From Ruania rhizosphaerae (GTDB taxonomy: Bacteria > Actinomycetota > Actinomycetes > Actinomycetales > Beutenbergiaceae), in NCBI RefSeq assembly GCF_009805705.1, contig NZ_VSMB01000001.1, positions 310,001 through 374,000 on the forward strand: DNA of 64,000 nt, read 5' to 3'. The position numbers and the translations under genes were made by a program. Positions within the stretch are counted from its first letter, which is position 1. The number at the start of each line of letters is the position of its first letter. The notes under the pieces are model-generated. The model did no database searches. It had not been told where the DNA came from and saw only the letters and a program-made list of their open reading frames with translations. Of the stretch, positions 1-64,000 are shown one piece after another.

Positions 1-94
1 GGTCCTTCGTGTTGCGAGCCGCGAAAACCCCGATGGCGATCATGCCTGCGAAGTAGAGCGCGAGTGCGATGTACAAATACGTCTGATCGGACAT
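1..94 (-). CDS. putP: Sodium/proline symporter, N-terminal fragment
   Basis: Only the first 31 codons lie in the window. The reading frame starts at an ATG at 94 and gives MSDQTYLYIALALYFAGMIA followed by IGVFAARNTKD, which is the first transmembrane helix and the start of the first loop of the sodium:solute symporter family (PutP type). A good ribosome binding site (AAAGGA) lies just upstream. It sits immediately downstream of putA on the same strand with a 27-bp gap, so the two are very probably one proline uptake and degradation operon. The protein would import proline with Na+ across the cytoplasmic membrane. The rest of the gene is outside the window, so the assignment rests on the short N-terminus and the context. 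Confidence 0.75.
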   Translation of the reverse strand, partial: MSDQTYLYIALALYFAGMIAIGVFAARNTKD

Positions 95-121
95 CGTCGT
101 CCTTTCTCGGTTGGTGTGAGA

Positions 122-3100
122 CTACGCGCTCCGCGCAGTCACCGCCGGGATGTCGTAACGGCGGATAGTGCCGAAGCGGTGAGCGGTGATGGAGACCGCC
201 TGCTCCTTCAGGAACGTCAGAAGCTCGATCCGACCCGCGGCGACCACCTCGTGGGTGTACAGCGCGACGGCTGGTGATCCCTGGGTGAGGGAGGCCAGCT
301 CGGCGGCGGACCCACCGATCAGGCGGATCCTCCCGCCCGTCTCGGCCAGGCGACGTGCCCGCGCGGCCCAGGCTGCGCCGTCGTCGACGTGCAGCTCGGC
401 GACCGTTGCCACATAGTCGGTGATCTGCCGTGGCAGATCGGCAACGACGCTCACAGTGACGGCAACACCGGCCCGTGCCCCGGCTGCCACCACGCGGATC
501 AGCTCCACGTACCGCTCACTCTCGAGCCGCACGGTCACCTCGTCCGGGTGGTACCGGAAGGCGTTGTGCTCGCTGTCGAGCCCGGTGGCATCGCGCACGA
601 TGCCGAACTCGCCGGCCCACGCTGCCTCATCGGTGGTGAGGGCGCCGGCAAGCCAGTCACGATCGGCGGCCGGAAGGTCCGCGGCGGCATCGAGGGCCCG
701 GCGACTGATGGCGTCAGACGCCCCGGAGACCGACACCGGCGCATCAGTCCAGGTGCCGAACCCGGTCAGATAGTTCGGTCCGCCGGCCTTCGTACCAGCA
801 CCCACCGAGGCCTTCTTCCAGCCGCCGAAGGGCTGGCGCTGGACGATGGCGCCGGTGATGCCGCGGTTGACGTAGAGGTTGCCGGCCTCGACGCGCGCCA
901 TCCAGGTCGCGATCTCCGCCTCGTCGAGGGAGTGCAGTCCGCTGGTGAGGCCGTACTCGATGCGGTTGACCAGTTCGATGGCCTCGGTGAGGGTGGCCGC
1001 CGTCATGATTCCGAGCACCGGACCGAAGTACTCGGTGAGGTGGAACTGCGAACCCGGCCGGACGCCGTCACGGATGCCTGGACGCCACAACGTGCCGGCC
1101 TCGTCGAGCTGCTGTGGCTCCACCAGCCAGCTCTGCCCCGGCTCGAGTGTGGTGAGCGCGCCCAGCAGCTTGCCCTCGGCCGGGCCGATGATCGGGCCGA
1201 TCTGCGTCTGCTCGTCCCAGGGCTGGCCCACCGGCATCGAGGTGACCGCGTCGACGAGCTGGCGGCGGAACCGCTCCGAGGTGGCCGCGGACCCCACGAG
1301 GATGACCAGTGAGGCGGCCGAGCACTTCTGGCCGGCGTGACCGAACGCGGAGGTGGCGACGTCGCGCGCTGCGAGGTCGAAGTCGGCACTCGGGGTGACG
1401 ATGAGAGCGTTCTTCCCGCTCGTCTCGGCCAGCAGCGGCAGGTCGGGGCGGATCTCGCGGAACCGTTCGGCGGTCTCATAGCCACCGGTGAGGATCACCC
1501 GATCGACCGCTTCGTGGCCGATCAGCTGGGACCCGAGCTCGCCCTCGGAGAGCTGGACGTGGCGCAACACCTCGCGCGGGACGCCCGCCTCCCACAGCGC
1601 CTCGACCATCACGGCACCGGAACGCTGTGCCTGCGGGGCCGGTTTGATGATGACGGCGGACCCTGCCGCGAGCGCCGCGAGCGTGGACCCGGCGGGAATG
1701 GCCACGGGGAAGTTCCATGGGGGCGTGACGACGGTCAGCCGGTCAGGGGTGAAGCTCGCCCCGTCCACGGTCTCCAGCTCGCGGCCACGCTCGGCGTAGT
1801 AGTGCGCGAAGTCGATGGCCTCACTCACCTCGGGGTCGCCCTGGGCGAGGACCTTGCCGCACTCGGAGCCCATCACTTCGAGCAGGTCGGCGCGGCGGGC
1901 CTGGAGCACGTCGCCGGCGCGGTGCAGGATCTCGGCGCGGCGGTCCGCCCCGAGTTCGCGCCAGGCCTCGCTGGCGGCGACGGCGCCGTCGATCACCTCC
2001 TGCAGCTGGGCGGGGGTGTCGATCACGGATGCCTCGACCGTGGCGAGACCGAGCGTGCTGCGCTGCATCTGGGCCCGGACGCGATCGCCCCAGGCACGGT
2101 TGGCCGCGATGGCCGGATCGGTGTCCGGGGTGTTCTGGAAGCCTTGCAGCCGTGCTGGTGGCGGCGGCTGGCTCCGGTCCTGGTTGCGGTGCGGCTCGGG
2201 GATTCCGGCGGGGATCGTGGCGATGGAGTCGAGGAAGCGCTGCTTCTCCCGCTCGAACAGGGCATCGGTGCCCAGATCGAAGACGGCGGACATGAAGTTC
2301 TCGTTCGATGCCCCCTCTTCGAGTCGGCGCACCAGGTAGGCGATGGCGACGTCGAACTCCCGCGGGTGCACCACCGGGGTGTACAGCAGCAGGGCACCGA
2401 CGTCTTCGCGCACCGCGGCCGCCTGGGCGGTGGCCATCCCGAGCAGCATCTCGAACTCGACACCGTCGGTGACGCCGCGGCGCTGGGCCAGCAACCAGCC
2501 GAGCGCGATGTCGAAGAGGTTGTGGCCCGCCAGGCCGATGCGGACGGCGCCGATGTGTTCAGGGCGCAGCGCGTACTCGAGGACGGCCTTGTAGGAGGAG
2601 TCCGACTCCTGCTTGCTGCCCCAGGTGGCCAGTGGCCAACCGTGGGTCTCGGCATCCACGCGCTCCATCGGCAGGTTCGCGCCCTTGACCACGCGGACCT
2701 TGATCGGCGCCCCGCCACGTGCCACACGTCGGGCAGCCCATTCCTGCAGCCGGATCATCACGCTCAGGGCATCGGGCAGGTAGGCCTGGAGCACGATGCC
2801 GGCTTCGAGGTCACGGAACTCGTCGCTGTCGAGCAGGGTGGTGAAGACCGCCTCGGTGAGGTCGAGATCCTTGTACTCCTCCATATCGAGGTTGATGAAC
2901 TTCCCGCCTGCTTCCTTCGCCTGCCGGAACAGGGGGCTGAGGGAGGTGACCGCGTGGTCGACGGCGTCATCGAAGGACCAGGGGCTGTGCGGGGCGACGG
3001 TCGAGGAGACCTTGATGGAGACGTAGTCGACATCGTCGCGGGCGAGCAGGCGGGCGGTGCCGGCCACCCGGCGGCTGGCTTCGTCGCTGCCGAGAATGGC

Positions 3101-3559
3101 CTCGCCGAGCAGGTTGATGTTGAGCCGGATGCCCTGGTCGACGTCGCGCAGCGTGTCGATGGCGGGCCCGAGCTTGCGGTCCGTGGCATCGACGATGAGG
3201 TGACGCACCATGCGGCGCAGCACGAACCTGGCTGCCGGCACCACGATCCCTGGGGCCACACGGCTGGCGACGCCGCCCGCCCGGATGGCAGTGCGCAGAT
3301 GCCAGGGCAGCAGGCGTGGAGTGAGCGGTACGAGCCCGCGCAGGGCCCGGGCGGCCACAGCAGTGTCTTCCGGCCGGATCACACTGTCGACGAACCCGAG
3401 GGTGAAGGCGAGCCCGTTCTCGTCCCGGAGGATGGCGGCGAGGCGCTGTGCGGCCGGATCGACCGGATGAGCCTTGCTGGCCTCCAGCCACCGCCGCACC
3501 TGGGCAATGGCGTCCTGCGCCAGTGCCTCATCGATCACCATCTCCGGCTCCGTCGTCAC
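122..3559 (-). CDS. putA: Bifunctional proline dehydrogenase / L-glutamate gamma-semialdehyde dehydrogenase
   Basis: Oxidises proline to glutamate in two steps: an FAD-dependent proline dehydrogenase barrel in the N-terminal part, with the conserved RVVKGANLPME and WGSKQESDSSYKAVL segments, and an NAD-dependent aldehyde dehydrogenase domain with catalytic Glu712 (LLAETSGKN) and catalytic nucleophile Cys746 (GHAGQKCSAAS). About 150 extra C-terminal residues follow, as in other actinobacterial PutA proteins. The start is taken as the GTG at 3559 because GAAGGAGGG stands 9 bases upstream; this gives 1145 aa. The frame stays open to 3658 without a better start. No ribbon-helix-helix DNA-binding domain is present at the N-terminus, so unlike the enterobacterial protein it does not regulate itself; the divergent LysR gene probably does. 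putP follows directly. Confidence 0.95.
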   Translation of the reverse strand: MTTEPEMVIDEALAQDAIAQVRRWLEASKAHPVDPAAQRLAAILRDENGLAFTLGFVDSVIRPEDTAVAARALRGLVPLTPRLLPWHLRTAIRAGGVASRVAPGIVVPAARFVLRRMVRHLIVDATDRKLGPAIDTLRDVDQGIRLNINLLGEAILGSDEASRRVAGTARLLARDDVDYVSIKVSSTVAPHSPWSFDDAVDHAVTSLSPLFRQAKEAGGKFINLDMEEYKDLDLTEAVFTTLLDSDEFRDLEAGIVLQAYLPDALSVMIRLQEWAARRVARGGAPIKVRVVKGANLPMERVDAETHGWPLATWGSKQESDSSYKAVLEYALRPEHIGAVRIGLAGHNLFDIALGWLLAQRRGVTDGVEFEMLLGMATAQAAAVREDVGALLLYTPVVHPREFDVAIAYLVRRLEEGASNENFMSAVFDLGTDALFEREKQRFLDSIATIPAGIPEPHRNQDRSQPPPPARLQGFQNTPDTDPAIAANRAWGDRVRAQMQRSTLGLATVEASVIDTPAQLQEVIDGAVAASEAWRELGADRRAEILHRAGDVLQARRADLLEVMGSECGKVLAQGDPEVSEAIDFAHYYAERGRELETVDGASFTPDRLTVVTPPWNFPVAIPAGSTLAALAAGSAVIIKPAPQAQRSGAVMVEALWEAGVPREVLRHVQLSEGELGSQLIGHEAVDRVILTGGYETAERFREIRPDLPLLAETSGKNALIVTPSADFDLAARDVATSAFGHAGQKCSAASLVILVGSAATSERFRRQLVDAVTSMPVGQPWDEQTQIGPIIGPAEGKLLGALTTLEPGQSWLVEPQQLDEAGTLWRPGIRDGVRPGSQFHLTEYFGPVLGIMTAATLTEAIELVNRIEYGLTSGLHSLDEAEIATWMARVEAGNLYVNRGITGAIVQRQPFGGWKKASVGAGTKAGGPNYLTGFGTWTDAPVSVSGASDAISRRALDAAADLPAADRDWLAGALTTDEAAWAGEFGIVRDATGLDSEHNAFRYHPDEVTVRLESERYVELIRVVAAGARAGVAVTVSVVADLPRQITDYVATVAELHVDDGAAWAARARRLAETGGRIRLIGGSAAELASLTQGSPAVALYTHEVVAAGRIELLTFLKEQAVSITAHRFGTIRRYDIPAVTARSA

Positions 3560-3719
3560 GCCCACCAGCCCTCCTTCGCCTGCAGATCTGTTCCGCTCCG
3601 TCTGGCCCGTGCTGAACTCCCGGTCTGTCCGAGCTCCCAGGCAGCCTCGCCTGGTCAACTGAGGACCACCCGGGCCACCTCGATGTCGCCCCAGTGTGGT
3701 GCCCGGCTACCTGTGATGA

Positions 3720-3732
3720 AAAGTGATACTTT
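3720..3732. promoter_or_regulatory. Candidate LysR operator between putA and its regulator
   Basis: Perfect 5-bp inverted repeat AAAGT-GAT-ACTTT in the divergent intergenic region, with the TGA...TCA flank extending the symmetry loosely. It lies 50 bp upstream of the LysR gene and 160 bp upstream of the putA start. LysR proteins bind short imperfect palindromes in such divergent regions; the role here is inferred from position only. Confidence 0.4.
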
Positions 3733-3781
3733 CAGAACAGATTTGTTCGACGCCATCGAAGGATCGAGAGAGCGGGACTAG

Positions 3782-4714
3782 ATGTGGGACTCCGATCGGC
3801 TCCGGCTGCTGCGTGAACTGCAGCTGCGCGGAACGGTCACCGCCGTGGCGCAGACCCTCAACTTCAGCGTCTCGACGGTCTCCCACCAGCTCGCACGGCT
3901 CGAGCGGGAAGTGGGCGAGAAGCTGCTGGAGCCCGACGGCCGCCGCGTGCGACTGACGGCGCAGGGCCGGGTGGTCGCTGAGCACGCAGCACAGATGATG
4001 GATGCGCAGGAGGCGACCCGGGGCGCACTGGAAGCACTCGAGCCGGGACCCGAGACGGTCCGGGTCGCTTCCCTGGAGACAGCAGCACGCGCGCTGCTGC
4101 CGCGGGCCCTGGACGCCCTGGCAATCTCCCGTCCAGAACTGCGGGTGGAAGTGGCCGTGGTGCCGCCGGAGGTGGGCCTGTTCGAGTTGGAGGCACGCCA
4201 CTTCGACCTCACGATCGCCGAGGAGTACCCCGGATCGACCCGCCAGCTGCGGCCGGGTCTGGACCGCATGACCCTGGGTCAGGACCCCGTGCGTCTGTGC
4301 GCGGCCGCGGCCACGACGGCGACCTGCCTGCAGGACATGGCCGACCAGCCCTGGGTGATGGAACCGCCGGGCGCGATCGTGCGCGACTGGGGCGTCCAGC
4401 AATGCCGAGCGGCCGGGATCGAGCCGGACGTGCGGTACGAGGCCACCGACCTGACCGTGCACATCCGGCTGATCGCCGCGGGCCACGCCGTCGGCATCCT
4501 TCCCGATCTGGTGTGGGCCGGTTACTCGGCCGAGCTGGCGCTGATCGACCTGCCTGGCAACCCTCACCGGGAACTGTTCACCTCCGCGCGCCCGAGCTCC
4601 CGCGCCCGGCCGGCCGTGCAGGCGGTGCACGACGCACTGGCGGCGGCACTGCACTCCCCGGTGGCCCATCCCGCCTCGATGCCCCGCCACGCGACAGGAG
4701 CAACCCCGGACTGA
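3782..4714 (+). CDS. LysR-family transcriptional regulator, probably of putA
   Basis: A 310-aa LysR-type regulator. Residues 1-60 form the winged HTH (RLRLLRELQLRGTVTAVAQ, SVSTVSHQLARLEREVGEKL), followed by a type 2 periplasmic-binding-like effector domain from about residue 90. The short N-terminus that begins almost directly with the HTH is typical of the actinobacterial group of these regulators. It is transcribed away from putA across a 222-bp gap, the usual arrangement for a regulator of the neighbouring catabolic operon, so proline or a proline intermediate is the likely effector. The ribosome binding site before the ATG is weak (AGAGAGCGGG), so expression may be low. Family assignment is firm; the target is inferred. 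Confidence 0.85.
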   Translation: MWDSDRLRLLRELQLRGTVTAVAQTLNFSVSTVSHQLARLEREVGEKLLEPDGRRVRLTAQGRVVAEHAAQMMDAQEATRGALEALEPGPETVRVASLETAARALLPRALDALAISRPELRVEVAVVPPEVGLFELEARHFDLTIAEEYPGSTRQLRPGLDRMTLGQDPVRLCAAAATTATCLQDMADQPWVMEPPGAIVRDWGVQQCRAAGIEPDVRYEATDLTVHIRLIAAGHAVGILPDLVWAGYSAELALIDLPGNPHRELFTSARPSSRARPAVQAVHDALAAALHSPVAHPASMPRHATGATPD

Positions 4715-4808
4715 CGCGCACAACCCCAGGTGACACACAGGACCATGAGGGCGAGAATGGAGCCACCGCCATCGGCGACGATGCCGCGCCATTCGTCGAA
4801 AGGCCCGC

Positions 4809-5270
4809 ATGAGCACGTCACCCGCACCCCGTCACATCGCCCTCGTCGCGCACGACAGTATGAAGGTCGACCTGCTGCGCTGGGCCGAGTACAACCGCGG
4901 CACCCTCGCCCAACACGTCCTCTACGCCACCGGCACCACCGGCACGATGCTCGAGTACGAGCTCGGCCTACCGGTGCACCGATTCCTCTCCGGACCCGTC
5001 GGCGGCGACCAGCAGATCGGCGCGAAGATCGCCGAGGGCCAGATCTCGATGCTCATCTTCTTCTGGGACCCGCTCGAGGCCCAGCCCCACGACCCCGACG
5101 TCAAGGCATTGCTACGGATCGGGGCGGTCTGGAACGTGCCCATGGCGTGCAATGTGGCGTCGGCAGATCTGATGATCTCCTCGCCGCTGATGAGCAGCGG
5201 CTACGAGCACCAGCGTCCGGACCTGTCACCGCGCCCCTGGGATGAGTCGTCCGGATCCCCGACGGCGTAG
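4809..5270 (+). CDS. mgsA: Methylglyoxal synthase
   Basis: Converts dihydroxyacetone phosphate to methylglyoxal and phosphate, a bypass that relieves sugar-phosphate stress. The 153-aa protein carries the full family signature: phosphate-binding His15, Lys19 and the TGTTG loop (41-45), catalytic Asp67 in SGPVGGDQQ, and His94 and Asp97 in the FFWDP...PHDPD segment, matching the Escherichia coli residues Asp71, His98 and Asp101. The start ATG follows GAAAGG. It stands alone, 94 bp downstream of the LysR gene, and is followed by a long perfect inverted repeat that can terminate it. No methylglyoxal-detoxifying glyoxalase I/II pair is adjacent. Confidence 0.95.
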
Positions 5271-5290
5271 CTCACCGACGACACCCGCAA

Positions 5291-5382
5291 CACCGACCAC
5301 AACCTCACCGGGGGTGAAGTTGACGTCGATTATGTGCCGATAACCGGCGTCAGGTTCACCCCCGGTGAGGTTGTGGTCGGTG
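5291..5382. repeat. 92-bp palindromic intergenic element, copy 1 (perfect 28-bp arms)
   Basis: The outer 28 bases (5291-5318, beginning CACCGACCACAACC) are the exact reverse complement of 5355-5382. The 36-base centre contains TGACG and CGTCA that can extend the pairing. It lies between mgsA (+) and the end of the permease gene (-), so it can act as a bidirectional terminator. A second, diverged element of exactly the same arm-to-arm distance (64 bp) lies at 10775-10866, which shows that this is a dispersed element and not a one-off terminator. Confidence 0.85.
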
Positions 5383-5421
5383 CAGAGGTCGACGAGAGGT
5401 ACGGGCGTGTCCGGGTCAGGG

Positions 5422-6318
5422 TCAGCCCTTCACTGCCCCCGCCGTCAGTCCCTGCACGATCCACTTACTGGCCAGGGCGAACATCACCATGGTCGGCAGG
5501 ATCGTGAGCACGGCTGCTGCCGACATCGAGCCCCAGTCGATGTTGAACGTCGAGATGAAGCCGTTCAGCGCGGCCGGGATCGTCCGGTTCGACTCCGCGT
5601 GCATCAACACCACGGAGAGGAACAGCTCGTTCCAGGAGTTGACGAAGTTGAAGATGAACGCCGCGATGATGCCCGGTGTCATCACCGGCACGATCACCCG
5701 GAACAGCGCCCCCAGCCGGGAGCAACCGTCGATCATCGCTGCTTCTTCCAGCGCATCCGGCACGTTCTGGAAGAAGCCGCGCAGCATGATCGTGGAGAAC
5801 GGGATGCTGATCGCCACATAGACGAGCACCAGGCCGAACTTCCGGTCCACCAGTCCGAGGTCGGACATCATCGAGTACAACGGCCCGAGCGCGATGAACG
5901 CAGGAATCATCTGCGTGAGCAGGAAGGCGACCAGCACCGCACCCCGGGAGCGGAAGTGGAACCGCGCCAGCACATAGGCACTCAGCAGCGCGATCAGCGT
6001 GGCGGTGGCCCCCGCCGTGGTGGCCACGATCGCCGAGTTCGCGAGGAACACCCCGAAGTTGCTCTGCTCGAACAGCCCCCGGTAGTTCTCGATCGAGAGT
6101 TCCCCCGGCCAGTACTCCAGCGGGAAGCGGCTGATGGTGCCCGGCGCCTTCAACGACGTGATCGCGATCCAGTACAGCGGGAACAGGGTGATCAGCAGCC
6201 ACGCGCCCAACCCGATCACCCGGAGCACACCGCCGATGGTGACCCGGCGCGGCGCTGCCCGGGCGACCACCGGCTCGGTGGACGTGGGCGCAGAGGTGAG
6301 GGTCGCCGTCGTACTCAT
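5422..6318 (-). CDS. Carbohydrate ABC transporter permease (MalG type)
   Basis: Second inner-membrane permease of a CUT1-type importer, 298 aa. Six transmembrane helices are visible, starting with LGAWLLITLFPLYWIAITSL, and the ATPase-coupling EAA loop reads EEAAMIDGCSRLGALFRVIVP. The C-terminal ending GLTAGAVKG is the usual MalG-family tail. The ATG at 6318 overlaps the stop of the upstream permease (ATGA), implying translational coupling. No ATP-binding subunit is encoded nearby; as in many actinobacteria a shared ATPase encoded elsewhere (MsiK type) probably powers it. Last gene of the operon 9876-5422. Confidence 0.93.
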   Translation of the reverse strand: MSTTATLTSAPTSTEPVVARAAPRRVTIGGVLRVIGLGAWLLITLFPLYWIAITSLKAPGTISRFPLEYWPGELSIENYRGLFEQSNFGVFLANSAIVATTAGATATLIALLSAYVLARFHFRSRGAVLVAFLLTQMIPAFIALGPLYSMMSDLGLVDRKFGLVLVYVAISIPFSTIMLRGFFQNVPDALEEAAMIDGCSRLGALFRVIVPVMTPGIIAAFIFNFVNSWNELFLSVVLMHAESNRTIPAALNGFISTFNIDWGSMSAAAVLTILPTMVMFALASKWIVQGLTAGAVKG

Positions 6319-7277
6319 GACTGGTCCGCCTTCCGGATCGCCATCAGGTAGAACGCGCAGAAGACCAGCAGGAAGCCCACCACGCACAGACCGAGGGCGC
6401 TGGCCAGGCCGTAGTTGCCCTGCTGGGTGAAGTTGATCATCCAGGTGGTGACGATGTGCGTCCGGTTCGCCGGCCCGCCCCCGGTCATGGCATAGATGAT
6501 GTCCGGGAAGTTGAAGATCCAGATGATCCGCAGCAGCACCGTGAGCAGCAGGGTCATCGAAATCGTCGGGATGATGATCGAGAAGAGCATCCGCACCTTC
6601 CCGGCGCCGTCGAGGCTGGCCGCCTCGATCATCTCCTCGGGCACGGACTGCAGCGCTGCGAGGATCATGATCGCGAAGAACGTCACCCCGTACCAGATAT
6701 TCGCCACGATCACGGCGACCATCGCCAGGGTGGGATCGGCGAGCCACGGGATCGGCGCATCGATCAGCCCGACCTTACCGAGCAGATCGTTGACCACACC
6801 GAACTCGGCGTTGAACATCCACCGGAACAGCATCCCGATGAGGAACCCGGAGACGGCCCAGGGGAAGAACACCAGCGCCTGGTAGACGCCGCGAAACCGG
6901 AACCGTTTGCGCAGGGCCAGCGCGAGCGCGAAGCCGATGAGTAGCTGCGGCACCAGCGAACCGACCACCCAGAGCACCGAGTTGCGCACGACGGTGGGGA
7001 AGACCGGATCGCTGAGAATGGTCGCGAAGTTGTCGAACCCGATGAAGGGTGTCGAGGTCAGGTCCCACAGGTTCCAGTCGCGGAAGGCCATGTTGGCCCC
7101 GCGCAACATCGGGTAGTACGTGAACCACCCCACGAACACGATCGCCGGCGCCAGGAATGCCAGGATCGTCAGGCCGTGACGGGCCCGGAACGCCGGTCGG
7201 CGGCGGCTGCCCGGCGCCCCGCCGCCGGCTGTAGCGGCGGCGGGGCGTTCGGTCGAGGCGGCGGTCACCTCAGTCAC
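6315..7277 (-). CDS. Sugar ABC transporter permease (MalF type)
   Basis: First membrane subunit of the importer, 320 aa, with about 30 polar, Ala/Gly/Arg-rich N-terminal residues before helix 1 (LTILAFLAPAIVFVGWFTYY). The coupling loop EMIEAASLDGAGKVRMLFSI matches the EAA motif. It overlaps both neighbours by four bases (stop-start ATGA on each side), so all subunits are made from one transcript. Together with the MalG-like permease and the lipoprotein it should form a high-affinity importer; the substrate is not identifiable from sequence. Confidence 0.93.
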   Translation of the reverse strand: MTEVTAASTERPAAATAGGGAPGSRRRPAFRARHGLTILAFLAPAIVFVGWFTYYPMLRGANMAFRDWNLWDLTSTPFIGFDNFATILSDPVFPTVVRNSVLWVVGSLVPQLLIGFALALALRKRFRFRGVYQALVFFPWAVSGFLIGMLFRWMFNAEFGVVNDLLGKVGLIDAPIPWLADPTLAMVAVIVANIWYGVTFFAIMILAALQSVPEEMIEAASLDGAGKVRMLFSIIIPTISMTLLLTVLLRIIWIFNFPDIIYAMTGGGPANRTHIVTTWMINFTQQGNYGLASALGLCVVGFLLVFCAFYLMAIRKADQS

Positions 7278-8581
7278 TCCGCGGCGTACTTCTCGGTCCA
7301 GAACTCATCCCACGAGGTGAGCAGTTCCTCGTGCGTCATCTCGCCGAGGAGCACGCTCTGGATCTCCTGGTCGGACTTCTGGATCCACTCGGTCCACCAG
7401 CTCACGTCCCGCGGCTGGGTGACGTTGACATAGGTGTCCGGGTTCTCGGTCATGGTCACGTAGCTGGTCCACGGACCCTCGGAGTAGAACGGGTCGTCCG
7501 AGGCCGAGGCGATCGGCGGCACGAGGCTGTTCGCCTGGGCGAACTCCGTTCCCGGCCCTTCGGAGGCGAGGAACTGCACCAGCGCGACCGCCTCCTCCTG
7601 GTGCTCGCTGAACTCCGTCACGCCCCAGCCGGCCACTGCCAACGGCTGTGCGGCACGGCCCGTGGGTCCCACCAGCAGCGGTGCGGTGCCCCACTGGTCC
7701 TCGGAGAGCGTGTCCGACCCCTGGATGGTGGCGATCACCTCAGGGTCCTGCAGCAGGAACGCGGTGGAGCCGTTGTTGAAGCCCTCGACCATCTCCGGGT
7801 AGCCCCAGGAGACGGCGGAGGGTGGGGACGCCTCCTCGAAGAGCGCGAAGTACGTCTCCAGCGCATCCTGTGCTTCAGGGGCGGCGAAGATCGTCGACCC
7901 GTCCTCCATCAGGAAGGCGTTCTCGGTGTCGAGGCCGTCGATCACATAGGCCTCGATGGCGGCGACCACGTTGCTGTTCGCGTTCTGCCCGCCACGGAAG
8001 GCGTAGCCATAGGTGTTGCTGGAGGGATCCTGGATCGCGCTCGCCTGCTCCAGCAGGTCCTCCCAGCTGGACGGTGGACCGTCGAAGCCGGCCTCGTCCA
8101 CCAGATCGGTCCGGTAGAAGAGGGACAGCCCGTAGAAGCCGTACGGGAGGAAGTAGCTCTCGCCGTCACCCTCAGCGACCGCGCGGGCGTTGTCGGTGAG
8201 GGCGTCCCACCCGTCCCAGGACTCCAGGTCGCCGCTCATGTCGTAGAGCCAGCCGTTGTTGGCGAACGGACCCACGGTGATGTCGCGGACTTCCAGCACG
8301 TCCACACCTGAGCCGGACTGCAGCATCTGCTGGATGGTCTGGTCCGCCTGCTCGGTCGGGGGCGAGACGAGCTCGACCTCAACCCCGGGGTTCTCTGCCT
8401 CGAAGTCGTCGAGGAGGCCACGGATCAGCGTGGTGCGATCCGGGTTTGTCAGGGACTCCACCATCTGGAGGGTCACCGTGCCGTCGGAGTCACCGGTATC
8501 GCCGGAGTCGCCCGAGCACGCCGCCAGGGCGATCATCGAAAGGCCAGCCGTCGCGGCGACGGCGGAACGTAGGTGTCTCAT
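7274..8581 (-). CDS. ABC transporter extracellular solute-binding lipoprotein
   Basis: A 435-aa family 1 solute-binding protein. The N-terminus MRHLRSAVAATAGLSMIALAAC is a lipoprotein signal with lipobox LAAC, followed by a Gly/Ser/Asp-rich linker, so it is anchored outside the cell by lipidated Cys22. The body shows the bilobal binding-protein fold pattern (LPYGFYGLSLFYRTDLVDEAG is typical of CUT1 binding proteins). Aromatic residues are plentiful, in keeping with a carbohydrate-like ligand. Its ATG overlaps the stop of the PLP enzyme gene upstream (ATGA), an unusual coupling of an enzyme to the binding protein that suggests the enzyme acts on the imported compound. Confidence 0.92.
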   Translation of the reverse strand: MRHLRSAVAATAGLSMIALAACSGDSGDTGDSDGTVTLQMVESLTNPDRTTLIRGLLDDFEAENPGVEVELVSPPTEQADQTIQQMLQSGSGVDVLEVRDITVGPFANNGWLYDMSGDLESWDGWDALTDNARAVAEGDGESYFLPYGFYGLSLFYRTDLVDEAGFDGPPSSWEDLLEQASAIQDPSSNTYGYAFRGGQNANSNVVAAIEAYVIDGLDTENAFLMEDGSTIFAAPEAQDALETYFALFEEASPPSAVSWGYPEMVEGFNNGSTAFLLQDPEVIATIQGSDTLSEDQWGTAPLLVGPTGRAAQPLAVAGWGVTEFSEHQEEAVALVQFLASEGPGTEFAQANSLVPPIASASDDPFYSEGPWTSYVTMTENPDTYVNVTQPRDVSWWTEWIQKSDQEIQSVLLGEMTHEELLTSWDEFWTEKYAAE

Positions 8582-9876
8582 ATGTTCTCTCCTTTGAGGG
8601 GGGACGGGTAGGGAGAAGATGGTGCGTGAGGTGCGGGGCGGCCCCGCCCGGGCGAGGCGGCCAGCCCACTGGCCTCGAGCACGAGCGGGATGGCCCGCTC
8701 GATGAACTGGTGGAAGTCGGACTCCTCGGTGTAGAGGTGCGCCGAGAGGCGCAGGTAGGGCCGTGAACCGAAGGTGGTGAACGCTGCCTCGACGCCGGCG
8801 CGCTCGAACAGCACGTCACGCAGCCGGTCTGCGGCTTCGCGGTGGTCGGCCAGCGTCTCCGGCATCCGCACCAGGCGCATGGACGGCACCTTCGCGGCAC
8901 TGTCGACCACCGGATCGGTGTCGAGGTAGGGCGCGATGGCCTCGCCGATGATCGCGGCGCCATGGTCGACGAGCTCGGCCATCGTCTCGCGAGCGGCCGA
9001 CCAGCCATACTCCTGCTCGATCCAGGAGATCGCGTGGGGTGCGACGAGGTAGCTGGTGGCGTCGATCGTGCCCTGGGTGTCGAAGCGTGCCGGGAACGGC
9101 TCCTCGGCGGCCCAGGAGTCGATGAGGGGCCAGAGGTCGTCACGGTCGGCGGCGGTGCTCACGAGCACAGCGGCACCCCGTGGAGCGCACGGCCACTTGT
9201 GCAAGTTGCCGAACCACCAGTCCGGCTCCCCGCACTGCGCAGGAGAATCGATCAGACCGGGTGCGTGGGCACCATCGACGAGCACACGAACGCCGGAGCG
9301 GCGGGCCTGTGCCGTGATCTGCTCCACCGGGAAGCGACGGGCAGTGGGCGAGGTGATCTGGTCGACGACGACGAGCCGCGTCCGGGCCGTGGTCGCCGCG
9401 GCGAACTGGGCGAGCACCTCGTCATCGCTGGCGAGCAGGGGGATCGCCACCGTGCGCACGCGGGCCCCGAAGCGCCGGGCAAGCCGGCGGGCTCCCATCG
9501 TGATGGCGCCGTACCCATGGTCGGTCACGAGAATCTCGTCACCGGCCGCCAGCTGCAGGCTGTTGTAGACCACCGTCGCGGCGGCGGAGGCGTTGGGGAC
9601 GAAGACCGTGTCCTCGGCGCGAGCTCCGATGAACGGGGCGATCTCCCGGCGCGCCTGGGCCACCAGCGCGGGAACCTGCGGGAACCAGCCGACCGGGTTG
9701 CGGTCGGCCTGGGCCCGGAACTCGTCCTGGCGACGCACGACCTCGGTGGGGACGGCACCGAACGAGCCATGGTTGAGGTGGACGACATCCGGGTCGAGCG
9801 GCCAGGCGTCCCGTGCCCGGTCGTATCCGCGCAGGTCCACACCCGTCGCGGCACCTCGACCGACCGTCTGCTGCAT
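8578..9876 (-). CDS. Class V aminotransferase-fold PLP enzyme, isopenicillin N epimerase-like
   Basis: First gene of the importer operon. The 432-aa protein belongs to fold type I, class V PLP enzymes of the CefD/isopenicillin N epimerase group: substrate-side motif HLNHGSFGAVP near the N-terminus, PLP-contacting DQITSPTARRFP and DGAHAPG, and Schiff-base Lys227 in NLHKWPCAPRG. The group includes epimerases, desulfurases and sulfoxide lyases, so the reaction cannot be named. The ATG at 9876 is preferred over the in-frame GTG one codon earlier because GGAGAGA lies at proper distance. The stop overlaps the binding-protein start. Control by the divergent GntR regulator is likely, because the operator region 9901-10007 is shared. 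Confidence 0.85.
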   Translation of the reverse strand: MQQTVGRGAATGVDLRGYDRARDAWPLDPDVVHLNHGSFGAVPTEVVRRQDEFRAQADRNPVGWFPQVPALVAQARREIAPFIGARAEDTVFVPNASAAATVVYNSLQLAAGDEILVTDHGYGAITMGARRLARRFGARVRTVAIPLLASDDEVLAQFAAATTARTRLVVVDQITSPTARRFPVEQITAQARRSGVRVLVDGAHAPGLIDSPAQCGEPDWWFGNLHKWPCAPRGAAVLVSTAADRDDLWPLIDSWAAEEPFPARFDTQGTIDATSYLVAPHAISWIEQEYGWSAARETMAELVDHGAAIIGEAIAPYLDTDPVVDSAAKVPSMRLVRMPETLADHREAADRLRDVLFERAGVEAAFTTFGSRPYLRLSAHLYTEESDFHQFIERAIPLVLEASGLAASPGRGRPAPHAPSSPYPSPLKGENI

Positions 9877-9900
9877 CACGTCTCTCCACTCTGAGCCCGT

Positions 9901-9977
9901 GTTGTTCGATGACTTATCAACATCTCAGGGCTGTTGGCGCACTATGAGACCACCTTTCGCGCTACTTGTCGAACAAC
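9901..9977. promoter_or_regulatory. Paired operator half-sites in the divergent GntR/importer promoter
   Basis: GTTGTTCGA (9901-9909) and its exact reverse complement TCGAACAAC (9969-9977) bracket the middle of the divergent region, 59 bp apart. The left arm is 25 bp upstream of the PLP-enzyme start, and the right arm 42 bp upstream of the gntR start. The symmetry suits a dimeric or looping repressor that controls both directions at once. Function is inferred from position. Confidence 0.5.
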
Positions 9978-9991
9978 TCGCCACGCTCTAG

Positions 9992-10007
9992 CGTGGTCAC
10001 GACCACG
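9992..10007. promoter_or_regulatory. FadR-type operator overlapping the gntR leader
   Basis: Perfect palindrome CGTGGTC-AC-GACCACG, containing TGGT-N4-ACCA, which resembles the TGGTNNNACCA consensus of FadR-subfamily GntR regulators. It lies 11 bp before the gntR start codon, abutting its ribosome binding site, a good position for autorepression. Confidence 0.55.
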
Positions 10008-10018
10008 AAGGGGCAAGG

Positions 10019-10714
10019 ATGCGAGCACTTGAGACAGCACTGGACGGACTGCGTGCCCTGATCGCCGGAGGCGATCTGCAACCGCGGGACCGGCTTCCGA
10101 GCGAATCGGAACTGTGCGAACGATTCGGGGTCTCGCGCGGTTCGTTGCGCGAAGCGATCCGCATGCTCTCGGCGCTGGGCGTCCTGGATACCCGGCACGG
10201 TTCCGGCACCTACGTCGGCGATCTGCGGGCGGCGCCGATCCTGGAGAACCTCTCGCTGACTGTGGGGCTCCTGCCCCTGGACTCACTGCTGGAGCTGACC
10301 GAGTTGCGGCGCGCCCTGGAGTCACACGCAGCGTCGCTTGCCGCGGCGCGCATCGACGACGCCGATCTGGATGCGCTCGACGCCCTGCTCACCGAACTCG
10401 AGGTGACCACCGACGATACCGACCAGTCCCGACTCGATCATGAGTTCCACATGCGGATCGTCGAGGTCGGGGCCAACACCGCCTTCGCTGCGATGGTTGC
10501 CGTGCTGCGTTCCCGTTCCCGCGCCTACCACCTGTTCAGCACCGACGACGGCGCCACAGTCAAGGAACTCTCCGACGCCGGGCATCGCGCCATCTGGCAC
10601 GCCCTGGGGACCAGGGATCCCATGGCTGCGGCCGCGGCCGCAGCCGCCCACGTCACCCAGACCGAGACGTGGTTGCGCAAGCACCGTCCACCGGCCGTCG
10701 TCGCCGGTCATTGA
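10019..10714 (+). CDS. FadR-subfamily GntR transcriptional regulator
   Basis: A 231-aa repressor. Residues 1-68 are the GntR winged HTH (RLPSESELCERFGVSRGSLR, then HGSGTYV in the wing), and residues about 85-220 are an all-helical FCD effector domain with the metal/ligand histidines in DHEFHMRI, GHRAIWHAL and AAAAHV. It is divergent from the PLP enzyme/importer operon and faces two clear inverted repeats, so it most probably represses that operon until its small carboxylate-like ligand is present. FCD domains usually bind organic acids or amino acids, a hint to the operon substrate. The start ATG follows GAAGGGGC. Confidence 0.9.
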   Translation: MRALETALDGLRALIAGGDLQPRDRLPSESELCERFGVSRGSLREAIRMLSALGVLDTRHGSGTYVGDLRAAPILENLSLTVGLLPLDSLLELTELRRALESHAASLAAARIDDADLDALDALLTELEVTTDDTDQSRLDHEFHMRIVEVGANTAFAAMVAVLRSRSRAYHLFSTDDGATVKELSDAGHRAIWHALGTRDPMAAAAAAAAHVTQTETWLRKHRPPAVVAGH

Positions 10715-10774
10715 AGGCAGGTGCGACTGCGTGCTGAGCCAGCGGGCAACCGGCACCAAGCCGCGCGTACCCCG

Positions 10775-10866
10775 CACCGACCACAATCTCACCCCGGGTG
10801 ACGTCGTCGTCGATGATCGGGCGATCACCGACAACAGGTTCACCCCCGGTGACCTGGTAGTCGATA
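10775..10866. repeat. 92-bp palindromic intergenic element, copy 2 (diverged)
   Basis: Starts CACCGACCACAATCTCACC, differing at few positions from copy 1 at 5291, and shares CAGGTTCACCCCCGGTGA in the second half at exactly the same distance (64 bp between arm starts). The arms here no longer match perfectly, so this copy is decayed or under different constraint. It fills the gap between gntR and the CPBP protease gene. Confidence 0.75.
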
Positions 10867-10884
10867 CCGGGCGAGACTAGAGCC

Positions 10885-11703
10885 ATGGACAGCATCCCGG
10901 GCACCGCCGATCCCGCCGCTCCACCTCCCACCGTGCGCGCCCGCTCCCGGCGCCTGACAGCGGAGATCTGGATCGTGCTCGGCCTGAGCCTGGGCAAGTC
11001 GGCCGTCTACGCCATCGTGGCGATCATCGCCGCCCTCACCCGTGGACCCCTTGGCGAGCAGACCACCGCGCTGAACACCTCTCAGTCGCCGCGCCCGTAC
11101 CTCGACCTGACCTACCAAGTGCTCTCCGTGGCCTTCGCGCTCGTGCCGGTCGCGCTCGTGCTGTACCTACTCAGCGAATCCGGCCGTAGCGCCTTCCGGC
11201 GGATCGGGCTGGACCTGCGCCGTCCGGTCCACGATCTCGGCTGGGGGCTCGCGCTCGGCGCCCTCATCGGGATCCCCGGACTCGGGCTCTACCTGGCCGG
11301 CCGTGCCCTCGGTATCACGGTGGCAGTGCAGGCCTCCGGGCTGGACCCGTATTGGTGGACCATCCCGGTACTGATCCTGGCAGCGCTGAAGAACGCGTTG
11401 GTGGAGGAGGTGATCGTGGTCGGCTACCTGATCGAGCGCCTGGGCGAGAAACGCTGGGGGCTGCCGGCGATCGTCGCCGCCTCGGCGCTGCTGCGCGGCG
11501 CCTATCACCTGTACCAAGGGTGGGGTCCGTTCGCCGCGAACGCGATCATGGGGGTGATCTTCGCCCTGTTCTACCTCTCCCGGTTCGGCCGGCGGCGGGT
11601 GATGCCACTCGTGGTGGCCCACACCGCACTCGATGTGGCCGCCTTCGTGGGCTACCAGTACCTGCCCGAGGCCTGGCTCACGGCGCTTGGCGTGGACGTC
11701 TGA
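10885..11703 (+). CDS. CPBP-family intramembrane glutamic protease-like protein
   Basis: A 272-aa polytopic membrane protein of the CPBP (Abi/Rce1-like) family. The family motifs are present: EE of VEEVIVVGYL (motif 1, with the usual Arg replaced by Gly/Tyr context as in many actinobacterial members), RGAYHLYQG (motif 2 His) and VVAHTALDV (motif 3 His and Asp). Seven or eight hydrophobic stretches are seen. Members process prenylated or other small peptides in the membrane, including bacteriocin immunity roles; the substrate here is unknown. The ATG has only a weak ribosome binding site. It is a single gene with 128 bp to the next. Confidence 0.85.
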   Translation: MDSIPGTADPAAPPPTVRARSRRLTAEIWIVLGLSLGKSAVYAIVAIIAALTRGPLGEQTTALNTSQSPRPYLDLTYQVLSVAFALVPVALVLYLLSESGRSAFRRIGLDLRRPVHDLGWGLALGALIGIPGLGLYLAGRALGITVAVQASGLDPYWWTIPVLILAALKNALVEEVIVVGYLIERLGEKRWGLPAIVAASALLRGAYHLYQGWGPFAANAIMGVIFALFYLSRFGRRRVMPLVVAHTALDVAAFVGYQYLPEAWLTALGVDV

Positions 11704-11727
11704 GGGTTGCCGGCCCTCTGACCCACC

Positions 11728-11747
11728 TTGACACACCACCGGTGGTG
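11728..11747 (+). promoter_or_regulatory. TTGACA box joined to a 14-bp palindrome before the LPG-synthase-like gene
   Basis: A consensus -35 hexamer TTGACA (11728-11733) is directly followed by the perfect palindrome CACCACCGGTGGTG (11734-11747), in the spacer of the expected promoter, 84 bp before the next gene. A clear -10 box was not seen, so this is a tentative promoter/operator. Confidence 0.3.
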
Positions 11748-11830
11748 GTTCTCCTGCGCCGATGCTGTGTCAGATGCCGAAGCGGAGACGGTGAGGCCCG
11801 TCACACGCGAAGGCCCGCACGAACCCGGAA

Positions 11831-14554
11831 ATGACCAGGGTTGCCGAGCCCACCTCGCCTACCATCGGGAGCATGGCCGTCGAGAACCCTCAGACGCCGG
11901 AGCCGCCGCGCGGTCCGGTGCAGACGGTTTCTCTCGTGGATCTGCCGGTCGCCAGAGTGCGACGTCCGATCGACCTCGTGCTCATGCTGGTGACACTCAC
12001 GGCGGTGGTCGCAGTGCTCGCGCTGTCGGTCTACGCCTACCGCACGACCACCGGCGTCACCGCCGATGTCCGTTCGGTCTTCTCCGAGGTGATCCGCAAC
12101 ATCCTGCTGGTGCCGGTCAACGCGATCGAAGGCTTCCTCACCCTCATCCTGCCGGTCGTGGTGATCGTCGATCAGCTCGTGCGCCGCCAGCCGCGCAACA
12201 TCCTGGACGCTCTCGGCGCGGCGTTCACGGCCGTCCTCGTGACGGCGGGGGTCGCCTGGCTGCTGGAGAGTTACGCCCCGATCGAGGTGCTCCGGGCGTT
12301 GCGCATCCTCGCCGATGAGGGCTGGGTGATGACGGTGACGCCGATGGTGGCGGGACTGGCCGCGTTCCTCACCGCTATCGGTACCCGTTCACGACGGCGC
12401 CTGGTGGCGATCTCGTGGAACCTCCTGTGGATCGTGCTGGTCGTCTCCGTGATCTCCGGTGACGCCACGCTCGTCGGTGCGCTGGTCTCAGTACTGATGG
12501 GGCGCGCCGTCGGGTTGGGGATGCGGTACGCCTCGGGCGTGCGGTCGGAGCGTGCCCACGGTCAGGTACTGGTGGACGGTGTGCGCCGGGCTGGGGTGGA
12601 CGCCGTCAGCGTGATCCGGATCGGGGACTCCAAGGACGTCAGCCGGATGCCACGGGAGACCATCGCCGTCTCCGGCCCCATCGGCTACGTCCCTGGTCGC
12701 GCGGGGCGCGCCGCTGCGCGTGCCAGGACCGCGCTGACTGGCAGTGACAACCGGGCCGGTATCAGTGACGATGCCGGCGCTGGGCCCGCCGCCGACATTC
12801 CTGAGACCACGACCGCTGAGCCTGCCGGCCTGACCGAGCCGCCAGCCGACCATGTGCAGGACTCAGCCACCGTCGCCACCGAGCGTGAAGGAGCCAACCG
12901 CGTCTACGCCGTCACCGATGCCGACGGGGTGCGCTGGGATGCGGTGGTGCTCGACTCCGACCGGCAGGTGATCGGCTGGCTCAACGCCGTCATCTCGACG
13001 TTGGCGCGCCGGGGCCTGGACCGGCGGGCGACGGTCTCGCTACGGCAGGCAGCAGAACGCGCCTCGCTGATGTACTACGCGGCCGCCGCCGCCGGGGTGA
13101 ACTGCCCTCGCCTGCAGGGCATCGCCGAGGCGGGCGACTCCGTCCTCCTCCTCGGTGAACACGTCCCCGGGGCATGTCAGCTCAGCGACGTGGCCATCGA
13201 CGTCGTCACCGACGAGGTGATGCTGGCCGCGTGGGAGCAGATCACCAAAGCCCACCAGGCGGGACTGGCCCACCGGAACATCTCCGCGGACACGGTGCAC
13301 GTGGTCACCAGCGGTGAACACACCGGTCAGGTCTGGTTGAACGGCTGGGAGGAGGGCGAGATCGCCTCCGGCTCCCTGGCACGGCGCGTCGATCTCATGC
13401 AGCTGCTGACGCTGTTCGCGCTCCGCGTCGGTGCTCACCGAGCCGTGGCTGCCGCATCCCGGGTCCTCTCGATCAACCAGCTGGCCGAGATCGCCCCGCT
13501 GCTGCAGCCGATCGCCCTGCCCGCACAGACTCGCGCCGAGGCTCGTCGGCAGAAGGAGCAGATGGCCGAGCTGCGCGCGCACCTGGTGGAGTTCATCCCG
13601 ACGGCCGAGGAAGTGCAGCCGATCCAGATCGCGCGCTTCACAGCCAAGACCGCGATCACGCTCACGATCGCAGTCGTAGCCGGCTGGGTGGTGCTGACCA
13701 CCCTCAACTTCGAGCAGCTCACCGACGTCATGGCCGATGCGAACCCGGCCTGGATGGTGGTGGCGTTCGGAATGGGCCTGCTGACCTACCTCGGCTCGGC
13801 GATGGGCCTGGTGGCGCTCTCCCCGGAGCGGCTCGGCCTGTGGCGCACGATCTTGGTGCAGGTCGCCGCCTCGGTCGTCACTCTCGTGGCCCCAGCGGGC
13901 GTCGGCCCGGCTGCCCTGAACCTGCGCTTCATGCAACGGCGCGGACTCGCCACCCCGATGGCGCTGGCCACCGTGGCTCTCCTCCAGCTCTCCCAGTTCG
14001 TCACCACGGTGCTGCTGCTGCTCGCGATCGCCCTGCTGACCGGCAGCTCCAGCGCCCTGCAGCAGCTTCCCTCCGGCGCGGTCCTCGTGGTGCTGGGAGT
14101 GCTGCTGGTGCTGGGGGGTGCAGTCTTCGCGATCGGCTCTCTGCGCCGCTGGGTCATCGCCAAGACGAAGCCGACGCTGCAGCAGGTCTGGCCCCGGCTG
14201 GTGTGGGTGATCGGCCAGCCGCACCGGCTGCTGATGGCGATCGGTGGCAACCTCATCATGACCCTCGGCTTCCTCGCGGCGTTCGCGGCCTCGCTTGCGG
14301 CGTTCGGCCAGTCGTTGCCGCTGACGTCGCTGGCGATCGTCTTCCTCACCGGCACCGCTGTCGGTTCGGCCATCCCCACACCGGGCGGGATCGGGACGGT
14401 CGAGCTCGCCCTCTCCACCGGCCTGACGACCGCCGGGATCGCCGCCGCGGCCGCTGCATCGGCGGCCGTGCTGTTCCGGGTGCTGACGTTCTGGATCCGC
14501 GCTCCGCTCGGGTGGTGGGCACTGCGCCATATGCAACGGCGCAACCTGCTGTGA
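11831..14554 (+). CDS. LPG-synthase-like flippase domain fused to a kinase-like domain
   Basis: A 907-aa membrane protein in three parts. Residues about 45-220 hold five hydrophobic helices. Residues about 290-590 form a soluble kinase-like domain; its catalytic loop reads HQAGLAHRNISADTVHV, so the HRD aspartate is Asn and activity is doubtful. Residues about 610-905 contain eight helices of the lysylphosphatidylglycerol synthase transmembrane domain (AglD2/YbhN type), with PAGVGPAALNLRF and TPGGIGTVELALS. There is no aminoacyl-transfer domain, so it is likely a lipid-linked flippase or glycolipid-related protein, not MprF. An alternative start at 11873 (MAVENPQ) is possible. The PP2C phosphatase gene follows by 62 bp, hinting at phospho-regulation. 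Confidence 0.8.
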   Translation: MTRVAEPTSPTIGSMAVENPQTPEPPRGPVQTVSLVDLPVARVRRPIDLVLMLVTLTAVVAVLALSVYAYRTTTGVTADVRSVFSEVIRNILLVPVNAIEGFLTLILPVVVIVDQLVRRQPRNILDALGAAFTAVLVTAGVAWLLESYAPIEVLRALRILADEGWVMTVTPMVAGLAAFLTAIGTRSRRRLVAISWNLLWIVLVVSVISGDATLVGALVSVLMGRAVGLGMRYASGVRSERAHGQVLVDGVRRAGVDAVSVIRIGDSKDVSRMPRETIAVSGPIGYVPGRAGRAAARARTALTGSDNRAGISDDAGAGPAADIPETTTAEPAGLTEPPADHVQDSATVATEREGANRVYAVTDADGVRWDAVVLDSDRQVIGWLNAVISTLARRGLDRRATVSLRQAAERASLMYYAAAAAGVNCPRLQGIAEAGDSVLLLGEHVPGACQLSDVAIDVVTDEVMLAAWEQITKAHQAGLAHRNISADTVHVVTSGEHTGQVWLNGWEEGEIASGSLARRVDLMQLLTLFALRVGAHRAVAAASRVLSINQLAEIAPLLQPIALPAQTRAEARRQKEQMAELRAHLVEFIPTAEEVQPIQIARFTAKTAITLTIAVVAGWVVLTTLNFEQLTDVMADANPAWMVVAFGMGLLTYLGSAMGLVALSPERLGLWRTILVQVAASVVTLVAPAGVGPAALNLRFMQRRGLATPMALATVALLQLSQFVTTVLLLLAIALLTGSSSALQQLPSGAVLVVLGVLLVLGGAVFAIGSLRRWVIAKTKPTLQQVWPRLVWVIGQPHRLLMAIGGNLIMTLGFLAAFAASLAAFGQSLPLTSLAIVFLTGTAVGSAIPTPGGIGTVELALSTGLTTAGIAAAAAASAAVLFRVLTFWIRAPLGWWALRHMQRRNLL

Positions 14555-14616
14555 CAGGTAGGGTGGGTGGCAACGGATCAGTATCCTGGGGCACCAGATC
14601 TCGAAGGCGGTGAAGG

Positions 14617-15777
14617 ATGGCGGTGAGGTTCCGCTACGCCCTGGGGACCGACCTCGGCACCGTCCGCACGAACAATGAGGACTCCGCCTTCGGCAGCGGC
14701 CGACTGCTGATCCTCGCGGACGGGATGGGCGGCCATGCGGCCGGTGAGGTCGCGTCCGCGGTGGCGCTCCGCGTCTTCGGTGGGCTGGTCGGCGAGCCGG
14801 GCGGTTCCGCGAGCGATCCGACGGAGTCGGCGGACGCGATTCTGCATGCGGGTCGCCGCACCCGGCGGGCGTTGCACGCGATGTCCGAGGCCGACCCGAA
14901 GCTCGAGTCGATGGGGACCACGCTTATCGCGGTCGCATGTGACGGTGAGCAGGTCACGGTCGGCCACATCGGTGACTCGCGTCTGTATGCACTGCGCGAG
15001 GGCGCGCTGTACCAGGTGACGACCGATCACACCCACGTCCAGCGGCTGGTCGACACCGGCCAGCTCACCCCCGAGCGTGCCCGCACTCACCCGTATCGGT
15101 CGATGCTGCTGAAGTCTCTCGATGACCAGCCGGCCGGTGCGGACCTGGACATCATCGAGTGCGAGCTCCAGCCCGGTGACCGGCTGCTCCTGTGCTCCGA
15201 CGGCCTCTCGGACTACCTCTCCCCCGAGCACATCGGCACGCTGCTGGCCGGACCGGATCGGCAGGGGGCCGCCCACGCCCTCATGGATGCTGCGCTCGGG
15301 GTCGGCACACGTGACAACGTCACCGTGATCGTGGCCGATCTGATCGACGACGGCGCAGCCTCGGTCTCCCCCGAACCCGCCGTGGTGGTGGGTGCCGCGA
15401 GCGAACCGATCGACCTCTCCCCGGACGCCGCCGCGGCGCTGCGCGCCAGCCTGCCCGACCTTCCGCTGGACGCGACCGCTCCGATGGCTGGGGTGGCCCG
15501 GGCCCTCTCGCCGGACAGAGATAGCACAGCCGACAGAGACAGCAAAGCCGACAGGGGCACGGCCCCAGTGGACGGCGCACCCGCTGCCCCCGCAGAGGAC
15601 GCAGCTGCAACTCCACCAGCGGCGGAGCCGGAGGAAGACTCGGCCTCCCACACGGAACCAGATCGCCCAGGTGAGGTTCCGGTGCCCAGGGGTGTGACGC
15701 CGTCCCGGGTGCCCGCATTGCTTGCGGCCGTGGCCGTGCTGGCGGTCGCGATCGCCCTGGGGATCATTCTGGGCTGA
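14617..15777 (+). CDS. PP2C-family Ser/Thr protein phosphatase, membrane anchored
   Basis: A 386-aa phosphatase. The PP2C catalytic domain occupies residues 1-250, with metal-binding motifs RTNNEDS, ADGMGGHAAGE, MGTTL, GHIGDSRLY, LLLCSDGLSDYL and RDNVTV. A proline/alanine/acidic linker of about 100 residues with short Asp-Arg-Asp-Ser-like repeats leads to a single C-terminal transmembrane helix (LLAAVAVLAVAIALGIILG) with nothing outside. This resembles PstP without an extracellular domain. It dephosphorylates Ser/Thr kinase targets at the membrane; no canonical PknB-type kinase is in the window, but the upstream gene encodes a kinase-like domain and is probably co-transcribed. Confidence 0.9.
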   Translation: MAVRFRYALGTDLGTVRTNNEDSAFGSGRLLILADGMGGHAAGEVASAVALRVFGGLVGEPGGSASDPTESADAILHAGRRTRRALHAMSEADPKLESMGTTLIAVACDGEQVTVGHIGDSRLYALREGALYQVTTDHTHVQRLVDTGQLTPERARTHPYRSMLLKSLDDQPAGADLDIIECELQPGDRLLLCSDGLSDYLSPEHIGTLLAGPDRQGAAHALMDAALGVGTRDNVTVIVADLIDDGAASVSPEPAVVVGAASEPIDLSPDAAAALRASLPDLPLDATAPMAGVARALSPDRDSTADRDSKADRGTAPVDGAPAAPAEDAAATPPAAEPEEDSASHTEPDRPGEVPVPRGVTPSRVPALLAAVAVLAVAIALGIILG

Positions 15778-15789
15778 GGCTCCGCGCTA

Positions 15790-15809
15790 CGTCGAGGCTG
15801 AGCTCGACG
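15790..15809. terminator. Short hairpin between convergent genes
   Basis: CGTCGAG-GCTGAG-CTCGACG forms a 7-bp stem with a 6-base loop, 12 bp after the PP2C stop. A second GAGCTCGACGGGG directly follows, giving a partial tandem duplication of the right arm. No U-tract follows. Confidence 0.45.
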
Positions 15810-15849
15810 GGGTGAGCTCGACGGGGCTGGACCTGTCCGCCTGGTTCAC

Positions 15850-17202
15850 CTACGCCGTCGCGCCCTCCTGGGACTGCCCGTGCGTGAACACGCGTGCGGT
15901 CTCGCTCGAGAGCGCCAGCAGCACCAAGATCTCCACGGAGGTTCCCACGAGCTGACTGGCCAGCGCCGCCTCGGGCGCCCCGCTGATCCACAGCACGGCG
16001 TAGGTCAGCACCCCCACCGCACCGAGGGTGAGCGTCGCCATCCGCGCCCAGTTCACCCGCCGGTACAGGAGCACCGTGAGCACCAGGTAGGCGAGCAGGT
16101 AGGCCACCAGCGAGACCCGGACCGCCACCATGATCGTCTCGACCGGCACGCCGACCTCCACCAATGGGGTCACCACTCGCAGATCACCGGCCTGTGAGGC
16201 GGTGAGCTGGGTCAGCCAGGCCAGCCCGAGCACTCCGGTCGCTACCCGCAGGATCATCATCAGCATCCCGAACGCCACCGTCAGCGGGATCGCCCGGCGC
16301 TGGTGACTGTCGGCGTCGTCGGCGGCGACCTCCTCGATGATCCGGGCCGACGGTGGCGCCGTGCCGCGCAGGTCCACGATCGGGAGGTCTCCGTCGGTGC
16401 GGATCGCATCACCACCGCCGTTGCGGTGGTGATAGCCGGTGGAGAAGTTGAGCAGGTGCTTGACGGCGATCCCGTCATTGCCGGTACCGGGTTCGGTGAG
16501 CGTATCGAGAATGTGGTCACGCTCGGCATCGATGTCGGCGTCGATGCGGTGAGTCACCTGCAGGGTGAAGTGCGACAGTCCGACCGATCGGTCGTAGGTC
16601 CCGGCGGCGAGCCAGTCGGCCTTCTTCCCACCCGGGAGCCGCCATCCGGCCGGGCAGGGCCAGAACCGGACGTGGTGGCGTTTGGCCGGGTTCCCCTCGA
16701 CCTCCTGCTGGTAGGTGAACATCTGCCGGCGGCCGAACAGGAACAGCGGGCTGACCGGGGCGTCGGGGTAGCTACGGCGCAGAAGGGTGGAGGCGATCAT
16801 CCGGCGGGAGGACTCGAGGTTGATCTCATCGGCCCGATGCCATCCGGCGCGGAGCATCGCCGTGTGGATCTGCTCCTCGGTGCCGCGGAAGCCGAGATTG
16901 ACCGGGTCTCCCAGCAGGCCCTCACGGGTGCGGGACCTGCCGATGAAGTAGTTCGGCACGTACACCCGGGTCAGCAGCCGGTGCAGACGCGGCAACAGCA
17001 GATAGGTGACGATCACCCAGAACGGCACGAACGCCCACAGATGCCGCCACCCGGCGGTGAGCAGCTGATGGATGAGCAGGAACGCCAGCCAGCCAGAGGC
17101 GACCGTACCGAGCACGAAGAACACGTGATCGGCGAACCTGATCGGGTTCTCCTGGACAACCTCGACGGCTGCGTGCGCCCGCTCGGTGAGCGTACGTGCC
17201 AT
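15850..17202 (-). CDS. LssY C-terminal-domain membrane protein
   Basis: A 450-aa protein. Two N-terminal transmembrane helices (HVFFVLGTVASGWLAFLLIHQ and the next) are followed by a soluble region of the LssY_C type (NLGFRGTEEQIHTAMLRAGW, SPLFLFGRRQMFTYQQEVEG, KRHHVRFWPC, HRIDADIDAERDHI), then four C-terminal helices. LssY_C occurs in proteins of type I secretion or lipid-phosphatase contexts, but the biochemical role is unknown. The start ATG at 17202 leaves 68 bp to the divergent ion-channel gene; the frame is open further upstream but would overlap that gene. Confidence is high for the family, low for any function. Confidence 0.8.
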   Translation of the reverse strand: MARTLTERAHAAVEVVQENPIRFADHVFFVLGTVASGWLAFLLIHQLLTAGWRHLWAFVPFWVIVTYLLLPRLHRLLTRVYVPNYFIGRSRTREGLLGDPVNLGFRGTEEQIHTAMLRAGWHRADEINLESSRRMIASTLLRRSYPDAPVSPLFLFGRRQMFTYQQEVEGNPAKRHHVRFWPCPAGWRLPGGKKADWLAAGTYDRSVGLSHFTLQVTHRIDADIDAERDHILDTLTEPGTGNDGIAVKHLLNFSTGYHHRNGGGDAIRTDGDLPIVDLRGTAPPSARIIEEVAADDADSHQRRAIPLTVAFGMLMMILRVATGVLGLAWLTQLTASQAGDLRVVTPLVEVGVPVETIMVAVRVSLVAYLLAYLVLTVLLYRRVNWARMATLTLGAVGVLTYAVLWISGAPEAALASQLVGTSVEILVLLALSSETARVFTHGQSQEGATA

Positions 17203-17270
17203 GAGTCCAACGGTAACCGGGATCGGTGACAATAGGGCGTCCGCCACGTAGGGACGAGGGGAGCCATCCG

Positions 17271-18356
17271 ATGAACGAGCCTGCGACAGGGCCCGCACGG
17301 CACGAACGGTCTGAGCCGTCCATGCCGCCTGAACCATCTGAACCGTCTGCTCAGGCTCAGCCGGCTGAGCCGGCTCAGGGTCATCGTCGCCGCCTCGCCT
17401 CCTGGGTCGAATCTGCCCCGGTGCAACGGATCGTGATGGCCGTGATCATCGTCAACGCGATCACGCTCGGTCTGGAGACATTCCAGAACGTGCCACAGCA
17501 GGTGCTGCACGCCGTCGATCTCGCCTGCCTGATCGTCTTCGTGGTCGAGCTGACGCTGAAGCTGTACGCCCACGGCCTGCGGTTCTTCCGCAGTTCCTGG
17601 AACGTGTTCGACCTGCTCGTCGTGGTGGTGGCACTGGTGCCCGGCAGCGGTGCCTTCGCGGTGCTGCGTGCCTTGCGGGTACTGCGCGTGCTGCGGCTGA
17701 TCTCGGCGGTGCCACGGCTGCGGCAGGTGGTGGGTGCATTGATGGCGGCGGTACCCGGGATGCTCTCCATCGGCGCCCTGCTGGGGCTGCTGTTCTACGT
17801 GAGCGGGGTGATGGCCACGATGCTGTTCGCGGACACGGACCCCGAACGGTTCGGCACGTTGTGGGCGTCGCTGTTCAGCCTGTTCCAGGTGATGACGCTG
17901 GACAGCTGGTCGGCGTTGGTACTGCCGATCATGGCCGAGCATGCGTGGGCATGGGCGTTCTTCGTGCCGTTCGTGCTGATCAGCGCGTTCGCCGTGCTGA
18001 ACCTGTTCATCGCGGTGATCGTGGATTCGATGCAGCACCTGAAGCCACCGGCCGAGGAACACGAGGACGGAACCGCGCTGGCACCGTCACCGGCGCCGGC
18101 GAGATCGCACGCCGAGGGCCTGCCGGACGACCCGTTCGAGGAGGGGGTGCTGGTGCCCGCCGAGGAGCTCGGGCAGCTGCGAGCGGAACTGGCCGCCCTG
18201 CGCGGGGAAGTGAGCACGCTGACCCAGGCGCTGCGCATCGGCGCCTCAAGCGGTGCCGCCACGGCATCGACAGTGACCAGCGCGGCACCACTGTCGGGAG
18301 CAGATGGCAGAGTGCCTACCGGAGGCGACGATGACACATCCACGCATGTTCGATGA
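17271..18356 (+). CDS. Bacterial voltage-gated sodium channel homologue (NaChBac family)
   Basis: A 361-aa six-transmembrane ion channel subunit. Residues 1-45 are a Pro/Glu/Ala-rich cytoplasmic tail. S1-S3 lie at about 50-122, and S4 at 127-152 carries Arg133, Arg136, Arg139 and Arg142 at three-residue spacing, the voltage sensor. After S5, the pore loop has the filter TLDSWS (209-214), corresponding to TLESWS of NaChBac/NavAb with Asp in place of the selectivity Glu. S6 ends near 253, followed by a coiled coil (296-323) as in the C-terminal tetramerisation bundle of BacNav channels. The start is chosen at 17271 for its GAGGGGAG site. The Asp may shift ion preference toward Ca2+; this is inference. 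Confidence 0.88.
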   Translation: MNEPATGPARHERSEPSMPPEPSEPSAQAQPAEPAQGHRRRLASWVESAPVQRIVMAVIIVNAITLGLETFQNVPQQVLHAVDLACLIVFVVELTLKLYAHGLRFFRSSWNVFDLLVVVVALVPGSGAFAVLRALRVLRVLRLISAVPRLRQVVGALMAAVPGMLSIGALLGLLFYVSGVMATMLFADTDPERFGTLWASLFSLFQVMTLDSWSALVLPIMAEHAWAWAFFVPFVLISAFAVLNLFIAVIVDSMQHLKPPAEEHEDGTALAPSPAPARSHAEGLPDDPFEEGVLVPAEELGQLRAELAALRGEVSTLTQALRIGASSGAATASTVTSAAPLSGADGRVPTGGDDDTSTHVR

Positions 18357-18798
18357 CGGCGACCCCTACCTCGCGCGGGTCCGGCACCTATGCCTGACGT
18401 TCCCTGAGGCCGAGGAGAAGGTGAGCCACGGCCGACCCACGTTCCGGGCGGCGAAGGTCTTCACCGTGTACGGCGGCGGCACCAAGGGCAACGCCAGCGA
18501 GCGCACCAGGTACGACCACTCGCTCCTGCTACTGCCGGACGCGGGTGAGCGGATCGCACTGGAGCAGGACCCCCGCAGCTTCGTGCCCGCCTACTACGGC
18601 CCCGCCGGGTGGATCGGCTGGAACCTGGCCCACGATGGCACCACCGCTGACGAGGTCGACTGGGCCGAGGTGTTCGAGCTGGTCGATGCGTCCTACCGCG
18701 CGCTGGCCCCACCCCGGCTGCTCCGCGAGCTCGAGTTGACTGAGCTGAGTCCGTCCGCGTTCGCCACCGGCCCGGACGGCCCTGAGACGCTCGGCTGA
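18331..18798 (+). CDS. MmcQ/YjbR-family protein
   Basis: A 155-aa protein of the MmcQ/YjbR family: an N-terminal region LCLTFPEAEEKVSHGRPTFR, a central beta region (FTVYGGG, DHSLLLLP) and the PAYYGPAGWIGWNL segment characteristic of these CyaY-like-fold proteins. They are often annotated as DNA-binding, but their role is not established. The ATG at 18331 follows GGAGG at 5-base spacing and overlaps the last 26 bases of the channel gene in another frame, so the two are translationally linked. Confidence 0.8.
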   Translation: MTHPRMFDDGDPYLARVRHLCLTFPEAEEKVSHGRPTFRAAKVFTVYGGGTKGNASERTRYDHSLLLLPDAGERIALEQDPRSFVPAYYGPAGWIGWNLAHDGTTADEVDWAEVFELVDASYRALAPPRLLRELELTELSPSAFATGPDGPETLG

Positions 18799-18909
18799 GC
18801 GCTCGGTGGACGGCGCCACAGATCTAGCGCCCACACGCACGCGCACGCCCAGGGCCTGGGTGCGGGTCGCACCGCGAAGCAAGCCAACCCCGTGGGGCAG
18901 GATGAGGGC

Positions 18910-20934
18910 ATGATCGACTTCCTCGGGGCGCAGCTGTACCTCTGGTCGGTCCTGCTCACCGTGCTGCTGTTCGGCCTGTTCGTCCGGCGTGTGATGGGCG
19001 TCCGGCTGGGCCTGCTGCGCACGTTCGTCGCCGCACTGATCGGCGGGGCCGCGGGGCCCGCTCTGCTCGGGGCGCTCCTGCCCCCACCAGCCCCGGACGC
19101 CGACCTGCTGACCCTCGTGCTCTACACCGTGCTGATGGCAGCGGTCGCACTCGTGGTGGCCATGTTCGCGCTTGCGGTGATCGAAATGCTCGTCCCGGAC
19201 GGGTCCTTGCCCGGCCCAGTGACGGCAGCGCGATCGCTGCAGGGCCGCATGCGCCGCAGCGGCCGGTACCTGCGGTTGCTGCGGATCGTGGTGCGGCACG
19301 GTCTGGTGCGGTTCCTGCGGGGGCGCTCGCACCGGGCAGTCCGTACCCAGGAGGAGCGACGCGCCCTGGCGAGATCGCTACGTCGCGCCCTCGAGGACGG
19401 TGGTGTCACCTTCGTCAAGCTCGGCCAGCAGCTCTCCACGCGGCGCGATCTGCTCCCCCCGGAGATCACCGCCGAGTTGGCGCGGCTGCAGGACGACGCC
19501 CCACAGTTGGAGTGGGGCGTGGTCGAGCAGGCGCTAGAGAGCGAGCTCGGGCAGCCGTGGCGCGCGGTGTTCGCCTCCGTGGATCCGGAGCCACTGGCGG
19601 CCGCATCAATCGCACAGGTTCACGCGGCCACCACCCCCGACGGCGGCGCCGTCGTGGTCAAGGTGCAGCGCCCGGGCATAGCAGACCAGGTGGCACGAGA
19701 CGTGGAGATCCTGAGGCACCTGGCCACGACGCTCACCGCCCGCACCGCCTGGGCGGCGGACCTCGGTCTGGCCGATCTGGTGGAGGGATTCGCTGCGGCT
19801 CTCACCGAGGAGCTGGACTTTCGCATCGAGCGCGACAATCTGCGTGCTGTGACTGCAGGGCTCACCGAGTCCGGCGCCGAGGACGTCGTGACCGCGACCG
19901 TGTGGCAGGACCACTGCACCCGACGGCTCCTGGTGATGGGGCGCCTGGAGGGGGTCGCCCTCGGCGAGGCGGGAGAGGTGCTCGCTGCCCTCGGTACCCC
20001 GCGGCGCCAGCACCTGGCGAGCGAGCTGTTGCGGGTGGTGCTCGACCAGGTGACCCGGCAGGGTGTCTTCCACGTCGATCTGCACCCGGGCAACCTGCTC
20101 GTCCGCAGCGACGGCACGCTGGGGATGCTCGACCTGGGCTCGGTGGGGCGCCTCGGTTCTCAGTCGCGTTCCGGGTTGACCCGCCTGCTCGCGGCGCTCG
20201 GCACCGGTGACTCCGTCGCGGCCACCGATGCGCTCCTGGAGGTGGTGGAACGCCCGGACCGGGTGAACGAGCGGGTGCTGGAGCAGGAGCTCGGGGAGAT
20301 CCTCCTCCGCTTCGCCCCGCCCGTCGCCGCCGGCACGGCAAGCACCACAACACACCCCACCCCGGCGGCACCGGCGAACATCGCCGGTGCCGTGGCCGCC
20401 CTGTTCCGCCTCCTGGCCCGGCACCGGCTCGGGATCCCGCCCCAGCTGGCGGCGGCGTTCCGGGCGATCGCGACACTGGAGGGAACACTCGACCTGATCT
20501 GCCCTGGGTTCGACCTCGTTGACGGCGCGCGGGAGGCGAGCAGGGCACGGCTCCAGACCGACCTGGATCCGGCACATCTACGCCGCCGGGCAGAGTCCGA
20601 ACTGGTGACGGCGCTACCGGTGCTGCGTCGCCTCCCCCGCCGGCTCGACCGGATCGCCGACGCTGCCGAGCACGGCCGGCTGCAGGTGAACGCGCGGCTG
20701 CTGGCACATCCGGAAGACCGCCGGTTCGTCACCCGCTTGTGGCACCAGGCCCTGCTGACGATCTTGGCAGCGACCGCGGGGTTGATGGCCACGGTGCTCT
20801 ATCTGGTGGCGCCTGGTCCGATGGTGACCGATGAGGTCGGCCTGTTCCATGTGATCGCCACGGCCTTGCTCGCCGGCTCGATCATCCTGGTGCTGCGGCT
20901 GCTGGTGATCTTCTTCCGACGAGAGGAGGGCTGA
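18910..20934 (+). CDS. ABC1/UbiB-family atypical protein kinase-like membrane protein
   Basis: A 674-aa protein. Three N-terminal transmembrane helices occupy residues 1-100, followed by the ABC1 domain with KxGQ motif FVKLGQQLSTRRDLLP, the Ala-rich loop PLAAASIAQVH that replaces the P-loop, VVVKVQRPG with the ATP-binding Lys, catalytic HVDLHPGNLLV and metal-binding LDLGSVG. Two C-terminal helices end the protein. The extra N-terminal helices are unlike UbiB and common in actinobacterial paralogues. UbiB-like proteins support isoprenoid quinone synthesis or lipid transport as ATPases; the exact role here is not known. The next gene starts one base after its stop. Confidence 0.88.
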   Translation: MIDFLGAQLYLWSVLLTVLLFGLFVRRVMGVRLGLLRTFVAALIGGAAGPALLGALLPPPAPDADLLTLVLYTVLMAAVALVVAMFALAVIEMLVPDGSLPGPVTAARSLQGRMRRSGRYLRLLRIVVRHGLVRFLRGRSHRAVRTQEERRALARSLRRALEDGGVTFVKLGQQLSTRRDLLPPEITAELARLQDDAPQLEWGVVEQALESELGQPWRAVFASVDPEPLAAASIAQVHAATTPDGGAVVVKVQRPGIADQVARDVEILRHLATTLTARTAWAADLGLADLVEGFAAALTEELDFRIERDNLRAVTAGLTESGAEDVVTATVWQDHCTRRLLVMGRLEGVALGEAGEVLAALGTPRRQHLASELLRVVLDQVTRQGVFHVDLHPGNLLVRSDGTLGMLDLGSVGRLGSQSRSGLTRLLAALGTGDSVAATDALLEVVERPDRVNERVLEQELGEILLRFAPPVAAGTASTTTHPTPAAPANIAGAVAALFRLLARHRLGIPPQLAAAFRAIATLEGTLDLICPGFDLVDGAREASRARLQTDLDPAHLRRRAESELVTALPVLRRLPRRLDRIADAAEHGRLQVNARLLAHPEDRRFVTRLWHQALLTILAATAGLMATVLYLVAPGPMVTDEVGLFHVIATALLAGSIILVLRLLVIFFRREEG

Positions 20935-20935
20935 G

Positions 20936-21475
20936 ATGAGCGACGAGCCGTTGCGCCCGGACGACTGTGACAACCCGGCGTCGAACCCTGACGAGAATGA
21001 CGTGACGGCGGCCGACCCGCAATGGCTCAGCGACGCCGAACGCAACGCGTGGCTCGACCTGGCGGGTCTGCTGCTGCGCCTGCCGGGCACCCTGGACGCG
21101 CAGTTGGAGCGAGACTCCGGGCTGAGCTTCTTCGAGTACATGGTGCTGGGGATGCTGGCCGAGCAGGACGGCGGTGAGCTGCAGATGAGCAAGTTGGCCG
21201 TCCTCACCAACGGGTCCCTCTCCCGGCTCTCGCACGTGGTGCAGCGGCTAGAGCGACAGGGTCTGGTTCGCCGCACGCCGTGCCCGCAGGATCGCCGTGC
21301 CCGGCACGCAGTGCTCACCGACGAGGGACTGGCACGGGTGGAGGCAGCTGCTCCTGGGCACGTGGCGCACGCGCGGTCCCTGGTCGTGGACGCCGTCGAT
21401 GCAGCGGATCTGGAGGCGTTCGGCCGAGTCGCGGCCACGATCCTGGACCGGGTCGATGCCTGGCAGCGGGGCTGA
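20936..21475 (+). CDS. MarR-family transcriptional regulator
   Basis: A 179-aa winged-helix regulator. After about 35 acidic residues, the MarR dimer helix (AWLDLAGLLLRLPGTLDAQL) and the HTH (LQMSKLAVLTNGSLSRLSHVVQRLERQGLVRR) with wing RRARHAVLTDEG follow. The ATG begins one base after the ABC1 kinase stop, so both are on one transcript, and the regulator may respond to a compound handled by that membrane protein. The sequence NGSLSRLSHVVQRLE is closely similar in style to the second MarR of this window (49146), which suggests paralogy. Confidence 0.88.
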   Translation: MSDEPLRPDDCDNPASNPDENDVTAADPQWLSDAERNAWLDLAGLLLRLPGTLDAQLERDSGLSFFEYMVLGMLAEQDGGELQMSKLAVLTNGSLSRLSHVVQRLERQGLVRRTPCPQDRRARHAVLTDEGLARVEAAAPGHVAHARSLVVDAVDAADLEAFGRVAATILDRVDAWQRG

Positions 21476-21555
21476 GGAGCCGGGTGCGGGCACTCGGAGA
21501 CCGCGGACGCAACATGCGGTGGTCCACTAGGCCGGACTCCTGATGATCCCGGCCG

Positions 21556-21906
21556 TCAGTGCGACCCTGCTGCGGCGACGCAGAACACGTTCTGCTGCGG
21601 GTCGGCCAGGATCACCCACCGGAAGTCGCCCATCGCATGCTCGTCGACCAGCTCGGCACCGGCCTTCTTCAGTCGCTCGACCTCAGCGTCCAGATCGGGC
21701 GCGAGCAGATCGAGATGGACGCGGTTCTTGCCGGGTGTCGGGTCGTCGACCTTCTGGAACGCCATCAGGAGCTTGGGTGATTCGACCACGTAGAACCAGC
21801 CATCGTTCTCCTCGACGATCGAGCCCCCGAGCTGCTCAGTCCACCAGGCGGCGAGAGGGCCAGGATCGGTGCTGTCGACGGTCACCATTGCCATTGTGAG
21901 TGTCAT
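21556..21906 (-). CDS. VOC-family (glyoxalase-like) protein
   Basis: A 116-aa vicinal-oxygen-chelate domain with two beta-alpha-beta-beta-beta halves: MVTVDSTDPGPLAAWWTEQL begins the first and HLDLLAPDLDAEVERLKKAG the second, ending in WVILADPQQNVFCVA with the usual C-terminal metal-site region. Such small proteins may act in antibiotic resistance, dioxygenation or methylglyoxal handling; the substrate cannot be inferred. The ATG at 21906 lacks a clear ribosome binding site, and starting at 21894 is possible. Confidence 0.8.
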   Translation of the reverse strand: MTLTMAMVTVDSTDPGPLAAWWTEQLGGSIVEENDGWFYVVESPKLLMAFQKVDDPTPGKNRVHLDLLAPDLDAEVERLKKAGAELVDEHAMGDFRWVILADPQQNVFCVAAAGSH

Positions 21907-22042
21907 GCGTGTCAGGCTACGACCCGGCACCGACATTCACTCAGCATCCCCGTCATGGCCCGCACCGGTCGCTCCGGCCGGGCGGCCCCGCGCCGGCGAT
22001 GCTGGCACAGGCCCGCACCCGGGCAGGAAAGGACCCTCCACG

Positions 22043-22810
22043 ATGACCGCACTCGAGGTCGAGCTCTCCGTCCAGGATCCGGCAGGTGTCGCTGCGGCCG
22101 CCCAGCTGCGCCCTGACCGGATCGAGTTATGCACCGCACTCGACCTGGGTGGTCTCACCCCGTCTGCCGCGCTGATCGACGCCGCTGTCGCTACCCGCGC
22201 CACCGGTGGACCGGAAGTGCATGTGCTCGTGCGCCCGCGGGCAGGGCACTTCCACTACGGCCAGGGGGAACTGGATGTCATCCTCGCCGACTGCAGGGAC
22301 GCCGTCGGACGTGGTGCGGACGGCGTGGTGGTGGGGGCAGCCACCGCCGACGGGACCGGGCTGGACCTGCCGGCGATCGAGGCGATGATCACGGCGGCGG
22401 GCGGTGCGCAGGTGACCGTGCACCGGGTGATCGACACGATGCCCGATCCTGCCGGCGCCGCCAGGGAACTGCGCGGACTCGGCGTGACCCGCATCCTCAC
22501 CTCCGGCGGCGCACCGGCGGCCATCGAGGCGCTCGACGTGCTGCGGTCGATGGTGCTGGCCTGCGGCGACGAGATCGCCGTGATGGCCGGGGCGGGCGTG
22601 CGACCGGAGACGGTGCCCGCAATCGCCCAGACCGGAGTGGCCGCGGTGCACGGCTCAGCCAGTCGGCGCCTGCTGCCGGCCAACGCGGCCCTCGCACTGG
22701 GCAGCACGGACGACGGATCCTATGCCACCACCGATCCGGATCTAGCGCGGCGGTTCATCGCAGCCGCTCGTTCGGCGCGCCCGGCCCCGGCGGCGGGCGC
22801 TACGCCGTGA
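22043..22810 (+). CDS. cutC: CutC-family copper homeostasis protein
   Basis: A 255-aa TIM-barrel protein of the CutC family, recognised by RIELCTALDLGGLTPSAALI, VLVRPRAGHFHYGQGELDVI, DGVVVGAATADGTGLD, QVTVHRVIDTM, GVTRILTSGG and VMAGAGVRPETV. CutC was linked to copper tolerance but its enzymatic role is unsettled. The ATG follows AGGAAAGGA. Its last 11 bases overlap the end of the convergent ogt gene, so the two transcripts run into each other. The multicopper oxidase at 47.6 kb is the only other copper gene visible. Confidence 0.9.
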   Translation: MTALEVELSVQDPAGVAAAAQLRPDRIELCTALDLGGLTPSAALIDAAVATRATGGPEVHVLVRPRAGHFHYGQGELDVILADCRDAVGRGADGVVVGAATADGTGLDLPAIEAMITAAGGAQVTVHRVIDTMPDPAGAARELRGLGVTRILTSGGAPAAIEALDVLRSMVLACGDEIAVMAGAGVRPETVPAIAQTGVAAVHGSASRRLLPANAALALGSTDDGSYATTDPDLARRFIAAARSARPAPAAGATP

Positions 22811-23489
22811 CGCCCTCGAGTCCGAGGAGCAGGCGTTTGGCCTCCACCCCGCCGCGGTAGCCACCGAATGTGCCGTCGCTGCGCACCACCCGGTGGCAGG
22901 GAACCAGCACGGGCACCGGATTGGTCGCACACGCACTACCGACCGCCCGCACCGCACGCTCAGAGCCCGCCGCGCGGGCGACCTCCGCGTAGCTGGCGGT
23001 GCGGCCATAGGCGATCGTCGGAAGCGTCTGCAGCACCTGGCGGCGGAACCCGGCCGCCAGGGTGAGATCGATCGGGAGGTCGAACCGCCGTCGGGAGCCT
23101 GCAAAGTACTCCTCGAGCTGGCGTGCGGCAGCATCCAGGCGCCTCGGGGCGGCGAGCACCCGTGGGCTCAGGCGCGCGGCGAGCTCGGTCAGGACCTTCT
23201 CGAAGCCCTCCTGCGCGAACGCCACCCGCACCACGCCCGCGGGCGTGGCGGCCAGCAGCAGATCCCCGACGGCGGAGCTCACCGTCCGGTAGGCCACGTC
23301 CAGCTGGCCGTGCTCTTCGGCCTCGCGGACGAGACGGGTGTGCAGGTCGCGCAGGTGAGCGTCGTCGTCGGGAGTGGTCAGGGCGGTCAGGGCGGTCAGG
23401 GGGCTCAGGTGCCGCGGCTCATGCTGGGCAGGCAGGGGACTGGATTCACGCGCGGCGTGATCGGCAGACGGTGGGGTAGGTGCGCTCAT
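22800..23489 (-). CDS. ogt: Methylated-DNA--protein-cysteine methyltransferase
   Basis: A 229-aa suicide DNA-repair protein that removes alkyl groups from O6-alkylguanine. The acceptor Cys is in VLVPCHRVV, the HTH arginine-finger region reads AYGRTASYAEVARAAGSERAVRAVG and the tail is TFGGYRGGVEAKRLLLGLEG. About 55 extra N-terminal residues precede the Ogt fold. The ATG at 23489 overlaps the stop of the sigma-factor gene (ATGA), so repair protein and sigma factor are produced together, which points to a damage-inducible or stress regulon. It is not an Ada protein: no zinc-binding N-terminal Ada domain or AraC HTH is present. Confidence 0.93.
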   Translation of the reverse strand: MSAPTPPSADHAARESSPLPAQHEPRHLSPLTALTALTTPDDDAHLRDLHTRLVREAEEHGQLDVAYRTVSSAVGDLLLAATPAGVVRVAFAQEGFEKVLTELAARLSPRVLAAPRRLDAAARQLEEYFAGSRRRFDLPIDLTLAAGFRRQVLQTLPTIAYGRTASYAEVARAAGSERAVRAVGSACATNPVPVLVPCHRVVRSDGTFGGYRGGVEAKRLLLGLEGVTA

Positions 23490-23959
23490 CGGACTTCTTC
23501 TTCCAGGTAGGTGCGGCGCAGGCGGGCGATGCCGTCGGCGGCGGCGCGGCGGGCGGCGGCCGGGGTGCCGCCGAGCAGGGCTGCCACCTCGGCGTGCGGG
23601 AGACCAGCGACGTGGTGGTAGACGACGGCGGATTGCTGCTTGGCCGGCAGGTCCCCGATCGCTTCCCACAGGTCGCGCTCCCATCCACCGGGCTGGCCGT
23701 GGGTGCTCAGACGCTCGGGCACCTGGTCGGTGGGGTGGGTGCGGGAACGGGCGCGGTGGCTGTCGATGGACTTGCGCCGGGCGATGGTCACCAGCCAGGC
23801 CTGCACGTTGGTCTCGGCCGGCAGGTCAGGGTAGGCGCGCATGGCGGCCAGGAACGTCTCGGACCACGCGTCGTCGGCATGGTCGGGTCCGGCCACGGCA
23901 CGGCATACCCGGAGCACGGTGGCGCCGTGCTCGGCGACGACTTGTTCGAACGGTCTCAC
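23486..23959 (-). CDS. ECF-type RNA polymerase sigma factor
   Basis: A 157-aa sigma-70-family factor consisting of regions 2 and 4 only. Region 2 includes DHADDAWSETFLAAMRAYPDL and the DNA-melting part AWLVTIARRKSIDSHR; region 4 includes AIGDLPAKQQSAVVYHHVAGLPHAEVAALLGG, whose HTH recognises the -35 box. The GTG start at 23959 is the best candidate by protein similarity but has no clear ribosome binding site. No zinc-binding anti-sigma gene is next to it; the gene just upstream (24003) encodes a one-helix membrane protein. It is coupled to ogt by a four-base overlap, suggesting the factor drives or belongs to a DNA-alkylation response. Confidence 0.88.
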   Translation of the reverse strand: MRPFEQVVAEHGATVLRVCRAVAGPDHADDAWSETFLAAMRAYPDLPAETNVQAWLVTIARRKSIDSHRARSRTHPTDQVPERLSTHGQPGGWERDLWEAIGDLPAKQQSAVVYHHVAGLPHAEVAALLGGTPAAARRAAADGIARLRRTYLEEEVR

Positions 23960-24002
23960 GCTAGGTAGACGCGCGGGGGCGGTCCGATGTGAGGTGCCGA
24001 TG

Positions 24003-24473
24003 TCACGTGTCCTCCGCGAGGCCGAGCACCTGGGCCTGGTCGACGGGTTCGAGCTCAGTGCCGTCGGGTCGGATGATGCGCCGGTCGCCGAGCGGGTCGT
24101 CCAGGCGCACGGTCTCGACGGCGGTGAGCAGATCGTCGCTGCACCCCTTGCCGACGATGCGGGTTCCGGTGGGATCGACCCGGGTGCCCTGCAGTTCCAC
24201 GGTCTCGTCGGTCTCGAGCACCTCGACGCCGTTCGGGTCGTGGCAACTGGAGGAGCCGACCTGGTAGCGCACCAGCAGATCACGCTCGCCCGCGACCGCG
24301 ACCGCCTCCACCGGGGTTGCGGAGACAACGGGGAACCCGATGGCGAGGGCGTACACGGCGGCGAGGGCCGCGATCACTGTCAGGGCACCGAAGGTCGAGA
24401 GCATCGCAGCCCGAAGACGCGTGCGCCGCTCCTCCGGCAGTCCTGACTCCTCGCGTCCCATAGAAGGCATCAT
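24003..24473 (-). CDS. Single-pass membrane protein of unknown function
   Basis: Not recognised. The protein is about 156 aa with a charged cytoplasmic N-terminus (GREESGLPEERRTRLRA), one transmembrane helix (STFGALTVIAALAAVYALAIG) and about 100 residues outside the membrane with two cysteines (SSSCHDPNG and GKGCSDDLL) that may form a disulfide. It lies 43 bp upstream of the sigma-factor gene on the same strand, so it may be co-transcribed and could act as sensor or modulator, but it shows no anti-sigma motif. The start is uncertain: ATG at 24473, 24470 or 24461, or an upstream start at 24497. Confidence 0.6.
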   Translation of the reverse strand: MMPSMGREESGLPEERRTRLRAAMLSTFGALTVIAALAAVYALAIGFPVVSATPVEAVAVAGERDLLVRYQVGSSSCHDPNGVEVLETDETVELQGTRVDPTGTRIVGKGCSDDLLTAVETVRLDDPLGDRRIIRPDGTELEPVDQAQVLGLAEDT

Positions 24474-24572
24474 CTCGCGCACCGCGCCCCGGGGCACAGC
24501 GATCGGGATTCGTCGGGCTCCTCGACCACCGTCAACCGAGCTCTCCGACGGCGGCTACCCGCCCGCTCCCGG

Positions 24573-24647
24573 GCCGAAAGTTCGGCCCCTGAGGGGAGAA
24601 AGGGTCGAAAGTTCGGCCCCTGAGGGGTGAAGGGGCCGAACTTTCAG
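24573..24647. repeat. Tandem plus inverted repeat, terminator-like
   Basis: CGAAAGTTCGGCCCCTGAGG occurs at 24575 and again at 24606, each followed by GG, and GGGGCCGAACTTTC (24633-24646) is the reverse complement of the 14-bp GAAAGTTCGGCCCC core. On the minus strand, downstream of the TauE gene, one left arm can therefore pair with either of two right arms, with T-rich CCCTTTCTCCCC between them. Probably the terminator of the TauE transcript. Confidence 0.65.
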
Positions 24648-24675
24648 CCCATGAGCGGCGGGCCAGAACAGCAGA

Positions 24676-25536
24676 TCAGAACAGCAGGTAGCCAGCGCCG
24701 ACGATCGTCAGGGCGATCACGAGGCGCTCGAACAGCGCCTGGTTCATCCGGGCGACGAGCCAGCGGCCGACGAAGGCGCCCAGCACCACCGTGGGCACCA
24801 GCACGAGGTCCATCAGGAGCGTCGGGACGGTAATGAGCCCGATCCCGACCGAGAAGGGCAGCTTGACCAGGTTCACGACGGCGAAGAACCAGGCAGCGGT
24901 GCCGAGGAAGGTCTTCACGGAAAACTTCGAGGCGAGGAAGTACATGGACATCACCGGTCCGGCGGCATTGGCCACCATCGTGGTGAAGCCACCGAGGGTG
25001 CCGTAGATCCCAGCCTGGACGTGCTGGGCGGCCCGTCCGGCCACAGGTGCGTGTGACGATGGCTGAGAGCCGGGGGCTGTCGTCCGATCTGCCCCAGCCG
25101 CCTCATGGGCATCGGCCTCCCGCGCAGCCGCCTCATGGGCAGCACGGACGTCTCGGCGACGTTCTGCCTGCCGTCGCCAGATGGTGATGCCGATGACCAG
25201 GAGCAGGATCACACCGATCACACGGCGCACCTCGGCGTCGTCGGCGAGGGCAAGGAAGACAGCACCCAGCACTAGCCCGGCGAGGACGGTGGGGACTAGG
25301 CGGCGCAGTACTGCCCAGTCTGCATGCTTGCGATAGGTCCAGATCGCGAACGCGTCTGCGACGATCAGCAACAGGAGCAGCGCTCCTGTGGACTCCCGGG
25401 CGGGCAGCAGTGCCGCGAAGATCGCGATCGAGATGGTGTTGGCGCCCGGAAGTGCCGTCTTGGAGATGCCGACCAGAACGGCGGAGATGCCGAGCAGTAC
25501 CCACGCGATAGCGGTCAGTTCTGGCACGGGTGCCAC
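24676..25536 (-). CDS. TauE/SafE-family membrane permease
   Basis: A 286-aa protein with about eight hydrophobic helices in two repeats, starting AIAWVLLGISAVLVGISKTALPG, the family hallmark G-x-SK-x-LPG. The second repeat reads GTLGGFTTMVANAAGPVMSMYFLA. Between the halves lies a hydrophilic segment of about 50 residues rich in Ala, His and Arg (HEAAAREADAHEAAG repeat). The family exports sulfite, sulfoacetate or other organosulfonates, or takes up small anions; the substrate is not fixed. A GTG start is used, with a second in-frame GTG three codons later. It stands alone, with a repeat-containing terminator behind it. Confidence 0.85.
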   Translation of the reverse strand: MAPVPELTAIAWVLLGISAVLVGISKTALPGANTISIAIFAALLPARESTGALLLLLIVADAFAIWTYRKHADWAVLRRLVPTVLAGLVLGAVFLALADDAEVRRVIGVILLLVIGITIWRRQAERRRDVRAAHEAAAREADAHEAAGADRTTAPGSQPSSHAPVAGRAAQHVQAGIYGTLGGFTTMVANAAGPVMSMYFLASKFSVKTFLGTAAWFFAVVNLVKLPFSVGIGLITVPTLLMDLVLVPTVVLGAFVGRWLVARMNQALFERLVIALTIVGAGYLLF

Positions 25537-25718
25537 CGTACTGGCGCGCCTACATCGACGACCAATCCGAGCGGCCCGTAGCTCCGTCCCACCCCCGCGG
25601 TGAGCCCCGGTCTTCCCGGGCTCGTCGCACCCGTGAATTCCGACGACGGAGAGCCGGCCGAGTACGCGTGGTCAGCGCCGTCCTACCCGAGTTCATCCCA
25701 CCCACGGTCAGCGCCGTC

Positions 25719-27664
25719 CTACCCGGGATCGTCCCAGCCGCGCTCCGGCCGGTCCTCCTCGACCTCAGGCTCCTCACCCGTCCAGATGGCGGCGGCATCC
25801 TCGCGCAACTGTGCACTCAGCACACTCAGGTCAGCGTGCTCCGGCAGTCGCATGTACACATGACCAGTGCGAGTGCGCCACGTGGAGATCCCGGTGCGGG
25901 CATCCCGCTCCACCTCGAAGACGCGTTCGGTCTTGGCCTGGTGATGCCGACGGCACAGCATGTGCAGGTTGGAGTCCACTGAGCCCACGCCGCAAGAGCC
26001 GGATCGAAGGGCACGATGTGGTCGATCTGGCAGCGCCATGCGGGCACAAGGCAACCAGGAAAGCGGCACGTCTGGTCTCTTTCGAGGATTGCATCCCGCA
26101 CGTGCTGCGCGGGCAGATAGGAGTCGGAGGCGAGCAGGCCCAGCCCACTGGCCAGCAACGAGCACGGATCATGGCCGCCGCGCCCACGTTGATGGACCCA
26201 GCCGATCAGGAGCCGGGCGTCGGTTCCGTCCGGTAAACCCGGTGGTCGCCCCTGAGGCAGAACGCTGTCCATCGGGTCATACCGCCACGAGCGGTCATCA
26301 CAGGGACCAGCTGGCTCAGAGGGACGATGTGGAGGGCCAAGACCCCCGCGTGCCTGAACACGGCGGTCGATCGGGCCATCGGCCACATACCTACCCGCCT
26401 CCTCGCCTCCTGCGGTCGGGCCCCACCCCGGAGAATCTCGCGATTGAGACTCCTGGGCCCCTGCGCCCGGCGCGCTCACCCCTGGGACCCCTGCAACCGG
26501 CGAGCTCGTCCCCGGCGGATTCGCCCTCGGCCCGCTCATGCCCGGCACCCTCGCTCCGCCGGAATCGCTCGGCACAGAAGCACTCAGCACGCCCGGAGAA
26601 TCCGAGGCACGCAGTGCAGGTCCACTGGCAAAGCGCCACTCGAGGGTCGCGTCCACGGCGAGGCGGCGGGCTGTGGCCGCGCTGATCGGCCCGTAGCCGT
26701 GCAGCACTGCAGGGCTCTCGTCATCGCCCGCAAGTACCGCCTCTGTCGCTGTGATGCGAATCGCCGGAGCGCGACCGTGCCTGCTCGGAATCCGCCCACC
26801 GCCTGGCGTGTACCCCGAGGTGAGGACCTCCCGGAAGAGATCGGCGAAAGCGTCAGCACGCCGTTGATCAAGCGTGCGGGTGTCATCGGCAGCGCAGTCG
26901 GCTGCCAGTCCGTCAACCACCGTGTAGGCCATCGCTGCCGTCTCAGCCGAGACCAGGGCACTGAACCACTCCATCTGGTGAGGTGCAGGTTCACGCACGA
27001 CCCGCCGTCGGCTCATGGCCTTCTCGCGAGCGCGCTCGGCGCCCTCCGGGTCGACGGCGATCACCGCGGCATCGAGTTCACGTCGCAACTGTGGTGCCGT
27101 GTGCTGCTCACCGAAAGCCACACCATGCTGCTGAATAGCTCGCGCCTGCTGGAGCTTCAGATCGCGAGTGGCGTCGGTGATCTGTTCCGCCTTGCGCGGC
27201 GTGAGCACCCCGCGATGGAGTGCCTCGCGCACATCGGGTGCTTCCACGAGCGCCTCGGCCCGGCCCACCAGAGTCTCCGCGCCATAGCTCGTGGTGGCGA
27301 GGCGGGCCGCCAGCTCATCCACCGTACGAGTTGTTCCGATCGAGCCCCGACGGCGCTCCATCAGTTCCACCACGAACTGGCCTTGCAGAGAGGCCACGTG
27401 GTTGACGAGCCGATCGCCTGCGGCGATCAGTTCGACGAGCAATGCCTCATCCGGCGTGGAGAAGCCGTCGCACTCCTGCTCCAGGAGACCGAGCAACTCG
27501 GCATCGGGTGCAGCCTCGGCCACGACGGAGGACGTCTGCGAGGACAGTGCATCAAAGGACCAGGACGGCGCCGACCGATCCTCGGCCCGGGCAGCCGCGA
27601 AGCGTTCACGCAGGGCCGGTGCAGCGGCGGGCGCGCCACCGGAGCCAGATGTGTCTGCGGCCAT
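25719..27664 (-). pseudogene. DUF222/HNH endonuclease-domain gene broken by a frameshift in the HNH site
   Basis: The start ATG at 27664 with AGGAGGTG upstream opens a DUF222 protein: helical DUF222 domain for about 330 residues, a Gly/Pro/Ser/Ala-rich linker, then the HNH start CRFPGCLVPAWRCQIDHIVPFDPALAA. At about 25985-25992 the frame must shift by one base to continue as VDSNLHMLCRRHHQAKTERVF, which supplies the remaining HNH residues and runs to a stop at 25719. In the unshifted frame translation ends at 25826 with unrelated sequence. A missing G in GCGGC-GTGGGC on the coding strand would explain it. Either a real inactivating mutation or a sequencing error. Such genes are often multicopy in actinobacteria, and their role is unknown. 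Confidence 0.8.
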
Positions 27665-27731
27665 CGTGAACCACCTCCTCAGCTACCTTTCGCGCGGTAT
27701 CTGAAGTAGATCATCGACCACTGACATCGAA

Positions 27732-27753
27732 CGGATGTCGCACACAACATCCG
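27732..27753. promoter_or_regulatory. Inverted repeat upstream of the DUF222 gene
   Basis: CGGATGT (27732-27738) and ACATCCG (27747-27753) are inverted with 8 bases between; GACATC-GAACG-GATGTC (27723-27739) overlaps it, so two alternative hairpins share one arm. It lies in the 238-bp gap between the DUF222 start and the end of tetR. No gene is seen in that gap. Confidence 0.35.
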
Positions 27754-27902
27754 CGTTCCTGGGCCCAAAGCACGGGCTACGGAGCCCGAGCACGGCGGGC
27801 GACGGAACCTGCGCCGTCGGGAATCCGGCAGTTCAGAGAGCATGCCCGATGACGCCTCCGACCGTTCGGACCGTAGCCCCGGGCGGCCGGACGCCGGCCC
27901 GC

Positions 27903-28481
27903 TCAGTGATCGTGTAAGGGCCCGCCGAGCGCATGGGTGAGGACCCGGTGAACGTAGTCGACATCCGCCGGAATACTGTCGATCAGAACCGCGGCGCACA
28001 GGCCGTCTGAGGCGACCGCGAGCGCAGCGATGGCTTGCGGATCGTCCGTGAGGGTAGCGGCGAGCTCGGAGACGTCCTCCCGCCAACGGCGGGCCACCGG
28101 CGCCAGCGCCGGTCGACGAGCGGCGAGCGTACACAGCTCGCGTTCGGCAAGGGCCCGTTCACGCCCCGGTCCGGCGGATTCCACCAGCAACTCGGCCAGT
28201 CCGCGCAACTTGTCGCCGGGCCCATCGATGATCTGTCGCACCCGCGCGGTGTAGGTATCGGCGACGCTCGTCAAAGCCGCGACGAGCAGGTCGTCCAAGG
28301 TGGCGAAGTAATAGGTCGTCAAAGACGTGGTGATACCGGCCTGCTCAGCCACCGCGCGGTGGGTGAGGCCAGCAGTACCGTCCCGCATGACGACGGCCAA
28401 CGCGGCCTCGATGATCGCAGCACGACGCCGACGACCCCTGGCACGGCGACCATCGGTGCCGTGGTCCTCGTGATCGCCCAT
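27903..28481 (-). CDS. TetR-family transcriptional regulator
   Basis: A 192-aa repressor. The TetR HTH spans about residues 15-62 (AAIIEAALAVVMRDGTAGLTHRAVAEQAGITTSLTTYYF, split here over its helices), followed by a helical ligand-binding domain. The ATG at 28481 has GGAGGGCG at good spacing, which decides the start. It is the second gene after the MFS transporter, 37 bp downstream on the same strand, so it probably represses its own operon through the TTGTA-N6-TACAA site at 30054-30069. Confidence 0.88.
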   Translation of the reverse strand: MGDHEDHGTDGRRARGRRRRAAIIEAALAVVMRDGTAGLTHRAVAEQAGITTSLTTYYFATLDDLLVAALTSVADTYTARVRQIIDGPGDKLRGLAELLVESAGPGRERALAERELCTLAARRPALAPVARRWREDVSELAATLTDDPQAIAALAVASDGLCAAVLIDSIPADVDYVHRVLTHALGGPLHDH

Positions 28482-28518
28482 TCGCCCTCCGGTATTCCAG
28501 GCTAGTCTCCCGAGCGCA

Positions 28519-30051
28519 TCACTGCGGGCCGCCCTGACCGAGTGGGCGGACATGCCGCAATATTGTCAGGCACAGCACGGTCGCCACCACGATCGTTGAC
28601 CCAGCCACTGCGGCCGCGACGTTGACGCCGTCGGTGAACGCCTCCTGCGCCTGCGTCACGACGCCGACGGGTACGCGATCGGCAACGGAGAGCGCACCGG
28701 CGAGACCGTCATTGATGCGCGCGGCTACCTCGGACGTGGCGGCCAGTGGCGGCTCCATGCGCGCGTTGTAGACCGCTGCTGTGAGGCTACCGAGCAACGC
28801 GATGCCCACTGCCACACCCAGTTCCTGGACCGTTTCCGACATGGCTGCCGCCGAACCCGACTTCGATGCCGGCGCCACGCCGACCACCATGTCGGTACCG
28901 AGTGCCGCGATGGCGCCCAGTCCGAGGTAGACGAGGGCGAAGCCGGTAACCACGCGGGGCACCTCACCGGTGCCTGCGGTCGCCAACAGGCCGTACCCGA
29001 CGACGGACGCGCCGAGCATGATCGCCATCACGAGGCCGGGGCGCACCCTGCGGGCGATCAGGGGGGCGCCGACTGCCGCGGCCAGCATGGCCACAGCGGG
29101 CGGGCCCATCCACAGCCCGGCCACGAACGGGGTCAGTCCTTCGACGAGTTGAAGGTACTGGGTGACCAGGTACATGGTTCCACCGACCCCGACGAGGCCA
29201 AGCAGCAGGACGACCAGAGCGCTCGTGAGAGCACGGTTGGCGAATAGGGTCACATCCAGCAGCGGCGACGCCAAGCGTCGTTGCCTGCGGGCAAACACGG
29301 CACCCGCAGCCACACCGGCAAGGACGAGAGTCGCCGTGACGGTATCCACACCGTCGGCCGCGGCGCGCTTGACGGCGTAGATGACCGGCAGGATCGTCGC
29401 CAGAGACAGCACGACGCTTGCCAGGTCGATCCGCCCAGCCCGCGGGTCGGCGTATTCGGGCAGCAGCCGCCTGGCCCCGGCCAGCACGATGATGGCGATG
29501 GGAACGGCGAGCAGGAACGCCGCACCCCACCACAGTCGATCCACGAGAGCGCCGCCCACCACCGGCCCCGCCGCCATGCCGAGTGCGAACATCGTCGCCC
29601 ACACTCCGATGGCCATCGCGCGTTGGCGCACGTCCGGGAACATGTTCGAGATCAACGACAACGTGGAGGGCATCAACGTCGCACCGGCGACTCCCAGCAG
29701 CGCCCGGGCAGCGATCATCAGCTCGGCCGTGGGCGCGAAAGCCGCGAACAACGACACGAGCGCGAACGCCGCCATCCCGATCAGGAGAAGCCGGCGGCGA
29801 CCGATCCTGTCGCCCAGCGTCCCCATCGTGATGAGGAAACCTGCGATGAGGAAGCCGTAGGCATCCATGATCCACAGAGTCTGCGTCGCCGTCGGTTCCA
29901 GCGCCGCGGCCATGCTCGGAAGCACGAGGTAGAGCACGGTCACATCCACGCCCAGCAGGAAGGTAGGCAGGGCTAGCAGCCCGAGGCCGGCCCAGCGACG
30001 CCCATCTGCACGCCGATTGTCGCCCTCTGCCATCACATCGGTCCGCAGCAT
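28519..30051 (-). CDS. MFS drug efflux transporter (DHA2, 14-helix type)
   Basis: A 510-aa proton-coupled multidrug exporter of the QacA/EmrB group. Helix 1 motif LGVDVTVLYLVLPSMA (motif D), loop 2-3 motif GTLGDRIGRRRLLLIG (motif A) and ALGMAAGPVVGGALVD (motif C, antiporter signature) are all present; 14 helices can be counted. The start at 30051 is directly preceded by the operator repeat, so the message may be leaderless; an in-frame ATG at 30033 (MAEGDNRR) is the alternative. It is co-transcribed with tetR. Substrates are presumably cationic or amphipathic toxic compounds, not determinable here. Confidence 0.9.
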   Translation of the reverse strand: MLRTDVMAEGDNRRADGRRWAGLGLLALPTFLLGVDVTVLYLVLPSMAAALEPTATQTLWIMDAYGFLIAGFLITMGTLGDRIGRRRLLLIGMAAFALVSLFAAFAPTAELMIAARALLGVAGATLMPSTLSLISNMFPDVRQRAMAIGVWATMFALGMAAGPVVGGALVDRLWWGAAFLLAVPIAIIVLAGARRLLPEYADPRAGRIDLASVVLSLATILPVIYAVKRAAADGVDTVTATLVLAGVAAGAVFARRQRRLASPLLDVTLFANRALTSALVVLLLGLVGVGGTMYLVTQYLQLVEGLTPFVAGLWMGPPAVAMLAAAVGAPLIARRVRPGLVMAIMLGASVVGYGLLATAGTGEVPRVVTGFALVYLGLGAIAALGTDMVVGVAPASKSGSAAAMSETVQELGVAVGIALLGSLTAAVYNARMEPPLAATSEVAARINDGLAGALSVADRVPVGVVTQAQEAFTDGVNVAAAVAGSTIVVATVLCLTILRHVRPLGQGGPQ

Positions 30052-30053
30052 AG

Positions 30054-30069
30054 TTGTACGCTAATACAA
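30054..30069. promoter_or_regulatory. TetR-type operator at the MFS promoter
   Basis: TTGTA-CGCTAA-TACAA, a perfect 5-bp inverted repeat with 6-base spacer and one further near-match on each side, placed 3 bp before the MFS start codon where it would cover the transcription start. Unlike its GC-rich surroundings it is AT-rich, as expected for a promoter. The divergent GH43 gene starts 77 bp away. Confidence 0.6.
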
Positions 30070-30145
30070 TTAGGACATACATCCAAGTATCTGCGGACGA
30101 AGCTAGGCCTCCTCCGCATCCGCACTGCCGCGTATCCTGCACCGC

Positions 30146-31045
30146 ATGCCCCGCCTGGCCGAGATCCAGATCCGCGACCCCTGTGTGCTCCCAACCCCTG
30201 ACGGCGAGTACTACCTGTACGGCAGTACCGACGCGAACATCTGGTCCGGTCCGGGCACCGGATTCGACACCTATCGCTCCACGGACCTCGAACACTGGGA
30301 AGGTCCGATCCCGGCCTTCCGGCCGCCGCCAGGGTTCGTGGGGACCACCCAGTTCTGGGCCCCGGAGGTGTACTCCTATCGCGGCCGCTACGTCATGTTC
30401 GCCACCGTGAACGGCCCGGACGTGATGCGCGGGACGCACGCCTTCATCGCCGATACACCCGCCGGCCCGTTCCAGCCGCACAGCGACGGTGCGCTGACGC
30501 CGTCAGCATGGCAGTGCCTGGACGGCACACTGCATGTGGATGCCGACGGCGACCCGTGGATGGTCTTCTGCCACGAGTGGCAGCAGGTGCACGACGGGGG
30601 GATGCACGCGGTGCGGTTGACGCCGGATCTGCGCGCCGCAGCCGGCCGGCCGCACTTCCTCTTCAACGCATCCGAGGCGCCGTGGGCACGTGACCTGCGG
30701 CCCAGCATGGCGGCTGAGAAGGCGGCTACGTACCGGTTCGCGTGCTACGTCACCGACGGCCCTTTCCTGCACCGCACGGCGGACGGGACTCTGCTGATGC
30801 TGTGGTCGACGATGGGCGCGACGGGGTACACGATGGGACTGGCCCGTTCGAGCAGCGGGCATGTGACCGGGCCGTGGGAACAACTCGCCGAGCCGCTGTG
30901 GGACCGCGACGGTGGGCACGGCATGGTGCTGCGCACCCACGACGGGCGCGTCCTCGTCACCTGGCACGAGCCGAATGACACGCCGAACGAGCGAGCCGTG
31001 CTCCGCGAGATCGTCGAGGACGGCGGCCGGTTCCGCCTGGTCTGA
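30146..31045 (+). CDS. Glycoside hydrolase family 43-like enzyme, cytoplasmic
   Basis: A 299-aa five-bladed beta-propeller glycosidase. It has the N-terminal catalytic-base motif IQIRDPCVLP (Asp10), the pKa-modulating aspartate region WQCLDGTLHVDADGDP and the likely acid Glu in MVFCHEWQQ, plus repeated W/Y-rich blade signatures (FWAPEVYSYRGRYVMFA, GHGMVLRTHDGRVLVTWHEP). No signal peptide is present, so it acts on imported oligosaccharides. Family members cleave alpha-L-arabinofuranosides, beta-xylosides or galactosides. It is divergent from the MFS gene and not in an obvious operon. Confidence 0.85.
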   Translation: MPRLAEIQIRDPCVLPTPDGEYYLYGSTDANIWSGPGTGFDTYRSTDLEHWEGPIPAFRPPPGFVGTTQFWAPEVYSYRGRYVMFATVNGPDVMRGTHAFIADTPAGPFQPHSDGALTPSAWQCLDGTLHVDADGDPWMVFCHEWQQVHDGGMHAVRLTPDLRAAAGRPHFLFNASEAPWARDLRPSMAAEKAATYRFACYVTDGPFLHRTADGTLLMLWSTMGATGYTMGLARSSSGHVTGPWEQLAEPLWDRDGGHGMVLRTHDGRVLVTWHEPNDTPNERAVLREIVEDGGRFRLV

Positions 31046-31178
31046 AAGGACCGCCTCCCTCGCCTTCGGCCCTCGCCACGCTCGGCGCGCTCCGCCATAT
31101 CCCGGCACGCCCTTACACACCTTCGCACGTCCTGACGCGCCCCGGCGCACCCCGTTCGCCGCCGCATCCGTGATGCGC

Positions 31179-31209
31179 TTGACTTTGACGCAACGTCAAC
31201 GTCCAGACT
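31179..31209 (+). promoter_or_regulatory. MerR/TipA-type promoter with operator in a 19-bp spacer
   Basis: -35 TTGACT (31179-31184) and -10 CAGACT (31204-31209) are separated by 19 bp, and the spacer contains the palindrome TTGACG-CAA-CGTCAA (31185-31199). The elongated spacer with a central dyad is the hallmark of promoters that MerR-family proteins activate by untwisting DNA. It controls the MerR gene 28 bp downstream. Confidence 0.85.
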
Positions 31210-31237
31210 CAAGTGCGTCCGAACCGAAGGGAGCGTC

Positions 31238-31996
31238 ATGACCGAGCCGACCGAGTGGTCCATGCACGAGATCACCCGTGCCACCGGCACGACGAGTCGC
31301 ACGCTGCGCCATTACGACCAGATCGGCCTGCTCCCTCCGGCGAGGATCGGTGCCAATGGGTACCGGTACTACGACGCCGACGCCCTCGTGCGGCTGCAGC
31401 GCATTCTGCTGCTGCGCGAGCTCGGGCTCTCACTGCCCGCCATCGCCGAGGTGCTGGCGGGAGATCAGAGTGAGGCCGAGGCCCTGCGCACCCATCTGGA
31501 GCTGCTCGAATTCGAGCGCAGCCGGCTGGAACGCCGGATCGCGTCGGTGCGCACCACGTTGACCAAGAGAGAAGGAGGTGAACATCTCATGGCATCAGAG
31601 ATGTTCGACGGTTTCGACCATACCCAGCACGAGAACGAAGTCACCGAGCGCTGGGGGCGCGAGGCCTGGCAGTCCAGCGACGCCTGGTGGCGATCGCTCT
31701 CCGCTCAGGAGAAGGCTGCGTTCCAGGCCGAGCAGCAGCAGATCGCCGCCGGCTTCATCGCTGCTCACGAGGCCGGTACTGCACCAGACTCGGCCGAGGT
31801 CGCCGAGCTGTGCCGGCGTCATCACCTGTGGCTGGGCCAGTCAGTGAGCACAGTGAGCAAGGCGTATTACCTCGGCTTGGCCGACATGTACGTCGCCGAC
31901 CCACGGTTCGGGAAGAACTACGGGGGCTCTGACGGCGCGGAGTACGTGCGCGAGGCGATGCGTGCGTACGCCACGACCGCCGAGTTCACGCCGTAG
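31238..31996 (+). CDS. MerR-family regulator with TipAS antibiotic-binding domain
   Basis: A 252-aa TipAL-like activator. The MerR HTH (MHEITRATGTTSRTLRHYDQIGLL) is at residues 7-33, a dimerisation coiled coil runs to about residue 105, and the TipAS domain follows (HTQHENEVTERWG, AEVAELCRRHHLWLG, DMYVADPRFGKNYGGSDGAEYVREAMRAY). In Streptomyces this domain captures thiopeptide antibiotics covalently through Cys; here the usual Cys position is not evident, so ligand binding may be non-covalent. An internal start at about 31590 (MASEMFDGF), preceded by GAAGGAGGTG, could give TipAS alone, as in the paradigm. It autoregulates through the promoter at 31179-31209. Confidence 0.92.
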   Translation: MTEPTEWSMHEITRATGTTSRTLRHYDQIGLLPPARIGANGYRYYDADALVRLQRILLLRELGLSLPAIAEVLAGDQSEAEALRTHLELLEFERSRLERRIASVRTTLTKREGGEHLMASEMFDGFDHTQHENEVTERWGREAWQSSDAWWRSLSAQEKAAFQAEQQQIAAGFIAAHEAGTAPDSAEVAELCRRHHLWLGQSVSTVSKAYYLGLADMYVADPRFGKNYGGSDGAEYVREAMRAYATTAEFTP

Positions 31997-32019
31997 CCGG
32001 ACTCATCCCGCCATCCACC

Positions 32020-32079
32020 GCCGAACGCCGACGTGTGCGCATCTTCTGAGCGCAGGACGTCGCACACGTCGCGTTCGGC
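32020..32079. terminator. Long hairpin after the TipA-like gene
   Basis: GCCGAACGCCGACGTGTGCG (32020-32039) pairs with CGCACACGTCGCGTTCGGC (32061-32079) with a single bulged C, giving a 19-bp stem and a 21-base loop. No U-tract follows. It lies 24 bp after the merR stop and most likely terminates that transcript. The remaining 200 bp to the GH2 gene carry no other clear element. Confidence 0.6.
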
Positions 32080-32285
32080 AGCGGCGCGGCCGGATGGGTG
32101 GATATCACGGCGGGTATGACTCGACCCGGCCGATCATCGAATCGTCCAGCCTCAGCGCCGGATCATCCCTTCACTACCCCCACGGGGCTGCCTAGCATCG
32201 ACAGTGCCTCCTCGCGAATGCCCCGGCACGGGTCATCGCTGCGCGTGCATCTGGCCCTGACCTCCACTGCTGAAGGACGTGCTCC

Positions 32286-35147
32286 ATGCCTGACCACTCC
32301 CGCGCTCCCGAGCTCGCCCAGGACAGCGAACCCATCGATCGGATCCTCGATCTGGCAGGTCGGTGGGACTGCGCCCTCGACCGCGACGGCGTCGGCGAGC
32401 TCGAGCAGTGGTTCCGTCGCGATCTTCCCGGGGAGCCCACAACGATCACCCTTCCCGGATCCATCCAGCATCAGGGTCTCGGCGATCCCGTCACCGTCGA
32501 CACCCCGTGGACCGGCGGCATCGTCGACCGCTCCTACTTCACTGACGACGTGTATGCCCCCTATCGCGAGCCCGGCAACATCGCCGTCCCGTTCTGGCTG
32601 CAGCCGCAGGTGTACTACCAGGGCGCAGCATGGTTCCAGCGTGAGATCCACGTTCCCGAGGACTGGCAGAACAGCCGGGTCGAGCTTGCTCTGGAACGCG
32701 TGCACTGGGAATCGGCCGTCTGGGTCGACGACGACCGCATCGGCTCCGAACGAAGCCTGACGACGGCGCACCGGTTCGACCTGGGCGTGCTCTCCCCGGG
32801 CACCCACCGCCTCACGATCCGGGTCGACAACCGGGCTGTGGTCGACGTCGGCCCGAACGCGCACAGCGTCTCCGATCACACGCAGGGCAACTGGAACGGC
32901 GTTGTCGGGGCGCTGACCCTCACGGCCCAGCCCGAGGCGAGGATCAGCCAGGTGCGGGTGTTCCCCGAACTCGCCACTCGCTCCGCCCTGGTGAAGGTGG
33001 ACATCGCCGCAGGCAGCCGCAGTGCAGGCACCGGGCGCGTCGAGGTCACCGCGCGTTGTCACCGCGCCACCGGCACCACCGACGCCACCGACGTCGGCCC
33101 GGTCACCGCCGAGTTCGAGGCCGAGTACGGCCGCGACCTGAGCGAGCGCGGTCTGACCGCCAGCGGAGCGCACGTGGACGTCCGCCTGCCGCTCGGTGAG
33201 GACGCAACCACCTGGGACGAGTTCGACCCGGCGTTGTACGAGGTCACCGTGCGGCTCACCACCGAGATCCACGGCACCGAAAGCCGCGACACGGTCCGCG
33301 CCACCTTCGGGCTGCGGGAGATGGCGACCGACGGCACCCAGGTGACGATCAACGGCCGCCGGACCTTCATCCGCGGCACGCTCGAGTCCTGCGTCTTCCC
33401 GCTCACGGGCTACCCGCCCACCGACGTCGACTCGTGGCGCGAGATCGTCGCCACCGTGCAGGCGCACGGGCTGAACCTGCTGCGCTTCCACTCGTGGTGC
33501 CCACCCGAGGCTGCCTTCGTGGCCGCCGACGAGGCCGGGCTCTACCTGCAGGTCGAGGGCCCGATCTGGGCGAACCAGGGCGCCGCCATCGGTGAGGGAC
33601 GACCCGTGGACGCCTTCCTGGCCGAGGAGACCCGGCGGATCCTGCGCGAGTACGGCAACCATCCCTCGTTCGTGATGATGGCGCACGGCAACGAGCCGGG
33701 CGGCCGTGACGCCGAGCACCTCGCCGCGTGGGTCGCCGGATGGCGCGCGCACGACCCGCGCCGTCTCTACACCTCCGGCGCGGGGTGGCCGGCGATTCCC
33801 GAGAACGACTTCCACAACATCCCCGAACCCCGGGCGCACCGCTGGGGCGAGGGGCTGAAGTCCCGGCTCAACGGCCACCCGCCGGAGACGGAGTCCGACT
33901 ATGCCGCATGGGTCACCGACCGGCCCGTGGTCAGCCACGAGATCGGCCAGTGGTGCGTGTACCCGGACTTCTCCGAGACCGGGCGCTACACGGGCCTGAT
34001 GCAGCCGAGGAACTTCGGCATCTTCGCCGACTTCCTGCGCGAGGCGGGGATGGCCGATCAGGCGGAGGAGTTCCTCCACGCCTCCGGCAAGCTGCAGGCG
34101 CTCTGCTACAAGGAGGACATCGAGGCGGCGCTGCGCACCGAGGGCTTCGGCGGCTTCCACCTGCTCGGACTGTCCGACTTCCCCGGCCAGGGCACTGCGC
34201 TGGTTGGGGTGCTCAACCCGTTCTGGGAGTCCAAGGGGTACTGCACCACCGAGGAGTTCTCCCGCTTCTGCGGGCCGACCGTGCCGCTGGCACGCCTTCC
34301 GCGCCGCATCTGGGCCGCCGACGAGCCGATCACCTTCGATGTTCAGGTAGCCCACTTCGGTCCCGCTCCCCTGCATGCGCAGGTGCGCTGGAGCCTTCGA
34401 GCCGACGACGGCGCACCCCTGCTGGACGGTGTCGTCGCCGAGCAGGAGATCACTGTGGGCAACGGCACCCGGCTGGGGCCGGTGGTGACGCCGGCCACTG
34501 GTCTGACCGCGCCTGCCAGGGTCACGCTGGTGGTCACGATCGCGGACTCCTCCGGTGCTGTGCACGAGAACGACTGGGACCTGTGGGTCTACACTGCTGT
34601 CGACGTCGAACCGTCCGGGCTGGTGACCACGTCCGATGTGCAGCACGCCATTGACCGGGCTACAGCGGGCGAGGATGTGCTGCTCGAACTCACCCCGGAG
34701 AGCATCGGCAACGACATCGCGCTCGGGTTCACCCCGGTGTTCTGGAATACGGCGTGGACGAAGGGGCAGGCGCCGCACACGCTCGGCATCACCCACGATC
34801 CGCAGCACCCGGTCTTCGACGGTTTCCCCACGGAGGGTCACACGTCCTGGCAGTGGTGGGAGCCACTGCACGGCGCCCGGGCGATGCTGCTGGACGGACT
34901 GCCCGACTCACTGCGCCCGCTCGTGCAGCCGATCGACACGTGGTTCGAGGCGCGCCGCCTGGGCTGCCTGGTCGAGGCCCGACTCGGCGAGGGCAGGATC
35001 GTTGTCAGTTCGCTCAACCTCGATCCGGGCGCCGACCGGCTCGCGGCCCGGCAACTGCGGGCCAGTCTCCTGGCCTACATCGGCGGGCCTGCGTTCGCGC
35101 CGACGGAGACCATCGACGCCGGTCAGCTCCGCAGTCTGCTGCGCTGA
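32286..35147 (+). CDS. Glycoside hydrolase family 2 enzyme (beta-galactosidase/glucuronidase-like)
   Basis: A 953-aa cytoplasmic enzyme. Residues 1-190 form the GH2 sugar-binding jelly roll, about 200-340 the Ig-like domain and about 345-640 the catalytic barrel, in which NGRRTFIRGTLE, NLLRFHSWCPPE, MMAHGNEPGG (acid/base Glu) and VVSHEIGQWC (nucleophile Glu) are seen. A beta-sandwich and a C-terminal domain of about 300 residues follow. It lacks a signal peptide. The gene ends 81 bp from the convergent AglEFG-like importer operon, so it may hydrolyse the imported glycoside. The acid/base context HGNEPGG is typical of the divergent GH2 subgroups, so the sugar specificity is open. The ATG follows GAAGGACG. 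Confidence 0.87.
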   Translation: MPDHSRAPELAQDSEPIDRILDLAGRWDCALDRDGVGELEQWFRRDLPGEPTTITLPGSIQHQGLGDPVTVDTPWTGGIVDRSYFTDDVYAPYREPGNIAVPFWLQPQVYYQGAAWFQREIHVPEDWQNSRVELALERVHWESAVWVDDDRIGSERSLTTAHRFDLGVLSPGTHRLTIRVDNRAVVDVGPNAHSVSDHTQGNWNGVVGALTLTAQPEARISQVRVFPELATRSALVKVDIAAGSRSAGTGRVEVTARCHRATGTTDATDVGPVTAEFEAEYGRDLSERGLTASGAHVDVRLPLGEDATTWDEFDPALYEVTVRLTTEIHGTESRDTVRATFGLREMATDGTQVTINGRRTFIRGTLESCVFPLTGYPPTDVDSWREIVATVQAHGLNLLRFHSWCPPEAAFVAADEAGLYLQVEGPIWANQGAAIGEGRPVDAFLAEETRRILREYGNHPSFVMMAHGNEPGGRDAEHLAAWVAGWRAHDPRRLYTSGAGWPAIPENDFHNIPEPRAHRWGEGLKSRLNGHPPETESDYAAWVTDRPVVSHEIGQWCVYPDFSETGRYTGLMQPRNFGIFADFLREAGMADQAEEFLHASGKLQALCYKEDIEAALRTEGFGGFHLLGLSDFPGQGTALVGVLNPFWESKGYCTTEEFSRFCGPTVPLARLPRRIWAADEPITFDVQVAHFGPAPLHAQVRWSLRADDGAPLLDGVVAEQEITVGNGTRLGPVVTPATGLTAPARVTLVVTIADSSGAVHENDWDLWVYTAVDVEPSGLVTTSDVQHAIDRATAGEDVLLELTPESIGNDIALGFTPVFWNTAWTKGQAPHTLGITHDPQHPVFDGFPTEGHTSWQWWEPLHGARAMLLDGLPDSLRPLVQPIDTWFEARRLGCLVEARLGEGRIVVSSLNLDPGADRLAARQLRASLLAYIGGPAFAPTETIDAGQLRSLLR

Positions 35148-35155
35148 CGCAGCGC

Positions 35156-35205
35156 AATCCCTCGTCGTTCTGGTTGCTGCGTCGTGACCAGAACGACGAG
35201 GGATT
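35156..35205. terminator. 19-bp perfect hairpin between convergent genes
   Basis: 35156-35174 (AATCCCTCGTCGTTCTGGT) and 35187-35205 are exact reverse complements, with loop TGCTGCGTCGTG. It starts 9 bp after the GH2 stop and ends 23 bp before the permease stop, so it can end both transcripts. The loop-proximal GGTTGCTG is shared with the hairpin at 62787. Confidence 0.8.
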
Positions 35206-35227
35206 CCGCTGTCGTGGGTGTTGCGGC

Positions 35228-36133
35228 CTATCCCTTCACCGACCCCGAGGTCAGGCCACGGACGAAGAACCGCTGCAGGAAGAAGAACACCAGGATCGGC
35301 AAGGCCATCGAGAAGAAGGCGCCAGCCGAGAGGAGTTCCTCGCCCTGGCCTTGGGTACCGAGCAGCTGCTGTAGCTGCACGATGACCGTGGCGTTCGAGG
35401 GGGCCAGGAACAACTTGGCAATGAGCAGGTCGTTCCAGACCCACAGGAACTGCAGCGTCGCGAACGCAGCGATCGCCGGCATGGCCATCGGCGCCACCAG
35501 CAGCCAGAAGGTCTGATAATGGCTGGCGCCGTCGATCTTGGCCGACTCGACTACCGAATACGGCAGCGTCGACATGTAGTTGCGCAACGTATACACGCAC
35601 AGCGGCATCCCGAAACCGGTGTGCAGCAACCACGTGGCCACGAACTCACCCGAGATCCCGATCCCGTTCGGACCGAGCAGGTTCAGCATCGGCTGGAATG
35701 CCACCTGGATCGGCACCACCATCACGCCCACGATGATGACGAACAGGGTCTCCTTGAACCGGAAGTTCAGGAAAGTGAACGCATACGCGGCAAAGGCGGC
35801 GAACATGATCGGCAGGATCGTCGCCGGCACGGCCACGACCACCGTGTTGAGGAAGCCGACGCCCATATCTGCAGCACCGGTGAAGACCCCGACGTAGTTG
35901 TCCCAGGTCCACCCCTGACCGAACGGGTCCGCGACCACCGTCCACCAGCCGCTGGTCACGATGTCATCGCGGCTACGCAGCGAGTTGATCAGCAACCCCA
36001 GAGTGGGGATAGACCAGAGGATCGCCAGCAGGACGGTGACGATGATGGAGGTCCAACTGCGGGGACGCCCGTCCTTCATGTAGGAGGGCTGACGCTTGGG
36101 CTTGGCCCTGGAGACCTGAGCGGTGGCGGTCAT
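35228..36133 (-). CDS. Carbohydrate ABC transporter permease (AglG/MalG type)
   Basis: A 301-aa permease with six helices (first WTSIIVTVLLAILWSIPTLG) and the coupling loop VVESAKIDGASHYQTFWLLV, where EAA is ESA. The insert with LRSRDDIVTSGWW after helix 1 and the sequence NDLLIAKLFLAPSNATVIVQLQQLLG resemble the AglG subgroup of alpha-glucoside importers. The ATG overlaps the stop of the preceding permease gene by four bases. No ATPase is encoded in the operon. Confidence 0.9.
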   Translation of the reverse strand: MTATAQVSRAKPKRQPSYMKDGRPRSWTSIIVTVLLAILWSIPTLGLLINSLRSRDDIVTSGWWTVVADPFGQGWTWDNYVGVFTGAADMGVGFLNTVVVAVPATILPIMFAAFAAYAFTFLNFRFKETLFVIIVGVMVVPIQVAFQPMLNLLGPNGIGISGEFVATWLLHTGFGMPLCVYTLRNYMSTLPYSVVESAKIDGASHYQTFWLLVAPMAMPAIAAFATLQFLWVWNDLLIAKLFLAPSNATVIVQLQQLLGTQGQGEELLSAGAFFSMALPILVFFFLQRFFVRGLTSGSVKG

Positions 36134-37254
36134 CGCGCCGCCTCCTTCCGGTAGTGCCGCACCTGATAGATCAGGATCGGCGTCACGAGGATCAGCAGCA
36201 CCACCACGATCGCGGACGCCCGGCCGGCGCGCTGGAACGTGAACAGCTCCTGGAAGAACAGGTTGGCGATCACGTTCGTGCTGGCCTGACCGTTGGTGAG
36301 CACGTAGATGATGTCGAAGACTTTCAGCACCAGGATCGTCACCGTGATGAAGACGGTGATCATCGTGCCCTTGATCTGCGGGACGATCACCCGGAAGAAG
36401 ACCTGAACTTCGTTCGCGCCATCCATACGGGCCGCCTCGAGCGTCTCCTCCGGAACGCCCTTGATCCCACCGGAGAGGAGGATCATGGCGAAGCCCGCCT
36501 GCATCCAGATGAGGATCACCATCATCAGGAACGAGTTCAGGCGCAGGGTGTCCACCCGGATCCAGTTCTGCGCATCGCCGCCCAGGGACGTCACGATCGA
36601 GTTCAGTAGGCCGATGTCAGGGTTCGGGCTATAGATCTGGATCGCCCAGATCGTCGACGCCGCCACGAACGAGATAGCCATCGGCAGGAAGATGAAGCTC
36701 TTGGCAACCTTCTCACCCTGCGCAGAGAGCCGGTCCGCGAACAGAGCCACCACGAGGCCGACCACGACTGTCACTGCTGGTACCACGATCAACCACAGGG
36801 CATTGTTGGTCAATGACAGCCAGAACTCACCACTGCCGAAGATGGCGACGTAATTGTCGAATCCGACGTAGGCAGTGCTGTCATTGCTCGCGAAACTGTA
36901 GTTGATCGTCTGCACCGTCGGGTAGACGAGTACCAGCCCGAGCAGGAAGAACGAGGGGAACACGAAGACGTACGGGATGACACCTTCGGAGAACCGCTGC
37001 GGCAAACCTTCGATGAAGACGTTCACGAAATAGAACAACAGTGCCGCTCCCCCGACACCGGCAATCATGCCGATCACGGCCATCAGGAGCCGGTTGTCGA
37101 AGAACCACTCCGGATAGTAGGCGAGCGCGAGGAAGACGTTCGCGGCTGCCCACGCCACAACAACCGCGCCGATCACGCCGATCACGATCCGAGCCGGTCT
37201 TGCCCCACCAACCTTGCGCGGTGGCGACTCCGCCGGAGCGGCAGCGGCGGTCAC
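36130..37254 (-). CDS. Sugar ABC transporter permease (AglF/MalF type)
   Basis: A 374-aa permease, longer than usual owing to two extra N-terminal helices (IVIGVIGAVVVAWAAANVFLA and LLMAVIGMIAGVGGAALLFYF) before the standard six, as in AglF proteins. The coupling loop is EETLEAARMDGANEVQVFFRV. The GTG start overlaps the stop of the binding-protein gene (GTGA), and the downstream permease overlaps by ATGA. These overlaps keep the subunits in balance. Confidence 0.9.
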   Translation of the reverse strand: MTAAAAPAESPPRKVGGARPARIVIGVIGAVVVAWAAANVFLALAYYPEWFFDNRLLMAVIGMIAGVGGAALLFYFVNVFIEGLPQRFSEGVIPYVFVFPSFFLLGLVLVYPTVQTINYSFASNDSTAYVGFDNYVAIFGSGEFWLSLTNNALWLIVVPAVTVVVGLVVALFADRLSAQGEKVAKSFIFLPMAISFVAASTIWAIQIYSPNPDIGLLNSIVTSLGGDAQNWIRVDTLRLNSFLMMVILIWMQAGFAMILLSGGIKGVPEETLEAARMDGANEVQVFFRVIVPQIKGTMITVFITVTILVLKVFDIIYVLTNGQASTNVIANLFFQELFTFQRAGRASAIVVVLLILVTPILIYQVRHYRKEAAR

Positions 37255-38609
37255 GAGTCCTCTCCCTCGCTTGCCGGCCAGCTCTCCTCGATCGCGGTCG
37301 TGACATCCTCGGCCGAGGCACCGTTCACCCAGTCGACCATGCCGGTCCAGAACGTCCCGCCACCGACGGCGTTCGGCATCAGGTCCGATCCGTCGAAGCG
37401 GAAGACATCCGCGTCAGCGACGATCTCCGCGGTTCGCCGGGTGAGCTCGTCCGGGTAGAGGCTGGCATCGAAGGTGGAGTGCGGGGAGAGCCACCCGCCG
37501 GCCTGGGCCCACGGCCCACCGAAGGAGTCCGAGGTGAGGAACTGCATCACCGCGATCGAGTCAGGGTCGTTGCCGTTCATCAACGCCGCGAGGTCACCCC
37601 CACCGAGGATCGGCTGGTCCGTGTAGTCCCCGGATGCCGACCGCGGGAACACGAACAGGCCCACCTCTGAGTCCAGGTTCGCCTGGATGTCGGAGGGCAT
37701 GAAGCCCGTGATGAAGTTTCCCTGTCGCTCCATCAGGCACTCGGCCGGCTCCTCGAACGCCGGCAGGATCGCCTCGCTGAACGGCACGGCGAGCACGTTC
37801 GACGGCCCACCCAGCACGTTCCCGTCCTCGAAGATCAGATCTCCGTAGGCCTCGAACGCCTCCACCACACGCGGGTCATTGAACGGAATCTCATGCGAGG
37901 TCCACTGGTCGTATACCTCCGGACCGTGCAGGCGGAGCATGTACTCCTCGATCCAGTCCGTACCAACCCATCCGGTGGCCTGGTCCGACTCCCAGCCCAT
38001 GCACCACGGTGCTACGCCGTCGTCGCGGATCTGCTGGGCGATATCGGCGAGGTCGTCCAGGGTCTCCGGCTCGGTGTTGTAGCCGCCTGCCGCATACGCG
38101 TCCTGCGGGTACCAGACCAGGGACTTCACGGCCATGCGCATCGGCGCCCCGTAGACACGCCCTTCCTCGTCGGTCGCAGCGTCCAGGAATCCCGGGACCA
38201 GCGTCTCCTCGAGCGAGGCCATGTCGAGATAGAGGTCGACCGGCTGGACCGCGTCTGCCGCAGCCTGTTCCATCAGACCACCCGGCTGCGGGAAGATCGC
38301 GATGTCTGGGGCCTGACCGGAGCCAGTCCGAGCCCGGATAGTGTTCGTGAAGTCTTGGTCCGAGGTGTACTGGACGTCGATACCGGTCCGTTCCTCGAAC
38401 TCCTCGAGCGAGGCGTTGAACGCCTCAGCCTCCGCACCGCCGAATGCTCCCAGGATCGTCACGACCCCGTCGCTGTCCGTCTCGGCATTGTCCGGTCCGA
38501 ATCCGCTGCCACTACCACTGCCGGGCTGCTGCAGGCACCCAGCGAGCAGCAGCGCTCCCGTCGCGGCGAGACTGGTCGCCGCAACCTTCCGGCGCAAGCA
38601 CTGCGTCAT
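37251..38609 (-). CDS. ABC transporter substrate-binding lipoprotein (AglE-like)
   Basis: A 452-aa binding lipoprotein. The signal MTQCLRRKVAATSLAATGAL precedes the lipobox LLAGC, then a Gln/Pro/Gly/Ser linker. The mature part shows SASL-type motifs of alpha-glucoside-binding proteins: APDIAIFPQPGG, PMRMAVKSLVWYPQDAYAAGGY, GWESDQATGWVGTDWIEEYML, MERQGNFITGFMP. It captures a glycoside outside the cell and delivers it to the two permeases. The ribosome binding site is GGAG (38617). Two operator-like repeats lie upstream (38632-38656, 38716-38731), so sugar-specific control is likely although no regulator gene is adjacent. Confidence 0.9.
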   Translation of the reverse strand: MTQCLRRKVAATSLAATGALLLAGCLQQPGSGSGSGFGPDNAETDSDGVVTILGAFGGAEAEAFNASLEEFEERTGIDVQYTSDQDFTNTIRARTGSGQAPDIAIFPQPGGLMEQAAADAVQPVDLYLDMASLEETLVPGFLDAATDEEGRVYGAPMRMAVKSLVWYPQDAYAAGGYNTEPETLDDLADIAQQIRDDGVAPWCMGWESDQATGWVGTDWIEEYMLRLHGPEVYDQWTSHEIPFNDPRVVEAFEAYGDLIFEDGNVLGGPSNVLAVPFSEAILPAFEEPAECLMERQGNFITGFMPSDIQANLDSEVGLFVFPRSASGDYTDQPILGGGDLAALMNGNDPDSIAVMQFLTSDSFGGPWAQAGGWLSPHSTFDASLYPDELTRRTAEIVADADVFRFDGSDLMPNAVGGGTFWTGMVDWVNGASAEDVTTAIEESWPASEGEDS

Positions 38610-38631
38610 CTGCAGACTCCTTCGTCCGATT

Positions 38632-38656
38632 CAGGTGGGCCACCATGGCCCACCTG
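38632..38656. promoter_or_regulatory. 11-bp inverted repeat in the importer leader
   Basis: CAGGTGGGCCA-CCA-TGGCCCACCTG is a perfect 11-bp repeat with a 3-base centre, 22 bp before the binding-protein start. As DNA it could be an operator; as RNA it would form a stable hairpin just before the ribosome binding site and could restrain translation. Confidence 0.55.
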
Positions 38657-38715
38657 TGCTGCAGGCTAACCCCGACACAGCCGATCGGCATGGTGAATGC
38701 GGCAGCAGCTACAGC

Positions 38716-38731
38716 CGTTGCGAAATCGCAA
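38716..38731. promoter_or_regulatory. LacI-family-like operator upstream of the importer operon
   Basis: GTTGCGA-AA-TCGCAAC is a perfect 7-bp inverted repeat, similar to operators of LacI/GalR sugar regulators (TTGCGA half-sites). A further half-site TTGCGA lies at 38742. It is about 110 bp upstream of the binding-protein gene. No LacI gene is adjacent; the only one in the window is at 58879. Confidence 0.5.
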
Positions 38732-38787
38732 CATGCCGCCGCTTGCGATGTTCACGCTCACATCCAAGTGGGAGCGAGAAAGACGAA

Positions 38788-38823
38788 CGGGCGACGGCGG
38801 AAGGTGAGTTCCGCCGTCGCCCG
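38788..38823 (-). terminator. Intrinsic terminator of lpdA
   Basis: CGGGCGACGGCGGAA, a 6-base loop, then TTCCGCCGTCGCCCG: a perfect 15-bp stem. Read on the minus strand it is followed by TTCGTCTTTCTC, a pyrimidine-rich tail, 47 bp after the lpdA stop. Confidence 0.85.
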
Positions 38824-38869
38824 CTGCGTTGGCATGAGGGCGCGTGAGTGCCCTGACTGCCCGGACTGA

Positions 38870-40267
38870 TCAGAGGTTGAGCATGTGCCCGGCGATACCG
38901 TGCACGGCCTCCTTGACCGACTCACCCAGGGTCGGGTGCGCGAACACATTCCGGGAGACCTCGTCAGCAGTGAGGTCCCATCGCTGAGCGAGGGTGAGTA
39001 CCGGGAGCAGCTCGGTGACGTCCGGGCCGATCAGGTGCGCGCCGATGATCTCGTTGTACTGCGCATCGGCCACCACCTTGACGAAGCCGACCGCGTCGCC
39101 GAGGCCCATGGCCTTGCCGTTCGCGGTGAAGGGGAACTTGGCGACCTTGACGTCGTAGCCCTTCTCCTTCGCCTGCTCCTCGGTGTACCCGAAGGAGGCA
39201 ATCTGCGGCTGGCAGTAGGTGGCGCGCGGGATGAAGTCGAACTCGATCTCCTGCGTCTCGGCGCCGCTGATCGTCTCGGCGGCCACCACGCCCATCGCCT
39301 CGGCGGTGTGGGCCAGCATGAGCTTGCCGGTGACGTCACCGATGGCGAAGACGTTCTCCACGTTCGTGCGCCCTCGCCCGTCCACGACGATCCCGCCGCG
39401 CTCGGTGGTCACGCCGAGGTTCTCCAGGCCGTAGCCCTCCAGGCGCGGGGCGAACCCGATCGCGGAGAGGAGCTTATCGGCCTCGAGCACCTGCTGGTCG
39501 CCCCCGTTGGCGGGGCTCACGGTCACCTTCACACCGGAGCCGGTGTCCTCCACGGCCTCGACCTTGGTGGAGGTCATCACCTTCACGCCGAGCTTCTTGT
39601 AATGCTTGGCGAGCTCCTTGGAGATCTCCGGATCCTCGGTGGGCACCATCCGGTCGAGGAACTCCACGATGGTGACGTCCACGCCGAAGTTCTTCATCAC
39701 GTACGCGAACTCAACGCCGATCGCGCCGGAGCCGGCGATGATCATCGAACCCGGGAGGTTCTCGTCGAGGATCTGCTCCTCGTAGGTGACGACGTTCTTG
39801 CTGACCTCGACCCCGGGCAGCATCTTCGTGACGGCACCCGTGGCGATGATCAGGTGGTCGAAGGTCAACTCGCTGGTGGAGCCGTCCTCGGCCGCGACCG
39901 ACATCGAGGTGTTCGAGGTGATGGTGCCCCACCCGTCCACCTCGGTGATCTTGTTCTTCTTCATCAGGAAGTGCACGCCCTTGACGATGCCGGCCGAGAC
40001 CTGCCGGCTGCGGGCATGCGTGGGGCCGTAGGACATGGACGCATCACCGGTGATGCCGAACTTGTCCTTCTCGTGGTTGAGCAGGTGGGAAAGCTCAGCG
40101 TTGCGCAGCAGAGCCTTGGACGGGATACATCCCACATTGAGACATACACCGCCCCAGTACTTCCGCTCCACCACGGCTACGTTGAGACCCTCTTGAGCCG
40201 CGCGGATCGCGGCGATGTACCCACCGGGGCCTGCTCCGAGAACAACGACGTCATAGTGTGAAGTCAC
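38870..40267 (-). CDS. lpdA: Dihydrolipoamide dehydrogenase (E3)
   Basis: A 465-aa flavoprotein disulfide reductase, shared E3 of pyruvate and 2-oxoglutarate dehydrogenase complexes. FAD-binding [18 protein letters not shown] is at the N-terminus. The redox disulfide reads [16 protein letters not shown], the NAD-binding fold [16 protein letters not shown], the second FAD contact FAIGDVTG, and the catalytic [11 protein letters not shown] carries the dimer-interface His and Glu (here Gly-Glu). The GTG at 40267 has GGGAGC upstream and begins exactly where homologues do. It stands alone with a good terminator. The upstream 364-bp region contains a nested palindrome at 40371-40450 and probably the promoter. 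Confidence 0.95.
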
Positions 40268-40631
40268 GCTCCCGACTCTACTGGCGCAGCGCCGGTGGTG
40301 CGATCCCTCGGCGGTGAGCCATGCATCACACCGGCCATCACGGTTGCGTGGCCCTCCCATCCATCCCTCGCGTTCGAATCCCGTCACGGCAATCGAATCC
40401 CGTCACGGGGCGCCGGAGCGGGATTCGGGCGCCGGAGCGGGATTCGAACGTGGTCGGCCCCGATGGGGCAGCTGGGGTGCCCTGCCCGCACACAGCCATG
40501 ACAGACTGGGCCTTGCGGGGGCGCCGGTGACGCCGGTGCCATCGCTGTCGCCGCCGTGGGCTACCGTGTGATAAGCAGCCCTCAAACTCACCAAGTAGGC
40601 GTAAAACCCGCTTCACTCTCCTGGAGGTGCC
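40268..40631. other. 364-bp divergent intergenic region of lpdA and the GNAT gene
   Basis: Holds no convincing gene. The middle is occupied by the nested repeat at 40371-40450; the right part, 40560-40620, is locally AT-richer (GTGTGATAAGC, CAAACTCACCAAG) and probably contains the GNAT promoter. No tRNA cloverleaf could be folded on either strand despite T-arm-like sequence. Confidence 0.5.
40371..40450. repeat. Nested direct and inverted repeats with tRNA T-arm-like arms
   Basis: Outer arms CGTTCGAATCCCG (40371-40383) and CGGGATTCGAACG (40438-40450) are perfect reverse complements. Inside, TCGAATCCCGTCACGG repeats the left arm and GGCGCCGGAGCGGGATTCG occurs twice in tandem on the right. The GTTCGAATCCC core equals the consensus T-loop of many bacterial tRNAs. 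Confidence 0.7.
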
Positions 40632-41105
40632 ATGGTCGCCATGGAACGTGTGGATTGGACCGATCCTGACCTGCAGCGGCTCGTGGCCGACCAGGAGCGG
40701 GAGATCGACGCCCGCTACGGCGACAGCGAGCACGCCGAACATCTTGACGCCGAGACCGTCACCGTGGCCGTCCTGGCGCGTGATGCCGAATCCAAGGAAG
40801 CCGTGGCCTGCGGTGTGCTGCGCGACCCGGCGCCCGGCTTCGAGGCCGGCACTGGTGAGCTGAACCGGATGTACGTCCACCCCGACCACCGCCGCCGGGG
40901 AATCGGCAAGGAGATTCTGCGCGCACTGGAGTCTGCGGCGAAGGATCGCAAGCTCGGCCAGCTGGTGCTCGAGACAGGTATCCAGCAGCCCGAGGCGATC
41001 GGCCTGTACACCTCTGAGGGGTACAGGATCATCGACAACTACCCCCCGTATGAGGACGACTTCGATTCCCGTTGCTTCGCGAAGGCCATCGGCGACGACG
41101 GTTGA
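40632..41105 (+). CDS. GNAT-family N-acetyltransferase
   Basis: A 157-aa acyltransferase of the GNAT fold. Acetyl-CoA binding motif A is complete: ELNRMYVHPDHRRRGIGKEILRALESAA (R-R-x-G-I-G), and motif B follows with LVLETGIQQPEAIGLYTSEGYRIIDNYPPY. The substrate is unknown; the small-molecule, sometimes antibiotic or amino acid, acetylating subgroup is likely. The ATG has an excellent GGAGGTG site 5-6 bases upstream. It converges with the membrane-protein gene with only 8 bp between stops. Confidence 0.9.
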   Translation: MVAMERVDWTDPDLQRLVADQEREIDARYGDSEHAEHLDAETVTVAVLARDAESKEAVACGVLRDPAPGFEAGTGELNRMYVHPDHRRRGIGKEILRALESAAKDRKLGQLVLETGIQQPEAIGLYTSEGYRIIDNYPPYEDDFDSRCFAKAIGDDG

Positions 41106-41113
41106 CCTGCCCC

Positions 41114-41734
41114 TCAGTGCCGCTGGTCCGCATATGCCCACTGGTGCGCCGCGAACGCCAGCCACACCAGCAGTCCCAGCAGCGCGATACTCGCGAAGGG
41201 CACGAGGTCCGCGGCCACGAGCGTGAGGAGGGTCCCGACGGCGGCCCACCCCACGATCGCCCCTGTCACCCTCAGCCCGGGTGTCCACCCGTACGACCGG
41301 GCGAGCACGGTCACCACGAGTCCGAGCGTCACCACGTGCAGGACTCCGCCGCCCAGGGCGGCGACCAGGTGCAGGGTGTGCACAGCCGTGGTCGGTAGGA
41401 CGGGCGCCAGCACGCCCAGCGCCAGGTGCGCCAGGCCGGCGACCCCCAGCACGACGACGGCCCCCGCGGTGATCGGTCCGGCTCGCCGCGCGTAGCGAGT
41501 CAGCTCGCGATAGGCGGTCGCGAGCACCGCGAGCGCCCCCGCCGCGACCAGCGCCATCGCACCGGCCACCAGGGTCGCCATCGGGAAGTCGAGGAAGTAG
41601 TCCCGCGCGTCAGCCGAGCCCGGAAGTGGCATCGCCCGGCCTGCCACGCCGGTGCGGGCCAGTGCCGCAGCCAGGTCGGCGACCACCAGCACGGCGGTCG
41701 CCGCCACGGCCGCTCCACCGGTGCGGGCTCCCAT
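41114..41734 (-). CDS. Polytopic membrane protein of unknown function
   Basis: Not recognised with confidence. The 206-aa protein has six hydrophobic helices, beginning AAVAATAVLVVADLAAALA, with a long polar segment after the first helix (SADARDYFLDFPMATLV) and a short polar C-terminus AAHQWAYADQRH. The layout is somewhat like DUF998 proteins. The ATG at 41734 is preferred over the two upstream codons for lack of better evidence. It is monocistronic; the HepT toxin gene ends 37 bp upstream on the same strand, so read-through is possible. Confidence 0.65.
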   Translation of the reverse strand: MGARTGGAAVAATAVLVVADLAAALARTGVAGRAMPLPGSADARDYFLDFPMATLVAGAMALVAAGALAVLATAYRELTRYARRAGPITAGAVVVLGVAGLAHLALGVLAPVLPTTAVHTLHLVAALGGGVLHVVTLGLVVTVLARSYGWTPGLRVTGAIVGWAAVGTLLTLVAADLVPFASIALLGLLVWLAFAAHQWAYADQRH

Positions 41735-41770
41735 GAGCACACGTTAGAGCGTCCGGGCGGTGGGCGCCGG

Positions 41771-42187
41771 TCACTCCTCAGTCAGGGCGCGGGCAGTCTG
41801 TGCAACGAACTGACGGATCGGATCCAGGTCGGCGAGCCGAGCGATAACGATGGCGTTGTCGACGTCCGCGTATTCGTGCACGAGCACGTTGCGGAAGCCG
41901 ACAGCTCGACGCATCGAGGCAGCCAGGTCCGCGTCGAGCACACCGTGCACGGAAAGCAACCTCATCGCGTCCCCGTTGTCCGCGGGCGGGCCCCAACCGG
42001 AGGTGGAGCACAGATGCTGAGCGACGTCCACACACGACTCGATCATCGTGACGAATGAGTACTTGACGCCAGGCAACCACATGGCGTCCTGACGACGGAC
42101 CTGCTCGGCGGAGGCTTCACGCTGAAGTACCTGCACGTCGTCGGTGATCCGGCGCAACGACCGTTGAATGCGGAGCGGATCAACCAT
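41771..42187 (-). CDS. hepT: HepT-like ribonuclease toxin (DUF86)
   Basis: A 138-aa all-helical HEPN protein. The catalytic motif R-x4-H-x-Y is intact in RNVLVHEYADVDN, so it should cleave RNA as a dimer. The ATG at 42187 lies inside the antitoxin gene, overlapping by 8 bases (ATGGTTGA), the standard order antitoxin then toxin. In the established MntA-HepT system the antitoxin adds AMP groups to the tyrosine of this very motif and so silences the toxin; both required parts are present here. Confidence 0.88.
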   Translation of the reverse strand: MVDPLRIQRSLRRITDDVQVLQREASAEQVRRQDAMWLPGVKYSFVTMIESCVDVAQHLCSTSGWGPPADNGDAMRLLSVHGVLDADLAASMRRAVGFRNVLVHEYADVDNAIVIARLADLDPIRQFVAQTARALTEE

Positions 42188-42569
42188 GGCGCACGCTCGC
42201 GAGAAACTCTCGGTGCGCACGCTCGAATCGGGGGCGCTCGTCGAAGTAGATTCTCCGTGTCATTGCCTCCCACGCCACTCGCTCGGGTTTGCGCTCCTCG
42301 AAGAGGAGGATCCCCCCAGCGGCGACACGACCCGCCAGTTCCAGCGGAGCAGTGTCCAGGACGAGCAGATCGACTCCCGGTTCGAGGAGGACGTCGGATG
42401 CGAGGAGATCGCGGCGACCGAAGAACGCGGCAATGTCCACGTCCGAGTGCGCCCTGTGGCGCCCTGTGACGCGGCTACCGTGCAGGTAGCCGAACCGAGC
42501 GCCAGCAGCACGCAGCGAGACCACCGCACTCTCGACCACCGGCCCGACGTTCTCCATAGTGGCCATCAT
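42180..42569 (-). CDS. mntA: MntA-type nucleotidyltransferase antitoxin
   Basis: A 129-aa minimal nucleotidyltransferase. The active-site signature GS-x9-D-x-D reads YLHGSRVTGRHRAHSDVDIAAFF, followed by the third carboxylate in PGVDLLVLDTAP. These residues bind Mg-ATP and transfer AMP to HepT. The start is uncertain among ATG at 42569, 42566 and 42557, all within five codons, and the ribosome binding site is weak. It starts 34 bp downstream of the aminotransferase gene and overlaps hepT. Confidence 0.85.
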   Translation of the reverse strand: MMATMENVGPVVESAVVSLRAAGARFGYLHGSRVTGRHRAHSDVDIAAFFGRRDLLASDVLLEPGVDLLVLDTAPLELAGRVAAGGILLFEERKPERVAWEAMTRRIYFDERPRFERAHREFLASVRHG

Positions 42570-42603
42570 CTCAGCCACGCGTGGCCCAGGCGAGCACTCC
42601 GCG

Positions 42604-43662
42604 CTATCCCACGCCTGGAGCGGAGCCGGCCAGCACCGCCACGGCCCGCTCCACGTCGTCAACCGTTGTGTGCACATGGAAGGAGAAGCGCACCTTCCCC
42701 GCCCTCCCGGCCGTGACGATGCCGGCATCAGCAAGTGCCGCTGCGCCGCTCTCGGTCATCGGGAGTGAGACGATGGCCGAGTCGGTCTCCCCGAGTCCCA
42801 GGCCCGTGGTGAACTGGTTCGCGAGCCCGACGGCGTGCTGATGCAGTGCCGCGATCCCGATCTCGGTCAACAGTTCCAGCGCGGGTTCCGCGCCCACCCA
42901 GGCCGGCCATGCTGGTGAGACGTCGAACCGGCGGGCACTCTGAGCCAGTCGCAGCGGGCCGCCGTAGATCGAGGACCATCGGTCCTCGCCCGCGTACCAC
43001 CCGGCCTGCGAGGGGACCACGGCGTCGATCAGGTCCTCGCGCACACTCAGGTAGCCGGTTCCCCGCGGTGCCAGCAGCCACTTGTACCCCGCGCACACGG
43101 TGAACGCGACGTCGTCGAGGTCCACCGGGAGCCAGCCTGCGGCCTGGGTGAGGTCGAGCAGGATCTCGGTGCCGTGGGCAATGCACGCATCCCGCAGCGC
43201 CGGCAGGTCGAGTATCGCCCCGTCGGCGGACTGCACCATCGCCACGGCGACGAGCGCGGTCTGGGGACCCACCGCCGTCGGGAGATCCGCCAGCGGTACC
43301 TCCCGCACCCGCACCCCGCGCGCCTGCTGGGCGAAGAACGGGAAGCTGACGGACGTGAACTCGCCGCGGGCCACGAGCACCTCGGCACCGTCGGGGACCC
43401 ACGCTGCGAGCGGGGCGATCATCGCCGAGGCCTGGCTCCCGATCGCCACGGTGTCAGGGTCGAGGCCAACGAGGGCCGCGTACAGCTCCCGGCACCGGGC
43501 GATGACGACGTCCAGATCCTGCGGCTGTACCTGCCCGGCCGCCCAGGCGTCCAGGTGTGCGGCGAGCGCCTCGCGGGTGCCGCGGCACGGCAGACCCATC
43601 GAGGCAGCATTCAGGTAGATCCCGTCGGGGACGAACTGCTCGGCCCAGGGCCAGTGGTTCAC
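42604..43662 (-). CDS. Class V aminotransferase (cysteine desulfurase-like)
   Basis: A 352-aa PLP enzyme. N-terminal YLNAASMGLPCRGTREAL, PLP-phosphate and ring contacts in QSADGAILDLPALRDACIAHGTEILLDLTQAAGW, and Schiff-base Lys194 in CAGYKWLLAPRGTGYL place it in class V fold type I, near CsdA/EgtE/kynureninase-like families. There is no active-site Cys loop of a true desulfurase, so the reaction is open. The gene is between the AAA-ATPase (43693) and mntA on the same strand with short gaps (30 and 34 bp), possibly one transcript, though a functional link with either is not apparent. Confidence 0.85.
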   Translation of the reverse strand: MNHWPWAEQFVPDGIYLNAASMGLPCRGTREALAAHLDAWAAGQVQPQDLDVVIARCRELYAALVGLDPDTVAIGSQASAMIAPLAAWVPDGAEVLVARGEFTSVSFPFFAQQARGVRVREVPLADLPTAVGPQTALVAVAMVQSADGAILDLPALRDACIAHGTEILLDLTQAAGWLPVDLDDVAFTVCAGYKWLLAPRGTGYLSVREDLIDAVVPSQAGWYAGEDRWSSIYGGPLRLAQSARRFDVSPAWPAWVGAEPALELLTEIGIAALHQHAVGLANQFTTGLGLGETDSAIVSLPMTESGAAALADAGIVTAGRAGKVRFSFHVHTTVDDVERAVAVLAGSAPGVG

Positions 43663-43692
43663 GATGGTGATCCTATGCGCCTCGCTCGCGTA

Positions 43693-44946
43693 TCAGGGCC
43701 GCAAGGAAGCGATCGGAACCACATCGACTCCGTCCGGCCGGCGGTAGCCGAACCCATTGCCAGTGACAACCACAGTCGCAGCGGGAGGCCCGATCCGGTC
43801 GGTGTCGATCTGCGCGATCGCACGCTTCAACGATTCGGCACCGGCTTCGACAGCACCGGCGCCCAGCTTGATCTCACATGCGATCCACGCGCCTCCGGGG
43901 AACTCGACCACCGCATCGATCTCTCGGTCGTTGGAGTCCCGGTAGTGAAAGACGCGACCCCCACGCGGTTCTGCGTAAACCCGCAGGTCACGAACGACCA
44001 TGGACTCGAACAGCAAGCCGAGCGTGTGGAGATCGCGTACCAGCGTGGACGAATCGGCTGCCATGCCGGCCGCAGCGAGCGACGGGTCCACGAAATGACG
44101 CTTCACCGACTTGCGCAGCCGTGCCGCTGATCGCAGCGCTGTGTTCCACGGCTCTTGGTCTTCGACCACCATCAGACGCTCCAAAGCGGCAAGGTAGTCA
44201 CGGACAGTATCTCGCGCAACGCCCGTGGATCCTTCCCCGGCAACATCGCGTGCGAGCGTCGACACCGAGGCTTCGCTGGCCACGTTCCGGGCGAGAGAAG
44301 ACAGCAGTCGACTGACCCGCACCGGGTCACGACGACCACCGGTCACACTCGGCACATCCACTTCAGCGAGCAGCCCCAGGTAGTCCCGCGCATACGCACG
44401 CGCAGCTGCGATGCCGTAGCTCCGGGAGATCGGCCATCCGCCTCGAACCACGAGATCGGCCAGATCTCCTGCTGACAGGTCGCTCCGCGGCGCTCGCGGA
44501 ACTTCGCCGTCGAGGAGGTCACCCAGACTGACCTCGCCCGTCGAGACCCGAGATTCCCACAGCGACATCGGACGCATTCTGATGCGCGAGAACCGCCCTG
44601 CACCCGAGTGCCGGCGTACATCGTCGCGCGGCACTGCGGAACCAGTCAGTATGAACTGCCCAGGCTCACCGCGATCATCTACGGCATGCCGAACGTGGTT
44701 CCAGATCTCCGGATGGTCCTGCCACTCATCCAGCAGACGTGGAACTCTGCCTGACAGGAGGAGCCCAGGGTCAACCGCCATGGCGTCCGGAACGGACGGA
44801 TCGGTGTCCATCTGAAGCTGACTAGCAGCGACCCGCCGTGCCGTCTCGGTCTTCCCGCACGACTTGGGCCCCTCGATCAAGACCGCACCAGCTCGGTTCA
44901 GGCTGTCCCGCAGCCCACCATCGACAACCCGAGCCAGATACGCCAT
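43693..44946 (-). CDS. AAA ATPase with DUF4143 domain
   Basis: A 417-aa protein. The N-terminal P-loop ATPase has Walker A GPKSCGKTETA, Walker B RLLDEWQD and sensor ILTGSAVPRDD. The C-terminal DUF4143 domain ends with a nuclease-like pattern REIDAVVEFPGGAWIACEIKLG (D...E-x-K), as in PD-(D/E)XK folds. The function of this widespread family is unknown; members are often mobile, patchily distributed accessory genes. Immediately upstream stands an array of five repeats with 23-bp period (44969-45074) that must contain the promoter. No ribosome binding site precedes the ATG, so the message may be leaderless. Confidence 0.88.
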   Translation of the reverse strand: MAYLARVVDGGLRDSLNRAGAVLIEGPKSCGKTETARRVAASQLQMDTDPSVPDAMAVDPGLLLSGRVPRLLDEWQDHPEIWNHVRHAVDDRGEPGQFILTGSAVPRDDVRRHSGAGRFSRIRMRPMSLWESRVSTGEVSLGDLLDGEVPRAPRSDLSAGDLADLVVRGGWPISRSYGIAAARAYARDYLGLLAEVDVPSVTGGRRDPVRVSRLLSSLARNVASEASVSTLARDVAGEGSTGVARDTVRDYLAALERLMVVEDQEPWNTALRSAARLRKSVKRHFVDPSLAAAGMAADSSTLVRDLHTLGLLFESMVVRDLRVYAEPRGGRVFHYRDSNDREIDAVVEFPGGAWIACEIKLGAGAVEAGAESLKRAIAQIDTDRIGPPAATVVVTGNGFGYRRPDGVDVVPIASLRP

Positions 44947-44968
44947 GATGCCATCTTGTCACAGTACT

Positions 44969-45074
44969 CGTCACTTTGCAGAACCTGTGCCCGTCACTTT
45001 GCAGACATCCCGCTCGTCACTTTGCAGGATCTACTCTCGCCACTTTGCAGACGGTGCGTTCGTCACTCTGCGGC
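44969..45074. repeat. Five 14-bp repeats at exact 23-bp spacing (iteron-like)
   Basis: CGTCACTTTGCAGA begins at 44969 and 44992 (identical), 45015 (last base G), 45038 (CGCCAC...) and, degenerate, 45061 (CGTCACTCTGCGGC). Every start is 23 bp from the last; the 9-bp spacers are unrelated to each other. The fifth copy runs over the stop codon of the response-regulator gene. Repeats read on one strand only and are not palindromic. They begin 23 bp from the ATPase start codon. Confidence 0.92.
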
Positions 45075-45743
45075 GACAGAGCCGGGCCGGATCAGCCCCG
45101 ACTCGTACGCGAGCACCACCAGTTGCGACCGGTCCCGCACATCGAGTTTGGTGAGCAGCCGGTGCACGTAGGTGCGCGCCGTCGCCGGGCTGAGATACAG
45201 GGTGGCGGCGATCTCGTCGTTGGACTGCCCGCGCCCGACGCAGGCGAGCACCTCGGTCTCCCGCTCGGTCAGCTCGGCGAGCATCTCCTGGGCCGCGACG
45301 GCCGGTCCACCGCCGGCGTTCTCGGTCACCGCCTGCACCAGCGCACGCAGCGCGGCCGACCCGAGCGCCCGCTCCCCCGACGCCACGGTCCGGATCGCCT
45401 CCCGCAACCCCTCCGGGGAGACGTCCTTGAGCAGGTACCCGCTCGCCCCGGCCCGGACCGCCGCGAGGATCTCGGCGTCCTCATCGAAGGTGGTCAGCAC
45501 CAGCACCCGCACCTGGTCCAGCTCCGGGTCCGCGCAGATCGCCCGCGTGGCCTCGATCCCGTCCATCTCGGGCATCCGCAGATCCATCAGCACCACGTCC
45601 GGCCGCGTGCGGCGCACCTCGGCCACGCCGGAGCGCCCGGTACCGGCCTCGGCGACCACGTCGATGTCACCGTCGTGGGTGGCGAGCGTGCGCAGCCCCG
45701 TGCGCACCAGGGCGGAGTCGTCCACGAGCGCCAGCGAGATCAT
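45063..45743 (-). CDS. NarL/FixJ-type response regulator
   Basis: A 226-aa regulator. The receiver domain (residues 1-120) has the phospho-acceptor Asp in PDVVLMDLRMPEMDG, the acidic pair in LVDDSA and the Lys in GYLLKDVSPEG. The LuxR-type HTH at the C-terminus reads LTERETEVLACVGRGQSNDEIAATLYLSPATARTYVHRLLTKL. Its ATG overlaps the stop of the kinase gene (ATGA). It ends inside the last repeat of the 23-bp array. Targets are probably its own promoter and the divergent multicopper-oxidase operon, by position. Confidence 0.93.
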   Translation of the reverse strand: MISLALVDDSALVRTGLRTLATHDGDIDVVAEAGTGRSGVAEVRRTRPDVVLMDLRMPEMDGIEATRAICADPELDQVRVLVLTTFDEDAEILAAVRAGASGYLLKDVSPEGLREAIRTVASGERALGSAALRALVQAVTENAGGGPAVAAQEMLAELTERETEVLACVGRGQSNDEIAATLYLSPATARTYVHRLLTKLDVRDRSQLVVLAYESGLIRPGSVAAE

Positions 45744-46963
45744 GGCTCGAGCCTGCCAGGCATCTCGGCCCGGACAGCAAACCCCTGATCCCCGGTGCGC
45801 CCTGCGGTGAGGGTTCCGCCCAGAAGAGTGGCCCGCTCCCGCATGCCGGTGATTCCCGACGGCGGAGCGTGCGTTCCCGAGTCGCCGGCACCGTCGATGG
45901 TGGTCGCCTTGGGTGGGCCATCGGTGCCCTGTGCTGCGGGGGTGCCACGGCCGTCGTCCCGGACCTCCAGCACCAGGTTGGCGCCCTCGAGTGCAGCAGT
46001 GACCGTGACCTGGGTGGCGCCGGAGTGCCGGATCACGTTCGTGAGGGACTCCTGCACGATGCGGAAGGCGGCTGCATCGATCGGTCCGGACAGCGCCCCC
46101 TCGGGGACCTGCACGTCCACGTCCACCTGTAGTCCGGCACCCCTGGCAGCCTCCAGGAGTGGTGCGATACCGGCGAGACCAGGCGTTGTGATCGGCTCAC
46201 CGGTGTCCGGGGCGCTCCGCAGCAGCCGCACCGTGGCGCGCAGCTCACGCAATGTCTGGCCTGCGGACTCACGGATCTGCGCCAGGGCGCGTTCCGCCGT
46301 CGGGAGATCCCGGCCGAGCGACTCGGCGGCGACACCGGCATTCATGGACACCACGGAGAGGCTGTGCCCGATGGAGTCGTGCAGGTCGCGGGCGATCTGC
46401 ACGCGTTCGTCCTGTAGGCGTGCGGCGGCGCGGCGTTCCTGCTCGGCGGTGGTGAGCTCGAGGATGCGGACCTGCTGCACGCGGGCCTGCCGGCGGGTGC
46501 GCACGCTCACCCCGAGCGCGATGGCGGCGGCGAGGAGAGCCACATTGGTGAACATCTCGTAGGAGATGAGATACGCCGTCGGGAGGCCCTCGTCGATCCG
46601 GAAGAACGCCGCCACGGCCACGAGCACCGCTCCGGCAACGATCGCCGTACGGGTGCGGCCCTGCTCGGCGGCCGAGTACGTCGCGGCCACGGCCGGCCAA
46701 GCGATCCCGATCGGCGGGAACCCGAGCGCGTAGTAGACGAAGATCCCCAGCACGGTGAGCGCGAGGACCAGGCGCGGGGCGCGGCGCCGCCACACCATCA
46801 GAGCGCCGAACGCGACGGCGAACAGGTAGGCCACCGGCGGCCCGCCCGGATCGCCGTCGACCTCGGCGGCGATCACCAGGGCCACCCCGAGCGCCACCCC
46901 GATGCCGAGCAGCGCGTCGAGCAACCGCGGGCTCACGCCGAAGGGGTGTGGTGTGTCGGTCAC
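45740..46963 (-). CDS. Sensor histidine kinase (HisKA_3 type)
   Basis: A 407-aa membrane kinase. Five or six N-terminal helices (residues about 10-160) without a large extracellular domain suggest it senses something within or near the membrane. The dimerisation/phospho-acceptor region reads VQIARDLHDSIGHSLSVVSMN (His in DLHD), then ATPase boxes ESLTNVIRHS, VRDDGRG and GITGMRERATLLGG. The GTG at 46963 with TGGAGCG marks the start. It is co-translated with the response regulator. The 165-bp region upstream separates it from the membrane-protein/multicopper-oxidase pair. Confidence 0.92.
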   Translation of the reverse strand: MTDTPHPFGVSPRLLDALLGIGVALGVALVIAAEVDGDPGGPPVAYLFAVAFGALMVWRRRAPRLVLALTVLGIFVYYALGFPPIGIAWPAVAATYSAAEQGRTRTAIVAGAVLVAVAAFFRIDEGLPTAYLISYEMFTNVALLAAAIALGVSVRTRRQARVQQVRILELTTAEQERRAAARLQDERVQIARDLHDSIGHSLSVVSMNAGVAAESLGRDLPTAERALAQIRESAGQTLRELRATVRLLRSAPDTGEPITTPGLAGIAPLLEAARGAGLQVDVDVQVPEGALSGPIDAAAFRIVQESLTNVIRHSGATQVTVTAALEGANLVLEVRDDGRGTPAAQGTDGPPKATTIDGAGDSGTHAPPSGITGMRERATLLGGTLTAGRTGDQGFAVRAEMPGRLEP

Positions 46964-46994
46964 CGCTCCAGCGTATGAAGTGCCGCCGACGGCG

Positions 46995-47097
46995 CACATC
47001 CACCGCAAGGGGTAGGCACCCTGAGTGCGGTGTCGCCTGCAAGCGACACGCGCTGTCCGCACGGGGCGAGTGCAGGAGACCACAGGGGGTGGATGTG
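46995..47097. promoter_or_regulatory. Nested inverted repeats in the kinase/oxidase divergent promoter
   Basis: Outer CACATCCACC (46995-47004) matches GGTGGATGTG (47088-47097), and inside them GTGTCGC-CTGCAA-GCGACAC (47030-47049) is a perfect 7-bp repeat with a 6-base spacer. The symmetric placing in the divergent region suits binding by the NarL-type regulator encoded next door. Function inferred. Confidence 0.55.
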
Positions 47098-47128
47098 GCG
47101 AGGACGCGCGATTCCTAGCGTCGTAGCC

Positions 47129-47599
47129 ATGACGAATCATCCCCAGACATACCCCGCTCGCCCCGGTCCATCCGGGCCCCGCCCCCCGATCGCGTGGCCG
47201 CTGGTGTTCGGCCTGGCATCCCTGACGTTGCTGTGGCCGTTGACCAGCGTGACCGGGCTCGCCGATGCGATCGGCAACCCGGCTCGCGCCCTGCTCCTGA
47301 TCGCGGGAATCGGTGGCGCCTGGATCGGTGTGGTCGGTCTGGGTCACGTGGCCCGGCCGATCGCCACCGTGACCCTGACCGGACTGGTGGCGGGGGTGAT
47401 CACCCTGGCGGCGTCCGTGGTGGTGACCGGGCTCGGCGCCGAGAGCGGGGGCATGAGTGGGGCGCCGGCGTTCGCGGTCCCGCTGGTGGCAGCGGAGATG
47501 ATCGGGAGCCAGACGCTGCTCGGGTTCCTCGCGGGGTTGGTGGCGGCCGGGGTGCAGCGGCTGCGCGGCACAACGACCCAGCACGGGGGGTCTCGATGA
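47129..47599 (+). CDS. Small membrane protein in operon with the multicopper oxidase
   Basis: Not recognised. The 156-aa protein has a proline-rich N-terminus (MTNHPQTYPARPGPSGPRPP) and four hydrophobic helices (WPLVFGLASLTLLWPLTSVTG, ALLLIAGIGGAWIGVVGLG, ATVTLTGLVAGVITLAASVVV, LLGFLAGLVAAGVQRL). Its stop overlaps the start of the multicopper oxidase (ATGA). Such short four-helix proteins are often found beside sensor kinases and exported oxidases; a role in assembly or in sensing is possible but unproven. Confidence 0.65.
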   Translation: MTNHPQTYPARPGPSGPRPPIAWPLVFGLASLTLLWPLTSVTGLADAIGNPARALLLIAGIGGAWIGVVGLGHVARPIATVTLTGLVAGVITLAASVVVTGLGAESGGMSGAPAFAVPLVAAEMIGSQTLLGFLAGLVAAGVQRLRGTTTQHGGSR

Positions 47600-49098
47600 G
47601 CGGCCTCTCGCGGCGCGGGTTCCTTGCGGCGGCCGGTGTTGGCGCCGTGACGGTGAGCCTCACAGGCTGCAACACCGCGAGCACAAGCGCAGTGAGCGAG
47701 CCGGAGCAGTTCGACACACCACTGCCGATCCCGCCGCTGGCCGAGTCGGAGGTGATCGACGGGGTCCGAGTCTTCCAGATCACCGCGCAGGCAGGCAGGC
47801 ATGAGTTCCGTCCGGGCCAGAGCACCTCGACATGGGGCTTCGACGGGCCCTACGGCGGCCCCACGGTGCGGGCCGCGGTGGGCGAGCGAGTCGCCGTCGA
47901 AGTGGCGAACGATCTGGACGAGGCGACCAGCGCACACTGGCACGGGATGCACCTGCCGCCGGATATGGACGGCGGCCCGCACCAGATGATCGAGCCGGGC
48001 GACACCTGGCGAGCGGAGTGGCTGATCGATCAGGCACCGTGCACCCTCTGGTATCACCCACATCCGCACGGGGCCACGGAACGGCATGTGTACCGCGGGC
48101 TGGCCGGGCTGTTCTACCTGGACCCAGCGCCCGGGTCTGCGGAGGCAGCGGTCGAGGAGCAGCTGCCCCACACCTACAGGGTGGACGACATCCCGGTGGT
48201 GATCGGTGACAAGAGCTTCTCCGAACGCGGGGAGCTGGTGATCGACGACGGTGGCAACGAGGTGGGGCTGCTGGGGGACGTCGTCACCGTGAACGGGGTG
48301 GTGGGTCCGGTACTGCGGGTGAGGACCGAGCGGGTACGGCTGCGGTTGCTGAACGCCTCCACCGCCCGCACCTACTCGCTCGGGCTGCCCGGCCGCAGGG
48401 TCACCCTGGTGGCCACCGACGGCGGACTGGTGCGCGAGCCGGTCGAGTTGGAGCAGGTGCGCCTCTCCCCCGGTGAGCGGGCCGAGGTGGTGCTGGCGAT
48501 GGAGCCGGGCGAAGAGGTGATGCTGCACTCCTTCGAACCGGAGTTGGGCAACGTGGTGGTGCCCTTCGCCGTGGGCGCCAATGACGCCTTCGACGTGCTG
48601 CGGATCGTGGCGGAAGGGGAGCTGTCGGCCTCGGCAGAGGTGCCGGGTGAGCTGGCCGACTTCGGGCTGGATCCCGCGGGCGCGACGGTGCGCCGGGAGT
48701 TCCGGCTCTCCGGCCGCGAGATCAATGGTGCAGAGATGGACATGACGCGCATCGACGAGACCGTCGAGGTGGGCACCACCGAGATCTGGACCGTGATCAA
48801 CGACGACCTGTCACCGCACAACTTCCACGTGCACGACGTGCAGTTCGAGGTGCTCAGCGTGGGCGGGTCGGAGCCGCCGCCGGAACTGCGCGGCCGCAAG
48901 GACACCGTGTACCTGGAGCCCGGGCGGGCGGTGGAGCTGATCATGAGGTTCGAGGACTACGCCGACCCGCAGTGGCCGTACATGTACCACTGTCACCTGC
49001 TCCGGCACGAAGACGAAGGCCTGATGGGGCAGTTCGTGGTGGTGAACCCGGGCGAAATGGCGGACTCGTCGATGATCGCTGGGCACGGGCACCATTGA
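47596..49098 (+). CDS. Multicopper oxidase, CueO/laccase-like, exported
   Basis: A 500-aa oxidase with three cupredoxin domains. All copper ligands are visible: SAHWHGMHLP and WYHPHPHG in domain 1, SPHNFHVHDVQF and MYHCHLLRHEDEGLMGQF in domain 3, giving type 1, 2 and 3 sites (axial ligand Met). The N-terminus MSGLSRRGFLAAAGVGAV is a Tat signal (SRRGFL), and SLTGC is a lipobox, so it is probably a Tat-exported lipoprotein. It may oxidise cuprous ions or phenolics. It is translationally coupled to the membrane protein and lies opposite the two-component system, which may sense copper or redox stress. Confidence 0.92.
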   Translation: MSGLSRRGFLAAAGVGAVTVSLTGCNTASTSAVSEPEQFDTPLPIPPLAESEVIDGVRVFQITAQAGRHEFRPGQSTSTWGFDGPYGGPTVRAAVGERVAVEVANDLDEATSAHWHGMHLPPDMDGGPHQMIEPGDTWRAEWLIDQAPCTLWYHPHPHGATERHVYRGLAGLFYLDPAPGSAEAAVEEQLPHTYRVDDIPVVIGDKSFSERGELVIDDGGNEVGLLGDVVTVNGVVGPVLRVRTERVRLRLLNASTARTYSLGLPGRRVTLVATDGGLVREPVELEQVRLSPGERAEVVLAMEPGEEVMLHSFEPELGNVVVPFAVGANDAFDVLRIVAEGELSASAEVPGELADFGLDPAGATVRREFRLSGREINGAEMDMTRIDETVEVGTTEIWTVINDDLSPHNFHVHDVQFEVLSVGGSEPPPELRGRKDTVYLEPGRAVELIMRFEDYADPQWPYMYHCHLLRHEDEGLMGQFVVVNPGEMADSSMIAGHGHH

Positions 49099-49102
49099 CT
49101 CC

Positions 49103-49146
49103 CCGAACGTATCCCCGCTGAGCCCCCAGCGTTCGGCCCACTGATT
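49103..49146. terminator. Weak hairpin between convergent oxidase and MarR genes
   Basis: CCGAACG (49103-49109) and CGTTCGG (49140-49146) can pair around a 30-base loop. It fills the gap between the oxidase stop and the MarR stop. No U-tract is present, so it is a weak candidate. Confidence 0.3.
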
Positions 49147-49631
49147 CAGGCCGGGGACCACCCCTCCTCGCTGCGGATCCCGCCCATGATGCGCTCGGAG
49201 ATCTCACGCAGCTGCCGACGTTGCGGCTTCGTCAGGCGGTCGAGCACGAGCTGCCGAACCGTGAGGACGTGCCCCGGCATCGCTTCGGTGACCTTCACCG
49301 AGCCCGGGTCGGTGAGCGTGGCCAACGTGTACCGGCCATCGGAGGGATCCGGCCTCCGGCTCACCCACTCTTTCGACTCGAGGCGACCGACCGCACGTGA
49401 GAGTCGGGAGAGCGAGCTGTTCGCGTATCCCGCCAGCACGCTCATCCGCAACGTCCGCTGCGGCGCGTGAGCGAGTGCGTAGAGGATCCCGTACTCGAAA
49501 TGGGTGAGCTGGGAGTCGCGCTGGAGCTGATCGTCGAGAGCCGCAGGTAGCCACTCCAGCACCGTCGCCAGGGCCGCCCACGTCTGGAGATCCTCACCGG
49601 TGAGCACCGGCGGTGAGCTGGGATTCGTCAT
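49146..49631 (-). CDS. MarR-family repressor of the adjacent SDR gene
   Basis: A 161-aa MarR protein: dimer helix TWAALATVLEWLPAALDDQLQRDSQLTHFEYGIL, HTH RMSVLAGYANSSLSRLSRAVGRLESKEWVSRR, wing PSDGRYTLATLTDPG. The ATG at 49631 is chosen because the sequence upstream is the operator region. Two palindromes at 49663-49713 lie between it and the divergent dehydrogenase gene, so it very probably represses both. The unusual Met/Asn-rich NSSLSRLSRAVGRLE resembles that of the MarR protein at 20936. Confidence 0.9.
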   Translation of the reverse strand: MTNPSSPPVLTGEDLQTWAALATVLEWLPAALDDQLQRDSQLTHFEYGILYALAHAPQRTLRMSVLAGYANSSLSRLSRAVGRLESKEWVSRRPDPSDGRYTLATLTDPGSVKVTEAMPGHVLTVRQLVLDRLTKPQRRQLREISERIMGGIRSEEGWSPA

Positions 49632-49662
49632 CCGGCAAGGGTACCGGCACGTGAGCGAATTG

Positions 49663-49713
49663 ACTTGCTCAGTCGAGTGAAGGGGCCTTAGCATTCACTT
49701 GACTGAGCAAGTG
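49663..49713. promoter_or_regulatory. Double MarR operator
   Basis: CACTTG-ACTGAG-CAAGTG (49696-49713) is a perfect 6-bp dyad, and ACTTGCTCAGTCGAGT (49663-49678) is its inverted near-copy with one mismatch. Together the two sites form a larger 16/17-bp inverted repeat. They occupy the space between the divergent MarR and SDR genes and include likely -35/-10 elements, so bound repressor would silence both. Confidence 0.8.
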
Positions 49714-49750
49714 AAGTGGCAGACATCGCGGCAGTGAGGAAGTGGGCAGT

Positions 49751-50542
49751 ATGGATCTCGGACTGGCAGGCAAGCGGGCCTTCGTGAGCGGCTCGACGCA
49801 GGGGATCGGCTATGCGATCGCAGAGGCGCTGCTCCGGGAGGGGGCGTCGGTGATCGTCAACGGACGCGAGGAGGGACGCGTGCGGGCGACAGTCGACGCA
49901 CTTCGCGGCACCTTCCCCGGTGCGGACGTCACGGGCATCGCGGCCGACTTCAGCGATCCCGACCAGGTCAGGCGACTGCTCGACCGTCTGGGCACCGTCG
50001 ACATTCTCGTGAACAACGTCGGGGTGTTCGACGTGAAGGAATTCGCCGACATCTCCGACGAGGAGTGGCAGCGCTACATCGACATCAACGTGATGAGCGG
50101 TGTCCGGCTCTCCCGACACCTCCTGCCCGGCCTGCTCGACCGTGGCTGGGGGCGCATCCTCTTCATTGCCAGCGAATCGGGTGTGAACGTTCCCGCCGGG
50201 ATGATCCATTACGGCACCACCAAGGCGGCGACCCTCGCGCTGAGCAACGGCCTGGCCAAACTCACCCGTGGCACCGAGGTCACGGTGAACACCATCCTCG
50301 GCGGGCCGACCTACTCCGACGGCGTCGCTGGAGTGGTCGAGCAGATCGCCCAGGCCCAGGGCGCATCAACCGACGACGTCAAGCGCACCATCGCCGCGGG
50401 CAACCAGACCTCGCTCGTGGAGCGCTTCCTCGATCCCGCCGAGATCGCCCACCTCGCGGTCTATCTCGCGAGCCCCCGCTCCTCGGCCACCAACGGAGCC
50501 GCACTGCGCGCCGACGGAGGAACGCTCACGAGCACACTGTGA
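49751..50542 (+). CDS. Short-chain dehydrogenase/reductase
   Basis: A 263-aa SDR. Cofactor-binding GSTQGIGYAIAEAL, NNVGVFDV, catalytic Ser in LFIASESGVN and Tyr/Lys in MIHYGTTKAATLAL are all present; the first strand's Arg in VNGREEG indicates preference for NADP(H). The C-terminal substrate loop is long (TYSDGVAGVVEQIAQAQGAS). The ATG at 49751 follows AGGAAG. It is controlled by the divergent MarR and is likely to reduce or oxidise the compound that releases it. The substrate is unknown. Confidence 0.9.
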   Translation: MDLGLAGKRAFVSGSTQGIGYAIAEALLREGASVIVNGREEGRVRATVDALRGTFPGADVTGIAADFSDPDQVRRLLDRLGTVDILVNNVGVFDVKEFADISDEEWQRYIDINVMSGVRLSRHLLPGLLDRGWGRILFIASESGVNVPAGMIHYGTTKAATLALSNGLAKLTRGTEVTVNTILGGPTYSDGVAGVVEQIAQAQGASTDDVKRTIAAGNQTSLVERFLDPAEIAHLAVYLASPRSSATNGAALRADGGTLTSTL

Positions 50543-50596
50543 GAGCGCGCGGCACCCAGGGCGGCCGCGGAAGACGCGTCGAGTGGATGGCGCCGC

Positions 50597-51066
50597 TCAG
50601 GCGCCGGACTTCTCCCGCACCTGCCGCTTGATCCGCGCGAGCATCCCGCCCATCCCGCGTAGGCGCAGCGGGGTGATCGCACGGGACAGGCCGAGCCGGT
50701 CGGAGACGTCGTCCGGCACCGCAAGAACCTCGGCAGCGGTCAGCCCGTCCAGGCCCTCATGCAGGATGCCGGCGAACCCACGGGTGGTCGGGGCTTCGGC
50801 CGGGGCCGAGAAGTACAGGCGCACGACGGCGTCCGTTCCGTTCCCGCCGCCGTCGCCTTCCAACTCGGTCACCAAGAAGATCGGCGACTGGCACTCCGGT
50901 ACCGGCTCCAACAGCTCCGGGTGCTCGCTGTACCGCTCCGGGAGTTCGGGCAGCCCCTCGCTGAACTCCAGCAGCAGCTGCAGCCGGTCCGGTTCGCCGA
51001 GGGCGTTGAAGTCCTCCACGATCGCCGCGAGCGCCTCCGGGAGCGGCGCGGGTGCTGCGCTCTGGC

Positions 51067-51070
<4 letters not shown>
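50597..51070 (-). CDS. sufE: SufE-like sulfur acceptor protein
   Basis: A 157-aa SufE-fold protein. The sulfur-accepting Cys is in [16 protein letters not shown], and [16 protein letters not shown] and [16 protein letters not shown] are family motifs. SufE relays persulfide from a cysteine desulfurase to an acceptor. Here no desulfurase is adjacent; instead its ATG overlaps the stop of a thiosulfate/3-mercaptopyruvate sulfurtransferase gene (ATGA), so the pair may trade sulfane sulfur. This pairing is common in actinobacteria. Confidence 0.9.
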
Positions 51071-51978
<908 letters not shown>

Positions 51979-52118
51979 GAGCGGTTCCTCCTGGCGGGTT
52001 GCTCCGATGGGCACTGGTTCGATCTTCTCACCGCCTTCCGGGCTGCTCCAAAGCCTCCGTGCGGGTCCACATCGTGGTCACTGGCACACACTGCCTTCCA
52101 CCTGAACCATCTCCGGCA

Positions 52119-52177
52119 GACTGACACATGTCCGGCCCCCGCCGACGGTGTCTCACACTGCCGCAGGTGTGTCAGTC
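52119..52177. promoter_or_regulatory. Inverted repeat upstream of the deaminase gene
   Basis: GACTGACACA (52119-52128) and TGTGTCAGTC (52168-52177) are perfect reverse complements 39 bp apart, in the divergent region between the sulfurtransferase and the deaminase genes. Potential operator or attenuator stem. Confidence 0.4.
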
Positions 52178-52207
52178 AGACGGCTGCGGCGGAGGAAGAT
52201 GGCGGAC

Positions 52208-52690
52208 ATGATCACCACAACGGATCGGCGCCACCTGCGCCGTTGCGTGGAACTGGCCCGCACCGCCCTGGAAGCCGGAGACGAGCCGTTCGGCTCCGTG
52301 CTCGTCGCAGCCGACGGGCGCGAACTGTTCGCCGACCACAACCACGTGGCCGGTGGCGACCACACTCAGCACCCCGAATTCGCCATCGCCCGGTGGGCGG
52401 CCCAGAATCTCGGTTCCGTGGACCGCGCGAACGCCACCGTCTACACCTCCGGCGAACACTGCCCGATGTGCGCGGCCGCGCACGGCTGGGTCGGCCTGGG
52501 CCGGATCGTCTACGCCAGCAGCTCCGAGCAGCTGACCGCCTGGCACACCGAGTGGGGCATCCCGCCCGGCCCCGTACGGGCGCTCCCCATCACGCACGTG
52601 GTCCCGGACGCCGTCGTGGATGGGCCCGACCCGCACCTCGCGGACGAGGTGCGGGACCTCCACCGACGGCTACACGGCCTCACGCCATAG
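52208..52690 (+). CDS. Nucleoside/guanine deaminase-like (cytidine deaminase fold)
   Basis: A 160-aa zinc deaminase of the CMP/dCMP deaminase superfamily. Zinc ligands and catalytic Glu are in HTQHPEFAIARWA (His-Pro-Glu) and SGEHCPMCAAAHGWVG (Cys-x2-Cys). The surrounding sequence (EPFGSVLVAADGRELF, RIVYASSSEQLTAWH) fits the guanine deaminase/tRNA deaminase-like group, and the small size suits a purine-base or nucleoside substrate. The start is ATG at 52208 (MITTTDRR); ATG at 52199 lies too near the GGAGGA site. Confidence 0.85.
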   Translation: MITTTDRRHLRRCVELARTALEAGDEPFGSVLVAADGRELFADHNHVAGGDHTQHPEFAIARWAAQNLGSVDRANATVYTSGEHCPMCAAAHGWVGLGRIVYASSSEQLTAWHTEWGIPPGPVRALPITHVVPDAVVDGPDPHLADEVRDLHRRLHGLTP

Positions 52691-52770
52691 CCTTCTTCGC
52701 GCGATCCCTGCGGTGCCTCGCTCCACCGCACCTCCTGGCGTCGGCACGCCTCCGCGGGGGCTCCTCGGCC

Positions 52771-53466
52771 TCACGCCATATCGATGAAACGCTCGGCCTT
52801 CTCCGCCGGTCCCACCACGATCACCGTGTCGCCCCAGTCCAGTACCATGTCGCCATCAGCGTGCGCCCACCCGGCGTCCCGCTTGCGGACGGCGGTCACG
52901 TTCACATTGTGCTTGGAACGCAGCCCGATCGTGGCGATCGAGGAGCCCACCAGCGACGGCGGCACCGTGGCGGTGATCATCGCGAAGCCTCCCCCGAGGT
53001 CCTGGTAGTCGGCGATCGACCCGCGTAGCAGGTGAGCCACCCGGCGACCCATGTCCGACTCCGGGTAGACCACGTGGTGCACCCCGATCTGCTCGAGGAT
53101 CTGGCCGTGCGGGTCGGTGATCGCCTTGGCCCACACCTTGCCGATGCCGAAGCGCACGAACCACGAGGCGGTCAGGATGGAGGCCTCCAGGTCGCTGCCG
53201 ATCCCCACGACCGCATGCGTGAAGTCCGGCACGGCGAGTTGGTCGAGCACTTCCTTCTTGGTGGAGTCGGCGCGCACTACATGCGTCAGCACCCCGCTGA
53301 GATCCTGGACGATCTCCGGGTTGGTGTCGATGCCGAGCACGTCCACCCCCGCCTGCGCGAGCTCGATCGCCAGTGCGCTGCCGAAGCGGCCGAGCCCGGC
53401 CACCACCACCGAATCCGAGGGGCTCAGGGACGTGCGGGGAGCTCCCCCGCGAATGTTCTCAGCCAA
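52771..53466 (-). CDS. ktrA: Potassium uptake regulatory subunit (KtrA/TrkA type)
   Basis: A 231-aa RCK protein that gates the Ktr/Trk channel in response to nucleotides. Rossmann motif VVVAGLGRFGSALAIELAQAG with LGIDTNPEIV is the RCK_N nucleotide site, and residues about 150-231 form the RCK_C domain (PPSLVGSSIATIGLRSKHNVNVTAVRK). The start is TTG at 53466, inside the ktrB gene, overlapping by 8 bases (TTGGCTGA), so it is translationally coupled. Transcribed after ktrB. Confidence 0.92.
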   Translation of the reverse strand: MAENIRGGAPRTSLSPSDSVVVAGLGRFGSALAIELAQAGVDVLGIDTNPEIVQDLSGVLTHVVRADSTKKEVLDQLAVPDFTHAVVGIGSDLEASILTASWFVRFGIGKVWAKAITDPHGQILEQIGVHHVVYPESDMGRRVAHLLRGSIADYQDLGGGFAMITATVPPSLVGSSIATIGLRSKHNVNVTAVRKRDAGWAHADGDMVLDWGDTVIVVGPAEKAERFIDMA

Positions 53467-54817
53467 CGATCGGCCTTTCCTTGGGAAGTTCGAACATGAG
53501 CTTGCGGGTCCGCAGGGCCAACGCGGAACCGATGGTGATCGGCCCGAGCCGGCCCACGAACATGATCGCGACCAGCAGCAGGTGGGCGCCGGTGGGCAGG
53601 TCGGCGGTGATACCGGTGGACAGGCCCACGGTGCCGAACGCCGAGACCACCTCGAACAGGATCTGGTCCAGGCTGAACGAGGTGGCGATCAGCAGGATCC
53701 AGGTGCCCAGCACCACCACCGCCACCGCGAGCAGCGCCACCGTGATCGCTTCCCGGTGCACCGCACGGGATAGCCTGCGGCCGAAGATGTTCACCGCCGT
53801 CTCCCCGCGCAGTTCGGTGACGATGATGAAGAACAGCACGAGGAACGTCGTCACCTTCACACCACCCGCCGTGCCGGCCGGGCCGCCACCGATGAACATC
53901 AGCAGATCCTGAGTGAACAACGCCTGCGTACTCATCGCACCGGTGTCGATGGCGTTGAAACCCGCCGTACGCGTCATGACGGCGGAGAAGAAGCCGAGCA
54001 GCAGCTTGCCGCCCACCTCGTGCGCGCCGAGAGTGTCCGGGTTGTCCCACTCCAGCGCCGTCAGAGTGATCGTGCCGAGCACGAGCAGCGCGACGCTGCC
54101 GAGGATGACCAGTTTGGTGTGCATGCTCCACTGCTCTGGCACCCGGATGTGCTTGCGCAGCTCGAACAGCACCGGGAAGCCGAGTCCGCCGATGATCACC
54201 GCGCAGGCCACCGGAATGAGCACCCACGGGTCGGTCGCGTAGCCCATCAGCGAGTCGCTGTCGAGCGCGAAGCCGGCGTTGTTGAACGCCGAGATGGCGG
54301 TGAATACGCCCTTCCAGACGGCGGCCGGCCCGTTCATCTCGTACGTCACCAGGAAGCGGGTGACCAGGATGAGGGCGACCAGCCCTTCGATGGCGATGCT
54401 CATCTTGGCCACACCGAGCACCACGCTGCGTACGTCGCCGATGCCGACGGCGCGTACCGACGCACTGGCCACCAGGCGACTGCGCAGACCGAGCCTGCGG
54501 GCCATCAGGATCGCCAGCAGGGAGGCCGCCGTCATGATGCCCAGCCCGCCGAGCTGGATTCCGGCGGCGATCACCGCCTCCCCGAAACCGCTCCAGTAGA
54601 CCGGGGTGTCCACCACGATCAGCCCCGTCACGCAGACGGCGGAGGTCGCCGTGAACAGCGCCTCTTCCCACGTCGGCAGACCCGCCGCGGGATCGGCCAC
54701 GGACACCGGGAGCATGAGGAGCCCGGTACCGATGGCGATCGCCGCCGCGAACCCGAGCGCGAGCACCTTGGCCGGGTGCTGGGGCACCGGTACCGCCCGC
54801 ATCAGGGTGCGGATCAT
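53459..54817 (-). CDS. ktrB: Potassium uptake membrane subunit (KtrB/TrkH type)
   Basis: A 452-aa K+ transporter with four M-P-M repeats. The pore loops contain the filter glycines: TSAVCVTGLIVVDT, ISAFNNAGFALDS, AVMTRTAGFNAIDTG and VSAFGTVGLSTGIT. The gating loop (GGGPAGTAGGVKVTT) is present. The start at ATG 54817 gives MIRTLMRAVPVP; the open frame extends to TTG 54871 but the extension is charged and unlike the family. It forms a Na+-coupled K+ uptake system with KtrA, important in osmotic adaptation. NhaA is the next gene on the same strand. Confidence 0.9.
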   Translation of the reverse strand: MIRTLMRAVPVPQHPAKVLALGFAAAIAIGTGLLMLPVSVADPAAGLPTWEEALFTATSAVCVTGLIVVDTPVYWSGFGEAVIAAGIQLGGLGIMTAASLLAILMARRLGLRSRLVASASVRAVGIGDVRSVVLGVAKMSIAIEGLVALILVTRFLVTYEMNGPAAVWKGVFTAISAFNNAGFALDSDSLMGYATDPWVLIPVACAVIIGGLGFPVLFELRKHIRVPEQWSMHTKLVILGSVALLVLGTITLTALEWDNPDTLGAHEVGGKLLLGFFSAVMTRTAGFNAIDTGAMSTQALFTQDLLMFIGGGPAGTAGGVKVTTFLVLFFIIVTELRGETAVNIFGRRLSRAVHREAITVALLAVAVVVLGTWILLIATSFSLDQILFEVVSAFGTVGLSTGITADLPTGAHLLLVAIMFVGRLGPITIGSALALRTRKLMFELPKERPIVG

Positions 54818-55003
54818 CGCGGGGCGAGACGTCCCGGACCTCCGCGAACCAGCATCGGGCACGAGTGGCAACGTAGACCCGCTTGCGCCGGCGTGCCAAC
54901 CGCTGGGCGCAGGAGGTGGCCGGAGTCACACCCACCGCGGAGAGGTCAGGCTGTCGAGCCTGAGTCAGACTGCCGTGCGCGTGTCAGACAGCGACCTCGC
55001 CGG

Positions 55004-56335
55004 TCAGTCCCCACTGTCCTGGCGCCGCGGCTCCGTCGGGATGGGACCCGGGTCGGGATCGATGAGCCCGGTCTCCTCGTCCGGGTCGCCGATGTCGGTG
55101 CCCTCGGAGTCGAGCACACCGTCCTCGTTCATGTCCCGGCTGCGCTTCTCGCCCGCATCCCAGCGCAGCGTGATCGCGGCCAGCACTGCGGCCAGCAGCG
55201 ACGCGGCGAGGATCGCTGCCTTCGCCCCGGAGGTGTGCTCGGCATCGGTGAAGGAGAGCTCGGCGATCAGTAACGCCACCGTGAACCCGATCCCGGCCAG
55301 CAGACCCACCGGGAGCAGGTCGCGCACACCGATCCGGTCCGGAAGTCGTAGCGGCGTGATCTTGGTGACCACCCAGGTCACACCGAGCACACCGAGCACC
55401 TTGCCGACCACCAGGCCCAGCACGATGGCCAGGACCACCGGCTGACCGAGGATGGTGCCGACGCCGCCACCGTCGACCACGGAGACCCCGGCGGAGAAGA
55501 ACGCGAAGACCGGCAGCGCGATCCCGGCGGAGATCGGCTTGATGTGGTGCTCGAGCTGGTGTGTGCGGGTGTGCTCTTCCCCGTGCCGGATGATCGCCGG
55601 CACGGTCAGGCCGAGCAGCACGCCCGCGATCGTGGCGTGGATACCCGCCTCGTGCATGAACGCCCAGGCCACCAGCGCCAGCGGTAGCAGCAGGTACCAG
55701 CGCAGCACCTTCATCCGCACCAGCACGGCGAAGACGGCGACCGCGGCGAGCGCCACGGCCAGGTACTGCAGGTGCAGCTCGTCGGTGTAGAAGACGGCGA
55801 TCACCACGATGGCGAGCAGGTCATCCACCACGGCGAGGGTGAGCAGGAAGGTCCGCAGGGCGGAGGGCAAGCCACGGCCGAAGACGGCCAGCACGGCGAG
55901 TGCGAAGGCGATATCGGTGGCAGCGGGGATCGCCCAGCCGCTCAGCGCGCCCGGGTCACCCGCGAGAACCACCACGGCCGCATAGATGGCCGCTGGGATG
56001 GCCATCCCGCCCACAGCGGCGAGCATCGGCACCCCCGCCTGCTTCACGTCACGCAGGCTGCCTGCCACGAATTCGTGTTTGAGTTCGACCCCCACCACGA
56101 AGAAGAAGATCGCCAGCAGCCCGTCGGCTGCCCAGGTGCCGAGTGAGAGGTCCAGGTGAATCGCACTCGGCCCCACCACGAGCTCGGTGAGGGAGAAGTA
56201 GGACTCCCGGACCGGGGAGTTCGCCCAGATCAGGGCGATCACGGCGGCTCCGATGAGGAGGAAGCCCCCGGTGGTCTCCTGCGTCACCCAGGAACGGGCG
56301 CGGTCTCGACGTGATGGATTGCTGGTGGACGGCAT
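55004..56335 (-). CDS. nhaA: Na+/H+ antiporter NhaA
   Basis: A 443-aa antiporter with about 12 helices. The catalytic aspartate pair stands in LTLAVVDDLLAIVVIA; the cross-over region ATDIAFALAVLAVFGRGLP and FFFVVGVELKHEFVAGSL (with the acidic Glu of the family) fit NhaA. The protein ends in an acidic, Pro-rich tail of about 50 residues with EDGVLDSEGTDIGDPDEETG, longer than in enteric NhaA. Exchanges cytoplasmic Na+ for protons. The ATG at 56335 has AGGAGCC. Together with KtrAB it suggests salt or alkali adaptation. Confidence 0.93.
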   Translation of the reverse strand: MPSTSNPSRRDRARSWVTQETTGGFLLIGAAVIALIWANSPVRESYFSLTELVVGPSAIHLDLSLGTWAADGLLAIFFFVVGVELKHEFVAGSLRDVKQAGVPMLAAVGGMAIPAAIYAAVVVLAGDPGALSGWAIPAATDIAFALAVLAVFGRGLPSALRTFLLTLAVVDDLLAIVVIAVFYTDELHLQYLAVALAAVAVFAVLVRMKVLRWYLLLPLALVAWAFMHEAGIHATIAGVLLGLTVPAIIRHGEEHTRTHQLEHHIKPISAGIALPVFAFFSAGVSVVDGGGVGTILGQPVVLAIVLGLVVGKVLGVLGVTWVVTKITPLRLPDRIGVRDLLPVGLLAGIGFTVALLIAELSFTDAEHTSGAKAAILAASLLAAVLAAITLRWDAGEKRSRDMNEDGVLDSEGTDIGDPDEETGLIDPDPGPIPTEPRRQDSGD

Positions 56336-56442
56336 GTGGCTCCTGTACAGGGTCGGGCGCTGCAGAGGGTCGCTGCGGCTCTGCCGACCAGACTTCCCGG
56401 CGCACCGCATGACAGTCTACCGATCGGCGTGAGCGGGTGTCA

Positions 56443-56452
56443 GTCACGTGAC
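56443..56452. promoter_or_regulatory. GTCACGTGAC palindrome upstream of helR-like gene
   Basis: A 10-bp perfect palindrome containing CACGTG, in the 173-bp divergent region between nhaA and the helicase gene. It may be an operator. No rifamycin-associated element (the 19-bp motif known upstream of rifampicin-inducible genes) could be found. Confidence 0.3.
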
Positions 56453-56508
56453 GGGAACAACGAGTCTCGTCCGGACGTTGGGCACCTGGCCGGATCGAAA
56501 GGGGAACC

Positions 56509-58851
56509 GTGAAGCACGAGCTCGAGTCCGAACAGCACTACCTCGATCTGCTCTACCGGCGCGTGGAGGCCCTGCGAGCAGAGGTCACCGACCAGCTGAC
56601 CCGGACCCGCCGATCCGATGCCGACGGTCCTGCTGACCTGCTGGACCGGGACACCCGGGTAGCGCGCCTGCAGGAGCGGGCGACGATGCTCGACCACGCC
56701 GAACACGGCCTGTGCTTCGGCCGCCTGGACCGTCACGACGGCAGCACGACGTACGTGGGCAGGATGGGACTGCGGTCAGCGGACCTGGAGCCGTTGCTGG
56801 TGGACTGGCGTGCTCCGGCGGCGGCCGATTTCTACACCGCGACGGCGCGCAGCGGGTCCGGCGTCGTGCGGCGACGCCACCTGCGCACCCGGGGGCGCAC
56901 CGTCATCGGGCTCAACGATGAGCTCCTGGGGGACGGCCACCAGGACTCGACCTTCGTCGGTGAGGGCGCCCTGATGGAGGCCCTGACGGCGGAGCGCACC
57001 GGCCGTATGCACGAGATCGTGGCCACCTTGCAGGCCGAGCAGGACGAGATCATCCGTTCCTCGCCCGATGGGGTACTGGTCGTACAGGGCGGGCCAGGCA
57101 CCGGCAAGACCGCGGTGGCACTGCATCGCACCGCCTACCTGCTCTACACCCACCCGACGATCGCCGAACGCGGAGTCCTCGTGCTCGGGCCGAGCCCCAC
57201 ATTCCTGGACTACATCCACGACGTGCTGCCCTCGCTGGGTGAAACACATGCGGTGCTGGCCACCGTGGACTCGCTGGTGCCGGGCATCACTGCCACCCGC
57301 GCTGAGCTGCCGGCCACGGCCAGGGTGAAGGCAGGACCGGTGATGGCCGAACTGGTGGCCGCCGCGGTGCGCGACCGGCAGGGACGTCAGGCGAGTGAGG
57401 GAGGCGTCACCTTCACCTATCAGGGCGACGACTACCGGCTCACGACGGCGGTGCTCGCCCAAGCCGTCGAACGCGCGCGGCACGTGGGGTACCCCCACAA
57501 CGTCGCACGGCACACCTTCCGCACCACGGTGCTCGACCATGTGGTCGAGCTCGTGCTCGCCCGCGAGCAGGCGCTGTACGACTCCACCGACTCCGGATTC
57601 GAAGAGGAGATCGGCCGCCTCGATCGTGCCCTGGCGCGCGGTGAGGACCACCTGCCGGCGAAGGTGGAGGGCGCAGGCACCGAGGTGACCGGACTCGCGG
57701 CACGGCACGAGGCACCGCGACTGCGCCGCGAACTCACCGCGGACCCGACCTTCGCACGAGTACTGGACGAACTGTGGCCCGTCCTCACCCCGGAGTCACT
57801 ACTGGAAGACCTGTTCACCGATCCCTCCCGGCTCGCCCGGGCTGCCGACGGACTGCTGACGGCGCACGAGCAGCAGGCGCTGCTACGCCCTGCCGGAGTG
57901 GGGTGGACCAGCGGGGACGTGCCCCTGCTGGACGAGGCCGCCGAGCTGCTCGGTGAAGACGAGTCCGCCCGGGAAGCCAGCGCCCAGGCCCAGCGCGAGG
58001 CGGGGATCCGCTACGCGCAGCGGGTGATCGCCGCCAGCGGCGGTGGCATGGCACAGGCCGTCTCCGCTGAGGAGCTGGCGGGGCGGTTCACCGAACGCGA
58101 CACCCGCCCGTTGGCCGAGCGGGCTGCGGCCGACCGATCCTGGGCGTACGGGCACGTGATCGTGGATGAGGCGCAAGAGCTGACGCACATGCAGTGGCGG
58201 ATGGTGCTGCGGCGGGTTCCGAGCGGGTCGATGACCGTGGTCGGGGATGTGCACCAGGCGTCGGCCGTGGCGGGGACGACCTCGTGGGCGGAGCTGGCCG
58301 ACCGGTTCGGGCACCGCCGCTGGCGGCACACCGAGCTGACGATCAGCTACCGCACCCCGGAGCCGATCATGGCCGCTGCGCACGAGCTGCTGCGCACCCT
58401 CGATCCGGATGCCACCGCGCCGGTCTGCGCACGCAGCACCGGGGAGAAGCCGTGGGTGCGCACCACGACAGGCGACCTTACCGCCGAGGTGGGGGCCGCC
58501 GTCGTGGAGGAGATGGCGCAGGTGAGCGGGACGTTCGCCGTGATCGTGCCACCGGAACGATTGGTGGAGTACGCCATGGCGACCGAACTCGCGGTCCCCG
58601 GCACCACGTTCGGGCCGGACACGCGCACCGATGGCGCCGCCGGTTGCGTCGTGCTCACGCCACCACAAGCCAAGGGGCTGGAGTTCGACGGGGTGCTGGT
58701 GGTCGATCCGGCAGCCATCCTCGCCGGCGGGGCTACCACCAGTGGCCGGTCGAACGCCAGCGCCCTGTACGTGGCGATGACCCGGCCGACGACGCGTCTG
58801 GGGATACTCTGCGGGCCGCGGGTTCCCGACGAACTGGCGCACCTGCTCTGA
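56509..58851 (+). CDS. HelD/HelR-like RNA-polymerase-associated ATPase (UvrD fold)
   Basis: A 780-aa superfamily 1 helicase-like ATPase. The N-terminal coiled coil (EQHYLDLLYRRVEALRAEVTDQL) matches the arm of HelD proteins that enters the RNA-polymerase secondary channel. Walker A GGPGTGKTAVALHRTAYLLYTH, Walker B GHVIVDEAQELTHMQW, and motifs ELTISYRTPEPI and SNASALYVAMTRPTTRLGIL follow. This class recycles stalled RNA polymerase; the actinobacterial HelR subclass displaces rifamycins and so gives resistance. Whether this one belongs to HelR or to a housekeeping HelD is not decided by sequence alone. It converges with the LacI gene. Confidence 0.85.
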   Translation: MKHELESEQHYLDLLYRRVEALRAEVTDQLTRTRRSDADGPADLLDRDTRVARLQERATMLDHAEHGLCFGRLDRHDGSTTYVGRMGLRSADLEPLLVDWRAPAAADFYTATARSGSGVVRRRHLRTRGRTVIGLNDELLGDGHQDSTFVGEGALMEALTAERTGRMHEIVATLQAEQDEIIRSSPDGVLVVQGGPGTGKTAVALHRTAYLLYTHPTIAERGVLVLGPSPTFLDYIHDVLPSLGETHAVLATVDSLVPGITATRAELPATARVKAGPVMAELVAAAVRDRQGRQASEGGVTFTYQGDDYRLTTAVLAQAVERARHVGYPHNVARHTFRTTVLDHVVELVLAREQALYDSTDSGFEEEIGRLDRALARGEDHLPAKVEGAGTEVTGLAARHEAPRLRRELTADPTFARVLDELWPVLTPESLLEDLFTDPSRLARAADGLLTAHEQQALLRPAGVGWTSGDVPLLDEAAELLGEDESAREASAQAQREAGIRYAQRVIAASGGGMAQAVSAEELAGRFTERDTRPLAERAAADRSWAYGHVIVDEAQELTHMQWRMVLRRVPSGSMTVVGDVHQASAVAGTTSWAELADRFGHRRWRHTELTISYRTPEPIMAAAHELLRTLDPDATAPVCARSTGEKPWVRTTTGDLTAEVGAAVVEEMAQVSGTFAVIVPPERLVEYAMATELAVPGTTFGPDTRTDGAAGCVVLTPPQAKGLEFDGVLVVDPAAILAGGATTSGRSNASALYVAMTRPTTRLGILCGPRVPDELAHLL

Positions 58852-58878
58852 TCGGCACGCTCGGCTGGGCTCCCCCGG

Positions 58879-59907
58879 TCAGCAGCCGCAGCTGCGCCGG
58901 CGCACCAGGTCGGGCACCAGCAGTTCTACAGGCACAGGCTGCTCCGGAGCGGCGGAGGTCAGCAGGTCGAGCGCCCGCTGGACCATCTGTTCCATCGGCT
59001 GCGTGACTGCGGACAGCGGCGGCCAGGTGTAGGCGGAGGCCGCCGACCCGTCGAAGGCCACCATCGCGATCTCCTCCGGGACCGCCACGCCGGCCTCGTG
59101 GAAAGCGAGCAGCGCCCCCACCGCCTGCTCGTCGGAGGCGACGAACACGGCCGTCGGGCGTTCGGGCTCGGTCAGCAACTGCCGCGCGGCCCGGTAGCCG
59201 CCCTCGCGCGAGTAGGACTGGCTGGCCAGCGGACCCTCGGCCAGCCCTGCCGCAGCGAGAGCATCGGCCCACCCGCGCTGCCGGTTCCCCGCGGTGTCGC
59301 CGATGAAGGCGACCCGCTCGTGGCCATGCTCGATCAGGTGCGTCACCGCGACACGGGCGCCGCCGTACCGGTCCACTCCCACGCTCGCCACGCCCTCGGG
59401 GGCGGTGGCGGCGTTGATCAGCACGACGGGTACACCTGACGCATTCGCCGCCGCGGCACCGCGTGCGTCCATCGGCCGGGCGATCAGCATCCCGTCCACC
59501 TGCCGGGCGGCGAGTCGCTCGATCGCCTCAGCCACGTCCCCTCCGGTGCGCACCAGCAACGCCAGACCACGCGCGCCCGCGGCGTGTTCCACCTGGTCGG
59601 TGAGCTCACCGAAGTACGGATTGCCCACTGTGGCCACCACCAGCCCCACCTGACCGGTGCTGCCCAGGCGCAGCGCCCGGGCGGTGGCGTTCGGGCGGTA
59701 CCCGAGCGTGCGGACGGCCTCCAGCACCCGGGCCCGGGTTGCCGGGGCCACGTTCTTCGGCCCGTCGTTGAGGGTGTAGCTCACGACGGCGGTGCTCACC
59801 CCGGCCAGGGCGGCCACGTCCGCACGGGTCACCCGGGCGGGGTTGGCCTCGGCACGGCCCGCACCGGCCGGCTGGGTAGGCCCGGGTGACCCGGCGTGCG
59901 GGTTCAC
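58879..59907 (-). CDS. LacI-family transcriptional regulator
   Basis: A 342-aa repressor. The HTH VTRADVAALAGVSTAVVSYTLN with hinge helix RARVLEAVRTLGYRPNATARALR is at residues 26-80, preceded by a 25-residue Ala/Gly/Pro extension. The periplasmic-binding-like ligand domain (LVVATVGNPYFGELTDQVEHA) ends with RRRSCGC. The GTG start overlaps the stop of the Gfo/Idh gene (GTGA). It is encoded downstream in the operon it most likely controls, through the site at 61147-61160. The effector is presumably the sugar transported by FucP. Confidence 0.9.
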   Translation of the reverse strand: MNPHAGSPGPTQPAGAGRAEANPARVTRADVAALAGVSTAVVSYTLNDGPKNVAPATRARVLEAVRTLGYRPNATARALRLGSTGQVGLVVATVGNPYFGELTDQVEHAAGARGLALLVRTGGDVAEAIERLAARQVDGMLIARPMDARGAAAANASGVPVVLINAATAPEGVASVGVDRYGGARVAVTHLIEHGHERVAFIGDTAGNRQRGWADALAAAGLAEGPLASQSYSREGGYRAARQLLTEPERPTAVFVASDEQAVGALLAFHEAGVAVPEEIAMVAFDGSAASAYTWPPLSAVTQPMEQMVQRALDLLTSAAPEQPVPVELLVPDLVRRRSCGC

Positions 59908-61109
59908 TGCGGGGCGTCGCCGAAGTCGTCGATCGGCAGCCGCTCACCGCCGCGCAGTGCGGACTCGTGTGCCACCAGGCCGGGCAGTGTGTAACGGGCG
60001 GCCACCCAGGCGTTCACGGTGGGCAGGGTCTGGGTGTTGACCGCGGTGACGAAGTCGTGCACGAGCAGGTGGTGGCTGCCCATGTGCCCGTTTCCCAGGC
60101 CGGTGAGCTCGGCCGGCAGCGCCGAGGTGTCGTGCACCGGGGCATGCCCGGAGATGAAAGAGTCGTGCAGCTTCTCGTCCACGTTCGCCAGTGTGGCATC
60201 ACCGGCGTCCTGGTGCGCTGGCTGCCCGGGCCGGACCAGATCGGAGAGGTCCTCCAGCGCGCCGGACCGGTTGTGCCAGAGGGTCGACAGTGAGTTCTGC
60301 TCGAGGATCCCCTCGGTGCCGTAGAAGGTGAACCGGGACTCCGGGACTGCGCCGGCGAGGCCCACGCGGCGGAACTCGTTGGTACGGAAGCTGCCGCCGT
60401 CGGCCGTCTCGAACAGGGCGGAAGCGTTGGAGAAGTCGTTGTCGAACATGCTCACGGCCTTGTCGAAGACGCCATCGCCGCGCTGGTCCGGGACCCCGAC
60501 GGCGCTGACGCTGACCGCGTGGGTGTTCCACGCGCCGAGCACCCCGCCGATGGCGTGGGTGGGGTACTTCATCGGCGGGTAGCTGGCCGTGCGTTTCCAG
60601 TCCGCGCCGCCGCTGTACTGGTAGGCGGCGTAGAAACCGTGGTCCATATCGTGCACATAGTCACCCTCGGCGTAGAAGACGCGACCGAAAGCGCCGTCGG
60701 CAGCCTTCTGCCGCCCAAGTACGGTGACCGGGTTGTACTGGCTGGTCTCGCCCATCATGTAGGTGAGTCCGGTCTCCTTGACCGCGTCGATGATCGCGGC
60801 GATCTCCTCACGCGTGAATGCCATGGGCACCGCCGAGTAGACGTGCTTGCCGGCGCGCAACGCCTGCACCACGAGCGGGCCGTGGGTCCACCGCTGGGTG
60901 AAGATGGCCACCGCGTCCACATCGGAGGCGAGCATCGCCTCGAAGTCCGGCTCCACGCCGGCCAGGCCGAGGTCGCGGGCGAGGGCGGTAGCGCGGTCGG
61001 CGATCGTGTCGGTCACGGTGACGCGGGAGACCCCGGGGTGGGCGTGGAACAGCGTCGCAAATCCGCCGGCGAACTGCCCGGCGCCTACGATTCCCAGCGA
61101 GAACGGCAT
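59904..61109 (-). CDS. Gfo/Idh/MocA-family oxidoreductase
   Basis: A 401-aa NAD(P)-dependent sugar dehydrogenase-like protein. N-terminal Rossmann motif SLGIVGAGQFAGGFATLFHAHPG, a lysine-containing signature HVYSAVPMAFTREEI (Lys of the EKP motif is replaced by Ala in AVPM, so the catalytic Lys is unclear), and C-terminal ribose-binding-type domain with GGADWKRTASYPP. Family members oxidise or epimerise sugars and inositols. Missing the EKP lysine may mean an altered reaction or a non-catalytic role. AAGGAGC precedes the ATG at 61109. Co-transcribed with the LacI gene and divergent from FucP. Confidence 0.85.
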   Translation of the reverse strand: MPFSLGIVGAGQFAGGFATLFHAHPGVSRVTVTDTIADRATALARDLGLAGVEPDFEAMLASDVDAVAIFTQRWTHGPLVVQALRAGKHVYSAVPMAFTREEIAAIIDAVKETGLTYMMGETSQYNPVTVLGRQKAADGAFGRVFYAEGDYVHDMDHGFYAAYQYSGGADWKRTASYPPMKYPTHAIGGVLGAWNTHAVSVSAVGVPDQRGDGVFDKAVSMFDNDFSNASALFETADGGSFRTNEFRRVGLAGAVPESRFTFYGTEGILEQNSLSTLWHNRSGALEDLSDLVRPGQPAHQDAGDATLANVDEKLHDSFISGHAPVHDTSALPAELTGLGNGHMGSHHLLVHDFVTAVNTQTLPTVNAWVAARYTLPGLVAHESALRGGERLPIDDFGDAPQ

Positions 61110-61146
61110 GCGTGTAGCTCCTTCAGAGGTGTGTCGGTCCCGCAAA

Positions 61147-61160
61147 TTTACACGAGTAAC
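61147..61160. promoter_or_regulatory. LacI-type operator in the Gfo/FucP divergent region
   Basis: TTTACAC|GAGTAAC has a central CG and five of seven matching symmetric positions, the pattern of LacI/CcpA-like operators. It is 38 bp from the Gfo/Idh start, overlapping the likely promoter (minus-strand TAAATT), and 138 bp from FucP. Confidence 0.5.
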
Positions 61161-61297
61161 TCCGGGCGTCAACACCCGACCCGCGATGGTGACCGGCGCC
61201 GTCGGGATAGTCCCTCGACCGCCTGGGGACCATTCACGCGGCCGAATCGGCGCCGGTATGGTTGACTGCCCCCACTGATCTCGGGCGAGGGAGCCGC

Positions 61298-62623
61298 ATG
61301 AGTTCACCGAACGACCTCGACACAGCACTGCACCACGAGCACAACCGTTTCCTGCACCCGGGGATGCTGGTGCCGTTCGTGCTGTTGGTGGCGTGTTTCG
61401 CCGCCTGGGGCACGGCCGCGAACATGACCGACACGCTGGTCTCGACGTTCACCTCCGTCTTCGACGACATGTCCACGGTGCAGGCCACGCTCGTGCAGTC
61501 GGCGTACTACGGCGCCTACTTCCTGCTTGCACTGCCGGCAGCATTCGTGAACCAGCGCTTCAACTACAAGGTGGGGGTGCTGCTCGGGCTCGGCCTGGCT
61601 GCCTCGGGCGGGTTCCTGTTCCTGCCCGCCGCACAGGCACAGACGTTCGGCTTCTTCCTGGCCGCGATCTTCGCCCTGGCCGCCGGGTTGTCGATCCTGG
61701 AGACCTCGGCCAATCCGTATGTGATGAGCATGGGGCCGGAGTCCAACGCGACCCGCCGGCTGAACTTCGCCCAGGCCTTCAACCCGGTCGGCACCAATAC
61801 CGGTGTACTCCTGGCCGCTCTGCTGATCGCACCGAACCTCAGTCCCCTCACCCAGGACGAGCGCGACACGCTCCCACCGGCCGAACGCGACGCGTTACTG
61901 ACCTCCGAACTGGACGCCGTCATGACCCCGTACGTGGGCCTGGCGGTGGTGCTGGTGCTGATCTGGGTGGGGATCGCCGTCACGAAGGTGCCGGGATTGA
62001 AGGTCGGGGCCAGCCATGAGGTCGACACCCGTGGTTCCTCCTCGCGGGTGAAGCGGCTGCTGACGAACACCCACTACTCCTTCGGCGTGGTGGCCCAGTT
62101 CTTCAACGTGGCCGCGCAGACCTGCATCTGGACCTTCACCATCACCTACGCCCGGGACCAGATCGGCGCCAGCCCCACGACGGCGAACTGGTGGTTGCAG
62201 GCGAGCCTCATCGTGTTCCTCGTGTCGCGGTTCGCGATGGTGGCGCTGATGGGCAGGTTCGACTCGCGGATGCTGATGCTCGTCATGACCTGCCTCGGCG
62301 TGGCGGGGTGCCTCGTGGCCGTAGCGGTGCCGGGCATGGTGGGGCTGGTGGCCGTGGTGGCGCTCTCGGCGTGCCTGTCGCTGTTGTTCCCCACGATCTA
62401 CGGGATCGCACTGGAAGGCCTGGGCCACGACACCAAGTTCGGCGCCGCCGGCCTGGTGATGGCCATCGTGGGCGGTGCGACCGTGCCGCTGCTGCAGGGC
62501 CAGTTGGTGGACTCGGTGGGCTCCGCGTTCTCCTACATCGTGCCCGCCGGGTGCTTCGTGGTGATCGTGGGCTACGCGATCTACACGCTACGGGCGCCGC
62601 GGCCGATCCACGAGACGGGGTGA
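61298..62623 (+). CDS. fucP: L-fucose:H+ symporter-like MFS transporter
   Basis: A 441-aa sugar transporter of the FucP family. Twelve helices; family-specific SILETSANPYVMSMGPESNATRRLNFAQAFNPVGTNTG (split over helices 4-5) contains the NPY and FNPVG signatures. The acidic residue that couples protons to fucose in FucP (Asp in helix 1) is likely the Asp of NMTDTLVSTF. Other sugars such as glucose or galactose are possible ligands in this family. The ATG at 61298 follows GAGGGAG. It is divergent from the Gfo/Idh-LacI operon with a shared LacI-type operator. Confidence 0.9.
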   Translation: MSSPNDLDTALHHEHNRFLHPGMLVPFVLLVACFAAWGTAANMTDTLVSTFTSVFDDMSTVQATLVQSAYYGAYFLLALPAAFVNQRFNYKVGVLLGLGLAASGGFLFLPAAQAQTFGFFLAAIFALAAGLSILETSANPYVMSMGPESNATRRLNFAQAFNPVGTNTGVLLAALLIAPNLSPLTQDERDTLPPAERDALLTSELDAVMTPYVGLAVVLVLIWVGIAVTKVPGLKVGASHEVDTRGSSSRVKRLLTNTHYSFGVVAQFFNVAAQTCIWTFTITYARDQIGASPTTANWWLQASLIVFLVSRFAMVALMGRFDSRMLMLVMTCLGVAGCLVAVAVPGMVGLVAVVALSACLSLLFPTIYGIALEGLGHDTKFGAAGLVMAIVGGATVPLLQGQLVDSVGSAFSYIVPAGCFVVIVGYAIYTLRAPRPIHETG

Positions 62624-62786
62624 CCGCAGACACGTGCGCCAGAGGCAATGGAGGCCTCATGCGCAGCACAGTGTTCCGGAACAACCGCACGCTCCTCAGG
62701 CCCACGCGGGTTCCGGCGGGTGCCGGGCCTGGAGGTCGAGGACCGGCTCGCCTGATCCGCGACGCGCGATCTCCTTCCCTGGGCGA

Positions 62787-62845
62787 AATTGCACGTCGAA
62801 TTGGTTGCTGGCACCGTCGCCAGAACCGCCAATTCGACGTGTGAT
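62787..62845. terminator. Long hairpin after fucP with a loop shared with 35156
   Basis: CACGTCGAATTGG (62792-62804) pairs with CCAATTCGACGTG (62829-62841); the loop contains GGTTGCTGGC and GCCAGAACC that pair again with one bulge. AAT...ATT flank the arms. It lies between fucP (+) and the convergent YdeI-like gene (-), so it can end both. AAT to GGTTGCTG is 16 bases here as in the 35156 hairpin. Confidence 0.75.
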
Positions 62846-62850
62846 TCCAG

Positions 62851-63450
62851 TCAGCCAGGTGGCATGCGCTTCTGCGGATGCAATGTCTCGTGCCGGGCGA
62901 GCATGGCGACGAGTTCGGCGATCTTGCGCTCCCGGGTCTGCTGCCGCTTGACGTTCTCCACCCGGTAGATCATCGCGAACCGGTTCGTCGAGGTGAGCAC
63001 CTCGAACATGGCCTGGGCGTCCGGGTTCGCGGCGATCGCCGCCGCCAGATCCTCCGGGACGACGGCGGTCGCCGGGCCCGCGTAGGCCGACTCCCAGCGC
63101 CCGTCCGCCTTCGCCTCCTCGACGGCGGCACGCCCGGCCGGGAGCATCTTGCCCTCGGCTTCCAAGCGCTCCACACGCCCAACGTTCTTGGCCGACCACC
63201 GGCTGCGCGGGCGACGCGGGGTGTAGCGCTGCAGGGACGTCTCGGCATCGCGGGACTTGGCCTGCCCGTCGATCCACCCGACGCAGAGCGCCTCGAGCAC
63301 CGCACTCTCGTAGTTCAGCGTGGTGACGTTGCCACCCTTCTTGCCCAGCACCAGCCAGACCCCGGGGGAGGTGTCGTGGTTCTCGATCAGCCATTCTCGC
63401 CAGGCGGCGGCGTCGGATACCAGGAGCTCGGGTAGCGGTGGCGCAGGCAT
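62851..63450 (-). CDS. YdeI/OmdA-family protein
   Basis: A 199-aa protein of the YdeI/OmpD-associated (bacteriocin-protection-like) family: WREWLIENHDTSPGVWLVLGKKGG, VLEALCVGWIDGQAKSRDAETSLQRYTPRRPRSRWSAKNV, AMIYRVENVKRQQTRERKIAELVAML. The role is not established; homologues have been linked to peptide resistance or envelope stress. The ATG is at 63450 with no strong ribosome binding site. Monocistronic. Confidence 0.85.
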   Translation of the reverse strand: MPAPPLPELLVSDAAAWREWLIENHDTSPGVWLVLGKKGGNVTTLNYESAVLEALCVGWIDGQAKSRDAETSLQRYTPRRPRSRWSAKNVGRVERLEAEGKMLPAGRAAVEEAKADGRWESAYAGPATAVVPEDLAAAIAANPDAQAMFEVLTSTNRFAMIYRVENVKRQQTRERKIAELVAMLARHETLHPQKRMPPG

Positions 63451-63557
63451 GGCGGGAGCCTAGCCTTCAGCACTGACGAGGGTGGCCCTGGTGTCGATCC
63501 GGGCCGTTCCCACGACACTCATCCCACCCTGGTCGCCGCACCCGAGCCGCCCCTGTG

Positions 63558-64000
63558 TCAGTCCTGGGTGAGGTCAGCCGGCGCTGACGACCAGATGCCC
63601 ACCAGCCGAGCCACCACCACCGTCAGGTACAGCGTCCCGACGACCGCCATGAAAGACCCCAGCGACCTCGCCCATGGCGATACGGGCAGGACATCCCCGT
63701 AGCCGAGCGTGGCAAGCGTGACGTAGGAGTAGTACAACGTCTGGTGCCAGCCCAGCGGCCCGCCATCTCCCTGTGGATCGGTGAAGCTGCCAGGAGCGAA
63801 GACCTCGAGCAGCGCGAAGCTCGCACCGAAGAACCCACCCAGCACCAGATATGCGGTGACCGCCACGAGGACGAGGTCCAGTCCTGGTGCAGACCTGCGA
63901 CGGAACACGAAACGCAGCAGGCCGTAGATCAGGGCAGCCATCGAGAGGGCGACGGAGATCAGCATGGCGACGGTCGCCGTCGTACTGTCCTGCTTCACCG
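63558..64000 (-). CDS. Potassium channel protein, partial at window edge
   Basis: A two-helix-type K+ channel. The pore helix and filter read QTLYYSYVTLATLGYGDVLPVSP (TxGYG selectivity filter), between helices VLVAVTAYLVLGGFFGASFALLEVF and ARSLGSFMAVVGTLYLTVVVARLVG. A hydrophobic helix precedes (VAMLISVALSMAALIYGLLRF). The frame is open to the window end: an in-frame GTG at 63998 could be the start, but the reading frame continues, so the N-terminus may be cut off. No RCK domain follows. It adds to the K+/Na+ handling set of this region. Confidence 0.75.
   Translation of the reverse strand, partial: VKQDSTTATVAMLISVALSMAALIYGLLRFVFRRRSAPGLDLVLVAVTAYLVLGGFFGASFALLEVFAPGSFTDPQGDGGPLGWHQTLYYSYVTLATLGYGDVLPVSPWARSLGSFMAVVGTLYLTVVVARLVGIWSSAPADLTQD

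Follow-up and report, generated by a model that had tools for sequence, protein, structure and literature searches.

The gene for an AAA_14/DUF4143 ATPase in Ruania rhizosphaerae is preceded by five evenly spaced copies of a short repeat, and arrays with a period of 22 or 23 bp stand in front of most genes in one clade of such ATPases. The evenly spaced repeats diverge along with the proteins, which suggests that these ATPases recognise DNA at their own genes. On the basis of these sequence comparisons, we regard the array as probably the operator of the ATPase gene, with the ATPase itself as the predicted binding protein and repressor.

The array lies on the minus strand at positions 44969..45074 of the window (the whole 64-kb stretch of DNA analysed), and its unit, read on the strand of the gene, is TCTGCAAAGTGACG. 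Its five 14-bp copies start at 44969, 44992, 45015, 45038 and 45061 on the plus strand, all steps being 23 bp. Copies 1 (gene-proximal, 44969..44982) and 2 (44992..45005) are exactly CGTCACTTTGCAGA; copies 3 (45015..45028) and 4 (45038..45051) have 1 mismatch each and copy 5 (45061..45074) has 3, and the 9-bp spacers between the copies are unrelated. In the 230 nt before the ATPase gene, the period score was z = 9.8 at period 23 (5 copies), relative to 4.8 for the best of 300 dinucleotide shuffles that served as the null; the 14-bp repeats at an exact 23-bp period, from which the original prediction started, are therefore real. This is the sole 22/23-bp array with z>=6.5 within the window, where two further arrays at that threshold have periods of 31 and 19. 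The exact 14-mer occurs at 2 sites in the 4.4-Mb genome, both inside the array. With up to 1 mismatch to CTGCAAAGTGACG there are 6 genomic sites, 4 of them inside the array, and with up to 2 mismatches 70 sites, versus 52 for a reversed-pattern control. The prediction had also placed a protein array on one face of the DNA. That part has to be given up: 23 bp corresponds to about 2.2 helical turns per step, so successive sites wind round the helix rather than lining up on one face.

The array is situated between the stop codon of a LuxR-type response regulator gene and the start of the ATPase gene. Since both genes are on the minus strand, the ATPase gene is the one whose promoter the array can occupy. 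We aligned 42 genes, chosen for an array ending 17-24 nt before the start, at their start codons and found T at -12 in 69%, A at -11 in 76% and T at -7 in 76% of them. This pattern reads as a -10 element for a transcript beginning at the start codon and points to a leaderless promoter, in which the last repeat (about -36 to -21 in the geometry of these 42 genes) covers the -35 region. At the locus in the window, copy 1 covers the -35 region (positions -36 to -23 relative to the start codon), and the putative -10 element is CAAGAT (44953..44958, minus strand; -12 to -7), in which A-11 and T-7 are kept; it is weaker than TANNNT and absent from the output of a consensus promoter scan. A leaderless transcript would account for the absence of a ribosome binding site, a feature already recognised when the sequence was first read.

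The array thus sits at the promoter of its own gene, with the last copy over the -35 region of the putative leaderless promoter, so that a filled array would be expected to shut the gene off. Such a shut promoter would keep the level of a dangerous AAA+-nuclease low, and invasion of the cell would release the repression. That the array represses rather than activates is a guess from its position. Alternatively, the period of 23 might merely reflect promoter geometry (the spacing from -35 to -10) or tandem promoters, because two hexamers separated by a 17-bp spacer start 23 bp apart and TANNNT occurs in some repeat units. This explanation is highly improbable: related clades have periods of 22 or 32/33 bp, as many as nine copies were counted in one array, the motifs differ from gene to gene, and several arrays from outside the actinobacteria end further upstream.

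The ATPase (417 aa; 43693..44946, minus strand) matched Pfam PF13635 (9e-33) and PF13173 (2e-10), and a Pfam scan at E 0.001 returned AAA_14 and DUF4143 only, not the Orc/Cdc6 family. An AlphaFold2 model was obtained from a 7-sequence alignment (pLDDT 82, pTM 0.86); prediction from the single sequence reached a pLDDT of 35 only. Reading the secondary structure of the model together with Pfam and structural matches, we assigned a predicted AAA+ domain (about aa 1-185), a winged helix (about aa 208-264) and a PD-(D/E)XK nuclease domain (about aa 306-411). The best Foldseek matches were the archaeal AAA+ protein SSO1545, Cdc6/Orc1 on origin DNA and the Can2 nuclease, with TM scores of 0.20-0.47; the match to 2qby_A (Cdc6/Orc1 on origin DNA) had an E-value of 3.2e-4 and a probability of 0.94 at a low TM of 0.22. 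A sequence search of the ATPase against solved structures gave no credible match. Across 47 proteins (the window ATPase and 46 array-linked homologues), the ATPase motifs and the PD-(D/E)XK active-site residues are kept: G31, K32, D73, E74, E342, D344 and K360 are invariant, and E358 is present in at least 90%. The nuclease-like D...ExK motif reported earlier (D344, E358 and K360) is therefore present.

The same protein matched the PADLOC profile PDC-S01 at 3e-64 over aa 2-383, nearly its whole length, and all 47 proteins of the set matched this profile at 1e-10 or better. The window ATPase is thus a member of the family of PDC-S01, a phage-defence candidate, and its own anti-phage role is that of a candidate only. 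According to the accessible text of one survey, PDC-S01 ranks fourth in frequency among the defences of all prokaryotes and consists of an ATPase fused to a PD-(D/E)XK domain, and validation is pending for most defence candidates of this kind (PMC12988326). Upstream arrays are unmentioned in the available part of that paper, and a word search of it turned up nothing comparable, whereas here one clade of the family has its own operator-like array.

In the R. rhizosphaerae genome there are eleven DUF4143 loci, 10 of which are preceded by a 22- or 23-bp array; the exception, L005, has no 22/23-bp array in front. The motifs of these arrays are mostly different, the pair L042/L043 scoring 0.62. We extended the comparison to genes from the ATPase family and 248 genomes of the order, drawn among the matches listed. 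A 22/23-bp array at z>=5 was found within 230 nt before the start in 100 of 124 DUF4143 ATPase genes; at this threshold the best period was 23 in 77 genes, 22 in 23 and 32/33 in seven. Control stretches further upstream reached z>=5 in 19 of 115 cases (4 at 22/23 bp), and those inside the genes in 5 of 124 (0 at 22/23 bp). Two of the four upstream-control matches at 22/23 bp, L133 and L144, are the far part of long arrays; the others are L057 and L094. The check proposed with the original prediction was a search upstream of DUF4143 genes; in this sample the period is common, and the motif differs between genes.

The order-wide count started from 134 genes, of which 128 had a usable ORF and 124 of these had 200 nt upstream. 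Left out beforehand were L006, L007 and L009 (the same genes as L161, L160 and L014) and L003, L022, L027, L029, L030, L032 and L039 (truncated, split or without the N-terminal part); L005 (open frame of 440 aa) was also left out of the 124, though it should count. The order-wide and phylum-wide picks, both drawn among the matches listed, comprised 29 and 30 loci, respectively, plus 80 table rows each, selected largely for having a full-length open frame. The best array had a period of 23 bp before L003, L027, L030 and L039 and other periods before L005, L029, L022 and L032. In L030, L003, L039 and L027, the ATPase open frame lacks the N-terminal part and the 23-bp array is kept; an array can thus outlive the full protein.

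A phylum-wide sample, taken by best Pfam scores and consisting mostly of other ATPase clades (110 genes, 106 with an ORF, 105 scanned), contained a 22/23-bp array at z>=5 in 9 of 105 genes (23 bp in 8, 22 bp in 1). Any array at this threshold was present in 26 of 105 genes, with 32/33 bp in 8, relative to 6 of 73 and 5 of 105 control stretches. Among plasmid homologues, 18 were examined out of 315 records matched; 8 carried a 22/23-bp array and 10 were below z>=5. The array-bearing ones are from Collinsella, Agrobacterium, Rhizobium (two), Pseudohalocynthiibacter, Spartinivicinus, Mycobacterium riyadhense and Sulfitobacter, and 22/23-bp arrays thus reach Alphaproteobacteria, Gammaproteobacteria and Coriobacteriia. 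In IMG/VR, all six distinct relatives of the window's clade had 23-bp arrays, two of them with seven copies (L303 was treated as a copy of L299 by equal length and score); L310, a relative outside this clade, had no array, and IMG/VR scans with single proteins as the query found no relative. In a tree of 244 proteins, which took 17 of the 18 plasmid genes (L206 was left out), 22/23-bp arrays were present in 110 of 139 members of one clade versus 6 of 105 outside it. Within the clade of 139, whose basal support is low (0.21), 16 arrays are weak and 13 members have no 22/23-bp array. The arrays occur mostly in particular clades of DUF4143 ATPases and are not universal.

Two other groups differ in their upstream regions. 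Some members of a separate ATPase group, most of about 433-447 aa, have 32/33-bp arrays, a period of about three helical turns (L121, L115, L290, L109, L104, L129, L285, L270, L283, L278, L232, L275, L072 and L220). L202, L203, L207, L210, L293 and L294 encode DUF4143 ATPases of about 386-391 aa without an array; by eye, the start codon in these six is abutted by an inverted repeat that is imperfect and about 37 bp long (CCTTGCA...TGCAAGG), and an inverted-repeat scan recovered four of them. Several of the plasmid homologues below z>=5 at 22/23 bp show such a repeat.

Motif similarity was compared with ATPase identity for 110 arrays. The Mantel rho was 0.12, a value reached in 0 of 1000 permutations (maximum 0.056). 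Mean motif similarity was about 0.30 at 30-40% protein identity, 0.41 at 50-60%, 0.50 at 60-75% and 0.81 above 75%, and below 40% identity the motifs look unrelated. With a motif counted as shared at a similarity >0.6, it was common to 14 of 16 genes (eight mutual pairs) whose nearest neighbour in another genome is at least 80% identical, and to 44% of the 43 genes whose nearest neighbour in another genome is 60-80% identical. For ATPase pairs within one genome, which average 36% identity, the motif was common to 5 of 126, near the 2.8% of random pairs (genome labels were assigned manually for part of the loci). The 88% identical pair L015/L016 scored 0.27, and both arrays contain CTCGACT by eye. 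Apparently, the motif tracks the ATPase and not the genome of origin, and neither the genome nor a single common regulator seems to determine it. Such differences in motif from one ATPase to another would let many paralogues share a cell without cross-regulation.

The conservation is concentrated in the repeat cores. At 70-80% protein identity (11 pairs; whole arrays aligned by total match), cores matched at 0.74 versus 0.41 for spacers, and above 80% identity (8 pairs) at 0.87 versus 0.57; the baseline at 30-40% identity was 0.42 versus 0.33. When the -10 element was used to set the register, the contrast was weaker, 0.50 versus 0.40 (8 of 11 pairs). Along the protein, aa 79-108 (in the AAA+ domain, between Walker B and sensor 1) showed the strongest added link to motif similarity (partial 0.19, bootstrap >0), followed by aa 229-252 (winged-helix helices; partial 0.14, bootstrap >0); both segments were selected following a scan, and their effects are small. 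For the nuclease domain and for the whole winged-helix segment (aa 205-265), the partial value was 0.05 with a bootstrap range including 0. At the level of single residues, no localised signal emerged from the mutual information of protein and motif in 53 genes (effective number 35), 15 of 68 genes with doubtful register having been left out.

We next consider where the window motif itself occurs. A relaxed scan for two units at 23 bp in the 248 genomes found, among the matches listed, the window array and one genome of another family; the reversed-pattern control gave none among the matches listed. In the second genome, the ATPase gene immediately following three copies encodes a 54%-identical protein and has a different gene neighbourhood. 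The original prediction had named an array beside unrelated genes as evidence against itself; the one other match listed for the 248 genomes precedes this 54%-identical ATPase. An exact double-unit scan of a large genome collection, which may omit records close to the window's own, produced one match (L044), in a betaproteobacterial MAG. It lies inside a hydrolase-like gene, no DUF4143 ATPase was seen by eye in the 8 kb around it, and we took it as a chance match.

At the locus in R. rhizosphaerae, the array and the ATPase gene appear alone as an inserted unit between the response regulator and aminotransferase genes (43676..45077, minus strand, limits approximate). In three genomes of the same genus (G019, G015 and G017), these two genes are adjacent, with 70 to about 260 bp and no ATPase gene between them. 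The sequence found only in the window starts at about 43676, 18 nt past the ATPase stop codon, and ends at about 45077, at the distal repeat; it encodes no gene beyond the ATPase and hence no regulator gene. The stop codon of the response regulator gene (45063-45065) is supplied by copy 5, and the protein ends ..RPGSVAAE, four residues later than in G017 (..RPGS). Six other genomes of the genus have no such array in the 200 nt after the response-regulator orthologue, and a gain in the window therefore appears likelier than a loss elsewhere. Downstream of the aminotransferase gene that follows the ATPase gene, there is a HepT/MntA-type toxin-antitoxin pair (41771-42734; HepT profile 1.9e-28, the MntA-like nucleotidyltransferase being below the curated cut-off).

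These results give good support to the core of the original prediction, that the array serves the ATPase and may be its recognition site within a self-contained unit: many homologues have their own arrays, the motif tracks the ATPase and the insertion contains no other gene. The binding itself is predicted.

A separate DNA-binding regulator of the host might read the array and control the ATPase promoter. A response regulator gene adjoins the array, and RptR is a precedent: in the accessible text, this small separate repressor controls a defence island via three 9-bp direct repeats (PMC12255303). We consider such a regulator unlikely. The inserted unit contains no regulator gene, and the six genus genomes with the response-regulator orthologue have no like array after it. 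As motifs mostly differ between paralogues of the same genome (5 of 126 pairs alike), roughly one regulator per ATPase would be needed.

Another idea is that a minimal mobile element, mobilised by its AAA+-nuclease, ends at the array or is cut and pasted there, promoter control being secondary. The array and ATPase gene were inserted alone between genes adjacent in relatives, and DUF4143 matches number at least 14 in several genomes from the order-wide sample. We take COG1373 to be the family of such AAA_14/DUF4143 ATPases. COG1373 appears in a list of transferred genes in the available part of PMC10782964, and PDC-S01 is said to have crossed between domains several times in that of PMC12988326. 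Nevertheless, we rate this explanation as rather improbable. Inspection of one site by eye revealed neither a matching repeat at the far end nor a target duplication, copies within one genome are mostly far apart in sequence (36% average identity), and the array has a fixed distance to the start codon and the -10 element in the 42 genes, which were chosen for that distance. Under the preferred reading, too, the array and its gene can travel jointly, as a single unit.

The arrangement, a DNA-binding ATPase next to direct repeats of about 22 bp, looks iteron-like, and the repeats could in principle be iterons or the partition site of a replicon. We find this extremely improbable, as the array lies among ordinary genes of a 794-kb contig and arrays precede ten of the eleven DUF4143 loci in one genome. 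A Pfam scan of the ATPase and five neighbours gave no match to Rep or ParA/ParB families; partition, one of the roles first proposed, is not supported.

For the preferred reading, an operator bound by the ATPase, we propose that several ATPase protomers would bind side by side on the 22/23-bp repeats via their AAA+ and winged-helix domains. Such binding would resemble that of archaeal Cdc6/Orc1 initiators on origin boxes next to their own genes. In haloarchaea, as described in the accessible text, each orc/cdc6 gene adjoins boxes of its own family, termed 'linkage-specificity' (PMC3528665); this is the closest published logic that we found, by analogy. The likeness, as far as that text goes, lies in the repeats beside the gene and several paralogues each with its own box, and would extend to the combination of AAA+ and winged-helix domains predicted for the window ATPase, whose Foldseek match to Cdc6/Orc1 has a low TM. 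The differences are also clear: the ATPases of the window type additionally have a nuclease domain, their Pfam matches are to other families, and the inverted boxes of Orc1/Cdc6 lie round an AT-rich unwinding element, whereas the arrays here are head-to-tail at a promoter. No replication role is suggested for the array ATPases. RptR, in the available part of its description, represses by cooperative binding to direct repeats at a defence promoter (PMC12255303), the similarity being that the promoter of a set of defence genes carries several direct repeats. RptR differs in being a separate, small repressor whose 9-bp repeats contain a palindrome; here, the unit contains no regulator and the repeats are 22/23 bp apart. 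Literature searches on DUF4143, COG1373 and PDC-S01, with subscription papers and bioRxiv largely outside their coverage, found no description of such arrays in the texts available, and the literature searched did not show which DNA, if any, PDC-S01-type ATPases recognise.

A bolder version, to which we give little credence, treats the array as an identity tag. Each AAA+-nuclease would assemble Orc-like on its own array, silencing its gene and parking the nuclease. Incoming elements bearing a related array or ATPase unit, or disturbing the balance by copying their DNA, would titrate or re-aim the nuclease, and the many mutually blind paralogues of one genome would form orthogonal, self-addressed units of defence or exclusion.

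PDC-S01-type ATPases are reported, in the accessible text, among the commonest candidate defence genes of bacteria and archaea (PMC12988326). If a large clade carries its cognate DNA in the promoter, the binding sites of many such ATPases could be read from sequence, and many candidate orthogonal protein-DNA pairs would become available. Array binding, promoter control and array-dependent ATPase or nuclease activity would then be the obvious first assay for the family. It would also be an independent bacterial case of the Orc1/Cdc6 logic, with an AAA+/winged-helix protein linked to its own repeats.

The two other periodic arrays in the window are of a different kind. At 40355-40450, there are tandem fragments like tRNA T-arms (GTTCGAATCCCG / CGGGATTCGAAC, period 19); a tRNA search of the 64-kb window found none, and the fragments could be the mark of an old integration site. 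At 24581-24672, three copies of a palindromic GGGCCGAAAGTTCGGCCCCTGAGGGG element are repeated with a 31-bp period. A similar stretch is seen by eye upstream of the ATPase gene L037, and the element may be a dispersed intergenic repeat of the Ruania genome.
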